This document shows, in pieces, positions 1 through 64,000 of a stretch of 64,000 bases of DNA. Location of the stretch: positions 16,860,126-16,924,125 of the forward strand of contig NC_079224.1 in the NCBI RefSeq assembly GCF_029633865.1, given 5' to 3'. How positions within the stretch are numbered: position 1 is the first letter of the stretch; each line of letters starts with the position of its first letter. The DNA comes from Lampris incognitus (lineage: Eukaryota; Chordata; Actinopteri; Lampriformes; Lampridae). The notes beneath the pieces were generated by a model. It was not told the origin of the DNA. It worked only from the letters and a program-made list of their open reading frames with translations, and did no database searches. The translations under genes and the position numbers were made by a program.

Positions 1-1062
1 TTTTTTCCTTGCATAAAACTATGGTGTCTGTAAATTATGGTTGTTTTCAATATTACTGGCATTTTCCAATACATGGTAAGCTTTCTGAGCTGCCGCTTTG
101 ACCTTTTTAGAGCTTTAAGTGGATGAGACATAAGCAGTAACCAACATCTGTGGACAGAAAACATATCACAAATCACGCCTCGCGGAGCTTTAGGTTATGT
201 TTTAGTGCCGTCTGCTCTCCTTTAAGTTGCATGGTAAAACGTACAATATTTTCAAGATGAAATCATATTCCGAACTGCTAAACATACGATCTCAACAGTT
301 GACATTTCAAAGTCAAAATATGAATCTGAAACCTTTCACAGTATTAACTAACTTTTTGCAGAGGAGGCGTTAAATCAAACAGACTCAATTCAAACATAAA
401 CAGGAGCTTGCGAGCAGTAAGCAGTCCAGAGCCTGACCGGCATGCAACGTTGTACCATGCAACATGCAACTGCAACGTGCAACTACAACGATGCAACGAT
501 AACGCAAAATGAGTACGCGTTGTAGAGTTTCAGCAAGAAATGTCTGCAATGTCAACAACAGAACAAACCCACCTTGAAAAGTTGCCCACTCTTTGCCCAT
601 CCTGAAGGTTGTCCATATCTCCTCTGCTAACCCTAAGTGTGCCATGCATATGCTGATCCTTGAAACTGTGACTCCATCCTGGTGAGCTGGCCCTCGTCCT
701 CTAACCGCTTTGTCCCAAAACGGAAAAAATGAGAATCACTGATCAAACTTTTTAGGCTCGACGATAACACTTCTTGCCTTTCCCCTTCTCTACGGAGAAG
801 TTAAGTCTCGCTGCTGTATCTGCCTCACATTCTGACTCATGTCTGGTTTCTATTACACCAGCCTCCTGCCCAAGAAGGATGTTTAAAAAAGAGAGGGAGA
901 AAAAAAAATCCTCCTCTGGCAAGTGACCCTCATCCAAAGGGTCAGACTTTAGGATATCTCACTGCAGAATGAGATGAACACCCAACTGAGAGAGCCTATT
1001 AATCACAACACAGTCAACCTCCCTCCAACCCAATATGCAACACTGGTAAGACAGATGATGAG
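1..1062. other. Unrecognised intergenic sequence
   Basis: I see no supported gene here. The open frames are short and lack recognisable domains. Between about 440 and 505 the motif tgcaac recurs many times at irregular spacing, a local low-complexity cluster without a clear repeat unit. Confidence 0.5.
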
Positions 1063-1063
1063 C

Positions 1064-1068
1064 CTCTC

Positions 1069-1111
<43 letters not shown>

Positions 1112-1166
1112 GTTTCTACTCTCTCACACACACACAAACTCACAGACTCTGTCTCTCTCTCTCTCT

Positions 1167-1198
<32 letters not shown>

Positions 1199-1252
1199 AC
1201 TCATGCACTCTCTGTCTGTCTGTCTGTCTCTCTGTCTGTCTGTCTCTCTCTG
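1064..1252. repeat. Compound CT/CA/GTCT microsatellite
   Basis: A run of CT dinucleotides passes into CA blocks, a second CT block, a second CA block and finally a (CTGT)n stretch. The open frame across it is only the translation of the repeat. Confidence 0.95.
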
Positions 1253-1386
1253 ACATGGCCTTGGCTCAGGTGAGTGCTGTCAGACAGGTAAATGGCCACC
1301 TCTTGACCAAAAGCAGCATGCACTGAATAAATGTAAAGTACGAAAATCGAGAATTCTGCATAACTTGTTTCTATAAATAGCTATCT

Positions 1387-1449
1387 TTCTCTCTCTCTCA
1401 CTCACAAACACACACACACACGTACACTCAAACACACACAATCACACAC
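1387..1449. repeat. CT/CA microsatellite
   Basis: Short CT run followed by interrupted CA repeats, about 140 bp after the larger compound microsatellite. Confidence 0.85.
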
Positions 1450-3119
1450 CACTACAGTAAACACAGATTAACAGCCTCGATATTATCTGTCAATTACATA
1501 ATTGTTTACAGTTGGATGGCAGTTATAAAAAAACAAAGAAAGTCTTGGGGGGCTTTGAGGACAAAAGTGTCACAGAGACATAAACCACCTTGCCTCAGTG
1601 CAGATCCGCTACAGTGCGTCCAACCAGTACGCTCAGTCATATCAAGTGTCATAATATTTAGACCTTCCATCCAGGCAAATGGCCAGATATGAGACCAGTG
1701 GACAGGTAGCACTCTGCGCTCCCACTCCGTGCCTTTTCCGACTTGGTGTTTATACTGCAAGCTTTCACCTTGGTCTGCAGTGCACAGTAGCACACACTGT
1801 TACTTAAGGCATGTGTCAGATTTTTCCTGCGTAACAAGAATAACAGCGACACAGGGAGATGTGTTGTGGCTGTATCTCATTCATAGAGTGTGTATGTGTC
1901 TTTGTGTGTCCCGGCACATAAAAATACCCCAACATGATTTTTGTTTCATAGTTCCCAACCTTCCTTTGACCAGGAGGGATGAGATGAAGTGCAGGAGAGG
2001 AGGTTATAAATGAGATTAAACTTGGTGATAAATATCTCCCCGACTTTATTGTGTGCCAGCCATTGCTCTCCTAGTAAGGGATCTATGCTTAGCTACTTTT
2101 ATTGGACAGTATATAAACTGTTTAGTGTCAGGCTCACATTAATAACACATGTCTGGTCATTGTCACAATGACCATATTACCATAATGTTACCTGCACAAT
2201 GCTTTTAATAACTGTTAATTATGACTTGAATAATTATGCATAATGAATAATGAGGAAAGAAAAATGATGTTGTGAAATACAATAACGATCAAGTCGTCAT
2301 TAATGTTCCAATAAATAACAAACCATATTAACTGACTTAATGGCAAGTTCCCTTTTCTTGTAATCAAGATGCAGAGGACCAGAATCAAAGAACTTGGGTG
2401 TCCATCTTTGGGACTCGCGAGGTAAATAACTGGATGATAATGTGGCTGCAGCGAGAATGGCTTGTAAGTGTGAGTCTTAACAAGCGAGCGAACAGTCTTT
2501 GCCATTGCATTTAGTTCTCATTCTGTTTGAGGCGTCTGCACGCTGACTGTCCACTGAATCTGAAAGCTCGCCAGCTGGGCCTGCAGGACCCATCGTCCGG
2601 AGGCCTCGCCTCCAAACATCGCCTCCTCATCTGACTGAGGAGATGTGGCATAGCATGGAGGGAGAGGACAGAGGGGATGCTGCTAGAGCCACTGGAGCAT
2701 TTGGGGTTCAGACATGTGTTGTCCCCAAGGGACAGACTGTCACGTGTCTCAAAGTTGCATCGCATGTCCCTTCCTCCAAAATCTTGCCGTCATCCAAAAG
2801 ACACAGATGGTCAAGTTAAGACTGCTGGTAAATGAGCATTAGCGTGATTTAAATTCAAACGCCATTTATTTTCCTCGACGGTCGTGACAGTTTCCTCGCA
2901 TAGGGTTACAGTTTAATTAGTGGATTATCTACAGTAGGTCTTACTCTGTAGGAATGGGAAAAGCTTTGATGCTGATGAACCCTACCAGAGAAACAGTCAT
3001 TATACTTTAAATTTTGGAAAGCTTGTTGCTCAAAACAGGAGCAATGCTGCTGGAATGAGGAATCCTTTTCTTAGCAAAATCATATGCATTATATCTTTAA
3101 AAATTTGAGCACATTGAGA
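1450..3119. other. Unrecognised intergenic sequence
   Basis: No domain, splice-consistent exon or known repeat family could be supported. Open frames up to about 95 codons have no recognisable motifs. Confidence 0.4.
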
Positions 3120-3225
3120 ATAATATTAATAATAATAATGATAATAATGATAATAATAAACTTTATTTATATTGCACCTTTCTGAACAATGTTACAAGGT
3201 GCCTTACACAGCAGGATAAAATAAT
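3120..3225 (-). mobile_element. LINE 3'-tail fragment
   Basis: An (ATT/ATG)-rich run is followed by a block reading tttatttatattgcacct and then an aaggtgccttacac motif. This pattern (tttatttatatagcac.. then aagtgctttacaa) is the typical 3' end of fish L2-like LINEs read on the minus strand. Only the tail is present, with no coding part nearby. Confidence 0.5.
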
Positions 3226-3604
3226 GCACATAGTCAATGGCATCAAATAAGGGAAGTTTAGTTGGTTTCACTAACTGTTTAATCCCAAATTATAAATCAG
3301 GGTAAAACAGGCTAAATAATTTGACTTTAACCCTCATATATGGTTCATTAATCAGCAATGACTGTACTGTTCATCACTCACATTAACAATATTGAGATAT
3401 AACAATATTAAGGTGTAAGAGTTACATTTTAAAACAGGTCATTTTGACCCAAACAGAACACGAGGGTTAATATTTTAGTATATGTATTGCGGAAGCAATA
3501 CACGAGGGTTAATGTAACAGCTTGCCCCCCAGTTTTTCTTCCCATTAGTAATTGAGCTTGACATATGATATAATATCGTACATCAGAATATGATATTACA
3601 TAAA

Positions 3605-3805
3605 AGTAATCCAAGCAAGCACAAGATAACATCAAAACAAGATCAAGAAAAGGTGAATCAGTTGATCTGGATACAATGTTCATTGAGAGAAATGTTTAGA
3701 CTGAAGCTGTCACTTAGATGAGTGATGAAAGGTAACTGTTGATAAACATTGTATCCAGATGAACTGATTCAACTTTCTTTGATTTTTCTTACCTGGATTA
3801 CTGAG
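3605..3805. repeat. Imperfect palindromic repeat, copy 1
   Basis: Two arms of about 70 bp (roughly 3605-3675 and 3735-3805) are imperfect reverse complements. They share the core gaatcagttgatctggatac on one side and its complement on the other, around a central spacer. A second copy of the family lies near 51425-51540. The intervals 3226-3604 and 3806-5396 around it hold nothing else I recognise. Confidence 0.6.
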
Positions 3806-5396
3806 CATGCATCAAGACATGCCAAAACAAGGAAATTAAAGGCAAATAGTTGTGAATTTCTATTTCTGAATATGACAATCCTATGTCCCGAAGCCTTGGG
3901 AGTGTGACCCATGTTGGACCACTCTTCCAGGAGATCATCATCACATTTCCATTTAAAGCATTAATTCATAGATTTACTGATACCAAGACAAGTATTATTC
4001 AACGCGCGAATCGATTTCTAATATTCAGTTTACTGAGGGTGTATCTATCTTTAAAACAGTAAGATAGGTCTGTGGTCTCTATGTCTCTATTAGAGTAATG
4101 TCAAAGAGATGTAAGACTTATTTTGTTTTATGAAAATCTTTATTACCTAGATGTAACATCCAACAAAATGTGGATGAAAGGCAAATCAGCAGACTGTACC
4201 TTTTATGGATTTATTTCCACAGAAAGTGGGAAAGAAAAGATGTTTGCAGCCTGTTACCATGGAGAACCAACAGAAAAGGCCAGTCTTTGCAGAACCGGAC
4301 AACCTAAGTAAAAAAAAAAAAGAAGAAAAAAAAGTACTGTGACAGATGTAGGCATTGTCAGTATCAGATTGGAGACACAGCTGAAGAGGAGCTGGTTGGG
4401 AGCACGGCTGAGTGTTTAATAAATGATCCACCGGTTGGGGGATGTCATGGAGAGCTGAACATCTTCACACAACTCTCCTCGGTCCTCGCCAATGTCATCC
4501 CAAGAGTTTTATCTGCATGCATTAACTGAACAAAGTTGATGCGAGCAGACTTGGGGCTATGGAGGTCTGTGTTTATGTAACAGATCAAGCTCGATCATGT
4601 GACTTGGATGCGGCGCCCCCGGAGAAAAGAGTGACACAAGATGCCAGAGCAAAAGCATGCAACATGGTGTTAGCTTCTCCTCCCTCCTCTCCCTTACCAC
4701 TCTCAACCAACGGCTCTCACCAGGCCCGTGGAGGGGTGTCCCATAGGCTGCCTGAGAGTAGTGGCAGTCCTATCTCATTTGTTCATTTTTCTCCCTTTTC
4801 TGCTTTCAAGCCAAGCCTATCCTACCCCCTGGGTGAGTGCGTCCCGTGCCAGTTCGACTAACGCTGAACTCCATTGGAGCGACTGCAATGAAAAGGCTTG
4901 AGGTGGATGCCAACATCACCCCAGAACAACTTCCCTCAGCTACAACTGTACATGCATCTCCACAAGAGAGCAAGGGAACTTTCACTCGATGTGTACTTTA
5001 CAATATGTGACCACTGTGGGGCGGCTAGCTCGATAGATTTGGTTATACATTCACATTTAATGTTCTTTTAACATTTGCCGCTACTTAGCACATCAATACT
5101 CTGCAGACCAAGCGGGTTTGGTTTCTTGGGTCTGGTGAGAGAAAATTTGAAAATACAAATTCTTCCCTGACTAAAGGTTGTTCATTTCCTGACATGCCAA
5201 ATTAAAGAAGAAAAAAAAGCAGATAAAAATAATTTCTACTTGCTGAATGTACGCATTAGATTAAGTATAATAGGGCTGGGTGCAGTTACATACATTGAAA
5301 CATCAGTACACAAGAAAAACCAAAACAATATTTTTGACAATTTCAAATAAAGACGAAAGCATAAAAGTCTCATTACTTAGCAGGTTTTGGTTTTAC
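3806..5396. other. Unrecognised intergenic sequence
   Basis: Only short, motif-free open frames are present. No repeat family was recognised. Confidence 0.4.
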
Positions 5397-5472
5397 AAGT
5401 CAAATCAAGTCAAATTTATTTATATAGCACATTTAAAACAACCACAGTTGAACCAAAGTGCTGCACAAGCTT
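5397..5472 (-). mobile_element. LINE 3'-tail fragment
   Basis: The sequence caagtcaaatttatttatat followed by agcacatttaaaacaacc and aaagtgctgcacaagctta matches the usual minus-strand 3' tail of fish LINEs, ending in (tcaag)n-like repeats. No coding region is attached. Confidence 0.5.
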
Positions 5473-7439
5473 AAAATACAATATAAAATAAGTGACACAT
5501 ATGAATATAAAATATATGTAAAGAAGACATAATAAAATAAAGAATATAAAATGTAAACAATAAAACATAAGAGTAAAAGTATATTTGCACAATAAAATCA
5601 CACTGTCAAGCTCAACTTGAATTGAATGCCAGTGACACACCTGAGATACTCTGAGATATGCGCTAGTAATACAAATATTATTCTGTGCATCCTCTCTCCA
5701 TACTTGTGCTTGGGGACATTTTACATAAGGCACAAATGCTCATTAGAGGAGCAACTAAGAAGAAAAAAAAACTCTAAAAAATCTCTCAATTGGATGACAT
5801 GAGCTGAAAATATGTCTAATTTTTGTTTGCACAACTTGTGAAGCAAAGTAAACTGTAATAAAAAGCATGTACTGTGTGTACTTTGGGTTTCAGGCCCCAG
5901 GAAATAATGCATTGAATCAACACTGTCGGTTGAAAGGCACACATGGTGCACGGCAAAACAGCATTTAACTAAATTGTAATGTAAATGTCTCTTTTATAGC
6001 TCCCAATCATGATTCAGTATTACCTGCAAATCTGATCCGATGAACAAAAAGAGTTTAAAAGGTCTATGTTGTATCAAGCATGTAGATAGATAGATGGATT
6101 GATAGATATATTATGTGGCGCTTACTAGCTTCTGATGCACCCAGGTCAATACAGCCAAAAGGTTTATGAAATCTTGTTTAACCTTCCTCTCTGCTGTTAT
6201 TTTCACGCTCTCGGGATGGTGAACTTTTCGATCAGGATGGTACACCCCACCAGGAGCACTACCCTTTCAAATGAACAAAACAGCAAAGGCTCGCTTGAGG
6301 AGCTGTAGGGTCTTAATCTTTGACATTATCTTGTCAAAACCAGCCATGTCATTAAGTGATTTGGGGCAAGCCCAAAGGAGCAGCAGACCTAGTCAGGGTC
6401 ATTTGGGATACCAGGGATATGTTTACTGGCGGTCCTTCTTCCAGACGCCTTGGTTAGCAGCATTGCCCTTTTCCAGCACTTACAAACAAGAAGACCCACC
6501 AACTCAGTGAACTCGAGACACTGGTCATCTAATATTCATGTCAAAGATGTGCACTTTGTTCTGCGGTTTTGCAGTTTCAGCAACATAATTGCTGAAATCA
6601 CATTTTCTATATTTACAACAAAATGACTTGTCATCAGAAAAGTTAAGATGATAATAAAAAATTATGAATAAAAATGTATTTAAAGAACATCAATTTGCAT
6701 TGCTTTTCTTTTGATAGAACTTTGAATGGGGATTTAAAGGTAAAATTATTATGTATTTATTTATTTATTTTTTATGGCGTCCAGGCATTTGTTATGTAGG
6801 TGTGCAGGATATTAACCACTAGATGGAAATCGTGTCCAATGGAAATGAAGTCATAGGCTGCTCCCATATTTACAAAATATGAACACATCATGAATTATTC
6901 TAAAAGTGCTCAATTCTGTGCAAATATCCTGTTACAAGTGTTGGTTTGAGGAAAAAAAGGATAAAGAAAATATCAAATATACATACGTGCTGTGCTGTAA
7001 CTTTGTAACTACACTGCTGAAATTGTATTTGTAGAGAGGAGGACAGTTGTGTGGTGACGGACCGGTTTGTGCTGAGTTTAGTTAAGTAGCTCTTACTGAA
7101 TGTAAGACGTGTAGGGGAGACTGCAGACAGATGCAGCACTTTTTGGATTTCTCTCAATTACTCAGATCAAGACTATTTGGACTAGACCAACCGAATTTTT
7201 ATATATTAACTTACATCTGTCAGCTCATTACCCATACCATTCAAATATGATTATATATGACATATCGCTCACAATATTTATTTCAATTAAAGCTGGTTGC
7301 CGCCGAAAGACTCATGGCTTGGGGACGCCTTATTGAGAAAGTGGGGTGCCTCTTTAGAAAGCCAGTGAACCAGTCAACACCAGCCATACCAGCCTCACCC
7401 CATATGAATGAAAATTATTTGACATTGTATTTGTACAAC
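5473..7439. other. Unrecognised intergenic sequence
   Basis: No gene supported. There is a small TAGA-type repeat near 6085-6115 and a short ATTT run near 6755-6770. The remaining open frames are below 105 codons and motif-free. Confidence 0.4.
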
Positions 7440-7582
7440 GGATTGTGTTCCATCCGTCCATCCATTATCCGAACCGCTTATCCTGCTCTCAGGGTCGCGG
7501 GGATGCTGGAGCCTATCCCAGCAGGCATTGGGCAGCAGGCAGGGAGACACCCTGGACAGGCCGCCAGGCCATCACAGGGCCA
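7440..7582. mobile_element. Dispersed (CCAT)n-headed repeat fragment
   Basis: Starts with an imperfect (TCCA)n run and continues with a block reading aaccgcttatcctgctctca, then 'gagcctatcccagc' and 'ccaggccatcacagg'. This is a very common fish dispersed repeat, probably a LINE 3' end on the minus strand. The family assignment is from memory. Confidence 0.5.
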
Positions 7583-7589
7583 CAAATTG

Positions 7590-7899
7590 TATTCTTACAA
7601 TGAAATTTGTCTTCTGCATTTAACCCATCCTATTGTATAGGAGCGGAGGGCAGCTGCAGTGTCCGGGGACCAACTCCAGTTCTTTACATCGCCTTGCTCA
7701 GGGGCACAAACAGGAGTATTAACCCTAACATGCATGTCTTTTTGATGGTGGGAGGAAACCCAAGCAGACATGGGGAGAACATGCAAACTCCACACAGAGG
7801 ACAACCTGGGATGACCTCCAAGGTTGGACAACCCTGGGGTTCAAACCCAGGACCTTCTTAGTGTGAGACAACAACGCTAACTGCTGGGCCACCATGTCG
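7590..7899 (-). mobile_element. tRNA-derived SINE, family 1, copy 1
   Basis: On the minus strand a tRNA-like head (A-box-like gttagcgttgt, B-box-like gggtttgaacccc) is followed by a conserved body with gtggagtttgcatgttctcc and a tail near 7590. The same unit occurs at 8800-9163 (minus) and 42921-43295 (plus). Open frames inside it are repeat-derived. Confidence 0.75.
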
Positions 7900-8387
7900 C
7901 TCCTGATCTGACCTCTCGCCTGCAAATTTATCTTTTTTTATGGAATTGGAATAAGGTGGTGTGACACATGACGAAGTCCTTGGCCACTTCCCTGACTGTC
8001 CCTCATCTCTGGTTATATCTGATGCTCGTTCCAAAATATTGAGAGCCACCAACCCCTCTGTTAGTAACCCTGTTCCTAATCCTTAGCATACCGAGAAGCA
8101 AACAGAATACAATTTCTATTTTTAGATGATCTATTCGATGTATGACAAACAGTAATGGCTTACTATTTGCTAATGGAATACTACAATAATAATATTAGGT
8201 TAATACGAAATAATGAAATGAGCGTGTTATTATGTTATTAACTGCAATGATGAGGTACATCACAATGACCTGTGCATGTATAAATGTATACATTATAGCG
8301 TAATCTTTTTTTTTTTGTGGGAAAAAAGGCAACAGAAATTTGTATTTGGGTGAACTATCATTTTACGTTAAAGTTTTTTTTTTTTAA

Positions 8388-8531
8388 ATTTTTTTTTTTT
8401 TTTAGGGAGTTGTTCCTTATCCGATGCGAGGGTTTAAGGACAGGATGTTGCATTTGCTGTAAAACATAGTGAGGCAAATTTGTAAATTGTGATAATGGGC
8501 TATACAAATAAAATTGACTTGACTTGACTTG
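8388..8531 (+). mobile_element. L2-type LINE 3' UTR tail
   Basis: Contains the block agggagttgttccttatccg, 'aggcaaatttgtaa', 'gggctatacaaataaaattg' and a terminal (acttg)n run. The same 3' end is repeated at 16200-16440, 46900-47336 and 50845-51125, and in the last two cases lies near LINE coding remnants. Preceded by T-rich sequence; 7900-8387 holds nothing recognised. Confidence 0.7.
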
Positions 8532-8799
8532 TTTACCCCACAATTACTTTTTTATTTTGAAAAACACTGTTGTGTGTCTGTTAGAACATCATGTTCTAGC
8601 TAGAGACACTGACCTTGACTCATGCTGTCCATGTCACTTAGAAGTCAACAAAATAATGATTCAAACTAAGTTTTGGTTAATTCATACAAAAGATCAGGAC
8701 AATATGACAAAGATACAGCTAATGAAAAAATTACTTTCATAGCTCCTTAAAACATTTTTTTCAATAAATGCAGCAGTAGATGATGTTTTTTGTGTTTTT

Positions 8800-9163
8800 T
8801 TTAAAATTTACTTTATTAATCCCTGTGGGGAAATTCTTTCTCTGCATTTAACCCATCCTAGCTGTGTAGCTAGAAGCAGTGGGCAGCCGCCGTGCAGCGC
8901 CTGGAGACCAACTCCAGTTCATCTTGCCATGCCTTGCTCAGGGGCACAGACAGGAATATTAACCCTAACATGCATGTCTTTTTGATGGTGGGGGAAACCG
9001 GAGCACCCGGAGGAAACCCACCACAGACACAGGGAGAACATGCAAACTCCACACAGAGGACGACCTGGGATGACCTCCCAAGGTTGGACAGCCCCGGGGT
9101 TCAAACTCAGGACCTTCTTGCTGTGAGGTGACAGTGCTAACCACTGGGCCACTGTGCCACCCA
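8800..9163 (-). mobile_element. tRNA-derived SINE, family 1, copy 2
   Basis: Near-complete minus-strand copy of the family-1 SINE. The tRNA-like head lies at about 9105-9163 (B box gagtttgaacccc), the body contains acctcctctgtgtgg-type sequence, and the tail lies near 8800-8835. Confidence 0.8.
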
Positions 9164-9580
9164 ATGTAGCGAATTCAGGGGGCAGCCAGGAATTGAACCC
9201 GGATAGCCGGGACCATGGGCGACAGGGCTAACCAGTCAGCTAAAGAGTCTGACCCGTTAGCTAAGGGCTAGCGAGTCTAGTCATCCATGATCATTACACT
9301 ACCCCCCTCCTCTGGGAAGCAGCATATCAGCTCCCTCACGCTTCTGGGTGAGTGCGCTCCCCTCTCCTTCGGGAAGCGCGTCCCCGCGCTTCAGCATATC
9401 AGCTGCCTCACGCCTCTAGGCCCAGGCGCTTCCAATGGCCTCACGGTTCTCACCATCCCACTTCTGACACCAATGTAGCGAACTCAGGGGGCAGCCGGGA
9501 ATCCGCCGCAGCTGGGAATTGAACCCGGGTAGCCCGGACCATGGGCGACTGCGCTAACCAGTCAACTAAAGAGTCGGACC
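9164..9580 (-). mobile_element. tRNA-like SINE, family 3, partial tandem dimer
   Basis: The unit beginning aatgtagcgaa(t/c)tcaggggg occurs at about 9163 and again at 9472, a spacing near 309 bp. Each copy carries a minus-strand tRNA-like head with gggttcaattccc and a gactggttagc element. A related single unit lies at 19162-19380 on the plus strand. The body between the heads includes ctcacg/ccaggcgc-rich sequence. Confidence 0.65.
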
Positions 9581-10956
9581 CAGAATGTGTCTTCTGTCTT
9601 CCTGGTGGAGGGAGGGTCTAACTGAGCATGTGCAGTATGAGTGTCATCACTCTAGCATGTATCTGATTGGAGGAATAAGGCTTGTTGAATCCTCCTCCAG
9701 TCTCCCTATATGTATACATATACAGTTACCTTCTGCCATAATGCTCTGCTGCTTGCCAAGTGTGGCAGTAGGTTTCCAGCTCCTCATTTTGACATTAATT
9801 GTCCTTTTCATATTACAAAATTATATTTAAATGTTCAAATGAAAAATGTGGTTAATGATCATTTAGCTGCTGATTTATTTGCACATTTCATATTTTGACT
9901 GCCATATTTTTTTGTGTGTGGCATTAGTCACACTGTGGTAACTCTGCTGTTATATCATACCCGTACCATATGAATACATTTACATTCACAGAACTCTCTG
10001 AATACTGCAGCAATTATCATGTTACTTTTGTAGATCTTACACTAATACCTTTTTTTTTTCTTTGTGCCATATTCTACAATGTAAACCACACATACAATGT
10101 GGGATTTATCAGTTATGGGTTGCATGCCACATTTGCAACATTTAGGAGCTTTTATAATGTCGGCTTTATCTTTTAACGAGGAAAAATGCTAAAAACTGAT
10201 GCATGACACAACAGTGTATAAATTATTCATCTATTCCTGGTCCATCTTTAATTTCTAACACATTTTTTTGATTTTGTATAAATGTGTTATATTGCAAAAC
10301 CTCGTGGAGGCGTCCAATATTGCACATTTGTGAACAAAACAAAACATGTGTAACCACAATAGAACCAAAATGTATAAAGACTGAATTAGTATTCAAGGCT
10401 TGTTTAAATCATCATTCAGATTTAACAACTTTCATCATGTTTCAGATCACATTTCCCCACGCTGGAGTCAATTTGCAGATCGGTACAATTCAAACTAGAT
10501 GCAAATACTATTCTGAGTATGTATTCAAAGTGCTTTAATAAAAGGCCATAATTTGAGAGCCTCCAGAGGAGATTCTGGCAGCACAGCGAAATGCAAAGCA
10601 AAAGGCAGGACCTACCTGTCCATGGGGATACTAGTGGAGGCTTCTCTGTGCTTTACAGCTGAGCATCCTGGGCTGGCATCCAGAGACATGGTTTCGCTGC
10701 TCTGGCTTGGAAGCAGGATGTGAGAGACAATGGGTCATTTTTCTTCAAACCCCTCACCACCAAGTACAGGCAGGACACTCAGGAGTCCAGTAATCCTGCC
10801 AATGGCCCCATTGTTCCCATGCTTGTCTGCAAACCATGACCAGGGCTCAGCTAATTGTTTATTTCATCCAGGATGACTTCTATTACAACCCCAGTCATTC
10901 ACCCACAAGTTAACCCTGATGTCGCTCTGGAGCTCCAGAGCCTTGTGACTTAAATT
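9581..10956. other. Unrecognised intergenic sequence
   Basis: AT-rich sequence with short open frames and no recognised domains. The part near 10550-10900 is less AT-rich but contains no supported coding exon. Confidence 0.4.
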
Positions 10957-10959
10957 TGT

Positions 10960-11049
<90 letters not shown>

Positions 11050-11065
11050 TCTCTCTCTCTCTCTC
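10957..11065. repeat. (GT)n(CT)n microsatellite
   Basis: About 90 bp of nearly uninterrupted GT followed by a short CT run. The minus-strand frame encoding poly(Thr-His) is an artefact of the repeat. Confidence 0.95.
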
Positions 11066-11721
11066 CAAAGCGGTATTATTGATATGAATCCGTTTCACAG
11101 CTTTGGTCTGTTACCCGAATCACCCATAAAGTGTTAAGATTGAGTTCGGTTTTGGGAATTTTAGCAAATTAAACCCACTTATAACACACAGCAAAACACA
11201 GAACGAAAGACGGTTTACTCTATTAGACTCTTTTTGAAGCCTCATCTTGCGTCTGTATCACATAAGTCCTTATATTCTATTTTTCTAACCTATGTCCCAG
11301 TATTCCACACTATCATCACGAAATGTTAATTTGCTGGCCTGTCTGGGCCTGTCAGGTAAAGCTGTTCACTGAGAGAACAAGAATTGGGCAAGGTGGTAAA
11401 TTGGATATTACACCTTAAACTACAGTATATAAGAAGAGAAATGGAAATTTAACTATTGTTAGACAGTTCCCCTCAGTTAATTAAATTTAACTTGCTTTTT
11501 TTAATTCCAAAATGTGTTAGGTATAGCAGCATTTTGGTATATGAATGACGCCTATAAATAATCAAATACTCCACAAAATCAAATCAAAAATAATGTATTT
11601 TGTATTTGTGTATTTCACACAAACCCAAAACAAATACTGGGATTTGTAAAGAAAATCTATCAATTAATTAAAAACAATAAATTAAATCATGAATTATGAA
11701 ACAGCAGAAGCAAATCACTTT
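11066..11721. other. Unrecognised AT-rich sequence
   Basis: No gene or recognised repeat; low-complexity A/T runs only. Confidence 0.4.
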
Positions 11722-11734
11722 AAAAAGGAGGGAG

Positions 11735-12158
11735 GGGGCGTCCGGGTAGCGTGGCGGTCTATTCCGTTGCCATCCAACACGGGGATCGCCGGTTCAAATC
11801 CCCACGTTATCTCCGGTGTGGTCGGGCGTCCCTACAGTGCGGGTGGGAAGCCGGATGTGGGTGTGTCCTGGTCACTGCACTAGCGCCGCCTCTGGTCGGT
11901 CGGGGTGCCTGTTCGGGGGGGGGCACGGCGCTCACTGGGGGGGAATCCTCCCACACGTCACGTCCCCCTGGTGAAACTCCTCACTGTCAAGTGAAAAGTA
12001 GCGGCTGGTGACTCCACATGTATCGGAAGAGGCATGTGGTAGTCTGCAGCCCTCCCCGGATCAGCAGTGGGGGTGGAGCTGCGACCGGGACGGCTCGGAA
12101 GAGTGGAGTAATTAGCCGGGCACAAATGGGGAGAAAAAAAAGGGGGGGGGGGGAGAGA
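11735..12158 (+). mobile_element. tRNA-derived SINE, family 2, copy 1
   Basis: Begins ggcgtccgggtagcgtggcg (A box) with B box ggttcaaatcccc, followed by a GC-rich body and an A-rich/G-rich tail. It is bounded by a 13-bp direct repeat aaaaaggagggag (11722-11734 and 12159-12171), the expected target-site duplication. Related copies are at 32556-33045 and 49705-49989. Confidence 0.85.
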
Positions 12159-12171
12159 AAAAAGGAGGGAG

Positions 12172-13104
12172 ACATGTTAAAAAAACAAAAACAAAAAAAA
12201 AACAGGCAAAAACGACAGCACAGCCAACTTGGATAAAACGCCACAGACTGTTTGGCCCATATGCATAAAACCCAGCAGCACACAAAGCGGTGTGGTAATC
12301 TGGACTCGTGTATAAAAGCTGCTGCAGAGACTCTACGGCGGCGTTATTGTTAGTGGTGAGCCAGCTAAAATCAACGTGTGAATTAAGTGTTACACGTCGT
12401 GTGCAACCACGACTGGCTGACTTGACTGGTCCGTGAAGCAAAACAAAACCAAAAAAAAAAAGAAGACATTTTTGTCAGCAGAACTTCATATAGAGAATGC
12501 CATTGTTTCCGGGGGCGAAGTATCTCTCATCTAATTGTGGAGACAATCTCTCCCTACACCTAATACAATAACCTCAGTGTTTGCCATGAAGCCAAATCAG
12601 TTAGGTGGAGACCGACCCTTTAAATATGGTCCAATATAGGCAGTTGAAAATGCAATGCCCAATGTTGCCTGTTAATGACGCTACAGGACAGCGCAGACAC
12701 AAACTGACAAAACATGACTTATAGAGATATCCTGTTTGTTAATGGGACTGTTTTAATGTACAGAATGGTGAAGTGGAACCTTAACCATCTTGCTGGAGCT
12801 TGCGGTATTGTAGTGCAGTTTTTTTGTGAATCGCTTGTGGGACACACAAACTCAGAAGGTGGCAGTGTGGTCAAACAGGCCATGCCATGAAAACGAGGCA
12901 CTGCCTGTTTATGAACCGAGGAAATGATACTGCCACACTACCGTGTGGTTCAACCTGGTGGTAAGTATTATGAATAAGGGGCCAGACTGTATACCTTCAT
13001 CTAATCATCTCAAAATTAAATCCATATAGTTACAGGAGGGAGCGCCACAAATTGCATCTTCTCTACACAATCTTTTATTATAGGTGTGAGTGATGGGTGA
13101 ATTC
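12172..13104. other. Unrecognised intergenic sequence
   Basis: No supported gene or repeat. Contains A-rich patches and short motif-free frames. Confidence 0.4.
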
Positions 13105-13320
13105 ATGTAAATTGACAGCATTTGATATAGCGCTTTTCTAGTTCATACGCTAATGGCAGAGGCTGCCACGTAAGGTGCCAACCTGCTCATCAGGAGCAGT
13201 TAAATGCTCAGTTTCTTGCTCAAGGACACTTCGACACGCTATCCGCAGGAGCCGGGGACCGAACAAGCGACCTTCTGATTACTAGACGACCCGCTCTACC
13301 TCCTAAGACATGCCGACCTA
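13105..13320 (-). mobile_element. tRNA-derived SINE, family 4
   Basis: On the minus strand a tRNA-like head (ggtagagcgggtcgtctag, then a ggttcg-type B box variant near 13255) is followed by a body that includes the complement of ttgctcaaggacacttcgac. The far end is gcgctatatcaaatg-like. The pattern matches a common teleost SINE; the family name is not asserted. Confidence 0.6.
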
Positions 13321-13403
13321 TTACAAATGTACAAACGTCTGATTTTGCTTTGTGGGTCCTTGGTAATGTTTGCTATGCTTGGCCCTTGTCTCCCCACCTT
13401 TAG

Positions 13404-13527
13404 GGCACCAGAAGTTGTCTTGGGCGTCCCAATTTCAGAGGCAGTAGACATGTGGTCCCTTGGATGTGTAATGGCAGCAGTGTCCCTGGTAAGACATCTC
13501 TACCCTTGGTGGGAAGACTTTGATATG
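13404..13527 (+). pseudogene. HIPK-like protein kinase exon (gene fragment)
   Basis: A 124-bp exon-like block is preceded by a pyrimidine-rich AG acceptor (ccccacctttag) and followed by a GT donor (gatatg|gtaagt). It encodes kinase subdomains VIII-IX: an APE motif in a RAPEVVLG context, then DMWSLGCVMAA and a HLYPW stretch. HIPK-family kinases have APE followed by a DxWSLG motif of this type. No upstream catalytic loop (HRD/DFG) or downstream lobe was found nearby, and L1-like LINE coding sequence begins about 50 bp later. I infer a detached or partial copy; a gene with other exons far outside cannot be excluded. Confidence 0.6.
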
Positions 13528-13579
13528 GTAAGTCACGGCAGGCAGATAATCAGGCAGGGAAACAACGAGTTGATTCGGG

Positions 13580-14090
13580 GCAGTGAGAATGTAATGACAG
13601 CTCAGCTGTCCCGAGTGTCAAAACAGGCAAAAGGAAAGGAGAAGAGGAAAAACCGGCAGCGGGGAAAAGCAGCGGAAAAGGGCCAGCAGCTAGACCTGAC
13701 CGTAGTCAGGCTGCTGGTGCAAAGGGGAGAAAGTGTGAGTTGGGCGTTATAGAGAGTGTTGCTGGTGAGGATAAGGTGGAGGAAATAGGGCATGGCACTG
13801 ACTCTGACTGTATCTCTGTTACAGACTCACAGTCACAAATGGGAGATCTGTACTCACTAAAGAAAATTAAGGGTTTCTTAGATGACACCTTTGGAAAATC
13901 TGTGAAAGTATCTGAATACTTACCAGACACAGAAAACAAATATTGAAAGTGTGTTGACTTTGCAGAAAGTTAGTTGGTTTGGATTTGTTGGATGGAGAAA
14001 AAAAAGTTTCCGTTTGAGAAAACACATAACAGCTCTAAGGAAGATGTGCAAGGCCAATAACAAAAAGTTCTAAACAGTTAATGACTAAGT
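13580..14090 (+). mobile_element. L1/Tx1-like LINE ORF1 remnant
   Basis: A Lys/Arg-rich segment (QAKGKEKRKNRQRGKAAEKG, about 13625-13685) is followed, after a frameshift, by the block LYSLKKIKGFLDDTFGKSVK (about 13848-13907). The next residues, in yet another frame, resemble the C-terminal part of fish L1-clade ORF1. Several frame changes show it is dead. Sequence from 14091 to 14460 may be further LINE material but I could not support it. Confidence 0.5.
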
Positions 14091-14740
14091 AAGTTAGGTC
14101 ATGATGAGTGTGTTGCACCGGGTGATTTTCCTCTTACTGCTGCTGGAGGAGCCACTGATTCATGGAGCCAGGCAGGATGTCCATGATTGTGCACTCCAGG
14201 GCTTTCCTAGAAACTGATTTCCATCAGGAATATCACCCTACAGCACATAGTGGCTGCACCAGGATCGGGACTTGACAACGAGGTAGCTCAGCTGCCCAAC
14301 ATGAGGTCTACATGCCGCATGAGAGACATTTTAAAACTACACATTAAAAAAACTGAACTGTCTGTCTCCCCCCCAGTCTGTCATTACTGCACAACTCCCC
14401 CTTCTGGTGTCAAATTTTCAGCACACTTGAGAGACAGTATTTGGTATGAACCTTAAGCTTGAACCTCTTACAGCTCTATTTGGAGTCCCACCATCTATAG
14501 CACTCAATTTGTCTTCGATAAAACAGCGTGTCTTGACCTTTACAACTTTTAGCTAGGTGCCTCATTTTATTTATGTGGAAACGTGTTCTTCCCCCCCTCA
14601 CACAATAGCTGGCTCAACTTGAAAAAAGTAGATGTTCACTGAAAAAACCCCAGTAAATCCTTTGACATGACCTGGAAGCCCTTCATCAAGTATTTAAATG
14701 TGGCTACCATTCACCCGGATGACAACTAGATGCCCCCCCC
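14091..14740. other. Unassigned sequence after LINE remnant
   Basis: Short frames without clear motifs. It may continue the preceding LINE, but no conserved block could be identified. Confidence 0.3.
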
Positions 14741-14776
14741 CCTTTGTGTGTGTGGGTGTGTGCGTGTGTGTGCGTG

Positions 14777-14838
<62 letters not shown>
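14741..14838. repeat. (GT)n microsatellite
   Basis: About 95 bp of GT with GC interruptions at its start, followed directly by telomere-like sequence. Confidence 0.95.
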
Positions 14839-14839
<1 letters not shown>

Positions 14840-15025
14840 ATGTTTAGCTATCCTTGTGTGGACCAAATGTCCTCATTAGGATAGCAAAACCTGAGAGCAC
14901 CTACCTTGTGTGGACATTTCAGAGGTCCTCACAAGGAAAAGGGTCTATTTTAGGGTTAGGACTTGGCTTTAGGGTTACGGTTAGAATTAGGGTTAGGTTA
15001 AGGTTTGGGTTAGGCGTGTGTGTGT
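14839..15025 (+). repeat. Telomere-like (TTAGGG variant) dispersed repeat
   Basis: Between 14950 and 15014 the motifs ttagggttagg, tttagggttacgg, attagggttagg and tttgggttagg follow each other. They are preceded by ttgtgtggacatttcagagg and cctcacaagg, a combination that recurs as a dispersed repeat in fish genomes. It lies between two GT tracts. Confidence 0.7.
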
Positions 15026-15632
15026 GTGAAATTATTTTTCCCTCTTAGTTTTTTTTTCTTTTCTTTTTTAAGAGCCAGTGGGAAGAATTTGTGTGGGAAA
15101 CGTTATTGGGTTTGCCTTTCATGTGGTGTTTTTCTCTTGTAACAAGTGGGTTGGGTTGGGTGGGAGGAATTATTGGGCTAATAGGTATATGACGATTGGA
15201 TAAGAGTTAATTGGAAAAGGGATTGATTACTGTTCTTGTCGCTGTTTTTCTGTTTATATACCCCACTATAATAGGTATGAAACTAGTTCAGTTGGACATT
15301 TTGTTTATACAACATTGTTTTGTATGCAACACTGGTTAAAAAGCAATAAAGATTTATATAAAAAAAACTGGATAATGGATGGATGGATGGAAATCTGTCT
15401 GAAGAGGAGCTGAAGATGACGAAGGACTATGACAGGGGAGCAGAGCATCCACACAGAAATTACCTTCCCCCCCAGAACTTGGGGGTATGTAAAAAATATG
15501 TGGTAACTCCAGTTTAGAGAAATGGACCCCACGACAATGTCTTGTCTTTTGAATTAACTTTATCTAGGACCGGCAAAACTCGACAGTACCATGCAGCAGC
15601 GCGCACTGTGAACATCCAACAAGTTGGAGGGC

Positions 15633-15636
<4 letters not shown>
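15026..15636. other. Unrecognised sequence with a GGAT repeat
   Basis: Contains a short (GGAT)n at 15372-15391 following an A-run at 15358-15367, resembling a LINE tail. No gene seen. Confidence 0.4.

Positions 15637-15710
<74 letters not shown>
15637..15710. repeat. (CA)n microsatellite
   Basis: Uninterrupted CA run of about 74 bp. Open frames on both strands through it encode dipeptide repeats only. Confidence 0.97.
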
Positions 15711-16199
15711 GCAAACACAGCCGGTCTTTTCAAAACAAAGCTCCAAAATAAAAGCTCGAGTTACAACACCTCTCCCCCTTTAAATTCCAACATTCCCCAA
15801 ATGTAAACGGACCTGCAAAACAACAACAGTAATGTTTTCTTTTCTTTTTAGTTTTGTTTGTTTTTAGCTGACGTACGCCTCAAAAATATACTGGTGTCTC
15901 AGGAACAATGTACCCGTATAACAACTGAAAAAACATGGATGATTTAGCATTCATTCTCCCAAAACTGTCCATTTAAATATTCAGTCTGTCTGGAGGTTTG
16001 CGGGTGTGCTTGTGACCTGCGCACTACCCCCGGCCCCGGGGTCCCAGCAGGACCCAGCAGTATTGTGCTCAGTGCGAGGTGATGACGATCTGGTTTTCTT
16101 CTTTTTTTTCTAATTTATGTAACAAGGGAAAGTCCTGGCTGCATTATTGGCTTTTATTTATTCATTCGTTCATCCATTTGTTTGTTTGTTTGTTAGTTA

Positions 16200-16440
16200 T
16201 GTAAATTGTGTAAATACAACATCCATTGCATGTTGTCCGTCTTGGGAGAGAGATTTCTCCTCTGTTGCTCTCCCTGAGGTTTCTTCCCATTTTTTCCCTC
16301 CCTGTTTAAGGTTTTTTTTGTAGGGAGTTGTTCCTCATCCGGTGCGAGGGTTTAGGGACAGGATATTGTGTTGCTGCAAAACCCTCCCCTGAGGCGAAAT
16401 TGTGTTTGTTATGTTGTGCTATGCAAGTAGAGATGACTTA
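16200..16440 (+). mobile_element. L2-type LINE 3' UTR tail
   Basis: Carries the ordered blocks acatccattgcatgttgtcc, cttgggagagag, ctctgttgctctccctgagg, tagggagttgttcctcatcc and a degraded end. The same order appears in the tails at 18955-19161, 46900-47336 and 50845-51125. No coding region is attached; 15711-16199 is unrecognised. Confidence 0.7.
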
Positions 16441-16591
16441 AGTTTGAAATCCTGTTGTTACAAATAGTTTAAACTACTCAGTTGGGACTTTTTTTTTCTA
16501 TTTTCATTTTATGAGCTGGGTGATAAAAAGATGAACATGTTTGAATATCAGCTGTTGGACTGGAATGTAAACTGAATAAATGTACATTTAA

Positions 16592-16662
16592 ATGTCTCTG
16601 TCTCTCTCTCTCTCTATCTATCCCCTATCTCAAACCTCCCTTTGTTATTTTAAGCACCATTT

Positions 16663-16728
<66 letters not shown>
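16592..16728. repeat. CT and CA microsatellites
   Basis: A CT run (about 16592-16622) and a 62-bp CA run (16667-16728) separated by unique sequence. Confidence 0.95.
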
Positions 16729-16959
16729 CCTCACTGCGTCATATCACCCTTTTGCCTTGATCATTACATTGCTGCTTGTTATTGAAAGTGCCTGATTAGT
16801 ATTGGTTTATAATTAGTGGAGCCCCGTCTGAATTTCATTCATTGTAAATAAAGTTTTGTTAAATGTTTAAACAAGTTAGATTGAAATACACTTGGTTAAC
16901 CCGTGCACGGCACATACTTCACTGCCTCCTTATAGTTTGCTTGTTTCGCCTAAAATGGA

Positions 16960-18155
16960 AATCCAATGCCCAATAACCAGAATCAACTGTCCTCCCTCCG
17001 TGACTGCTTAGCTGCCACCAAAGATTGGATGTCTCCTTAATTTCCTCCATCTAAACCCAGACAAAAATGAAGTTCTCTTAATTGGTCCTGAGAACTTTGC
17101 CGCTGCAGCTGATCAGTTCATTGGTCCACTTCATTCAAACCTCTAACCTACCGCTAAAATCTTGGTATCATCTTTAACCAAAATATGTCTTTCGATCACC
17201 GCGTTACTAAACTTGCCCAATCCTGTTGTCTTCAGCTACGAAATATTGCAAAAATCAGAAATAGTTTGTCTTTTAGGGATATAAAAAATTAATTCATACT
17301 TTCATTTTCTCTCATCTAGATTACTGTAACTCCCTCTACTCTGGCCTCAACCAAGCTACTTTAAATCGTCTAAAGTTGGTTCAGAATAAAGCTTCTGGGC
17401 TACTAACTAGAACTAGTCGCAGGTCCCATATTATCCCTGTTCTTGCATCCCTTCATTGGCTACCCGTAAAATTCAGAATAATCTATAAGATCTTATTGAT
17501 TACATTTAAAGCACTGCATGATCTTGCCCCCAGTTACATTTCTGATCTTCTCATTCCTCATTCCACTCCCCGACCACGCCGATCCTCAAACCTCGGTCTT
17601 TCATCCAGCCAGTCATGTACTAAATGGTGTACTGTACCTTTAAGATGAACTACGCGGTAGAGCTAGGTAACCAGGGGAAGACAATTTATGTAACACACAT
17701 CCGCAGTTGAGACGTCGGTAAAGGAGTTGGCGTTCAGAGCGGGTGTCCGTGATTTGATTCCGATAAACCTAATTAAAAAGAATTAAGGTTAAGGAAGAAG
17801 TTACAAACTATAACACTTCCCTCACCCCAACAGCAAAACAAAAGGTGACCGCGCCTTTGCAGTGTTAGCCCCAAGCCTCTGGAATAATCTTTCCCTAAAC
17901 CGTTAGATTCGCCGAATCTTTGGACCGTTTTAAGCGGCTTTAAAAAACCCATCTTTTCAGGCAAGCCTTTTTATAGCTGCCCTCCCCTGCCTTCTGTTTT
18001 CTTTCATTTTTAGCTTGGCCTGTTACTCCCGATGCCACGTTTTTATAGCCATTCAATTTATTTTATGTATTCGTATTTTGTGTATGGAGTGTAAAAGCAC
18101 TTTGTAACTGGGTTTTTAAAAATGCTATAAAAATTTGCTTGCTTGCTTGCATGAA
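16960..18155 (+). mobile_element. Decayed L2-like LINE, RT C-terminal part
   Basis: The plus strand retains parts of the region after the RT catalytic core: an AATKDWMS-like block near 17010, then a LDYCNSLYSGL-like region near 17320-17345. These are followed by IIPVLASLHWLPVKFRIIYK (17430-17490) and LAPSYISDLLIPH (17525-17563). The 3' end near 18090-18150 has the form tgctataaaaatttgcttgc with (ttgc)n. Multiple stops and frameshifts make it inactive. It is interrupted at about 17622-17847. Confidence 0.65.
17622..17847. mobile_element. Insertion inside L2-like LINE, possible solo LTR
   Basis: LINE coding similarity stops after the SSQSC stretch and resumes at aaaggtgaccgcgcctttgc. The intervening 220 bp begins near tgtactaaatggtgtact and ends near acaaactataacac, so TG..CA-like ends are possible. 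I could not identify a clean target duplication, and the element type is uncertain. Confidence 0.35.
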
Positions 18156-18954
18156 GGCAATCTGTTGGTAAATTCCCCTATCAGAGTCTTTGTTTAGGAA
18201 GGGCGGGTCGCTAAATCCAGGGGAAAGTTCTAGAATAAGCAGTACGTCATTAAACACAGTCCAGTGCAGACACTGTCGCAGCTATCGGGGAAATTGGGAG
18301 CATGAATATGGTTGACAAGTTACACCACATGTAGGCTATCTTGCGTGTCCACTGGTTAAGGGCACGGACAGTTGTTCCTGGTAAAGGATTAACTGTGACA
18401 TGGACAAACTCATTCATTGGCCCTCGGAAGACGACGCTTCGTGGCTGTTTGTGACCGCCTGGGCGTTCCTCCTTCGCTCACATTAGCCCTCCTGGTTTAC
18501 CCCAACCTGCTGCATCGAATCGTCCGATCCACTTAAGAGGAAAACCCCGCATCTCAGAAGGTCGTGAGTACGGTTTTAATTTGTTTGCTTGCTGTACAAG
18601 TGAAGCGGGCCTCTACGCTCCCAAGCTACGACCCAGGCCCGCTACAGGGTTCACATTTTTGGTTTATGCTGCGGAGCGAGAGCGCGTGGGCCCACAGTAT
18701 ATGCACTTGTGATGTTAGACCCTAGTTATAGATAACGGGCGGAAGATTTGACAGCGAGTTGAAGATATGAGTAACCAATGATTCTTTTGTTTATTAGTAA
18801 TGGGTTTTATTTCTGTGTGGCGTGTGGTTTGTTGGTGACTTGACTTGATATTGTTCTGTGTATCGGAACAAATGGCTGGCTGAATTTGGTTTTATTGCAT
18901 TTAAAGTAAATTCCATATTGTTATAATTAAATCTCCTGGTTTATTCTGCTGGTC
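18156..18954. other. Unrecognised intergenic sequence
   Basis: No supported gene. The GC-rich stretch near 18600-18690 could be regulatory or LTR-like, but nothing diagnostic is visible. Confidence 0.35.
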
Positions 18955-19161
18955 GCGTGGCTTGGGTCCGGGGCTGTTCCGGTGGCGTCTGGACACCGCT
19001 TGGCATCCTGCGCATCATATTCTTAATAATTTTTATAGTGCTGTTATCCTCTTTGAATGTTGTATTCTGTAAATTGTATAAACACAACATCAATTGCACG
19101 TTGTTCGTCTTGGGAGAGAGAGATCTCTCCTCTGTTGCTCTCCCTGAGGTTTCTTCCTATT
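18955..19161 (+). mobile_element. L2-type LINE 3' UTR tail, truncated
   Basis: Same ordered blocks as the other L2 tails (cgtggcttgggtccggggct, ggcatcctgcgcatcatatt, ctctgttgctctccctgagg, tttcttcctat). It stops exactly where a tRNA-like SINE begins at 19162. Confidence 0.7.
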
Positions 19162-19380
19162 GTAGCGTGCACGGATACGCGGCTAACGTGTCGGACCCTT
19201 TCGTCGACTGGTTAACGTTGTCGCCCGTGGTGCGGGAGAGCCGGGTTCGCGTCCCGGCTGCGGCGGTTCCCCGGACTGTCCCCCCCCCCCCCCGAATTCG
19301 CTACGTTGGTGTCAGGAGTGGGATGGTGAGACCGCGAGGCCACCGGAAGCGCGTGAGGGCATAGGGAGTTGATATGCTGA
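19162..19380 (+). mobile_element. tRNA-like SINE, family 3, single unit
   Basis: Plus-strand unit with gactggttaacg and gggttcgcgtcccgg (B-box-like), a C-run, then gaattcgctacgttggtgtc and gggatggtgagaccg. These blocks match the complement of the dimer at 9164-9580. Its insertion truncates the adjacent LINE tail. Confidence 0.65.
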
Positions 19381-19740
19381 AGCGGATTAGGTTCCGATTA
19401 AACATAATTAATAGGTTTGTTCTATGGCCAAAATTGTTTTCAGACTACAGGTTCCACAAATCACAAATGGTCTTGTTCTGATACCACATATTCCAAAATA
19501 GCCCTGTTGCATTAGTAGACTTGTTCTCAGGCTACAGGACTGATCATCCAATTAGACATCTGATTTTAGTACTTTATGTTTTGCTTGAATTGCCAGACAA
19601 ACCTCAAACTGCATTGACATGAGAGGACAGGAACAGACCTTGAAGTAAGTCTGTGTCCCTAAGCAGTGAGCACTGTATGCTCCATGGCATTACGAGTGAA
19701 TGTGTATGTCTTCAACAGAGCACAGTTGTACTGAAAATGT

Positions 19741-19975
19741 TTTATATTTTGTTTTCAACAGAATTTCTCTAAGCAGACCCCTGGGAATTCATGTTGTGTT
19801 TTTATGCCGATGGTAATGCAATGTTGTATTCCACAAAGATTTCATTCATTAGAAATTGTAAATATTTCACATTTTGTTTTCAGCAGAATTTCCCCAAATA
19901 CACATCTGGGAATTCATGCGTTTTCATGCTGATGGTAAGGCATGCTGTTTTCCACAAAAATTGTATTCATTAGCA
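19741..19975 (+). repeat. Tandem duplication of an exon-like unit
   Basis: Two copies, period about 121 bp. Each has ttttgttttca(a/g)cag (acceptor-like), about 50 bp containing ctgggaattcatg, then gatggtaa(t/g)g (donor-like) and a shared ttccacaaa..cattcattag end. No wider gene model could be built. 19381-19740 and 19976-20243 hold nothing else recognised. Confidence 0.6.
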
Positions 19976-20243
19976 ATGTCCCTGTTACAGTTTTCTTTGT
20001 ATTTCACAATACACCCTGTCTGAGCAACTCAGCCCCACTGGCATTCACAGAAGCACTCTTATTTCTGTAGTAATGTATTATAAAGCTGTTTAATTGTGGA
20101 TTTACTTCTTCTTTTTAAGAGCGACATGCCACTAATAAGAAAATGGTGGTGTGTGACATCACAGAAAAGATTTCATATTAACTTTGTGGGGGTCACTGTA
20201 GTCTAAATAGTGTAATGGTTTGGGCAGCCCTATCTGTAACTGG

Positions 20244-20767
20244 CTATTTGATTTCCTGACAGGCAGGCTCCAGTCTGTGAGAATAGGTAATAATAGAGAA
20301 TAGGTGTGCCTCAGGGCTGCTTCTCAGTCCCCTGTTGTACAGTCTGCTTACACATGACTGTGTTGTCAAATATGACAACAACAGAATCATTAAATTCACA
20401 GATGACATCACAGTGAATTGACTAATAAGTGACGGATGAGAGGGCCAATAGGAGGGAAGTAAGATTTTTAACAACATGGTGTTACGATAAAAACCTCTCT
20501 CTAAATGTCAATAAGATAAAAGAAACTATTGTTGACTTTAGAAAGATCAGAGGAAATCACATTTATATTTCCATCAATGGGTAATTTGTTGAAATTGTGG
20601 ACAGTTTTAGATTTCTTGGTTTACACATCACAAACACCATCACATGGTCTCAACACAAATTGTATCCTCAAGAAATCATAGCAGAGACTGTATTTTCTGA
20701 GGCGTCTCAAGAGTTTTGGTATGAATACCAAAATGCTTATGAACTTATGATGCAGTACCATGCAGAG
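20244..20767 (+). mobile_element. Rex-like LINE, RT region, left part
   Basis: Degenerate RT coding sequence: a GVPQGC-like motif near 20305, then frames resembling a TDDITV catalytic block near 20400 and a SLNVNKIKETIVDFRK-like block near 20500-20545. It continues at 22138 after removal of the hAT element. Many stops. Confidence 0.6.
20760..20767 (+). repeat. 8-bp target-site duplication, left
   Basis: atgcagag, repeated exactly at 22130-22137, flanking the hAT element. Confidence 0.9.
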
Positions 20768-22129
20768 TAGAGATGTAACGGTATGAAAATTTCATATCAT
20801 GATTATAGTGACCAAAATTATCACGGTTAGTATTGTCGCGGTGTTGTTAAAATGTGCTGAAAATGTTCAAAAAGTACTGATACACACACGGAAATCATTT
20901 CACCAAGTTTTATTTTGAAAACCACAAATAAAATTAGCAGCACTATGCACTTTTTGTTTGCATAAACATTAAAATAATAAAAACAAATAAAATAATAACA
21001 CTCCTTATGTAAACATGAAAAAAACCATACAAATGTGCATTAAAGATGTCACCATGTGGCCATGAGAGGTAACTGCACTTTTGCACATTGCAAAATAAGA
21101 AAACGGCAACCAAAAAGACATTTCTTCACATTTTAACAAGCTTTGGATATAATCTGCATTAGGAATGCTGTTTTGGTACAGATAAGCATATGAAACAGTT
21201 TTTTTAGCTCAGTGCTCATGTTGAATATTAGCGCTACTGTCACTTTAAGAAGATCGCAAATTTCTGTGTACGTGAACCAGGAAGCGTCTAGATTTGTGAG
21301 CGTTGAGTCGGCGGTGATTTTGGAGACTGAAGCTGTACAGTTTTCTTACCGTAGCCGTAGTAATAACGTGGCAGTAATAGCCAGCCTTAGTTATAGTTTA
21401 GGAAATTATTATTTGATTACTGCTGTATGAAGATTTCGCCGTGGAACCGGAATACATTTTCATTTTGTTATCTTTTTACACCGCAGTCCTGTGGAGGTTT
21501 TTTCCTTGCTTTTCCTTAAGAACAAACTACACACGAGTAGCTAACTTTAGCCAGTGGGACGGACCGTCGGCCCTTACAAAGAGTAACGTTTGGTAACAGG
21601 AAAGCTCAAGTTTACATTATTGACAAGCTATTAGCAAGTTAGACTTGCAAACCATGACATTTCCCCCATTCCGAAGTCCCCACATCAGGCATTCATCTAA
21701 AAGTTAACTTACCTTGCATTCGCTGTAAAGTTGTGGATGGTTGTCACGGAGATGACTCGTAAGATTAGAGGTGTTGCCCCCTTTCGCAGCGATTTTCTTT
21801 CTGCATGTTCTGCAGACAGGGTAACCATCTTCCATCAGTTTTCCCTCAGCACTCTTATAAAAACCAAAATACGACCACACTTCAGACTTAGTCCTCTTAG
21901 TAGGCAAAAAAATCTCCCGAGCGCCGTCACTGCCTATACCTTCCATGTTTCATTGAGGCGAAACAAACCCACGTTGCCTGCTGCGCCTGCGTCTGAGAGA
22001 CCATGCTGGACAGTATTTACCGTGAGTTTTTCAAAGCGCGGTAATCAAACACGGTTTTAATGATAATTAAAATTTGAAACGGTAATACTAACCGTAGGGA
22101 ATTTTACCGTGGTTACCGTTACATCCCTA
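20768..22129 (-). mobile_element. hAT transposon, internally deleted (1362 bp)
   Basis: Terminal inverted repeats are tagagatgtaacggta at the left and the complement of tagggatgtaacggta at the right, one mismatch in 16. Flanking exact 8-bp duplications (atgcagag) are diagnostic of hAT. Inside, only the BED-finger start of a minus-strand transposase remains (21704-21946). The dimerisation and RNase-H catalytic regions are missing, so this is a non-autonomous derivative. Removing the element and one repeat rejoins the Rex-like LINE reading. Confidence 0.93.
21704..21946 (-). pseudogene. hAT transposase N-terminus (BED zinc finger)
   Basis: An 80-codon frame starting MEGIGSDGAR. It contains a BED-type finger: W/F-rich segment SEVWSYFGFYKS, then CRTCRKK, then a SNLTSHLRDNHP segment supplying the two histidines (C-x2-C-xn-H-x4-H). 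This is the ZBED/hAT DNA-binding module that recognises transposon ends. The rest of a roughly 600-residue transposase is absent. The frame runs past a possible donor at its end, so it may be a first exon. It is inferred to be non-functional as a transposase. Confidence 0.85.
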
Positions 22130-22137
22130 ATGCAGAG

Positions 22138-22470
22138 TGTCTTGACAGGCTGTATAATAGTGTGGTTTGGCAACCTGACAGCTCAGGACTACAAGCTGTT
22201 TCAAAGGACTGTAAAGATGGCAGCAAAAATGGAACTACCACAACTTCATAATGTGAACACCACTTGCTGCAAAATGAAAGCCCAAAACATCACTAAGGAC
22301 ACCACCCACACTGCTTATGTTTTGTTCTCACTCCTTCTATCTAAAAACGTTACCGGAGCATCAAATCACACACCACACATCTCAGAAGTAGTTTCTTTCC
22401 ACAGGCAGTAAGGTTGCTGAACAGCTGATGCACAAATTTTACATTAGTTGTTGTGTTATTATGTACTGTA
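22138..22470 (+). mobile_element. Rex-like LINE, right part
   Basis: Continues the LINE interrupted by the hAT element. SVLTGCIIVWFGNLTAQD (from about 22136) resembles the conserved post-RT block of common fish LINEs and is followed by degenerate sequence. The 3' end near 22460 reads tgtactgtaataaaaatct. Confidence 0.65.
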
Positions 22471-22681
22471 ATAAAAATCTCCCTCTCACCCTTTTCGGGT
22501 GGTGTGTCTCTTCCTCAAGCTCGGGTCCTCTACCAGAGGCCTGGGAGTTTGAGGGTTCTTTGCAGTAGCTTAGCTGTTCCTAGGACCCCACTCTTCTGGA
22601 CAGAGACCTCAGTTGTTGTTCCTGGAATCTGCTGGCGCCACTCTCCCAGTTTGGGGATCACAGCCCCTCCCCTAGTGCTCC
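22471..22681 (-). mobile_element. R2-like LINE, 3' part (left of transposon)
   Basis: Minus-strand 3' portion of the LINE whose upstream part lies at 31850-32545. The two pieces become contiguous in the block encoding VVPVVIG when the 9.16-kb transposon is removed. Confidence 0.7.
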
Positions 22682-22787
22682 AATTCGGCTCGTAAGCACG
22701 ACGTCACGACGCGACGTCACGTGTGGGCGGAGTTATACTTCCGGTGCCTTGGGGAATCTAACTGCATTATTTTCCACTCAAAACAAT

Positions 22788-22964
22788 ATGCCTGAACCCG
22801 TAAATATATTTACATTAACGTCTTTTTTTAAAGACGAACCTCTCAGGGTGAAAAAGGGTCTCAATGCTTTCAATTCAGATAGAGTTGTGAACGTAAATGT
22901 TTCAGGGGGCATTATAAAAGGCAAGGTACAGGCTTCCATGAAACAGAAAGTTTATCAGGTTGAG
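22788..22964 (+). CDS. Nuclease gene exon 1
   Basis: ATG at 22788; 59 codons ending YQVE before gtgagt, phase 0. Contains KKGLNAFNSDRVVNVNVSGG and KGKVQASMKQK, the usual lead-in to a SWIM finger. The start lies about 100 bp inside the transposon end. Confidence 0.75.
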
Positions 22965-24219
22965 GTGAGTGAGCTAACAGGGTTAGCTAGCGTTAGCTTG
23001 GTAATGTTGGGTATTCTGGCTTCTGATGTTATATCCCACGTTTACTGGCGATTCATAAGCCTTGGATAAAGACTGCCAGTGCTTTATTTTGTCGGTAGAT
23101 AATTGTTTTCCGACGTTTGACTTGTTAAAATAACTGACGTTCTTGGATCCAAGGCTAGCTTTTCATGTGTCTAGCTCCAGAATGGCTATGATCGTACATA
23201 CTGTAACGCTGTAAAGGTTTAATGAATTTAAAATACATATTAGGAATTAATGAAATATAGATTTACATGTAAGATCACAGCCATTCTAGGGCTACCATGT
23301 GTGCTACGATCTGTTTCTTATTAACGTTATAGGCCACGTTGGATACAGGTCAGCTGGGCACCAGGAAATCTCTGGGCACCTTGATGTAAAATGTTCTATT
23401 TTGTCCAAAATGTTTGGAAACATGTAATATTAGAAGAATGGTCTTAACCACATGAACCCCAGCATTCATTTAGTCATCCTCAGACGAGTTTGCCAAGGGT
23501 TTTAATTAAATTTAATTAATCAAATTAATCAAATTTAAACCTTTGTGCGTATTTAAGGACTGTGGGGCACAACTCCTCACAGCTCTTGAACCATTCTTAG
23601 TCTGTTCCCTCCTAGACCAGTTTGCCATGTGTGACCCTACAGTAGCGCAAGGCTACAGACAACATAGCTCTCGGGATTCATGGGGTCACTCAAACCTCTC
23701 CACCACGTTAAGGTGATGGTTCGAGGAGAGCATAACATAATAACATAAAACACAAGACACTTAGTTAGAGCCCTGAAGGACTCTGTCCAACCATATGGGT
23801 TGGATAAGTGGTTAAGTAATGTAAAGTATACATGATGTGAACATGCACGGTACATCATTATCAGGCTTAATTTTACCCACGTGACCCAGTATTGGTCAGC
23901 TCCCAGTACAACAGCAGTAAACTGAAGTTGTACTGGTCAGGTCCCAGTACAACAATATTGCACTTTGGTTGTGGGTTGGTCAGCTCCAGTATCAGAATTA
24001 TTTTAATACTGTTTTGCATGAAATACCCAATTTTACATTGAGGATTCGGATTTCCCTAGTGCCCATCTGAACTGCAACTCGATGTTCAGGTTTATAACAT
24101 TATAAGCCATGTTACCTGGCTTTGCGAATAAAAAGCCACCCCCCTGGGCTAGTTGCTTATGTCTGGTAGGCACTGTGATGTCTAGGGTTGTTGTGAGGGT
24201 TAAGTTGTGTTTAATACAG

Positions 24220-24430
24220 GTACATGTAGAAAGTCAGAAAGTGAGCTACAGCACGTGCGAGTGCCCTATCGGCAAGGACAAGTGCCATCACATGGCAGCA
24301 TTGCTGATTTGGGTGGAGAAAAATGTGTCCCGGACAGACGTGGAATGTATGTGGAAGAGGGCGAAGACACCAAAATCGGATGATATCGTTGCCAAGAGAG
24401 TGTCTGTGATGGCACCATCCACATCACAAG
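24220..24430 (+). CDS. Nuclease gene exon 2 (SWIM finger)
   Basis: Acceptor ttaatacag, donor caag|gtaagt. Encodes VHVESQKVSYSTCECPIGKD then KCHHMAALL, a CxC..CxH SWIM zinc finger thought to bind DNA or protein. Joins exon 1 in phase 0. Confidence 0.85.
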
Positions 24431-24554
24431 GTAAGTAATTGAAGTTAAATTGTTTAATTTGTAGTGTACATACTGTTCCTTTTAAATTATAATTAGGAAG
24501 TCTTATCGCAATGATGAAGAACAATTATTAATTAGACTTTGCATTTTATTTCAG

Positions 24555-24667
24555 CTGGAATCAAAACACCTGTAACATAGGAGGTCAAGGATTGGACTGT
24601 GTCATCCTTGTCTCAGCTCGGTCGTTTTACTGGCATGTGGTGGATCTTGAGTCCAGAAACACCTCAG
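24555..24667 (+). pseudogene. Nuclease gene exon 3, with in-frame stop
   Basis: Acceptor ttatttcag. Joined in phase 1 it reads AGIKTPVT, then a TAG stop (24578-24580), then EVKDWTVSSLSQLGRFTGMW in the same frame. A single C-to-T change from CAG would explain the stop. Donor cctcag|gtagga. Confidence 0.7.
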
Positions 24668-24815
24668 GTAGGACTTCTATCTTCTTTACTTTGATTTGGC
24701 CCACGGGGACAATTCAGCCAGGTGGAAATCATCCCAACACTCAACAAGTGCAATGTAATTTGAACCAGGGTTGTCTAAATTGGTGTAATGTGTAATAAAA
24801 AAAACAATGACCAAT

Positions 24816-25320
24816 TAAAGGGGAATTTCGGTTTTTAAGACCCTGGACCCTATTTTTTCATCTGCTTTTATCTAAATAAATGGTGGAATTGCTGGCAAGG
24901 AAAACGGGGACGGACAGACCGACAAAGCCTGTCCGTCCCCGTTTTCCTTCCCAGCAATTCAGACTTCAACCATCGGGGGTTGGAGGGGATTGGAGGGGTT
25001 GTTTGGGGGAAGGGGGAGGTCTCCATGCATTTTTTCACAATTTTTTTCCCATGTGAGTGAATGGGGCGACACAACTTTTGTCTAGCCCATTTTTGGAGTG
25101 TGGAGTTTGGATGTGGAAATATGTCAGATTTGGGGGGTTTTCTCCAGGTTTTTTTGTGTTGGTCCAATGCAAACAAAGTAAAGGAATACGTGAATACCAA
25201 AGAATTTGTAATTGTAACAATTTTCTGGGAGAAGTGGTGCATTACCTGACCGAAGTGCCGGGGCGACAAGACTTCTGTTAATGACTGTAGAGATAGGGTC
25301 TAAAATCAAAGTCCTCATAT
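24816..25320 (+). mobile_element. TTAA-type MITE-like sequence in intron, with hairpin
   Basis: Starts ttaaaggggaatttcggttt, a common left end of fish TTAA-duplicating MITEs; the matching right end was not found. A 31-bp inverted repeat with one mismatch and a 13-nt loop lies at 24886-24916/24930-24960. It occupies the place where a coding exon of the nuclease gene would be expected. Confidence 0.45.
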
Positions 25321-25574
25321 GTCACCCCTTGGTGTCATAGTACCTAGAAAGTCAATCCCCCATAGTTCTCTCCTTAGGAGTAGATTATCTATGTCTCCCC
25401 CTTGTAATAAATACCACTGGTCCATTAATAAAGTATTGTAGTTCATGTTAAAGCATTGAACATTTATGAATGACTATTTCAATCCAGTGGTATGAGCACC
25501 TAATGTTTATAATACAGCATAGACATAGGATGCTTGTCTATGTGAGCTGTATCTTTTGGATGTCTTTATAACAG

Positions 25575-25707
25575 GATGGCTTATCGCAAGAAGCGAATCA
25601 CCGCCAGCAACTTTGGTTTGGTCTTGGCTGCAGTCAAGCGCAACCGGTACCCACCGTCCTTGTTCAAAACCCTGCTTGGCCAGTACAACTTCAAAGAAGG
25701 TTCTAAA
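25575..25707 (+). CDS. Nuclease gene exon 4 (YqaJ start)
   Basis: Acceptor tttataacag, donor tctaaa|gtaagt. In the conserved frame it reads MAYRKKRITASNFGLVLAAV, then RYPPSLFKTLLG. RITASNFG is the first conserved block of YqaJ domains. It begins in phase 2, whereas exon 3 ends in phase 0. Confidence 0.8.
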
Positions 25708-25754
25708 GTAAGTTATGCTGTAATAATGATTTCAACTTAAGATGTCATTGTATC

Positions 25755-25970
25755 AGGGGGCACGGGGGCAAAATGGTAACACTGTCGCCTCACAGCGAGA
25801 AGGTCGTGGGATCGATACCCGCAGAGGACCTTGTGGGCACTGTGTGACGTGTTCACTCCTCCATGTCATCGGTGCCCACACCTTGGGTGGGGTCGGTGAA
25901 AGGGCCTTTCTGTGTGGAGTTTGCATGGTCTCCCCGTGCCCCCAGGGGTTACCTGCATAGGCCCCCATTT
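25755..25970 (+). mobile_element. tRNA-derived SINE fragment in intron
   Basis: ggcaaaatggtaacactgtc (A-box region), gtgggatcgatacccg (B-box-like), then gtgtggagtttgcatggtct, as in the family-1 SINE body. Truncated before the tail. Confidence 0.6.
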
Positions 25971-26131
25971 CACAAAGGCATGCAAAATCATGTGTACTAT
26001 ACTGCCTCCCTCTGGTCTGAACGGGCGCCTGATGGGAGAGATTGCCTTGGCATCAACGCACCCACTTTTGGGAAACCCTGCTCTAACGATTATGAATTGA
26101 GTGGTATGTTTTTCCCACTCACTTTCTCAAG

Positions 26132-26287
26132 GCCTGTGACTGGGGAATCACTCATGAAGCCACGGCAAAGCAGGACTACACCAAGATAACCGGTCTGGTC
26201 GTCCAGGAGAGGGGGGTCTTCCTGTCGAACAGTGGCCTGTTGGGTGCATCTCCAGATGGGACAGTGTCTGACGAGTGCATTATTGAG
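26132..26287 (+). CDS. Nuclease gene exon 5 (YqaJ catalytic core)
   Basis: Fifty-two codons between tttctcaag and gag|gtacag, phase 0 on both sides. Carries WGITHEATAKQDYTKITG, then LLGASPDGTVSDECIIE. The Glu of WG..HE, Asp of SPDG and final Glu are expected metal ligands. Confidence 0.85.
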
Positions 26288-26324
26288 GTACAGTTATATT
26301 TAGTCAATATACATTATACTAGGC

Positions 26325-26444
26325 CAGTGGTTCTCAACCTGTGGTACATGTACCACTGGTGGTACTCAGGAGTCTCTACCCTGTATTTTACCATTATGGT
26401 GTTACTTAGAGAGACACTTGGTGTAAAAAGGTTGAGAACCACTG
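26325..26444. mobile_element. hAT-type MITE, 120 bp
   Basis: Terminal inverted repeats cagtggttctcaacc and ggttgagaaccactg, flanked by exact 8-bp duplications tactaggc (26317-26324 and 26445-26452). It sits in intron 5 of the nuclease gene, just after exon 5. Confidence 0.93.
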
Positions 26445-26764
26445 TACTAGGCAATTAATCAAAAAACAAAACTGAAACAGAGATAATGAACCACCCTAAT
26501 TTCAAATCTCACCGGGGGCCGATAACTATAAAGATAAGTATGATATTGTTCACCATTGTATAATTGTTATAGTCTATGTGAACACTGTCATCCACTTGAC
26601 TTGATCATTGTAACTAACTGCTCAGTGAGAACTTTATACTTCATTCTCCGATGGTGATGTACAAGTGATGTAAAAGTTGGGACGTTGTATAAAATGTAAA
26701 TAAAAGCTGAATACATCTATTTGCTAATCTTTTTCAACCTGTATGCAATTGGGTACAGTGCAAA

Positions 26765-26890
26765 GACAAGTTTGTTTTTTTTAACTTTGTTCTTTTCGGG
26801 CATTTGCCTTTATTTGTAGAGAGATAGGATAGAGTTGAAAGGGGGGGATATAGAGTAGAGACCAGCGGTAAAGCTGGCCAAACGGGAAAA
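26765..26890 (-). mobile_element. SINE fragment related to 27117-27320
   Basis: Shares aactttgttctttt, ggcatttgcctttattt, gagttgaaagggggggatat and gaccagcggtaaagctggcc with the fuller copy 350 bp downstream. Lacks the tRNA-like head. Confidence 0.6.
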
Positions 26891-26914
26891 TGGTAGGGGG
26901 TCGTCATGCTTTGG

Positions 26915-27480
26915 CATCCTGGATGAGTTATGAAAGTCACATGAGCACAAAAAATGAAAACCTTATTGTTAAAACCATCCTGCAGCTGTCCACCAAGTTT
27001 GGTTCAGATTGGTCAAGTAGTTAAAAGCAGTTGGAAGGTCACAAAAAAAGGAAAAGCCTTGCACCCAGAATTGCAGCAGGCAATTGTATTGGGCAGCGAG
27101 ACTCTAAATGGCTTTTTTTTTTTAACTTTGTTCTTTTTAGGCATTTTGCCTTTATTGTAGAGAGAAAGGACAGAGTTGAAAGGGGGGATATAGAGAAGAG
27201 ACCAGCGGTAAAGCTGGCCGAACGCCGCCAACCGCTACTTGGGGTTTATGCTTCGACCGGGTATCGAACCCGGGTCTGTGGCGTCCCAAGCAAAATGTCT
27301 TACTGACGCGCCACGCCGGCAGACTGTAAATGGCTTTTACTTTTTGTGTTACCTTCAACTGCTTAACTACTTGATCGCTCTGGACCAAACTTGGTGGACA
27401 GCTGCAGGATGGTCGTAACGATAAGGTTTTCAATTTTTGTGCACATGTCACTTTCATAACTCGTCCAGGATGCCCAAACA
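26915..27480. mobile_element. Inverted-repeat MITE split by a SINE
   Basis: An arm at about 26915-27055 (ccaccaagtttggttcagat, aagtagttaaaagcagttg) is the imperfect reverse complement of about 27335-27480. The interior holds a SINE with its own target duplication. It lies in intron 5 of the nuclease gene. Confidence 0.65.
27117..27320 (-). mobile_element. tRNA-derived SINE with 18-bp target duplication
   Basis: Minus-strand tRNA-like head: ggcgtggcgcgtcagtaaga and a gggttcgatacccgg B box. The body ends in a T run on plus (A tail on minus). Flanked by agact(c/g)taaatggctttt at 27099-27116 and 27321-27338, one mismatch. Confidence 0.8.
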
Positions 27481-27746
27481 TGACGACATTCATTCTTTCT
27501 TGTTAGGAAGCATTCATTCCTTCTTGTTACCACAATTCTGCAAAAAATATGGGGCCGATTAGCACAGACCTTGGTTGGAAGACAGATTATAGTATCTTTG
27601 ATTCAAAGTGCGGTTTGTCGGGAGAAAGTGATGTAACACATCAGTAGACTAGACATGCGCCTGTCCCCCCCTCCTGTCCCAAGTTTTTCGGAACGTGTTG
27701 CAGCCATCAAAGTTAATATTTGCATAAAAACAACAGTTTGTCAGTT

Positions 27747-28124
27747 TGCTCTTAAAACCAACATTGCCATGCCATGGTAGTCCCAATCGAGAAACGGCTC
27801 GGCAAAATCAAAGAAAATTCGCTTGCATGATGTGCTCTTGTAATCGTTTTCAGAATATCTGTGTTGGTTTGGCTACAGTCTTAGCTTTTAGACTACTGGA
27901 TACCTTTCTCGGCGGGGAGGATGTTGGCTGCATAGCTCCATACTTCTCATGTCCTCCCGGCTGAGAAAGGTATCCGCTGTCTAAAAGCCATGACTGTAGC
28001 CAAACCAACGCAGATATTCTGAAAATGATTACAAGAGCACATCATGCAAGCTATTTTCTTTGATTTTGCTGAGCCGTTTCTCGATCAGGACTACCATGGC
28101 ATGGCAATGTTGGTTTTAAGAGCA
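27747..28124. repeat. Long palindrome (MITE-like), 378 bp
   Basis: Arms of about 175 bp pair with few mismatches around a loop of about 27 nt near 27922-27948. The ends are tgctcttaaaaccaacattg and its complement. No flanking duplication is evident. It is in the last intron of the nuclease gene. Confidence 0.85.
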
Positions 28125-28297
28125 TCTCTCCTATCCCTCCCATGTTTAAAGAGAGGAAAGTGGCCGTAGTGGGCAGGGGAACGGCTGATCACGTGACACG
28201 GGGGAGGAACTGACTTTACCTTCTTTTTTAAGTACCTTGGTCCACTGCTTGCCTTTACACAATAAATTGTGATGTTTTTCATAATACCCACCTCTAG

Positions 28298-28594
28298 GTC
28301 AAATGTCCCTGGTCAGTGAAAAACCTGACAGTCCGACAGGCAGCAGCAGAGAAAGGGGACTTCTTTCTGCAGCTGGATGGAGAGTCTGGTTCCCTGACAC
28401 TACGGCCAACACATCCATACTGGCATCAGATCCAGGGCAACCTACAGCTGACTGGAGCCAGCACTTGCCACCTGGTTGTATGGACCCTTTCTGATCTCGT
28501 CATCCTGCCAGTGCTGAAAGACCCAACATGGGCACGTAACATAGATGTTCTGGAAACATTTTACAAGGATATTTTCCTACCAAAAATTCTGTAG
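28298..28594 (+). CDS. Nuclease gene last exon (YqaJ C-terminal)
   Basis: Acceptor cacctctag; 98 codons and TAG. Begins VKCPWSVKNLTVRQAAAEKG, completing the E-V-K motif. It continues with THPYWHQIQGNLQLTGAS and VVWT, ending FYKDIFLPKIL. A 28-bp block at 28498-28526 is repeated in inverted orientation at 28625-28654. Confidence 0.88.
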   Translation, partial: VKCPWSVKNLTVRQAAAEKGDFFLQLDGESGSLTLRPTHPYWHQIQGNLQLTGASTCHLVVWTLSDLVILPVLKDPTWARNIDVLETFYKDIFLPKIL

Positions 28595-28780
28595 AGACCC
28601 TAGGGACATGAATGAGGAACTGGACCTAAGGGTCTTTCAGCACTGGCAGGATGACTACACTATTATACCCCACTACAACACTATTCGGAACACACACAAC
28701 ACATTTCATTGCACACGGTAAATCTCATTGCAAATTTGCATATTTAAATGTTGTATTCATCATATGGTGATCCTCTTCTT

Positions 28781-28966
28781 TACGTTGACAGTAGTTTTTG
28801 CACTATGCATTTTTTTACCAATGTTGATGTTTTGCACTTTATACATTTTACGTTGACAGTAGTTTTTGCACTATGCATTTTGTTACCAATGTTGATGTTT
28901 TGCACTTTATACTTTTTACAGTGACATTAGTTTTTGCACTATGCATTTTGTTACAAATGTGTTTTG
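28781..28966 (+). repeat. 68-bp tandem repeat, about 2.7 copies
   Basis: Each copy has tacgttgacagtagtttttg, cactatgcattttgtta, ccaatgttgatgttttgcac. The period is 68 bp and the last copy is partial. It lies between the 3' ends of the two convergent transposon genes. Confidence 0.85.
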
Positions 28967-28972
28967 ATTAAA
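28967..28972 (+). terminator. Putative poly(A) signal ATTAAA, nuclease gene
   Basis: First canonical-type hexamer after the nuclease stop on the plus strand, about 375 bp downstream and just short of the transposase poly(A) signal on the other strand. Confidence 0.4.
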
Positions 28973-29004
28973 AAAATCAAGCAGTGTTCTTAATTCAGTA
29001 TTAC

Positions 29005-29010
29005 TTTATT
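29005..29010 (-). terminator. Putative poly(A) signal AATAAA, transposase gene
   Basis: AATAAA on the minus strand about 50 bp after the transposase stop codon, close to the opposing ATTAAA of the nuclease gene. Confidence 0.55.
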
Positions 29011-29060
29011 AAAAGTATAAATACATGAATCTGATTCTGCTTACATTTATTCAAGTCATT

Positions 29061-31757
29061 TCATGCTATTTCCCGAAGAATTGGTGTTTGTAGGTTGGTA
29101 AGACACACGCACACTTTCAGTATTTTGTTTATGTTTTTAGTGAACTGATATGGGATATTGTCCAAAATGTTGAACAATTTCAACCTCTGAATGGAGCGCT
29201 CCACATGGATCCTAGCACTGGATGTGAGTTTGTTTTTCTTAACTTCTTCTTGTGTGAACTGTCCATTAACAAGGAAAGACGGGATGTTGAGTGAAACCCC
29301 TTCTGGCAAGATGTCCCAGATTGTGAAGCCTTTATCTGCCATCACCATGTCTCCTGGGCGTAGATGATTGAGAACTCCAGAATCTAATGTAATAGCCTTG
29401 TCTGAGGCACTTCCACCATAATAGTCACTGACAAATGTTATCACTCCATTAGGAGCCACACCTATTAAGGCTTTGTGTGTGGTCCGTTTTTTGTACTGGC
29501 TCCATAAATGATTCTGTTTGTCAAGCCTCTCTGTCCTGGAGACTGCTAACTCTGTGCAATCGAGCACAATCCTACAGTTAGGAAACGGACGGAAACACTC
29601 TGGCAACGATGCCTGGTTCTTCTCTATGGAGGGGATGTTGTTCTCAAGCATACCAACATATAAAATGTCATACAGGGCACTGACAATGGTGATAAAAATG
29701 TTGGTAACTGTGGCTGTACTGCAATTAAACCTGGTTGCAAGGTGTTCATGACCAGAATTAAGTTTGAGCTTCATCAAAGTCAGTAGCAACTGATCGACTA
29801 GTGGCATAGACTGGACTGTCCAATTCGAATGATATTGTAGCTCAAACTTAGATAAGAGTGCTTCCAAAACCAGGACGGTAGCAACATTTGGTAAGCCAGT
29901 GAAATATTTTACTTTGACACGATTGGAAGATATTTGGCTGAAGGAAAAGGTCTGTTTTTGTTTCTCCAATTCTCTTTTCAATTTTTCATTCTCTCTTCTC
30001 AACATGTCAACCTCTATCTCTAGCAGCGCAACACTGTTAAAAGGGTTGTCTGAAGTACAAGGGGTGTCTGCGGTTGGGTTGTCTGAAGTACTAGGGGTGT
30101 CTGCGGTTGGGTTGTCTGAAGTACTAGGGGTCTCTGCGGTTGGGTTGTCTGAAGTACTAGGGGGCTCTGCGGTTGCAATGTCAGAATTTTGTAATTCAAG
30201 TTCATTTGTCCCTTCTTCACCACTGGGAGGGAGTGGTACTGTTTTTCTCTTATTGTGTGGAAGGCTGAGGTGGCCTGGGAAAGTCTTCCCCTCATTCCAA
30301 GCAAAACGTGATGGGCCAGCAGCTTTGCCATTTGGAAAATGCCAACTGCACACCCTTGAGCAGGGGCTTGGTGTAAAGCCATCACGCCTGTAAAAAAAAA
30401 AAAAGAATGAGAGATTTAGAAATGATTGGCAATGAAAACTTGAAGCTGCATTGTAACTTATCGTCTGCCCTGGATTTGAACAATTAAAGTGGCATTCTTT
30501 AACTTTTTTTGATAAAAAATAAAGTTGATTTTGGTCACAATTTACCACTATCTTTCACTGAAGGAGGTAACAGAGGACTGATTTAGCCTATTTCCCATTC
30601 ATGAAATCTTCAGCATCTGCTACAATGCCCATTTTTGTGTCTGTGTCTGGTTAGACACAGTCACAAACATGGGCATTGTAACAGATGGTGAAGGATTTGT
30701 GAATGGGAAATAGGCTAAATCAGTCCTCTGTTACCTCCTTCAGTGAAAGATAGTGGTAAATTGTGACCAAAATCAACTTTATTTTTTATCAAAAAAAGTT
30801 AAAGAATGCCACTTTAACCATCAATTATTTAAAACACAATTTCTATTGTGTTAACATACTCTACTGTAAAGATTGTATAATGATATTATACAAACAGTCT
30901 ACCATACAGATTGGGCAAGTTATATTGTATTCACATACTATACAATACAGATTTTTTTGGGGGGGGCAAATATTATAGCCTTTTCATAGCCTTTTCATAA
31001 AGGAAAGGTTACATAGTAAGGCTTTAGAATTAGATGTCAGTCTCCCTACGGAAACATTATTTTTTGTAGATATGAAGTTTCATTTTTTGATTTATATGGG
31101 AAAAGTCAGAAGTGAAACTACTGTAACAAAACAGGCAGAAACAGCACATTCACCTGGACTATCTAACGTTATGTACCCCTGCTTATTCATGCATTTACTC
31201 CAAGTCTCTTTAATGATAATCCCCTTGAGATGCATCATCTCGTTTTAGATAATCATGGGCTAACAATGCATAGAATAATGCAGTTTTCCGAGTGTGTAGC
31301 TGACATAATGCTTGCTTACAGTAACTGTATGTCTTCACAGACAGGGTTGTAGTAGTAACAACATAAGTGGCTAACCGATGCTTGTTTACCCTCCACTACA
31401 CTCTGATTAAAGCCTTATTGAGCAGAAAAACATATGGAAAAGCACATATATTGATCCTCGCTTGTTGAATTAGCTAAAAATCTAAATACCTGTCTCGTAT
31501 GTAACGTGGATTTCGGTAACAAGAGGGTAGCTACCGGTAGTAGCTAGTCTGCAGTGCAGGGTAGCTAGTCTGCACTTAGCACAAAAGTCGGCGCCAAACT
31601 TCGATTTTCAATGCATTTCTTCAATAGCAACTTACCGTATTAACTGCAGCCACCTCTTCTTATCTTTGTCTTTCGGAGGAAAGCGATAGAAAGACAGTTT
31701 GGTCTCAGTTTTACTCTCTGGTCGATTTAAACAAAGGGGGACACAGCAGTGAGGCAT
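29061..31757 (-). CDS. THAP-domain DDE transposase of the ISL2EU-like element
   Basis: Two exons: 31757-31636 (ATG, 122 bp) and 30387-29061. The donor cg|gtaag and acceptor tttacag join in phase 2 to give 482 codons with no stop. Exon 1 begins MPHCCVPLCLNRPESKTETK and reaches WLQLIR; exon 2 continues RDGFTPSPCSRVCSWHF. Together they make a complete C2CH THAP finger (about residues 1-85). Next come four 11-residue repeats (TSDNPTADTPS-like, about 115-157), a coiled coil (about 159-187), an HTH region (about 235-287) and a DDE_4-type core. The core has D317 in IVLDCTE, D392 in MADKGF and E437 in ARIHVERS. Role: binds the transposon ends through THAP and catalyses cut-and-paste transposition in the nucleus. 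Apparently intact. Confidence 0.92.
30043..30174 (-). repeat. 33-bp in-frame tandem repeat in transposase
   Basis: Four copies encoding an 11-residue Thr/Ser/Asp/Pro-rich unit, between the THAP finger and the coiled coil. Likely a flexible, length-variable linker. Confidence 0.9.
30488..30813. mobile_element. TTAA-flanked palindromic MITE, 326 bp
   Basis: Starts agtggcattctttaac and ends with its complement. TTAA lies on both sides (30484-30487 and 30814-30817), and the arms of about 150 bp pair almost perfectly around a short loop near 30650. TTAA duplication suggests a piggyBac- or Kolobok-mobilised MITE. It lies in the single intron of the transposase gene. Confidence 0.88.
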
Positions 31758-31849
31758 ATTGTCAACAAGTCGATGGAGCCGGAAGCAAATTCGCGCGCGT
31801 GCGCCTACGCAACAGGGACGTGCCTACGTCATAGCTTAAGACGCGAATT

Positions 31850-32545
31850 ACCACTGGGACTACTGTGGATTTTACCTTCCACATCCGATCTAGTTCTTCC
31901 CTCAGCCCTTGGTATTTCTCTTGCTTCTCATTGTTCTTTCTACCTGATGTTGCTGTTGCTATGTCGATCACTACTGCTGTCGTCTTTTCCTCGTCGACCA
32001 CCACAATGTCTGGTTGGTTAGCCAGCACCTGCTTGTCAGTCTGGAACTTGGAAGTCCTACAGGATCTTAGCTCTGCCATTCTCAACTACCTTTGGCAGTG
32101 TCTCCAATTGGGAGTTGGGGACTTCCAGTCTGTATTCACATATTCCTGTATACTATCCCAGCCACTTGATTATGCCTTTCAGTGTACACTTTCCCAGCTA
32201 GCATTTTACACCCTGCTATTAAGTGCTGGACTGTCTCGGGGACATCTTTGCACAGCCTGCATCTTGTCTTGTCTTGTTTGGTAGACCCCTGCCTCAATTG
32301 ATCTGGTCCTGAGTGCCTGTTTTTGTGCTGCTATGTTCATAGCCTCTGTGCTGTCCTTTAGTCCAGTCTTTTCTAGCCACTGGTAGGATTTCTCGATATC
32401 AGCTACGTCTTCTGTGTGTCAATGGTACATTCCATGGAGGGGCTTCATCTTCCATGATACCTTCTCTTCTTCTTCTTCCTCTGCACTCTGTCTTCTGCTG
32501 TCTGAGGTACTCACTCAGCAGTTCATCTTGGGGGGCCCTCTTTTC
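31850..32545 (-). mobile_element. R2-like LINE, endonuclease-region remnant
   Basis: The minus strand encodes TDKQVLANQPDIVVVDEEK, then TAVVIDIATA, then EKYQGLREELDRMWKVK. This resembles the PD-(D/E)XK restriction-like endonuclease tail of R2/NeSL-type LINEs. The part 5' of this is more decayed. The 9.16-kb transposon interrupts it right after VVPVVI, and the remaining 3' end lies at 22471-22681. Confidence 0.65.
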
Positions 32546-32555
32546 TTTTTTGTAG

Positions 32556-33045
32556 TTGTCTCCCTATTTGTATTCAGCCAATTACCCCACTCTTCCGAGC
32601 TGTCCCGATTGCTGCTCCACTCCCACTGCCGATCCGGGGAGGGCTGCAGACTACCACATGCCTCCTCCGATACACATGGAGTCGCCAGCCGCTTCTTTTC
32701 ACCTGACAGTGAGGAGTTTCACCAGGGGGATGTAGCGCGTGGGAGGATTATGCTATTCCCCCCCAGTTCCTCCTCCCCCCTGAACAGGCACCCCAACCAA
32801 CTAGAGGAGGCGCTAGTGCAGCGACCAGGACACATACCCCCATGTCCGGCCTCCCACCCGCAGACACGGCCAATTATGTCTGTAGGGACGCCTGACCAAG
32901 CCAGAGGTAGCCAATGTGACAGGCGCTGGGCGGGTGTGGGGATACTCACAAGTCCCTGGTTGAGCACTGCCGTGTTGGAGTTCTACCCGGGGAATGAGAG
33001 TGTCGCCCCCTACGACTGCGAGTCACTGGGGGGAAGGCTCTGACT
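32556..33045 (-). mobile_element. SINE, family 2 variant
   Basis: The body between about 32570 and 32900 matches the family-2 SINE body (e.g. the complement of ggcatgtggtagtctgcagc, ctcctcactgtca). The head portion near 32935-33045 differs from the 11.7-kb copy, so this may be a subfamily. Confidence 0.65.
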
Positions 33046-33779
33046 GTTGTGTGTGATCTTAATGAAACCAAATTTAAGCATCTTATTTTTTCTTAAGTTT
33101 TCTAAAAGATGCAAACAGAACAGTACAACAACATAAACACAAAAGAATACAGTACGATATACAAACAGATAATAATAATAATAATAATAAAAAACCAAAA
33201 CAAACAAAAAAAACAAAAAAAAAACGAATAACAAAAAATGGTTGTCTGGAAATAATCCAACATTCACACAAATATTTTAATTAGGCATTCATTTAGTCAG
33301 TGTCATTTCCCATATGAATGTTCCATATTTCCCAGTTCTTTTTAAATACATTCTCTTAGACTGTCAAATTGTATGTCTACTTTTCCATAGTAAAAATGTC
33401 TTGAACAATTTCCACCCACTGTTCCTGTTTTGGAGTGTTAACATTAAGCCAATTTTTGGTAACGGCTTTCTTACTTGCTGCAAGTAAGACTTAAGTCAAG
33501 TAGAGATCTTCTCTCATCACAACATTATCAACGTTACCAAGATACATCACAGGGCAGGTATTTGGGATTTCATATCCCAAAAGATTGTTGATACCTACGT
33601 TTACATTCTCCCAATATAACCTTATCTTTGTGCATTTCCAGAAAATATGCAAATTTAACCATCTTGTTGAAGTGATCAGTAGTAGGCTGAACCTTAGAGC
33701 TAACAATAGGTGAAATATTAATTGGAATTAGACACCTTGTATTATTAGTTGACAATTTGGCAACCAGTGCTTTGGACGA
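33046..33779 (-). mobile_element. L1/Tx1-like LINE ORF2 3' end
   Basis: The minus strand carries a HIFWKCTKIRLYWENV block (about 33610-33650) followed by YLGNVDN and EDLYLT, then a continuation in another frame near 33430-33480 resembling an AASKKAVTKNWLN-type end. This is the usual C-terminus of fish L1-clade ORF2. An A/ATT-rich tail lies at 33160-33230. Confidence 0.6.
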
Positions 33780-34285
33780 TTTGTAGTCACACTTTTGGTA
33801 ACATTAAATTGGTAGGAATGATTATTAGATTATTGTGATTCACACATTTAGGAGAGGAGAGCTTGGGGGCAATTACGCAGGTTAGGGAGACAGTCTCAAT
33901 GTTATAGACCAAGCTGTCAATCTGATAATCTATACTATGAGAAATTCCCTGAATAAACATATTAATCAAACTACTTGACTCCACATCTGCACTAGATTTA
34001 AACCTAGCTGGCTCTCTATCTCACCTGCAACCTGCTGAATGATAAGTCCCTAGTGTCAGACGATACGTAGACAACTATCTATATTGCTAGACAAAAGAGC
34101 AGTGCCGTCCCCTGTGGGGTGAATGCCATCCGCTTTTAACAGGTAAGGGCAGCCCTTGGAAGAAGGCCATTTATCAACAAAATCAAATCCCTGCTCATTA
34201 CAGTAATGAGCCAGCCAGCGGTCCATTGAAGTGAGCCTGCTGTAAAAATTCCTATCTATACCAATGAGTCACTGATAGTCCCTGT
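33780..34285 (-). mobile_element. L2 LINE ORF1 esterase region, inverted
   Basis: The minus strand reads MDRWLAHYCNEQGFDFVDKW and a DGIHPTGDGTALLSS stretch (around 34080-34225). This is the C-terminal SGNH/GDSL-esterase signature found in ORF1 of CR1/L2 LINEs. It is followed by material typical of the ORF1-ORF2 junction down to about 33790. It abuts plus-strand L2 RT sequence at about 34286, consistent with a 5'-inverted insertion. Confidence 0.65.
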
Positions 34286-34660
34286 TATTACAGCTTTTGA
34301 GACTATCTCTCTTGATCATTTGATTAAGCTCATGTCAGCTTTTAAACTAATTTCTTGCCTACTTGACCCCTTACCAGCTAAACGTTTTAAAGACCTTTGG
34401 CCTTCCCTGGGACCTACAATGCCAGACATTGTTAATTTATCATGTTCTACTGGCATTGTTCCCAGCAGTTTTAAGAGAGCTGTAGTAAAACTTCTACTTA
34501 AAAAATGCACCTCGAGCCAGGGTCTCTTAATAACTATCGGCCAGTCTCTGATCTTCTATTCTTTTCTTATGTACTAGAGAGAGTTGCGTGTCAAAAACAT
34601 TTGACCCATATAGAAGAAAACAATCTATATTCATTTACTACTTTGATTTTATAGACACAC
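34286..34660 (+). mobile_element. L2 LINE copy A, RT segment 1
   Basis: Plus-strand frame with LISCLLDPLPAKRFKDLW, TGIVPSSFKRAVVKLLLKK and a degenerate NYRPVS block. It corresponds in order and sequence to 45130-45340 of L2 copy B. The chain continues at 36190, 37640 and 42405. Confidence 0.75.
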
Positions 34661-36189
<1,529 letters not shown>

Positions 36190-36301
36190 AACAACTTTCA
36201 ACCCATATAGAAGAAAACTGTCTATATGAACCTTTCCAATTGGCTTCCAGGGCCTGTCACTCCACTGAAACTGCTCTGACCAGAGTGGTGAACGATTCAA
36301 G
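36190..36301 (+). mobile_element. L2 LINE copy A, RT segment 2
   Basis: Encodes a block resembling FQLASRACHSTETALTRVVN, matching copy B at about 45350-45405. Cut at 36301 by a minus-strand LINE. Confidence 0.7.
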
Positions 36302-36490
36302 AGTATTTATTTGTTATGTCTCATTATAAAAGTATAAGAGAGTAAAATTCTTGCGTTTCGGTTCCTCAACACTGCAGCAATAGTAACAACAACAAAACAG
36401 AATAAAAAAGCAGCAACAATAATTGTGTGTGTGTGTGTGTGTGTGTGTGTGGTTGTCTGCATATCCATGCGTGTCTGTGCATGCCAAGCT

Positions 36491-36561
<71 letters not shown>

Positions 36562-37639
36562 CCGATGATCACAGGTCAGTACCATCAGTCTGGCACCAAG
36601 GTTAGAGTCTTTTAATGTTCTTTGTTCAAAAGCCTGGTTGCTTGGTGGAAAGGCTGTTTCTGAGCCTACTGGTCCAGGCTTTGAGACTGTGGTACCACTT
36701 GCCTGATGGTAGCACCTGGAACAGTCTATAGTTGGGGTAGCTGGGGTCTTTGATAATCCTATGGGCTTTGCTGACACAGCGTCTATTGTATATGTCCTGA
36801 ATGGAGGGAAACTCGCATCTCCTGATGTCCTGGGCTGTCCGCATAACCCTCTGCTGTGTTTTGCGGTTGTGGGCAGTACTGTTCCCCTGCCAGGCAGTGA
36901 TGTGTCCAGTTAGGATGCTCTCGGTTGTGCCTCTGTAGAAGGCCTGTAGAATCCTGGGCCCCATGCTGAACTTCTTGAGTCGCCTGAGGTGAAAGAGGCG
37001 TTGCTGTGCCTTTTTTCACCACATGACTAGTGTATTCATCCCAAGTGAGGTTCTTGGTAATGTGGAGACCAAGGAACTTGAAGCTCTTGACCCTCTCTAC
37101 AGCAGTCCCATTGATGGTGATGGGGTCCAGCCTCTCCCTTTCTTCCTGTAGTCCACAATCAGCTCCTTGGTTTTGTCAACGTTGAGAGAGAGATTCTTCT
37201 CCTGGCACCACTTTGTTAGATTGTTAACCTTTTCTGCTGTATGCTGTCTCGTCATCGTCGGTGATCAGGCCCATCACCGTCATGTCGTCAGCAAACTTTA
37301 TCACCAATTTGGAGCTATGTGTGGTCACACAGTCATGGGTGTACAGGAGTAGAGGAGGGGACTCAGGACACATCTCTGGGAGGCTCCTCTGTGTTGAGGG
37401 GCAGAGGTGTTGGAGCCCATCCTCACCACCTGGGGTCGGCTCGACAGGAAGTTCAGGATCCCGCTGCACAGGCTGGGGCTGAGTCTTAAGTCCCTGGGCT
37501 TGGTGTAGACTCTGGAAAGAACTATGGTGTTGAATGCTGAGCTGTAGTCTACAAACAGCATTCTCACATAGGAGTTCCTTTTCTCCAGGTGGGTGAGGGC
37601 GGTATAGAGTGTAGTGGCTATAATCTTGTACCAGCTATG
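36302..37639 (-). mobile_element. Rex-like LINE, RT to 3' end
   Basis: The minus strand carries VRMLFVDYSSAFNT (about 37520-37565), a QRCVLSPLLYS block, KFADDMTVMGLITDDDET, then SILTGHITAWQGNSTAHN and PSIQDIYNRRC. These are RT motifs A to C and the common C-terminal block. Frames change several times. The 3' portion includes GT microsatellites at 36426-36452 and 36495-36559. It interrupts L2 copy A. Confidence 0.75.
36495..36559. repeat. (GT)n microsatellite
   Basis: About 65 bp of GT; a shorter GT run lies at 36426-36452. Confidence 0.95.
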
Positions 37640-38590
37640 GGCTCTTCTGTGCTTCACGTCTGTGCTTCTACTACTGGACGTCAGTGCAGCCTTTGACACT
37701 ATTGATCACTGTATATTATTAGACGGAATAAATTGCAATTTTGGTGTCTCTAGCTTACCTCTTATAATAACAGACATTGTGTCTGCTATAATAATATTAC
37801 GTTGAAATTATCTGATGTTAAATATGGCATACCTCAGGGTTCGGTTCTTGGCCCTCTACTTTTCTACCTATATATTTCACCTCTTGGCCAAATTATACGC
37901 GGTCATGGAATAAATTTCCATTGCTATGCTGATGATACTCAGTTGTATGTGCCTATAAGGGCCGATGGTCATACTCAAATGACTAATTTAGAGACCTGCT
38001 TGGCTGCTGTGAAAAATTGGATGTCATGAGATTTTCTGCTTTTAAATTTGGCTAAAACTTTGATGCTGTTGGTTGGCCCTGCTAGACACAGACATCAGTT
38101 TGATCAAGTAACAATAACAATCATTATCTCTGTGATTTTGCAGTGTGGCAACCAAAAATTCTTGGTGTTACGTTTGATCCCAGCCTTTTCTTTGATAAGC
38201 ACATCAAAGAAATCATCAAGACTGTGTTTTTTCACTTATGTGACATGGCTAAAATTTGGTCTTTCCTGTCCACGGCTGATGCAGAAACTCTTGATACATG
38301 CTTTTGTTACATCCAGACTTGATTATTATAATGGTCTGTTTTCAGGTCTGCCTTATGCTAGTACTAAACGTCTTAAGATGGTACACGATGCTGCAGCTAG
38401 AATCTTAACTAAAATGAGAAAGTTTGACCATATTACACCAATTCTTGCCTCCCTTCATTGGCTTTATATCCATGTTAGATCAGACTTGGAGGTGCTTCTG
38501 CTGACTTGTAAAATCCTAAATGGGCTTGCCTCTTACCTTTCTGATCACCTTAAATCATCTTGAGCTTTTCACTTTCAAAATGCATATGTG
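37640..38590 (+). mobile_element. L2 LINE copy A, RT segment 3
   Basis: VLLLLDVSAAFDTIDHCILL (37663-37722), YGIPQGSVLGPLLFYLYI, CYADDTQLYVPIRADGHTQM, HAFVTSRLDYYNGLFSGLP and ILASLHWLYIHVRSDLE. RT core and thumb are present but in several frames with stops. The reading breaks at about 38590 (ttcaaaatg) and resumes at 42405. Confidence 0.85.
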
Positions 38591-39258
38591 CATTTTAACT
38601 TCTGGAGTGATTCTGAATTGCTGGTTCATCTAGAATAGAGTAAGTATCATCTTTCTTGCTTAACAGGTTGCTATTAGTCTTATTCCAGCTGCTTGAGTAT
38701 TAATCATTCTCTCTATACATCTGCTGCTGGTTCCTAGTGGGATCTTATTCTAGCTGTAGCTGTCTTATTCTATTTAGTTACTTGTCTTATTTACTTAGTC
38801 TAGCTGTAGCTGTTTTTCACCTAGTGTGCCCTTAAATATTTCTTGTTGCCTAGCTGTTTTGACTTAGTTATCCTTTTACCTTATAAATATATTCCTTGGT
38901 AACTTGCTGTTTGCAGTTTTAATAGTATTGTGTGAGGTTTGATAGAGTTTTACATAAGTGTCCAGTTTCTGGGCAATAAGCCTATTTTCAGTGTACGTCT
39001 TTGTCCAATTGGGTATTAAGTGGCCAGGGTGTGGCCTGCACTCATGGCAGACAATTAGCAATCAGTCTTCTTTAAATCACTGCTGCTACTAGGAAGCGTA
39101 GCTTCCAAGCTTCAGGCAAACAAGCCTAGGTTGAACGAAGGCTAGAGTGAACAAAGGCAAGCGCGACTTTTTCAGGCCAAGACTTCGTCAAGCACGGACT
39201 GCTCTTTTTAGATCCAGTCAGTCATCTGTATTTTGTGTACCTAGTATAGACTATTTGT

Positions 39259-39855
39259 TTGCTTTGCATTCCTGTCCTTTCCTCTTCCCGGGGCTGGCAT
39301 AGACGTTGGGTCACTCCTAGGCGCTGTGACCCTACCAATCTCATCTATCCCACTCTCTCCACTCACGTTGAGCAAGTGGTGACAGGAGGGCTCTGGAATT
39401 GCCAGTCTGCGGTGCTGAAAGCTGAGTTTATCTCAGGCTACGCATCCTTGCTCTCCCTCAGCTTTCTTGCTCTAACTGAGACCTGGATCATGCCAGAAAA
39501 CACTACCACACCCGCAGCTCTGTCTGATGTGTACTCTTTTTCTCACACTCCCAGAGCTGGGAGGCGGGGTGGTGGTACTGGCCTGCTAATCTCCCTGAAA
39601 TGGAAATACTCTCTTGTTTACATTCCACAATTTTCTCCACCCTCTTTTGAATTTTATACTGTTACTGTCTCTTATCCAGTCAAACTCACCATCGTGGTTG
39701 TGCACCGCCCACCAGGCCCCCTTGATGGGTTCCTGGAGGAGCTTGACACACTTGTCTCGCACTTCCCTGTTGATGACTCTGCACTTATCCTTCTCAGTGA
39801 CTTCAACATCCACACTAACAAGCTAGATCCTCTTCTCTTTCCTCTCCTCCTTTGA
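39259..39855 (+). pseudogene. LINE endonuclease segment
   Basis: A 198-codon frame with the APE-family blocks LALTETWI, GTGLLISLKW, VVVHRPPGPLDGFLEELD and LLSDFNIHT. Ends in a frameshift; the following residues continue in another frame from 39852. Confidence 0.75.
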
Positions 39856-39979
39856 CCTTCACTTCTCACCCTCTCCTCCTACCCACAAGGCCGGCAACCA
39901 GCTGGACCTTATCTTTACTAGACACTGTCCTATTTCCAATCTCTCTGTTACTCCCCTCCAACTCTCTGGCCACTATTTC

Positions 39980-41002
39980 ATGTCTTACTCTCTCTGCCTC
40001 TTTTCACCCCCCTCAGCCCCTTCCCCTACCCACATGGTTTCCACCCATAGACACCTCCGCTCTCTCTCTGCCACTGATCTTTCTTCTTCTGTTACCTCTA
40101 TCCTCCCTACACCTAAATCATTCTCTCTCCTGCCCCCTGACACTGCTACTGATCTTCTTCTCTCTACCCTCTCCTCTTCTCTGGACAATCTCTGTCCCCT
40201 CACCTCCAGGCCTGCACGTTCAACTCCACCTGCCCCTTGGCTGACCGATTCAGCACGTACTGACAGACGGAGCCTGAGAGTGGCAGAGCGCAAATGGAGA
40301 AAGGGCAAACTCCCAGAGGACCTTCTCAACTTCCAATCTCTTCTTTCCACGTTCTCCTCCTCCCTTTCTGCTACTAAGGCTGCCTTCTATCACTCTAAAA
40401 TCCTATCCTCTGCCTCTAATCCTAAGAAACTCTTAGAAACCTTCTCTACACTTCTTCAACCCCCACCTCCTCCTCCTACTTCCTCCCTTCTCCCTGATGA
40501 CTTCACTAACTTCTTTGATAAGAAGGTAAACGACATCAGATCCTTCTTTTCTCACCACCCGGTTAGTGTTGCTTGCACTATCCCAACCTCTGCACTCTCC
40601 CTCACCTCTCCACGTCCCACCCTATCCCACCTCGCTCCCCTCTCCCCCAATGAGGTTCTAAACCTCATCACATCCAGTCACCCCACCACATGCTCCCTTG
40701 ACCCAGCCCCCTCCCCTCTTCTTGAGAATATAGCACCTGAACTCCTTCCCTATCTAACCCCCCTCATCAACACTTCCCTCCAGGCAGGATGCTTTCCATC
40801 TGCCTTCAAGACTGCTAGAGTCACCCCCCTTCTCAAGAAACCATCACTTAACCCCTCTGACATCAAAAACTACAGACCAGTTTCCCTTCTACCCTTTCTA
40901 TCCAAAACTTTCGAATGTGCTGTCTTTAACCAACTTTCTTTATACCTCCACCAGAACAACCTCTGGACCCCAACCAGTCTGGGTTCCGGGTGGGTCACTT
41001 GA
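39980..41002 (+). pseudogene. LINE linker and RT N-terminal segment
   Basis: A 340-codon frame, Ser/Pro/Leu-rich at first. It then reads LPDDFTNFFDKKVNDIRSFF, TCSLDPAPSPLLENIAPELL and FKTARVTPLLKKPSLNPSDI with KNYRPVSLLPFLSK, the RT block 1-2 region. It stops at 41000 because of a frame change in the following QSGFR block. Confidence 0.75.
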
Positions 41003-41104
41003 CAGAGATGGCCCTCCTTGCAGTGACAGAATCACTGCACTCTGCGAGAGCAAACTCTCTCGTCTGTCCTGATACTCCTGGACCTGTCAGCTGCGTTCAA
41101 CATA

Positions 41105-42055
41105 GTGAACCACCGGATCCTCCTCTCTACCCTCGAGGGGCTGGGTGTCACAGGCTCTGCACTCTCAATGTTTGCAACCTACCTGACGGGTCGCTCCTAC
41201 CAGGTGACATGGAGGGGATCTGTGTCGGAGCCTCACAGACTGACTACAGGCATTCCACAGGGTTCGGTTCTGGGTCCTCTCCTTTTCTCCCTGTACATGA
41301 CATCCCTGGGTTCTGTTATTCGCTCGCATGACTTCTCTTACCATTATTATGCTGATGACACCCAGCTGATCTTGTCCTTCCCTCCCTCTGACACACAAGT
41401 AGAGACACGCATTGCTGCGTGCTTGACTGACATCTCGGAGTGGATGGCGACACACCACCTGAAACTCAGTCTGGACAAGACAGAGCTGATGATCCTCCCG
41501 GGGAAAGGTTGCCCACACCGAGACCTGGCCATTACCATTGACAACACCATGGTGATGCCAACTCGGACTGTGAGAAATCTGGGTGTGATCCTGGATGACC
41601 AACTGTTGTTTGCTGAAAACGTTGCATTGGTTGCTCACTGCTGCAGATTTCTCCTCCATAACATCAGGAGGATTCTCCCATTCCTCACCGATGAGACGGC
41701 ACAGGTGCTCGTCCAGGCTCTGGTCATCTCCCGGCTGGACTATGGCAACTTCCTCCTTGCTGGCGCCCCGGCATTGGCCATCAGAACTCTGGAGCTTGTT
41801 CAGAAAGCTGCAGATTGTCTGGTGTTCAACCGCCCTAAATTCTCCCACACAACTCCCCTTCTCATGTCCCTACACTGGCTCCCAGTAGCTGCTCGCATCC
41901 AGTTTAAGACTCTGGTGCTAGCCTACAGGGCAGTGAAAGGAACAGCTCCTTCCTATCTCCAGGCCATGGTCAAGCCCTACACCCCCGCCCGACCGCTTCG
42001 CACTGCTGCCTCGGGACGCCTGGTTGCCCCGTCACTCAGAGGCCCTTGCTGCTGA
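41105..42055 (+). pseudogene. LINE RT catalytic and C-terminal segment
   Basis: A 316-codon frame containing TTGIPQGSVLGPLLFSLYMT, YYADDTQLILSFP (catalytic YADD), LSLDKTELM, VRNLGVILDDQL, VISRLDYGNFLLAGAP and SLHWLPVAARIQFK. The motif A region just upstream is in a different frame. Confidence 0.8.
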
Positions 42056-42404
42056 TCGACCCGGTCACGGCTCTTTTCTGTCCCGGCCCTACAGTGGTGG
42101 AATGAACTCCCCACTGATGTCAGGACAGCGGAGTCGCTGTCCATCTTTCGGTGCAGGTTGAAAACTCACCTCTTTAAGAACTACTACCTTGTTACTTGTT
42201 CTTAGCACTTATTGTATTCACTCATTTTAAAAAAAATTAAAAAAAAATCTCTTTCTTGCACTTTTACTTTAGCACTGGTTTTGCTCTTAGATGCTTGTTT
42301 AGATACACTTATGACCTCTGATGACTAGTAGTTCTCCTGATTTCCTACGTTAAATGCACTTGTTGTAAGTCGCTTTGGATAAAAGCATTGGAAGAAAAAA
42401 AATA

Positions 42405-42905
42405 CAAGGCTCCTGTGTATACCTAAAGTTAAAAAAAGAAGTCAGCTGGTGGTTGGGCCTTTTCCTATCGGGCCCCGTTCTTGTGGAATAACCTGCCTGC
42501 AACCATCAGACAATCAGTCTGTTGAGTCCTTTAAATCCGAATTTAAAGCTCATTGTTTGCCTTAGCCCACAATGAGTTACCTTTTACGTTGAGTGCGTCA
42601 CAACCTGTACTGCATGGTGGATCGGTTTTCTGTCTCAGTGAATTTACCAAGCACTGTTCTGCCAACGAGATTATAGCGTATAAATTATTGACAAACTGTT
42701 CTTTCAAATGTCTTTTCTCTCTCTCTGAATGATGTCTTCTCCTTTCACTTCTGTGTGTGAATGGTGTGATGTGAGTCTCCTTTTTGTGCACATACAGTCT
42801 GTCCTCTTAGGTATCCATGGTGATGGTGGTCTCCACCTGGACACTGATTGGCATCCTCCTCATCATATTTTCTTTTTATATTTCTTCTAAATCTATATAA
42901 TTTTG
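42405..42905 (+). mobile_element. L2 LINE copy A, 3' segment
   Basis: Resumes copy A: ggctcctgtgtatacctaaa, aagtcagctggtgg, cctttaaatccgaatttaaa. It then follows the same 3' UTR order as copy B (46390-46950) and is cut by a SINE at about 42921. Confidence 0.8.
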
Positions 42906-42920
42906 TTATCCTTTTGTTTT

Positions 42921-43295
42921 GCGTGGCACGGTGGCGCAGTGGTTAGCCCTGTTGCCTCACAGCAAAAAGGTCCTGGGTTTGAACCCTGGGGTTGTCCAAC
43001 CTTGGGGTCATCCCAGGTCATCCTCTGTGTGGAGTTTGCATGTTCTCCCTGTGTCTGCGGTGGGTATTCTCCGGGTGCTCCGGTTTCCCCCACCATCAAA
43101 AAAAGACATGCATGTTAGGGTTAATACTCCTGTCTGTGCCCCTGACTGAGACATGGAGAGACGAACTGGAGTTGGCCCTCAGGCGATGCAGGGCGGCTGC
43201 CCACTGCTACTAGCTACACAACTAGGATGAGTTAAATGCAGAGCGTAATTTCCCTGCAGGGATCATTATTAAAGTATATCAAAATCAAAAAAAAA
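42921..43295 (+). mobile_element. tRNA-derived SINE, family 1, copy 3
   Basis: Head gtggcacggtggcgcagtgg (A box) and gggtttgaaccctgg (B box), body gtgtggagtttgcatgttct, tail gggatcattattaaag followed by A-rich sequence. Most complete copy of the family in this window. Confidence 0.85.
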
Positions 43296-43446
43296 ATCAA
43301 ACAATATCCTGTTTCAGTGTTATATTGTTCTCTCACGCAGACGTGACTTTTTTTTTTTCTTTGTCTACGCGGTGATGGTGGTCGCTTGGCGCAGGTCCTG
43401 GGCTTTTCCGGCCCCCCTCATCATATTCTTCATATGTTTAGATCAA

Positions 43447-43448
43447 AG

Positions 43449-43480
<32 letters not shown>
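43447..43480. repeat. (GT)n microsatellite
   Basis: About 34 bp of GT. Confidence 0.9.
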
Positions 43481-43482
<2 letters not shown>

Positions 43483-43617
43483 CATCAGATATCGGGCCAA
43501 GCCACCCAAAGATTCCACAGAAACACAACTGTTCCTTCTATGACCCTGCAGCCAGGCTGTACAGGGTCATAAGCGGAACAGGGTCATAAGCAGGGTCATT
43601 AAATCACTGCGGTACAG

Positions 43618-43838
43618 TAGCAGCAGTGATTTAAAGAATACTGATTGCTAATTGTCTGCCATGAGTACAGGCCACACCCTGGCCAGTTAATACCCAATTG
43701 GCCAAAGAGGTACACTGAAAATAGGCTTATTGCCCAGAAACTGGACACTTATGTAAAACTCTATCAAACCTCACACAATACTATTAAAACTGCAAACAGC
43801 AAGTTACCAAGGAGTATATTTATAAGACAAGTAAGTAA
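43618..43838 (-). mobile_element. Inverted copy of the nested LINE's 5' sequence
   Basis: Reverse complement of about 38865-39092, with high identity over some 215 bp (for example gaaaataggcttattgccca here). The open frames in both copies are therefore mirror images. It probably comes from the 5' part of the same LINE family. 43839-44147 is unrecognised. Confidence 0.75.
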
Positions 43839-44147
43839 AATGGATGCCAAGCAGCAGTCCAGATACTCTGCTGTAATGTTTGCTCCAGGTCCTCTCCTGT
43901 AGTGCTTTCACTGAGAGTAAAATGATGAGTCAGAGAGGAGTGGAAGAAATGAGAGACAAGAGTGAGAGGAACACAACTCTGAATGAGACTCATGTAGTGT
44001 GGTATGATGAAGAATTTAGAGTGGGAAAAAGAGATCAGACAAGACCATGTTATCAGTGATGATGAATTAGTTGTGTTTGCGTGTGTGCGTTTGTGCATGC
44101 GTGATTGTCTGTGTGTGTGCATATGCATGTGTTTGAGTGATTTGTTC

Positions 44148-44452
44148 CTATTCTGCCACCCCTATATGCCCTGCATAAGCTGGCAGATGGACAACTCCTC
44201 CTCCAATCACCACGCTGAAGAGGGTGCTTGGTTCTACTCCGTTTACTGGTTGACTGGAAGTAGGCTAAAAATACAAGAGATACAACACAACAAGTATACA
44301 AAGTTCAACACATCAACAAAAATGACTATGTTTCAAGTGTGTTACTGCTGTGCAATTTCTAGCATACACTTTATTATTGACCAAGTATGGTGAGTATTTT
44401 GGCTAAACTGATGACAACGGATTATCACATCCAATTAATTCGCTAGCATTAC
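44148..44452 (-). repeat. BEL/Pao 3' LTR (LTR-like direct repeat, left)
   Basis: About 300 bp matching 49167-49475: tgccacc(c/g)ctata.gccctg, acaactcctcctccaatcac, ttctagcatacactttatta, gatgacaacggattatcaca. Internal minus-strand BEL coding sequence lies between the two. Right edge near ctagcatta. Confidence 0.75.
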
Positions 44453-44670
44453 TGACTAGGACCCACCCAGGGTCTAATTTTTGGGCATATGGTGCGTCAT
44501 GTGGTCCATTTATCTGTCTTCTCACCTTATGTATTCTGATGATATCTCTGCCAAGTAGCATCATGACTGGAGCATCATGGCTCTGGGATCTGGCCTGCTA
44601 TAGGCTGTAAATGTGGGTGATGAAGAGCAGCTGTGGTGTAGGGATCTCCAACTGGTTATTTGGAATGTTG

Positions 44671-45169
44671 TTACACTCTTAAGGTTGGAAGAGAAAGAGT
44701 GACATGTCCATCTATGGAACTTACTTGAAAGCCATGCACTCGTCTCCTACTTGTCTCTGCCACACCTGCGCAGGTTTTTAGATGGTAAGGAGAACTGTGG
44801 CTGTCCAACTTGAAAACATCAAAGAATTCTGGTATCACCAAGGAACGATTACTCTGGTCATCATTGACAGCATACACTTTGATCCTGCTAACCATTTGGA
44901 AACACTTTGACGAGGCAGATCTTTGAGCAGGTTTTACCACTTTGATTACCTCCACAGACTCCAGTGCAATTGGCTGACACATCTTCTTTGGAAATGTCAC
45001 TCCTCTCCCTGCCATGATCTTCAGTAGGGGTGGGGGCATTTACAGACTCAGGTGCAGACCCTGGGTGTGGAGCAGAGTGATGCCTGTCACTGCTGCACTC
45101 TTTACAACACAGTGCTAGACATTGTCTCGCAATGCTAGACATCGTTGATTTATCTCTTACTACTGGCAT
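44671..45169 (-). pseudogene. BEL/Pao protease-region fragment
   Basis: The minus-strand frame includes VYAVNDDQSNRSLVIPEFFD, then SPYHLKTCAGVAETSRRRVH and GFQVSSIDG. The DDQSN core is the aspartic-protease-like signature of BEL/Pao (the family domain often listed as DUF1758). The preceding [17 protein letters not shown] block (to 45169) is in another frame. Protease would release gag and pol; here it is truncated and detached. Confidence 0.8.
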
Positions 45170-45398
45170 TGTTCCCAGCAGATTTAAGACAGCTCTGGTT
45201 AAACCTCTACTTAAAAAACCGCATCTTGATCCAGGGTCTCTTAATAACTATCGACCAGTCTCTAATCTTCCATTCTTCTCTAAAGTACTAGAGAGAGTTG
45301 TGTATCAACAACTTTTGACCCATCTATATGACCATCTATATTAACCCTTTCAGTCGGCTTTCAGGCCCTGTCACTCCACTGAAACTGCTCTGACCAGA

Positions 45399-45901
45399 GT
45401 GGTAAATGATCTTTTACTGGTTATCGACTCTGATTCCACTTCTGTGCTTCTGCTACTGGACCTCAGTGCAGCCTTTGACACCATTGATCACTGTATACTT
45501 TTACATAGATTAAATTGTAATTTTGGTGTCTCTGGTTTAGCTCTCTCTTGGCTTAAATCCTACTTATCTGGAAGAACACATTGTGTCTACTATAATAACA
45601 TTACATCAACATTTTCTGATGTTAAATATGGTGTGCCTCAGGGCTCAGTTCTTGGACCTCTACTTTTCTCTCTTTACATTACACATCTTGGCCAAATTAT
45701 ATGCAGTTTGGAATAAACTTCCATTGCTATGCTGATGATACTCAGCTGTATGTGCCTATAAGGGCTGATGATCATACTCAAATCACTAACTTAGAGGCCT
45801 GCTTGGCTACTGTGAAAAACTGGATGTCACTTAAGTTTCTGCTTTTAAATTCAGATAAAACCGAGATGCTGGTCATTGGCCCAGCTAGACACAGACACTA
45901 A
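45399..45901 (+). pseudogene. L2 RT catalytic core (two frames)
   Basis: Frame 45399-45716 contains VLLLLDLSAAFDTIDHCILL and KYGVPQGSVLGPLLFSLYIT. After a frameshift, 45701-45901 contains INFHCYADDTQLYVPIRADD and LLNSDKTEMLVIGPARH. Motif A aspartate and the YADD box are both preserved. Confidence 0.85.
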
Positions 45902-46073
45902 TTTGATCAAGTAACGATAACAATCGACAACTCTGTGGTTTCACAAAGTGTGGCAGCCAAAAATCTTGGTGTTACGTTTGATCCCAGCCTTTCCTTTGAT
46001 AAGCACATTAAAGAAATCACCAAGACTGCCTTTTTCACTTACGTAACATAGTTAAATTCGGTCTTTTCTCTCC

Positions 46074-46376
46074 ATGGCTGACGCAGAGACTCTAATACAT
46101 GCATTTGTTTCATCCAGACTTGATTACTGTAATGTTCTGTTTTCAGGTCTGCCACATTCTAGTACTAAAAGTCTTCAGGTGGTTCAGAATGCTGCTGCTA
46201 GAATCCTAACTAAAACTAGGAAATTTGACCATATTACACCAATTCTTGCCTCCCTTCATTGGCTTCCTATCCATGTTAGATCAGAATACACGGTGCTTCT
46301 GCTGACTTATAAAATCCTAAATGGGCTTGCCCCATCTTACCTGTCTGATCTCCTTAAACCTTACATGCCATCTTGA
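46074..46376 (+). pseudogene. L2 post-RT C-terminal segment
   Basis: A 100-codon frame with ADAETLIHAFVSSRLDYCNV, LQVVQNAAARILTKTRKF, ITPILASLHWLPIHVRSEYT and LNGLAPSYLSDLLKPY, the conserved LINE region after the thumb. Confidence 0.85.
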
Positions 46377-47294
46377 GCTCTTCGTTCTCAAAATACAGGG
46401 CTCCTGTGTGTACCCAAAGTTAAAAAGAAGTCAGCTGGTGGCAGGGCCTTTTCCTATCGGGCTCCATTGTTGTGGAATAACCTGCCTGCTGCCATCGGAC
46501 AATCAGAGTCTGTTGAGTCCTTTAAATCCAAACTTAAAACTCATCTTTTTGCCTTAGCTTACAATTAGTTGCCTTTAAGTTGAGTGCTTCACAACCTGTA
46601 CTGGATGGCGGGTTGGGTTTCTGTCTCAATGAATTTACCAACCACTGTTCTGCCGACGAGTTTATCAAGTATAGATTACAGAGTATAGATTATGACTAGT
46701 TGATGACTTAATTGATTATGGCTAATGACTATTGCAAACTGTTCTCTTCTCTAACATGTCTTTTCTCTCTCTCTGAATGATGTCTTCTCCTTTCTCTTTT
46801 TCTTTGTTTGAATGGTGTCATGTGAGTCTCTCTTGCGTGCATGTGCAGTCGGTTCTCCTCCCAGGTCTCCGTGGTGATGGTGGTCTCCATTTGGATGCTG
46901 CCTGCCCTTCATCTGCTCACATAAGTTTTTTTTTCTTTTCACATGATGATACTGGTCACGTGGCTTGGGTCCTGGACTGTTCTGTTGGCATCGGGACACT
47001 GCTTGGCATCCTGTGCATCATGTTATTCATAAATTTTATTTCCATTATAATTCTGTTATCCTCTTTCAATGTTGTATTATGTAAATTGCGTGAACACAAC
47101 ATCCATTGCACGCTGTCCATCTTGGGAGAGAGATCCCTCCTCTGTTGCTCTCCCTGAGGTTTCTTCCTATTTTTTCTCCCTGTTAAAGGTTTTTTTTTCA
47201 GGGAGTTGTTCCTTATCCGATGAGAGGGTCTAAGGACAGGATGTTGTGTTGCTGTTAAGCCCACTGAGGCAAATTTGTAATTTGTGATATTGGG

Positions 47295-47525
47295 CTATAC
47301 AAATAAAATTGATTTGATTTTGATTTGATTACACTTTACAGACCTTTTGCAATTCCTTGCTAGGTGTGTGGCTGATACTATGCATTTAAAGCAAATGCCA
47401 TTCTGCTTTAGAAAGGCTTTCCTGTCTTCCAGAGAATTTTCCCTGAACCCTCTACATTTGTGTAAAAGGTGTGGCTTCTTATGAATTGGACACAGCTTTG
47501 CTGGATCAATGTTAGCTTTCTGCAT
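47295..47525 (-). pseudogene. BEL/Pao gag zinc-knuckle segment
   Basis: Minus-strand frame with ANIDPAKLCPIHKKPHLLHK and CFKCIVSATHLARNCKRSVK, a C-x2-C-x4-H-x4-C nucleic-acid-binding knuckle. The right part (toward 47295) runs into inserted L2 sequence. Confidence 0.8.
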
Positions 47526-47656
47526 GTCTTTGTCTGCTGTTTTATTCAGAGAGATGTCTGTCTTGTGGACCGAGACAGATGTTCTGTTCGTGTTTCTAGG
47601 GTGTTCTGGTTTTGTGTGGTCTGCATGGTGAGGGAGAAGGAAACTAAGGTCATTGC

Positions 47657-48493
47657 CTATCTTATCTTTGGTTGATCTGTTATGAAATCAACAAGGACAG
47701 AAAATGGAGGAAAAGAAACCCCATGCTTCTTTTTGAACATGTAGCCTAGCATCAGCCATCTCTCTTGTAGATTAAATGGCAGTTTTTGAACTATGTTGGT
47801 TATGCCCCATGCTGTATCTAAACAGGCAAGACCAGAAAGCACTCCCTCTGATTTTGCTGCTTGAAGCTCCATCAAAAGGTCTCCCATTTCTCAGTTTCTT
47901 CCAGTCTTTGTTTTAAATCTTTGGGAAGCTGTCAACTCTTTTGAGTAATGCACTCTCAATGACCTCAGGTGCCCCAAAGTATCCATCAAGTCGCTGCCAA
48001 ATCACCTGAAGTCCCTTTTCTGGGTTATAGACATGTACGGCTCTTATCCATTTTGCTTGTTCTCTTGACTCTGCACATAACCACGTAACTAGGAGATCCA
48101 TCTCTTCCTTAACTGAGAGGTAAAGGCCTATTGTGGTGTTCAAGAATGACGATTTCCAGGCCCTATAATTTTCTGGGCGATCATCAAGCTGCAATAGGTC
48201 TGTGGTGATAACGTCTTTCGTGCCATGAACCTAACAAGATCAGACATATTCTGCTTGTCTCCATAATGAGCCTGTGGGGTGCTAACAGGAAACTGGGCAT
48301 GTGTTTTTGGTGAAGGTGGATGTGGCTTGACCTGTGGGTAAGTCTGAGAGTGTGGCACCACACTGGTGGGGAGTATCTGCGGGTAAGTAACTATGATTCT
48401 CAGGTGGCCTGACATGGCCAAAATAAGCTTTGTGCTTCTGCTCTCTAAAGCCAGAATGCTCTGTGGTTTGTGATGGCCTGGTAGCAGTTGCAT
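47657..48493 (-). pseudogene. BEL/Pao gag-domain fragments
   Basis: Two adjacent frames. 48194-47913 has DDRPENYRAWKSSFLNTTIG, then SREQAKWIRAVHVYNPEKGL and YFGAPEVIES. 47887-47657 has GDLLMELQAAKSEGVLSGLA, then IVQKLPFNLQERWLML. These are the BEL/Pao gag-like domain (often listed as DUF1759). 48493-48140 is a Pro-rich upstream part. Gag would form the capsid-like particle; it is frameshifted here. Confidence 0.85.
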
Positions 48494-49166
48494 CAGACTA
48501 GGTAACTTGTCTCGCTACGCTGACTGTGTGTCCACTAGGGAAATGTGTTTCAACATCATAGGTGGCCCCTGTAGATGGCCTGCTATGGGGAATGCTACTG
48601 TCTGTGTCTAGGCCATGCATTTGGGATGGCACTGGTGGTGGCCTTGGCTCTTCTGATGTCATGACTGGGTCTACCTGAGTGTCAGTCCATAATCTGGTCT
48701 GCTCTTGAACATAGTCATTGGTTCACTGAGCAGAATCATGAGCACTGAATCCTACATAACTTTTCAACTCCAAGTCTGATTCTTTGTTGCACACGAGGGC
48801 TGCCGCCAATGCTTCAGCCTTTGCAACTGCTGTTGCTGCTGTTTTTTTCCAGCATTTAGGACATCAAGTTGTATATCTAAGCATACTTTCTCTGCATCCA
48901 AGTGTGCTTTTTGCATTTTAATCTGCATGTCCTTTTCTGCATATTTTACTTTAGCTTTGCTAGCAGAGGAGCCGTGAGAGCATTTAGATGTTGCTGACCC
49001 ACCAGACCAGGTAATAAAGCTGTTGGGGGATCATTCTGTTCTTCCATAATGTCGTGGAAGCCTGATTGTTAAACTGGTATTCTGTTGTAAGCCTCCTTCA
49101 CTGTTATGTTGTGATGACACTGACCTGCTCTGCTGTATCTCAGCCTGTTAAGAAGCTGTCGTTTCA

Positions 49167-49475
49167 CTATTCTGCCACCGCTATACGCCCTGCATAAGTT
49201 GGCAGATAGACAACTCCTCCTCCAATCACCACGCTGAAGAGGGTGCTTAGTTCCACTCCATTTAATGGTTGACTGGAAGTAGGGCAAAACTACAAAACAT
49301 ACAACAAGTATACAAAGTTCAACACATCAACAAAAATGACTATGAAATGACATTTGAGTTTCAGGTGCGTTACTGCTATGCAATTTCTAGCATACACTTT
49401 ATTATTGACCAACTAAGGTGAGTGTTTTGGCTAAACTGATGACAACGGATTATCACATCCAATTAATTCACTAGC
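49167..49475 (-). repeat. BEL/Pao 5' LTR (LTR-like direct repeat, right)
   Basis: Matches 44148-44452 with small indels. Similarity ends near ctagcatta; a TGT-starting LTR edge on the minus strand might lie near 49495 (ctaataaca), but this is not certain. Confidence 0.7.
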
Positions 49476-49704
49476 ATTAGCATTTGCTAATAACAGCAAA
49501 TGTAATATGAACTCATACAATAAAATACGAAGTATTTACATCAAGCCAAACTAATATGACTAACAAATGTGACTTAGACTTATGTTAAGAATACTAACAT
49601 ACCGACAGTACATCCAAAAGCATGAAATGTATGTAGAGAATAGCGATATCGTGAACAAAATGTCTCGAGGCTTTTACCAAGTTTTCTGTTGACTACTGCA
49701 CTTC

Positions 49705-49989
49705 TGCTTTTTTTCTTCTTTTTATTCAATTTTTGCCCTTTTTCTCCTTCTTGAGCCGTCCTGGTCGCCGCTCCACCCCCTCTGTGCCAATTCGGGGGGC
49801 CACCCCGACCGACCTGAGGAGGTGCTAGTGCAACGACTAGGACAAATACCCACATCCAACTTCCCACCCGCAGACACTGCCAATTGTGTCTGTAGGGATG
49901 CCCGACCAAGCTGGAGGTAACATGGCGATTCGACCCAGCGATCCTGTGTTGGTAGGCAACGGAATAGACCGCTACGCTACCCGGACGCC
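49705..49989 (-). mobile_element. tRNA-derived SINE, family 2, copy 3, with 14-bp duplication
   Basis: The minus strand starts ggcgtccgggtagcgtagcg. It contains the family-2 body with an internal gap and ends in an A-rich tail (T-rich on plus at 49710-49735). Flanked by gactactgcacttc at 49691-49704 and 49990-50003. Confidence 0.9.
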
Positions 49990-50167
49990 GACTACTGCAC
50001 TTCCTGTACTGTCGATGTGGTGCTGGTGACATCATCAGTGAACAAAAGACTTTTAAAGGGATGGTACATGTTAACTAATACTGACAGCACAGTTCCAAAT
50101 GATCGTTCTGTGCGCTTTGAATAGGACAGTAACTCCCATAAATATATAACCAAAAAATATATTCATT

Positions 50168-50789
50168 CATCATCAGCCGCTTCTCCGGGGTCGGGTCGCA
50201 GTGGCAGCAAGTTAAGTAGGGCACTTCAGATGTCCCTCTCCCCAGCAACACCCTCCAGCTCCTCCTGAGGGATCCCAAGGCGTTCCCAGGCCAGATTGGA
50301 CATGTAGTCCCTCCAGCGAGTTCTGGGTCTACCCCGGGGTTTCTTCCCAGTTGGCCATGCCCAGTAAACCTCCAAAGGAAGGCGCCCAGGAGGCATCCTA
50401 ATCAGATGCCCGAACCACCTCAACTGGCTCCTTTCGACGTGAAGGAGCAGCAGCTCTACTCCGAGCTCCCTCTGGATGTCTGAGCTCCTCACCTTATCTC
50501 TAAGGCTGAGCCCAGATACCTTACAGAGGAAACTAATTTCAGCTGCTTGTATCCATGATCTCACCCTTTCAGTCACTCCCCAAAGCTCATGACCATAGCT
50601 GTGGGTTGGAATGAAGATTGACAGGTAAATTGAGAGCTTTGCCTTACGGCTCAGCTCCCTCTTCACCACATGGTCCGGTACAACGTCTGCATTACTGCTG
50701 ATGCTGCACCAATCCGCCTGTCAATCTCCCGCTCCATCCTACCCTCACTCGTGAACAAGACCCCGAGATACTTGAACTCCTTCACTTGA
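50168..50789 (-). mobile_element. RTE-type LINE, RT C-terminal and 3' end
   Basis: The minus strand has FKYLGVLFTSEGRMEREIDR, AKLSIYLSIFIPTHSYGHEL, IQAAEISFLCKVSGLSLRDK, LRWFGHLIRMPPGRLPLEVY and RGRPRTRWRDYMSNLAWERL. This is the common C-terminal part of fish RTE-clade RTs, ending with an (attc)n-like tail near 50160. It is 5'-truncated at about 50789, next to a snap-back repeat. Confidence 0.85.
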
Positions 50790-50811
50790 GGCAACAAGTG
50801 AAGGAGTTCAA
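50772..50811. repeat. Perfect 17-bp snap-back inverted repeat
   Basis: tgaactccttcacttg (50773-50788) and caagtgaaggagttca (50795-50810) pair perfectly, plus one extra flanking pair, around a 6-nt loop aggcaa. It lies at the 5' truncation point of the RTE LINE. Confidence 0.9.
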
Positions 50812-50844
50812 AAAAATATAAAAATATATTTTTTAAAATGTATA

Positions 50845-51125
50845 ATTTAATTATAATTCTGTCATCCTCTTTCAATGTTGTATTCTGTAAATTGTGTAAA
50901 TACAACATCCATTGCGCTTTGTCCGTCTTGGGAGAGAGATCCCTCCTCTGTTGCTCTCCCTGAGGTTTCTTCCCTCCCTGAGGTTTCTCCCAGTTAAAGG
51001 TTTTTTTTAGGGAGTTGTTCCTTATCGGATGCGAGCGTCTAATAACAGGATGTTGTATTGCTGTAAAGCCCCCTTGAGGCAAATTTGTACTTTGTGATAT
51101 TGGGCTATACAAATAAAATTGACTT
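50845..51125 (+). mobile_element. L2-type LINE 3' UTR tail
   Basis: Has attctgtcatcctctttcaa, acaacatccattgcg, ctctgttgctctccctgagg (with an internal duplication of gaggtttcttccctccct), agggagttgttccttatcgg and the terminal gggctatacaaataaaattg. Confidence 0.8.
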
Positions 51126-51424
51126 GAACATTATTGATCAGGTCTCTTATGAGAAAGTTCAAAGTAATCTGAGTAAAACTTCCAGTGAAATTGCTGTCAT
51201 TGTGGTTGTTTGGTGAGGTTTTCCAGATGCTGACAAGAATGCAAAAGTTCAACTGAAATTTAGTTGATACAGCTGTGGCAACTTGTAGGACTGTCTGGTA
51301 AATATTTGCCCCTTGATGTCTTTGTAGCATGTTGTGCAAGATGGGGCAATTATTCATGGAGTGTGTGTGAGTGTGTGTGTGTGTGTGTATTGCTTTCCAC
51401 TATTGTCGGTGTCTTTATGCATGC

Positions 51425-51540
51425 TCAGTAATCCATGTAAGAAAATCAAAGAACTTTGAATCAGTTCATCTGGATAGCGTTTATTGACAGATACGTTGTA
51501 TCAAGATGAACTCATTCGACCTTCTTTGATATTATCAGTG
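51425..51540. repeat. Imperfect palindromic repeat, copy 2
   Basis: Same family as 3605-3805: gcatgctcagtaatccatgt, atcaaagaactttgaatcag, ttcatctggat, then the complementary arm gatgaactcattcgacc..ctttgat. A GT-rich run precedes it at 51361-51390. The rest of 51126-52475 is AT-rich and unrecognised; it probably includes the 3' UTR of the P450 gene. Confidence 0.6.
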
Positions 51541-52475
51541 TCACTCTTCTCAGTAACAATTTACATGTCATTGACCCAGGAGTCAGTGTTTACCTTTCAG
51601 GTGATCTATTAACTGTGTGATTTTATCCCAGTGTTGCCACTAAGAACGGGTAGGCTACTCTTACATTAGAGCAGTTGTGACAATACTAGTTTATATTTCC
51701 ATGTAATAAACCTGCAGTACATTACAGTATTATGAGATTTTGATGTCATGGTAAATACAATATAGCACAAAAACTATTCCTTCTGTTTTATTAATTCATT
51801 GATGATGATAAATAATTCACATACTTACATTTGTTGTTAAACTGCAAGTGGATTGTGAATGAGAAGTTCATCTCATTTTAAGCACATCAAACAGGTATTT
51901 TTTATTTTACCTTAAGTCTAATAACCAAATAAAGACTGAGTTGTTTGAATATTTAAATCTAAACAGACTGCAGTGCTACTAATACACACTGACAAACATC
52001 CAGTTATTTGAATCATTCAAAACATACCACTTGAAGAAAAGAAATGTGTAAATACAACATTACTGTCAAATTTCATTCTTTACAAATTGCATTAATACTC
52101 AAGGTTGAGGCTCCCAATAATTTAATTTGATATGTAAGCATGTACTTGGCAACATAACAAAATCCTATGTCACTTTACATTGCATTCATTGATTTCCTAT
52201 ATTGAAAAGGTTACAGTGATTTTGAAAATACAGAAAATATTAATTTTTCTACATCACCAGTGAGAATATTGAGTAATCATGTCTTGTATTGCCATTTATA
52301 GCTATAGTGAACTGACAAAATTGGTAAGGAAAGTGGTTTCAACAGATATGAAAACACAGAATACTTTTTAACTTACATCCTCATGTTTTGAAGAACAAAA
52401 TATAGTAACTTTCAAGATCTGCCTGGACTATCAGCCTGATAGCTTAGCAAATAGGTACAAACAGTGGAGACTGGT

Positions 52476-54011
52476 TTAAAATCTGAGCCTGTATCTAAAC
52501 TGAACATCTCTGGTAGGCTGCATGGATCCAAAACCCCATCGTCTGATGTCGATATCGGGTATCTCCTCATCAGGGTTCTTTAGCTCAAAATCAAAGTATA
52601 TTAGCATGAGGAAAACAAACTGCTTAAGCTCATTGGTGGCAAAGAAACGCCCAGGGCACATGCTGACCCCGGCACCCCAGGGCATAGTGAAATACTTGAC
52701 CTTCTTTCCTGCTTTGTAAAAAACTGTTTTCTTGCTTCCATCTGGGTTAAGAAAGCGGTCATATTTAAATGAAAGTGGGTCAGGGTGAACTTCTGGGTCA
52801 ATCTGTATGGCAATGTAAGGGAAGAGTGCCAGTCTGTCGCCCCCCCGAAGACAGTACTCACGGCCATCAGCCATCTTAAGTGTCATGTCCTGAAGTACGG
52901 CTCTGGTGAGAACAGGTGCAGCAGTCAGTCGAAGGGTCTCTTCCACAGCACTGTCCATGATTGGCGTTTTCTGCAGCATCTCTCGAGTCAAGAAGATGAG
53001 AGGACCGCCACATCTCACTTCTTGCCCACTTTCCCTCAGAACCTGTTCCACTTCCGCCTTGACAGCCCTCATGGCTTCAGGATGCTTCATAAGGTACAGG
53101 AGCGTCCAGAAAGCAGAAGGTCCTGTGTTGCCCTGGGATGCCCACAGAAGCAGGAGCATGAACCTGTCTTGCATAAAAACTTTCATTCCCTTCTCTTCTC
53201 TTTCCTGTTGAAGGTCTCGCACCCAGCCACTGATGTTGTCTTTGTTCTTGATCCTCTTTACTGACAATGCATTCCAGAAAAATCTCTTCAACCTCTCTGC
53301 ATTCATCTTCTCCTGGGGTGGCAGGACCCCATAGGCCAGTTTGGGGAACAGTTGGTCATATTTACGAAACTCATAAAATAGCTTTTCTGATTCTTTTCTG
53401 TCTGCTTCTTTGGCTTTCTGGACATCCTCTGAGGTCTTGGACGTCTCATTTCCAAACAGAGCGAGATAGCCTGCCCTAAAAACAGTATTGTAGCTGTACA
53501 TAAACAATCCATCCTCGATCCAGGTCTGTTTGGTTTCCACTGAGCCTACACTGTGCAGCATTACATTCTGTAAATTACTCATCATGGCTTCTGTAAGTGG
53601 TACCAGTCCATCCCCCATTAAGTGTTTGTTGCTGTACAGCTGGAAAGACTTATGATCCGTTTCCTTTGATTCATAACCAAAAACTCTGGCCACTAGGTGC
53701 TTTGCAAATTTGTTAAAGTCCAGTTTTGCGCGGGCTTCTTTAACAACAGACCCAAAGGAGAGAGCGTCCATGAGGAAAGTGAAGTAAAACCCGCCAAGCT
53801 GTACTGTGAATATATCACCATGTTTTTGTCTCATCCTCTTCAGGAACTTTGCAGTGTCCCTGCGAAACTCCAACACGTGGCCCAGCCAGGGAATGGGCCC
53901 CTTATCCAAAGGGGGCTCACCTGGGCGCCGCTGCCGAAATGCCCCCAGGAGGAACAGCCCTCCTAGCAGCGAGACCAACACCGACAGAAGGATCGCCAGC
54001 AGGAATACCAT
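52476..54011 (-). CDS. cyp8b1: Cytochrome P450 family 8 subfamily B (sterol 12-alpha-hydroxylase-like)
   Basis: A single uninterrupted frame of 511 codons. I chose the ATG at 54011 because it directly precedes the hydrophobic anchor MVFLLAILLSVLVSLLGGLF; an upstream in-frame ATG at 54074 would add 21 non-hydrophobic residues. Motifs (511-residue numbering): proline-rich hinge GPIPWLGHVLEF; I-helix WASQGNTGPSAFW (about 290-302) with Asn where most P450s have acid-Thr; ExxR at 358-361 (ETLR); heme loop MPWGAGVSMCPGRFF with Cys452. These are CYP7/CYP8-type features, and an intronless gene is characteristic of CYP8B. Role: ER-bound mono-oxygenase adding a 12-alpha-hydroxyl to bile acid or bile alcohol precursors. 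CYP8A1 (prostacyclin synthase) is less likely because it has introns. It appears intact; a CYP8B2/3 paralog is possible. Confidence 0.9.
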   Translation of the reverse strand: MVFLLAILLSVLVSLLGGLFLLGAFRQRRPGEPPLDKGPIPWLGHVLEFRRDTAKFLKRMRQKHGDIFTVQLGGFYFTFLMDALSFGSVVKEARAKLDFNKFAKHLVARVFGYESKETDHKSFQLYSNKHLMGDGLVPLTEAMMSNLQNVMLHSVGSVETKQTWIEDGLFMYSYNTVFRAGYLALFGNETSKTSEDVQKAKEADRKESEKLFYEFRKYDQLFPKLAYGVLPPQEKMNAERLKRFFWNALSVKRIKNKDNISGWVRDLQQEREEKGMKVFMQDRFMLLLLWASQGNTGPSAFWTLLYLMKHPEAMRAVKAEVEQVLRESGQEVRCGGPLIFLTREMLQKTPIMDSAVEETLRLTAAPVLTRAVLQDMTLKMADGREYCLRGGDRLALFPYIAIQIDPEVHPDPLSFKYDRFLNPDGSKKTVFYKAGKKVKYFTMPWGAGVSMCPGRFFATNELKQFVFLMLIYFDFELKNPDEEIPDIDIRRWGFGSMQPTRDVQFRYRLRF

Positions 54012-54955
54012 TGCTCTGTCTTCTCTGCAGTCAAAGAGCAAAATGAGGCATAGCTCAAGGCTCTCAGTGTGCAAACTACAAGGCTCCTCCTCCTAACCTA
54101 TCATGTGAAAGAATTTTGGTTTTCCATCTTTACTGGTACAGAGGTTAACACAGAATATTTGCAGTGTGGATTCTCCTATTTGGTTAATATCACCTAAATT
54201 TCCTCTGTGGTGGAGGTCCTACACTATAAGTATAAGAATAAAGAATGATGTATAATTTTTCCTGTTTTTTTTGTTGTTCTGATATTACTACATTCCAGTA
54301 GACAGAAAATTAATGTCTTAAACCTTCCCTTGGTTACAAATGAGCTGTACACAGGTTTGAAACTAGGTGAGGAAATGAGTAAATTACCTTAAAACATTAT
54401 TGGGGCAAAAAAGAAACAAAAAAAATTAATTGAAAGAAAGGGAAAAGCATTTTATCCAGATTGGACACACCTAAGACCCAGGAAGTCTACCTCCCCCGAG
54501 CATAGTTCGTAGTCGACTCCCGGGGTTGAGAAGAGAGTTGTGCAATTGTAGGGAGAGGATTTGTGTGATACGGTTTTTTTTTATTTAAATGAGGATACAG
54601 TATTGAAGACCACGTGGAGACTTCTGAAGTTAATGACATTCACTTAGGGGTGACGACCCATTGGCAAAGGAAAGAATTAATAATGTCAATTGAATTGTCG
54701 GTACAGGACATTTCCAGATAAGAGAGTGACTGCAGGATAGCAGTGTGGGAAAAAATCAAAAGCAAACTGGCAAGTCTTGTTTGATAAGATTTACGGGAAA
54801 ATTATGTGTGAAGGATACGGTAATGACTCCTGTAATCAGCTTTCAATGCGGGGAAAGAAATTTAGATTTCCTAAAACTGGTAGGTTTACTGTAAACTAGC
54901 TGAAAGAGGAAAAAAATTGAAGCGAGAAAAAAAAGGGGGGGTTCTGTGTATGTGT
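54012..54955. other. P450 upstream region and ERV 5' end (unresolved)
   Basis: The first few hundred bases should include the P450 promoter. A TATA-like cttatacttatag (minus strand, about 54225-54237) is the only candidate and is weak. From about 54470 the composition resembles retroviral LTR/leader sequence, but without the 3' LTR in the window no LTR border can be placed. Confidence 0.35.
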
Positions 54956-55140
54956 GTCAAGGCAGTTCTCCGTTGAGTGAAGGTTATACCGATGTTCAAG
55001 TCTGAGTGTTAACGTTGATTTAAATGTCAAGGCAGTTATCCGTTGAGCAGAGGTTTACTGAAACTCAAGTCCGAGTGTCAACATTGGTATATATATATCA
55101 AGGCAGTTATCTGTTGAGCAGGGGGAACATCAGTAAAAGA
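54956..55140 (+). repeat. 70-bp tandem repeat in ERV leader
   Basis: Three diverged copies starting at 54956, 55026 and about 55096: (g/a)tcaaggcagtt(c/a)tc, (c/t)gttgagc/t, then a variable part ending agt.aacattgg-like. Period 70-71 bp, third copy partial. Confidence 0.8.
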
Positions 55141-55670
55141 ACATATATACTGAACTATATATAACAAAAAGAAATATGAGAAGAAGAAAGGTAAAGGTAA
55201 AATAGATTGGAGGGCGTTAATGATGTGGAAAGCGGAGGCTGAAAAAGAAAAAAAAACACCGGCAAAAGCATAGTGAGACAAGATGGAAGAGTGTGTATGT
55301 GGGGGGGGGGGACAATTAATCACTGTCCTCAGCTTTCAAAGAAGGACCTAGATCTCCTCCCCATCTCAGCTGCTCATCAGAGACCTGTAGATCAGCAGCA
55401 ACCTGCCGCAGACCGACGGCAGCTTACCCGTCTATATCCAGAGGCCTGAGAACAGCTGGCTGCAGCAGCAGAGTCTGTCACGCGGAGCCCAGCGACCACC
55501 CCACCTCCACACCTGGCGGGTACAGCCGGGATGAAACTGACCGTTATAACTGGCAGACAATGCCGATTATTGGTGACATGAAGGGGGACTGTGACAGAAT
55601 TACAGACAGTTTCCCGGTCACCGTGAGATGGGGGGGGGGGCAATAAAGTTCTGTAGACGGAAGCCTGGAG

Positions 55671-55782
55671 ACGATTCAAAAAAAGGACTGGTTGTTAAAA
55701 TCCCTAGTGTTTGCACTGCAACAGATTCAGTGGAGATCAAACTGGAGATGTCTGCCAAGGTGACATTGCCACCACCAGGACA
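55671..55782 (+). repeat. 112-bp direct repeat, left copy (LINE target duplication)
   Basis: Identical to 59530-59641 from acgattcaaaaaaaggactg to ccaccaccaggaca. The flanks differ immediately outside. It brackets the R2-like LINE exactly. Confidence 0.95.
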
Positions 55783-55954
55783 CATCATCAGTTGTGTACC
55801 TCAGCATCACAGGGTGTTTCGGCCTTTTATCACAAGACACCCTCCGCTGAGGCAGGCCCACCACAGGTTGATCGGTCCTGGGTGTGTGACCTGTGGTTAG
55901 CTGTTCACCCTGGCAGCCCAGACGGCGTCTCTCCTTTTGAGCCAGATCCAGTGG

Positions 55955-56680
55955 CTAGTCCTCAGCAGTGTTGGCTAGCTCTTTGATCACTCTCCTGTGG
56001 GCCTGCCCCCTGACTCCTAGTTCCCTCAGGAGTTTTGCTGTGGAGCTGGCAACAAAGCCCCTACAACCCACCTCCACAGGGCGCACCTTCACCTTCCAGC
56101 CTCTGTCCTCTGCTTCGGCTGCTAGGTTGGCGTACCACAGCTTCTTACGCTCGTACGCTTCATCGACTGCATCCTCCCAGGGGACTGTGAGCTCAATGAT
56201 GTAAGCGAGCTGGTAAGCGTTGGACCAGAGGACGAGGTCTGGTCGCAAGGTGGTTGTTGCAATCTCTGTCGGGAAAATGAGCTTCTGGCCTAAGTCCACT
56301 CGCATTTCCCAATCCCTGGCTGAGTTTAGTGAGCCTAAGTTGGGAAGTGAAGGGTTGGCCTTCAGTTTATCCCCCTCTCGAATGAAAGCTGGGAAACGCC
56401 GGGGCCCTTCCTGGTTGTTGAAGGGTTGGGCATTGATGGAAACCCTCTTGCAATCGAGTTCAGCTGCCAAGCACCTGAGCACCTGATTGTGTCGCCAGGT
56501 GTATCTGCCTTGGGTAAGGCTGGTCTTGCAGCCAACCAAGATATGCTTGAGGGTTGCTGGGGCTGTACACAGGGAGCAAGATGGATTCTCTCCAAACCAG
56601 AGATTTAGATTTATGGGAGAGGGCAGGACATCATATGTGGCCTTGATGATGAAACTCAGCCTGTTTCCTCTTTTCAACAC
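55955..56680 (-). pseudogene. R2-like LINE C-terminal CCHC and endonuclease part
   Basis: A 241-codon frame out of phase with the RT ORF. It begins with GNRLSFIIKATYDVLPSP, a block usually continuous with the RT protein. It contains a CCHC finger (C35, C38, H46, C51) and a restriction-like nuclease signature: RPDLVLWS, then IIELTVPWEDAVDEAYERKK (PD..E..K). The nuclease nicks target DNA to prime reverse transcription. A small deletion near 56650-56680 probably removed linker residues and shifted the frame. Confidence 0.82.
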
Positions 56681-59279
56681 CCTCCCACCTCATCCAGCGA
56701 CCCTGTTTGGCTTGTGCTACGGTTTTAGCACATCTGGCTGCTTCTTCCTGTCGGCGGACCTCCTCAACCACCATAGTTCGCCGTTCGGTAGTAGTCGCCT
56801 TTTGCCAGGTAGGTGTTTTTATTCCCAGGCCAAGGCTGCCTCTGCCTTGTTGAACATGGCCTACTACGTCTCGGTGGCGGAGGGCAGATTTCGCCTCCAG
56901 TACAGCTGCAGCCGGGGTCCATTTCTTCCCTGTTGCTAGGGTTGGAGCAACTCCTCTCACTATTGGGTCTCGGGATTCTGTGAGGGACATGTCCAGCCTC
57001 ACTTTGGCACATTTGAATTCCTCAACCAGGCTGGAAATTGGCAGTGCGAGGGCTCCATTGCCGTAGAGTCCAACACTGCTGAGGCACCTTGGCAGCCCAA
57101 GCCACTTCCTCACCTGCGAGTTCACTAGCCTCTCCAAGCGATTGGCATGAGATAGTGAGACTTCGTACATAGTTATTGGCCACATGAGTCGGGGTAGCAG
57201 CCCAAACTGAAAGCACCAAAGCTTCAGCTTCCCGGGCAGTGCAGTGTTGTTGATTTGCCTGAGGCCACTGATTGTATCCTGGTGAAGTTGCTCCAGTTGC
57301 TGGGTGTCTTTGAGGTCTGCATTGTACCACCGTCCGAGGCTCTTGATGGGCTTCTCCCGGACCGTGGGGATTGGTTGATCACTAATGCAGAACCGTTCAT
57401 CTACTAGTTGGCCTTTGACAATGGAGATGCTGCGAGATTTGCTTGGTTTAAACTCCATTCGTGCCCACTTGATGTTCTCCTGGAGTTTCTGCAGCAGGCG
57501 CCTGGTGCATGGTTTTGTTGTTGCTATGGCGGTCAAGTCATCCATGTACGCCCGGATTGGTGGAAGACGCAGGCCATTCCTGGACCTTTCGCCTCCCACC
57601 ACCCATCGAGATGCACGGATGACGAGCTCCATTGCCATGATGAATGCCAGGGGGGAAATAGTGCAGCCCGCCATAATGCCTATTTCCAGATGTTGCCAAG
57701 TGGTGCTGGTGTTCTGTGTTGTGACACAGAACTGGAGATCCTGAAAATAGGTCTTGACCAACTCTGTGATATTTTTGGGGACATGGAAAAAATCAAACGC
57801 CGTCCACAGGATCTTGTGAGGAACTGATCCAAAAGCGTTGGCAAGGTCTAAGAAAACCACGTGCAGGTCTCTCCGTTCTTTCTTGGCAGCTTGTATCTGG
57901 TGCCAGATGATATTAGCATGCTCCAGACATCCTGAGAAGCCATGGATCCCGGCTTTCTGCACTGATGTATCAACAAAGTTGTTTCTTTGCAGGAATGTGG
58001 AGAGCCTTTGGGCAATCACACTAAAAAATATCTTTCCCTCTACATTAAGAAGGCTGATCTGGCGAAACTGGCTGATGCAGGAAGAGTTCTTTTCCTTGGG
58101 GATCAGAATGCCTCCTGCTCTTCGCCATGCCCTGGGTATGACTCTTTTCTGCCATGCCACTTTCATCAGCTTCCAGAGGTATTTCAGGACTCCAGGAGTG
58201 TTCTTATAGAGTCTATACAGGATACCATTGGGCCCAGGAGCTGACATCGATCTTGCCTGCTTTACCGTCCTCTCCACCTCGCTCCATGTGGGGGGTCTTG
58301 TGTCCATATGGTGGTCAGGTGGGTGAATTGGTGGCATGTCATCCGGGATGGTGACTGGCTCATGTCTCCGGACATCAGAGTAGGTCTTCTTTAGGTGCTC
58401 TTCCAGATCTCGTATGGGGACTCTAAGGCTCCCATTTTTCTTGCTGTCAAAAAGGCTCTTGACAAAGCTGTAAGGGTTGCTGTAGAAACGAGTCCTAGCC
58501 CGTTCTTTCCTCTTATGCTGTCGTCTGAGGTGTTCTGCTCTTCGCAGCTTTGTCAAATGCTGCTTTATTTCAGCTTGCAGTGCGTCAAGCCCAACCCTCT
58601 CTCCCTCTGTGGCCTTCCTCCACTGCTTCCTCAGTTGTCTTCTCTCCTTCACCAACCTGTCAATTTCCCGCTGTCTCCTGGATTTGAGCTGAGTTGAAGG
58701 GTCTTTCTGCCTACTGGGTATCTTCTCCTTCACTCCAAATCTCTCTACGCCATAGCTGTAAATGATGGCTCCCATGTTCTCCAGTTTTCTTTCAACTGTT
58801 CCCTTTTGACCTTCTAGTAAGAGGACAAGGTCAGAGTTGATGGTCTCCCACTCAATCTTCTGGCTGGACTTGGGCCACAGGATTTGAGGTTTTCTTCCTT
58901 CCATCTTCCTCTCTGCTGCTGGCTGTGGCTGGCCGGGCTCCAGACCGGAGTCCACTGGAGGGTCTATGCAACATTGAGCTTCGTCTGGGGTGCTGATACC
59001 CTGAGGACTGTGGGGGTTCTCCTGCCTCCGGGCTTCACTCGACTGATTTGGCCTACTTCTTAAGAAGTATTGGTCAATGCGAGGCCCCTTACCGAGCTCA
59101 CTAAGGCACTTCTTTTTGCCTTGATGGATCTTAAGACCCTTCACCGATGTAACCTTTGACCAGCCACAGATGCAGCTGTGCAGCTTTTGTCCTGCCAGTG
59201 CTGATGATCCATCGGTTGCAGTGCTGGTCATCCGACTCGTTGTCAAATCCTTTCCTTGTTCCGTTACCGTGTGAGCCAC
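56631..59279 (-). CDS. R2-like LINE protein: zinc finger and reverse transcriptase
   Basis: An 882-codon frame. N-terminal CCHC finger (C36, C38, H52, C58), a basic region (about 200-265: RQREIDRLVKERRQLRKQWR) and the RT domain. The RT includes LLNVEGKIFFSVIAQRL (about 410), motif A VVFLDLANAFGSVPH with D478, motif B GIMAGCTISPLAF (about 534-546) and motif C AYMDD (Y578-D581). A thumb-like region follows with LWCFQFGLLPRLMWPITMYE. The frame ends soon after RWMRWEGVEKRK because of a shift; the endonuclease follows in another frame. Role: target-primed reverse transcription. The RT catalytic aspartates are intact. Confidence 0.88.
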   Translation of the reverse strand: MAHTVTEQGKDLTTSRMTSTATDGSSALAGQKLHSCICGWSKVTSVKGLKIHQGKKKCLSELGKGPRIDQYFLRSRPNQSSEARRQENPHSPQGISTPDEAQCCIDPPVDSGLEPGQPQPAAERKMEGRKPQILWPKSSQKIEWETINSDLVLLLEGQKGTVERKLENMGAIIYSYGVERFGVKEKIPSRQKDPSTQLKSRRQREIDRLVKERRQLRKQWRKATEGERVGLDALQAEIKQHLTKLRRAEHLRRQHKRKERARTRFYSNPYSFVKSLFDSKKNGSLRVPIRDLEEHLKKTYSDVRRHEPVTIPDDMPPIHPPDHHMDTRPPTWSEVERTVKQARSMSAPGPNGILYRLYKNTPGVLKYLWKLMKVAWQKRVIPRAWRRAGGILIPKEKNSSCISQFRQISLLNVEGKIFFSVIAQRLSTFLQRNNFVDTSVQKAGIHGFSGCLEHANIIWHQIQAAKKERRDLHVVFLDLANAFGSVPHKILWTAFDFFHVPKNITELVKTYFQDLQFCVTTQNTSTTWQHLEIGIMAGCTISPLAFIMAMELVIRASRWVVGGERSRNGLRLPPIRAYMDDLTAIATTKPCTRRLLQKLQENIKWARMEFKPSKSRSISIVKGQLVDERFCISDQPIPTVREKPIKSLGRWYNADLKDTQQLEQLHQDTISGLRQINNTALPGKLKLWCFQFGLLPRLMWPITMYEVSLSHANRLERLVNSQVRKWLGLPRCLSSVGLYGNGALALPISSLVEEFKCAKVRLDMSLTESRDPIVRGVAPTLATGKKWTPAAAVLEAKSALRHRDVVGHVQQGRGSLGLGIKTPTWQKATTTERRTMVVEEVRRQEEAARCAKTVAQAKQGRWMRWEGVEKRKQAEFHHQGHI

Positions 59280-59357
59280 CTGTGAGTCATCTTGCGCCCC
59301 CGCTCTCGCAGACTCTGGGGGTATTCTTCTCCTTAAAGTTTTCGTAGCAATATTGGG

Positions 59358-59388
59358 TGGATCCAGGAACGCTAACTAGCGTTGGATC
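59358..59388 (-). other. Hairpin in R2-like LINE 5' UTR
   Basis: ggatcc..aacgcta/tagcgtt..ggatcc forms a nested inverted repeat. A neighbouring gtatg/catac pair lies at about 59395-59420. R2-type 5' UTRs can hold HDV-like self-cleaving ribozymes; that fold is not demonstrated here. Confidence 0.5.
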
Positions 59389-59529
59389 CTGCTAGTATGA
59401 GTCGCTAGCCCATACCGGCCCCGTTGGGGTCTATTCCCTCCTGTCAGCAGTCTTTCCAGGCCGTCATCTGGTCTTTCCCTGATTGTCAGCTGCCCTTTCG
59501 CAGCGGTCACTGGTTTACTCCAGATATTC

Positions 59530-59641
59530 ACGATTCAAAAAAAGGACTGGTTGTTAAAATCCCTAGTGTTTGCACTGCAACAGATTCAGTGGAGATCAAA
59601 CTGGAGATGTCTGCCAAGGTGACATTGCCACCACCAGGACA
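59530..59641 (+). repeat. 112-bp direct repeat, right copy (LINE target duplication)
   Basis: Exact match of 55671-55782. The sequence following it continues the ERV gag-like frame. Confidence 0.95.
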
Positions 59642-59914
59642 GGAGAGACTGTGTCTGACCTTTTAGTCAGACTGACTAAAGTTTTCAGGGAAAACAGCGG
59701 TCTAGCATCACCAGCGCTGCCGAATGAACGAAGTGACCCCCCGTATGAACGGCATTTCAAGATCCGTTTCCTGGACGGCATGGGGGAAGAGATCAGCCAT
59801 CGGCTGGTACAGTTCCAGACTCAGCAGAGCCCCAACAGGGGCAGAGGGAGAGGCAGAGCGCGCGGCGGTCCCCCTTGGAGCAGAGGCCAAGGACCCCGCA
59901 ATCTAGGCCCTTGA
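59642..59914 (+). pseudogene. ERV gag-like remnant
   Basis: Frame containing GETVSDLLVRLTKVFRENSG and a basic Gly/Arg-rich end (RGRGRGRARGG), as in the capsid C-terminal and nucleocapsid part of gammaretrovirus-like gag. It would be a structural particle protein, but it is broken upstream by the LINE insertion and other stops. Confidence 0.6.
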
Positions 59915-60147
59915 GACGAGGGGTGTTGGAGCTGTGGAGCCCCTGACCATTGGGCAAAAGCTTGTACTGAACCAAGAAAGAGACTGAAACCCACTGGACA
60001 CACGCGGTGTGTACATCGGAGATGAAGCGTGGCTGGCGGCGGGGACAGGGGAGATTCCGGGGTCCGGTGAATGCACCCCTGACACCACACACACAAACAC
60101 ACACACACCAACACATACATTAACACGACAGCCAGAGCGTATTCAAT

Positions 60148-60440
60148 ATGACAAAGGTGAGCACATCTGAAAATTTACCTGAAATTATTTTAGAAATGGC
60201 GGAGAGAAGAAAGAAAACATATTATGTTTTGGTTGACTCTGGCATTACGGTTTCATTAATGAAACAAAATGAATTTTAAGTGCCCCCGAAATTGAGTGGT
60301 AGATATATTGCCACTGTAGGGCATTAGGTGCTGCAGTGAGAGAATTATATACCACGCCATTGTTGGTCATCATAGAAGACGATGAGAGAATAAAACACCT
60401 TTCTCTTTCTTTCTCCAAATGTTGCCCTGTAAAGGAGTTA
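60148..60440 (+). pseudogene. ERV protease-like remnant
   Basis: A short block KTYYVLVDSGITVSLM (about 60207-60255) has the D-S-G active-site triad of retroviral aspartic proteases. Stops follow almost at once. Its position between gag- and RT-like remnants agrees with a pro region. Confidence 0.55.
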
Positions 60441-60638
60441 GCCAGAGATGTGATGTGTGCACTGGGCTTGGTGTTGCATTGTACCAGAGGAAGGAATTAG
60501 GGTCACTAGAGTATCAGACATCCCAGGTCAGCATGTACAATTAGGGCGTGGCAAGCCATTGTACATACACCAATGGGATATGTCGCTGTCAGGGCCGAGA
60601 TCAATAACCTCTGATTTGCTTAAATTGGTGCATACTCG

Positions 60639-60743
60639 CATGTCATCACAGCACACGTTCATGTCACCACAGCACACGTTCATGTCACCACAGCACACGT
60701 TCATGTCACCACAACACACGTTCATGTCACCACAGCACGCGAT
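60639..60743 (+). repeat. 21-bp minisatellite, five copies, in-frame
   Basis: Five tandem copies of catgtcaccacagcacacgtt with few changes. Because 21 is a multiple of three, one frame repeats a seven-residue unit (MSPQHTF). It lies in decayed ERV sequence between the protease- and RT-like parts. Confidence 0.93.
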
Positions 60744-61224
60744 TGTGATCTGCATGTTGCAGTCAACGTAAGTAAAGGAGTTGATGAGGGATTTGAAAAA
60801 CGTTGGTTCAGGCAGGGAAAAGAAGGTGATGTTATGACCAGTGATGGGATGTATTGGGATGATCATATGTGTGCATTGATGGCTGTGCCGACCCCCGCCG
60901 TAACCCAGCTCCAATGTGCGTGTAACTCGACACCACATGTGGTCAAAACAGTTGATGCCCAGTGGGAGGATTTAGGGCCGTGGGTTACTCAGTGTTCACA
61001 AGACCACATCTGGGGGACAAGGGGAGAAGGAGTGCAATACTCCCCCCCCCCCCCGAATGTAAGCATATAGATGCCCATTTCCGAGCGTGTTTATGGGAAA
61101 AGGGACTGTGGATTTAACACAGCAGTAAATTCAACTTGAGGGGGCGGAGAAATTTCCCCAAATTAACCATTGACTCACCACAGTTGGAAAAGTGCCACAA
61201 TTTTTTATGGGCTACAGATAATTA

Positions 61225-61810
61225 GGATGTGGGCATTAGTTAAAGGGGCTGAACCCCTCCATGTGACACGCAAGAGCACATACTGTGCATGTCAGACACA
61301 TTATCTGGCCAAACCAGAGGCCGTAATAGGTATAACACCAGTGTTTAACAGTTTGCTGGCAGCAGGAGTCATTATCCCACGTGTTCATTCACCAGTGGGG
61401 AGGCCTATCTTTCCCGTTTAAAAAAAAAAAGAAAAAAAGATAAGGGGGCAGAATCCGCCCGCACAGTGGTGATTCATGCGAGATTTACGGGCAGCAGTGT
61501 CTGTGTGCACCAGACTCCCAGTGATATTGGTTTGCTTTTGCGTTTCGGGGTAAGACATATACGTGAACCAGGATGCCACAAGGTTATGTTGAGTCCCCGG
61601 TGATCTATTCTCAGGTTTTGCATGCAGGGCCGGAGAGTTTAGAGCTTCCAGCGGGGGGGCGCTGAGATTTGACGATCTGTTTGTCAGCAAAACCCAACTT
61701 GTGAAGTTGGTACCACTGCACTGCGAAAACAGCTAGCAGAACAAGGCCGCACAGCTGGCTTGAGTAAACTGCAATATGTTCAGGAGGGGACGAGATCTCT
61801 AAAAATAAAA
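61225..61810 (+). pseudogene. ERV reverse transcriptase-like remnant
   Basis: HYLAKPEAVIGITPVFNSLL then AAGVIIPRVHSP and PIFPV (to about 61420) match the start of a retroviral RT. After an A-rich break, pieces in other frames resemble later RT parts, including LAEQGRTAGLSKLQYVQEG near 61740-61790. The catalytic box is not intact. Heavily decayed. Confidence 0.65.
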
Positions 61811-61967
61811 TAGAAAGGGTAAAACATCGAGCTCAGAAGCACTGGAAACCAACATCAAAATTAGAAAACCTTGCGCTAAGAAACAGTTGATGCCATTTTT
61901 GACAACGACAGGCTACAGTAGACAGTGGGTCTGTGATTACATGTGATTACATCTGGATGTGTGACTC

Positions 61968-61968
61968 T

Positions 61969-62024
<56 letters not shown>
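61968..62024. repeat. (GT)n microsatellite
   Basis: About 55 bp of GT within the ERV region. 62025-63539 shows only diverged, stop-rich sequence that may be the integrase/env interval; nothing specific could be assigned. Confidence 0.93.
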
Positions 62025-62025
<1 letters not shown>

Positions 62026-63559
62026 AGGCTCCACTGACAATGTGATGTAGACAGAGGCTGCTGACGCAGCTTTCATTTGACTGAAACAGACTTGGACTAC
62101 CTCGCCCACGTTGGGGCTGCCCGTCCCTGACATACCACTCACACAGACTGGGGATGAAAAGGCGGTTTTATGACTTCTGTTCTCTTACGAGAACACGGGG
62201 GGAAGCAGCGACCCGTGGCATATTTTTAGAGAGGAGTTGGATGTATATATGTAAATGACACGTGGCAGTCTGAGGACGGACGTCCTTTACTAATTGTTGG
62301 ATTTGTTAGAAATTGCCTAAGTTGTCTCAATCACCTATTGTAGTTCCCCTACCATTGTCTGCAGCGGACTTTAGAGTGTCCAATATTAACCTATTTGACA
62401 CCTTCTCAGTCTGTTATGTTTCAGGGCTTATTCATAATGATCTACCCGATAATGAGAAAGAAATTATTTAATTTGCCTTGTCTGAGTTCAATAAAGGTTA
62501 CAGGCCACATGAGTTGAACTGTGCAGTATTAATTATGGAAGGTGTCCAAATGTGAAACAGTGGTAAATGCAATGCTTTGATTTCGTCTAGAGTTCTGGCC
62601 GTGCCTGCTAATTGCAATAACGATATACAATGTAAACCTATGACTGAACCGGAATACACCTATCGTGTTGTAGCTGGGGTGTAGTCAGCCCCATGCAATT
62701 TGCAAATACAGTTGGCATTTGTAGGGTTTACTGTGTATAATTGCTCTAGGCCTATATTCTCTACTAAGTCTTTAGTTCATTTATTTGGCCTACTCTGAGT
62801 GTGCAGGCCCTGCCTGATGTCTCTTTGTGTGTACAGGACCCCCGTTATGAAATTACTGCAGACACTTTCTCGCTGTAATAGGACAGTAAAGATAACGTTT
62901 AGTAAGCAACCCGTACTGCCCGAAAAGGTCTTGTGATCAGGCTTATAGCTGTTTCCCGAAAGAAGCCCACAGCCGGTGTTACTTTGCATTTCTGGTTCCC
63001 TTTATCAAGACAGGCGTCTGCATCAGAATTATCATCACTCCATCGCAAAGCTGAGCGTGCCTCATCAACTGCTCAGCGCACATTTGGCATATTGGTACCC
63101 TCGTATGCAGTGGTCTTATGTAAGTGGGTATAATGTTATGAAGATTCTAAGGGCGCCAGACTAGAGGGGGCGCCACAACGGTGCTCAAATTTTTTTTATA
63201 CATTTATTTCTAGTTTTTCCCCTTATCCCACCCGATTACCCAATGGCATATGGCCAGATCTTGTTGAAGACCTCTCTGATTCGCGATCCACAGGAGGGAG
63301 AGATCCACAGGGAAGAGCCCACAGGTTCAATCTGGGCAACGGTGGTATCACGTTCCATCACATTTGTCAAACTAAGAAGATGGGTCCCTTATTGGAGAAG
63401 CTGTTGATGAGGGGATTGTTGGGCAAGCTGGTAGCATGGGATGAAGGTAGAGGAAGGGGTTTAATGTTTAGAGAAGTCAGGAAAATAATAAAATAATTAT
63501 TTGATAAATTAGATAAAGGGTGCTCAGTCATATTCTTTATAGGGGCACACAATCCCTGG

Positions 63560-64000
63560 CGGCACCCCTGCTCGTATGGTATGTATGCCGCTCAGGAGGA
63601 GATCAAGTCGCTCTCTACTGTGTTAGGACGTCACATGAACATCTCTACAGCTGCCGCCATGGCCACGGCGAGACGCTTAGATGATGTTGGACGTATAGCA
63701 ACTGGAAATAGGATGGCGCTGGATCTTCTGTTAGCCTCACAGGGTGGTGTATGTAAGGTGATCTCCACTGAATACTGTGCATATATTACCAGCAACGTTG
63801 CTGAAATATCAGAATTGAAACGTGATACTAAACCAGGGGTAAAGGATTTACATACTGTTCACGGGTGGGATCCGTTGTCAGGAATGTTCGGTCCCTTGGT
63901 ATCTGTGAAGAATACCCACAGTCAGTGTGCATCATTCATTTGCACACTGATGGTGGGTATTCTTCAGTTTTTGGTCATTGTTTTCATCATTACTTGTGTG
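63560..64000 (+). pseudogene. ERV envelope transmembrane-like remnant
   Basis: The region near 63690-63790 reads NRMALDLLLASQGGVCKVIS, the heptad-repeat end and Q-x-x-V-C segment seen in retroviral TM proteins. A hydrophobic membrane anchor follows at the window edge (ICTLMVGILQFLVIVFIITC). The surface-subunit part upstream is not readable. The 3' end is cut by the window. Confidence 0.65.

Follow-up and report, generated by a model that had tools for sequence, protein, structure and literature searches.

Transposons of the ISL2EU kind, a group of the PHIS superfamily, have been described from animal hosts with two ORFs, one encoding a transposase with THAP, HTH and DDE domains and the other a protein with a YqaJ exonuclease domain, the function of which is stated to be unknown; these elements duplicate AT within A|AT|T targets, usually start with GG, average about 4.8 kb in length, and are considered autonomous when both ORFs are intact (PMC4482050). 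In published trees, the sister group of ISL2EU is Spy, which has been found in invertebrates only. Spy carries a single ORF and inserts at AAATTT without a target duplication; PIF/Harbinger elements, which have a related DDE transposase, show a TWA duplication and encode a DNA-binding, Myb/SANT second protein (PMC4482050). A teleost survey, speaking of Harbinger and not of ISL2EU, reports no single-ORF Harbinger transposons in teleosts and regards both Harbinger ORFs as probably essential (PMC9179366). Described below are natural deletion variants in a fish genome, young enough for a direct test of the requirement for a lambda-type nuclease in cut-and-paste movement.

The window, i.e. the whole stretch of 64,000 nucleotides from Lampris incognitus that was analyzed, contains an element at 22685..31846 (9,162 bp) that has imperfect terminal inverted repeats, with the ends TCGG...GCGA. 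A preliminary description of this DNA had named ISL2EU for the gene pairing found here, and the domains, the pairing itself, the AT duplication and the many genomic copies support the assignment to ISL2EU, as a copy of a published kind of transposon. The element has in common with the published ones (PMC4482050) the THAP/HTH/DDE transposase, the YqaJ second ORF, the AT duplication, the animal host and the presence of two ORFs. It differs in its length (9.2 kb), in its TCGG start, a GG start being a typical rather than a defining trait, in its SWIM finger, a term with 0 occurrences in the sections of that paper used here, and in its second gene, which is broken in the window copy and missing from most of the family, which consists mainly of a transposase-only deletion form. 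Like PIF/Harbinger, the element combines a DDE transposase with a second protein, but neither a TWA duplication nor a Myb/SANT protein was found; compared with Spy, it has a second ORF and a target duplication, and the deleted form is Spy-like only in its single gene. Overall, the initial observation largely holds and is partly confirmed, and its interpretation is partly supported.

Element ends and target site

Both ends of the element lie within 17 of the 20 copies fetched from the genome (the 20 matches to the left end that ranked highest, which do not form a random sample), and the flanking duplications are AT/AT in 15 of these 17 copies, GT/GT in one and AT/TA in one. In the window, the AT duplications occupy 22683..22684 and 31847..31848, the A and T on their outer sides being a preference only. 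Two convergent multi-exon genes within a single bounded insertion, as proposed previously, were confirmed; the boundaries originally given, 22686..31845, were not exact, as the 17 fetched copies place each end one base further out. Taken by itself, the window would suggest a 4-bp duplication, AATT; this reading was discarded because the positions outside AT vary between copies and one copy has GT/GT.

The insertion lies within an old LINE copy in minus orientation, of which one part adjoins the left end of the element (22501..22684) and the other the right end (31847..32122). When joined, these flanks match empty LINE sites at 87-89% (40 of 2302 candidates scored), and the site reads AATA or AGTA in LINE relatives. 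Other copies sharing the window termini, the lack of which the preliminary description had named as evidence against its reading, recur throughout the genome at 96-100% (40 of 111 candidates scored). The other counter-evidence it had named, the two genes standing apart as ordinary host genes in related species, was not noticed among homologues inspected incidentally. The reading in which the two genes belong to the host and there is no transposon, compatible with the introns in both genes and with the annotation of animal homologues as proteins, was rejected as virtually impossible in view of the shared termini, the target duplications, the near-identical copies genome-wide and the insertion into a LINE.

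The two genes of the window copy

The transposase gene, on the minus strand, consists of exon 1 (31636..31757), which encodes the first part of the THAP domain, and exon 2 (29061..30387), which encodes the rest of THAP, a repeat linker, the HTH and the DDE domain, up to the stop codon. Its reading frame is intact in the window copy and yields a spliced product of 482 aa, in which Pfam matches to THAP (4.7e-12), HTH_Tnp_4 (1.1e-13) and DDE_Tnp_4 (4.1e-41), all above the cut-offs, the complete catalytic triad D317, D392 and E437, and four units of a 33-bp linker repeat (30043..30174, minus strand) occupy the positions predicted in the preliminary description. A heptad-like stretch, a putative coiled coil, was seen by eye only. 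Among 10 copies with an intact frame, every one of the 10 codon variants is nonsynonymous, compared with 72% expected by chance; hence, selection acting on the transposase of each copy is not apparent.

The SWIM-YqaJ gene lies on the plus strand. Exon 1 (22788..22964) was delineated by alignment to the homologue P0015; exon 2 (24220..24430) encodes a SWIM-type finger at 24256-24291, and exon 3 (24555..24667) contains an in-frame TAG at 24578-24580, where homologues have Q. The next exon present (25575..25707) starts the YqaJ domain and should be preceded by an exon of about 53 codons, which is missing from the window copy and is present in homologues and in the sister copies L010, L029 and L030. 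There follow an exon that encodes the HE and SPDG motifs (26132..26287; YqaJ match 3.2e-07 alone) and the last exon (28298..28594), which opens with the K of ExK and runs up to the stop; joined, the last three exons match YqaJ at 2.1e-17. The SWIM match in the window (17.8 bits) is below the Pfam cut-off of 19.6, and among ten relatives scanned, two are above this cut-off, six are below it and two have no match. The SWIM-type finger and the YqaJ domain anticipated for the partner protein are present, but the gene is not intact: it is broken by the exon 3 stop and the absence of the exon of about 53 codons. Accordingly, the window copy is not structurally autonomous, contrary to the label "autonomous-type" previously applied to it. 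Judging from the sequence, an AG further downstream within the first YqaJ exon could bring that exon into the frame of exon 3, such that alternative splicing would still provide a working protein; however, the stop would remain in the message and the conserved exon would still be missing, which makes this explanation very improbable.

Among solved structures, the best fold matches of the homologue P0241 are lambda exonuclease (E = 2.2e-09), LHK-Exo (2.2e-08) and SOX (3.5e-05), and, of 37 animal relatives selected for comparison, 36 or all 37 conserve the active-site positions of the nuclease; the lambda-type exonuclease fold and the E/D/ExK active site were both found in the homologues. The predicted partner is a lambda-exonuclease-like nuclease joined to a SWIM-type zinc finger, similar in fold to lambda exonuclease and the herpesvirus alkaline nuclease but, unlike these, encoded by a eukaryotic transposon and fused to the finger. 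Pattern searches of viral contigs gave no match with the nuclease homologue P0001; with a LINE peptide, 29 stretches matched, among them 0 true relatives.

Deleted copies and the role of the nuclease

A stretch corresponding to 23864..28728, from exon 2 to the last exon of the nuclease gene, is missing from 17 of the 20 fetched copies. In a census of a single breakpoint, deletion of nuclease exons 2-6 was detected at 83 sites compared with 12 undeleted copies, with 0 in the reversed control. The 15 complete deleted copies all carry the same junction filler and show a mean divergence of 0.73%, and those fetched deleted copies that pair most closely, at 0.14%, are very young. Because the deleted form is both commoner and recently spread, the nuclease gene is dispensable in cis for the recent burst.

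A stronger claim is that the nuclease is wholly dispensable and the transposase-only form is a self-mobilizing lineage. The full frame of transposase exon 2 is present in 8 of the 15 complete deleted copies, a transposase segment with 99% identity or more is located close to at least 32 of the 83 deleted sites (best 40 scored), and the sister group Spy has a single ORF (PMC4482050). However, 28 of the 83 deleted sites are close to a transposase frameshift, so that mobilization in trans is certainly at work, and both the conserved nuclease active site and the absence of a selection signal on the transposase argue against this claim, which we hold only tentatively, at somewhat less than even odds. 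The same degree of caution applies to its corollary, that a single-gene ISL2EU is an independent lineage in this genome and that one vertebrate ISL2EU has converged on the one-gene plan of Spy.

Alternatively, the SWIM-YqaJ protein could be essential and act in trans, the deleted copies being parasites of full-length ones, with the last functional nuclease gene recently lost, unassembled, or hidden among damaged-looking copies. Active-site conservation would fit such a scenario, as would the numerous other YqaJ genes that this genome contains (of 414 candidates, 119 were scored). The undeleted copies are as close to the window copy as the deleted ones, which implies that full-length copies also moved recently (98.8-99.7% identity in three segments between the window copy and L009). 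Conversely, 8 of the 12 undeleted copies were read and all 8 are damaged in the nuclease gene; the other four, unread, seem incomplete judging only from exons that were not found (119 of 414 candidates scored). The youth of the closest deleted pairs also speaks against this scenario, which appears doubtful, although far from negligible. A working nuclease copy may exist in the genome, given these four unread copies and the exon 1 lesions of the undeleted copies at C3:24.50 and C3:71.09 Mb, which lie in a T run and could be base-calling errors.

The explanation that best accounts for the data jointly (probability about 0.8) is that the window holds one copy of a young ISL2EU family, with the nuclease not needed in cis and having an auxiliary role. 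Going by what is known of the family, the transposase would recognize the ends through THAP and HTH, cut with its DDE site and insert at AT-containing targets. Conservation of the active site in animal relatives suggests that the nuclease probably serves the element somehow, perhaps in donor-site repair; most likely, the SWIM-YqaJ protein would be an auxiliary factor that works in trans on the ends of the DNA, either at the donor site or in the course of repair, benefiting the element over time without being required for each transposition. The preliminary description had placed its possible role at excision or integration. Copies also differ in the number of 33-bp units in the transposase linker.

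The insertion and its two genes

The insertion (22685–31846) ends with a common imperfect inverted repeat, and a search with 19 bases, allowing up to four substitutions, found no additional terminus of this type elsewhere in the window. It interrupts an old LINE copy, whose reading runs on through the junction once the two flanks are connected through a single AATT. The best 40 of 2,302 candidate LINE copies match the joined flanks (458 bases) at 87–89%, mostly over the full length. In the four LINE copies that were read, the junction is AATA (three) or AGTA (one) vs. AATT in the window, and one base next to the duplication differs between these relatives and the window. The window's LINE copy also carries a 5-base duplication near the junction, which shifts its frame.

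The transposase gene, on the minus strand, comprises exon 1 (31757–31636) and exon 2 (30387–29061), and encodes a spliced protein of 482 residues. The THAP, HTH and DDE domains proposed in the preliminary description were borne out by profile search, all of them (THAP, HTH_Tnp_4 and DDE_Tnp_4) exceeding the Pfam cut-offs, and the triad D317, D392 and E437 was found at the positions claimed.

The nuclease gene has exons at 22788–22964, 24220–24430, 24555–24667 (exon 3), 25575–25707, 26132–26287 and 28298–28594 (the last). This gene had been described as combining a SWIM finger with a YqaJ domain; the YqaJ part was recovered from the last three exons joined (Pfam, 2.1 × 10−17), whereas the SWIM finger in the window lies slightly below the cut-off (17.8 vs. 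19.6 bits). Among ten relatives, the SWIM profile exceeded the cut-off in P0252 and P0257, fell below it in six, and gave no match in P0015 and P0253, despite the presence of the motif in both. The 150 second-gene proteins returned, some of which may stop short of that region, include 19 with the motif pattern. Exon 3 of the window copy contains a TAG where fish homologues have Q, and about 53 codons located between exon 3 and the following exon in these homologues are absent from the window but present as an exon in the sister copies L010, L029 and L030. Because of these two lesions, the nuclease gene of the window copy is broken, and the label 'autonomous-type' is not supported for this copy.

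Long inverted repeats with arms of 72–165 bases were observed in the introns (26900–27487, 27747–28124 and 30484–30817). These are probably small nested elements which, together with other intron sequence, may account for the length of the window copy.

Amplification of a form lacking the nuclease exons

Other copies with the same termini, anticipated in the preliminary description, were found in the 1.48 Gb genome: the best 40 of 111 candidates match the left end at 96–100%, and the best 40 of 108 match the right end at 99–100%. We fetched the 20 best-ranking of the 39 other left-end matches, which is not a random sample. Target duplications in the 17 copies with both ends in the stretch were AT/AT (15), GT/GT (1) and AT/TA (1). 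The segment corresponding to window positions 23864–28728 is absent from 17 of the 20 copies, namely, 15 complete copies of 3.86–4.45 kb and two with an unseen right end (L015 and L026). As for the other three, L009 (8.6 kb) belongs to the long form, in L010 both transposase exon 2 and the last nuclease exons are gone, and in L014 the match to the window stops at 24335. One and the same filler occupies the junction in all 15 complete deleted copies, apart from a shortening in two and a one-base change in two, which indicates that one single deletion event was amplified; divergence among them is 0.14–1.02% (mean 0.73%).

A census of the genome with a 29-base pattern spanning the breakpoint (up to two mismatches) identified 83 deleted-form sites vs. 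12 undeleted-form sites, and a reversed control pattern gave 0 sites. A copy at C3:71.09 Mb lies head-to-tail with another copy, whose right end is about 20 bases ahead of the left end of the C3:71.09 Mb copy (C3:71091400–71092050).

The repeat linker of the transposase was confirmed as a 33-bp repeat, with four TSDNP units in the window and L009 and 6–11 units in the 15 complete deleted copies. The frame of transposase exon 2 is kept in full in eight of these 15; in the remaining seven, it stops at, or ahead of, a common frameshift, with the same inserted bases seen directly in six, L018 being judged by its frame end, and L027 carrying an extra, earlier break. The frameshift pattern occurs at 37 sites in the genome altogether. 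Among the 83 deleted sites, 28 lie within 2 kb of this pattern, at least 32 lie within 2 kb of a transposase segment at 99% or more (best 40 of 109 candidates), 23 were assigned to neither, and none to both. The amplification of frameshifted copies shows that the transposase acts in trans. Among the 10 copies whose transposase frame is open, all 10 codon variants alter the amino acid, against a chance expectation of 72%, such that the copies appear to evolve as if unconstrained after insertion; this result speaks against strong claims.

Undeleted copies and the proposed role of the nuclease

Eight of the 12 undeleted copies were read, partly or fully, and all eight carry damage in the nuclease gene: a stop and a missing exon in the window copy, two missing exons at C16:8.95 Mb, missing 3' exons at C10:35.86 and C11:4.56 Mb, a stop in the first YqaJ exon at C13:20.72 Mb, a stop in the last nuclease exon at C1:117.53 Mb (where the transposase frame is broken as well), and a frame lesion in the T run of exon 1 at C3:71.09 and C3:24.50 Mb. 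For the copies at C1:74.56, C26:4.80, C3:24.52 and C9:53.99 Mb, we infer damage because some nuclease exons were missing there among the best 119 of 414 candidates. The T-run lesions may be base-calling errors, although the lesion is common to both C3 copies. At C3:71.09 Mb, the later nuclease exons are open, and an internal start could still yield a protein with the SWIM and YqaJ parts. With these reservations, it is likely, although not proved, that this assembly lacks any intact nuclease gene. Nuclease-exon fragments without the breakpoint pattern were found at C10:49.22, C2:83.99 and C1:130.37 Mb.

The element can do without the nuclease gene in cis. Yet the nuclease may be supplied in trans, and many more-distant YqaJ genes exist in the genome; we therefore take a middle position, under which movement would be driven by the transposase, with the nuclease as an auxiliary that, by its fold, would resect donor ends.

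Conservation, fold and relatives

Among 37 nuclease relatives, hand-picked from the search results, the active site is conserved as E (37/37), D (36/37), E (36/37) and K (37/37), and two Q positions are conserved in all 36 letters present; the exceptions are P0088, which lacks the D, and P0019, which lacks the second E. The predicted model of the homologue P0241 (mean pLDDT 72.0) has blocks of 71–98 from residue 181 and 25–62 before it, and its top match among solved structures is lambda exonuclease (E = 2.2 × 10−9). Because the N-terminal part is modeled with low confidence, the SWIM fold gets no support from this prediction.

The two genes appear to be paired in other animals as well. In Trichomycterus rosablanca, search tables (names and lengths only) place the transposase LOC134312143 and the nuclease LOC134312144 on equal-length contigs; close names and equal-length contigs likewise appear in these tables for both proteins in Coilia grayii and Sparus aurata. 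Relatives of both proteins are present in the hagfish Myxine glutinosa (P0019, P0250, P0141 and P0143; 54–67% identity, with part or most of the query covered), and are of interest given that ISL2EU, according to a survey, was gained at the base of teleosts (PMC9179366). The SWIM finger or a transposase-only ISL2EU may already have been published; our literature search mostly covered papers outside subscription, probably without Repbase reports, and within that scope none was found combining YqaJ, a PHD finger and a transposon.

In additional, distant families of this genome, the YqaJ ORF lacks introns and is paired with an HTH_Tnp_4 ORF that converges on it, as in the fetched stretches L042 (YqaJ at 1860–3410, plus; HTH_Tnp_4 at 4881–5711, minus) and L043 (YqaJ at 2188–3264, plus; HTH_Tnp_4/DDE_Tnp_4 at 4095–4913, minus). 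Both YqaJ proteins have a cysteine-rich C-terminal tail that is PHD-finger-like by eye; Pfam gave a sub-threshold PHD-like match in L042 (0.013) and no such match in L043. There are many further YqaJ matches at 25–41% identity, among them one in L044 (2378–3475, plus), and several are open frames of 250–516 codons (best 119 of 414 candidates). Two Lates calcarifer proteins annotated as E2F (P0269 and P0270) contain a short stretch resembling a SWIM-YqaJ relative, perhaps a transposon fragment inside the gene model.
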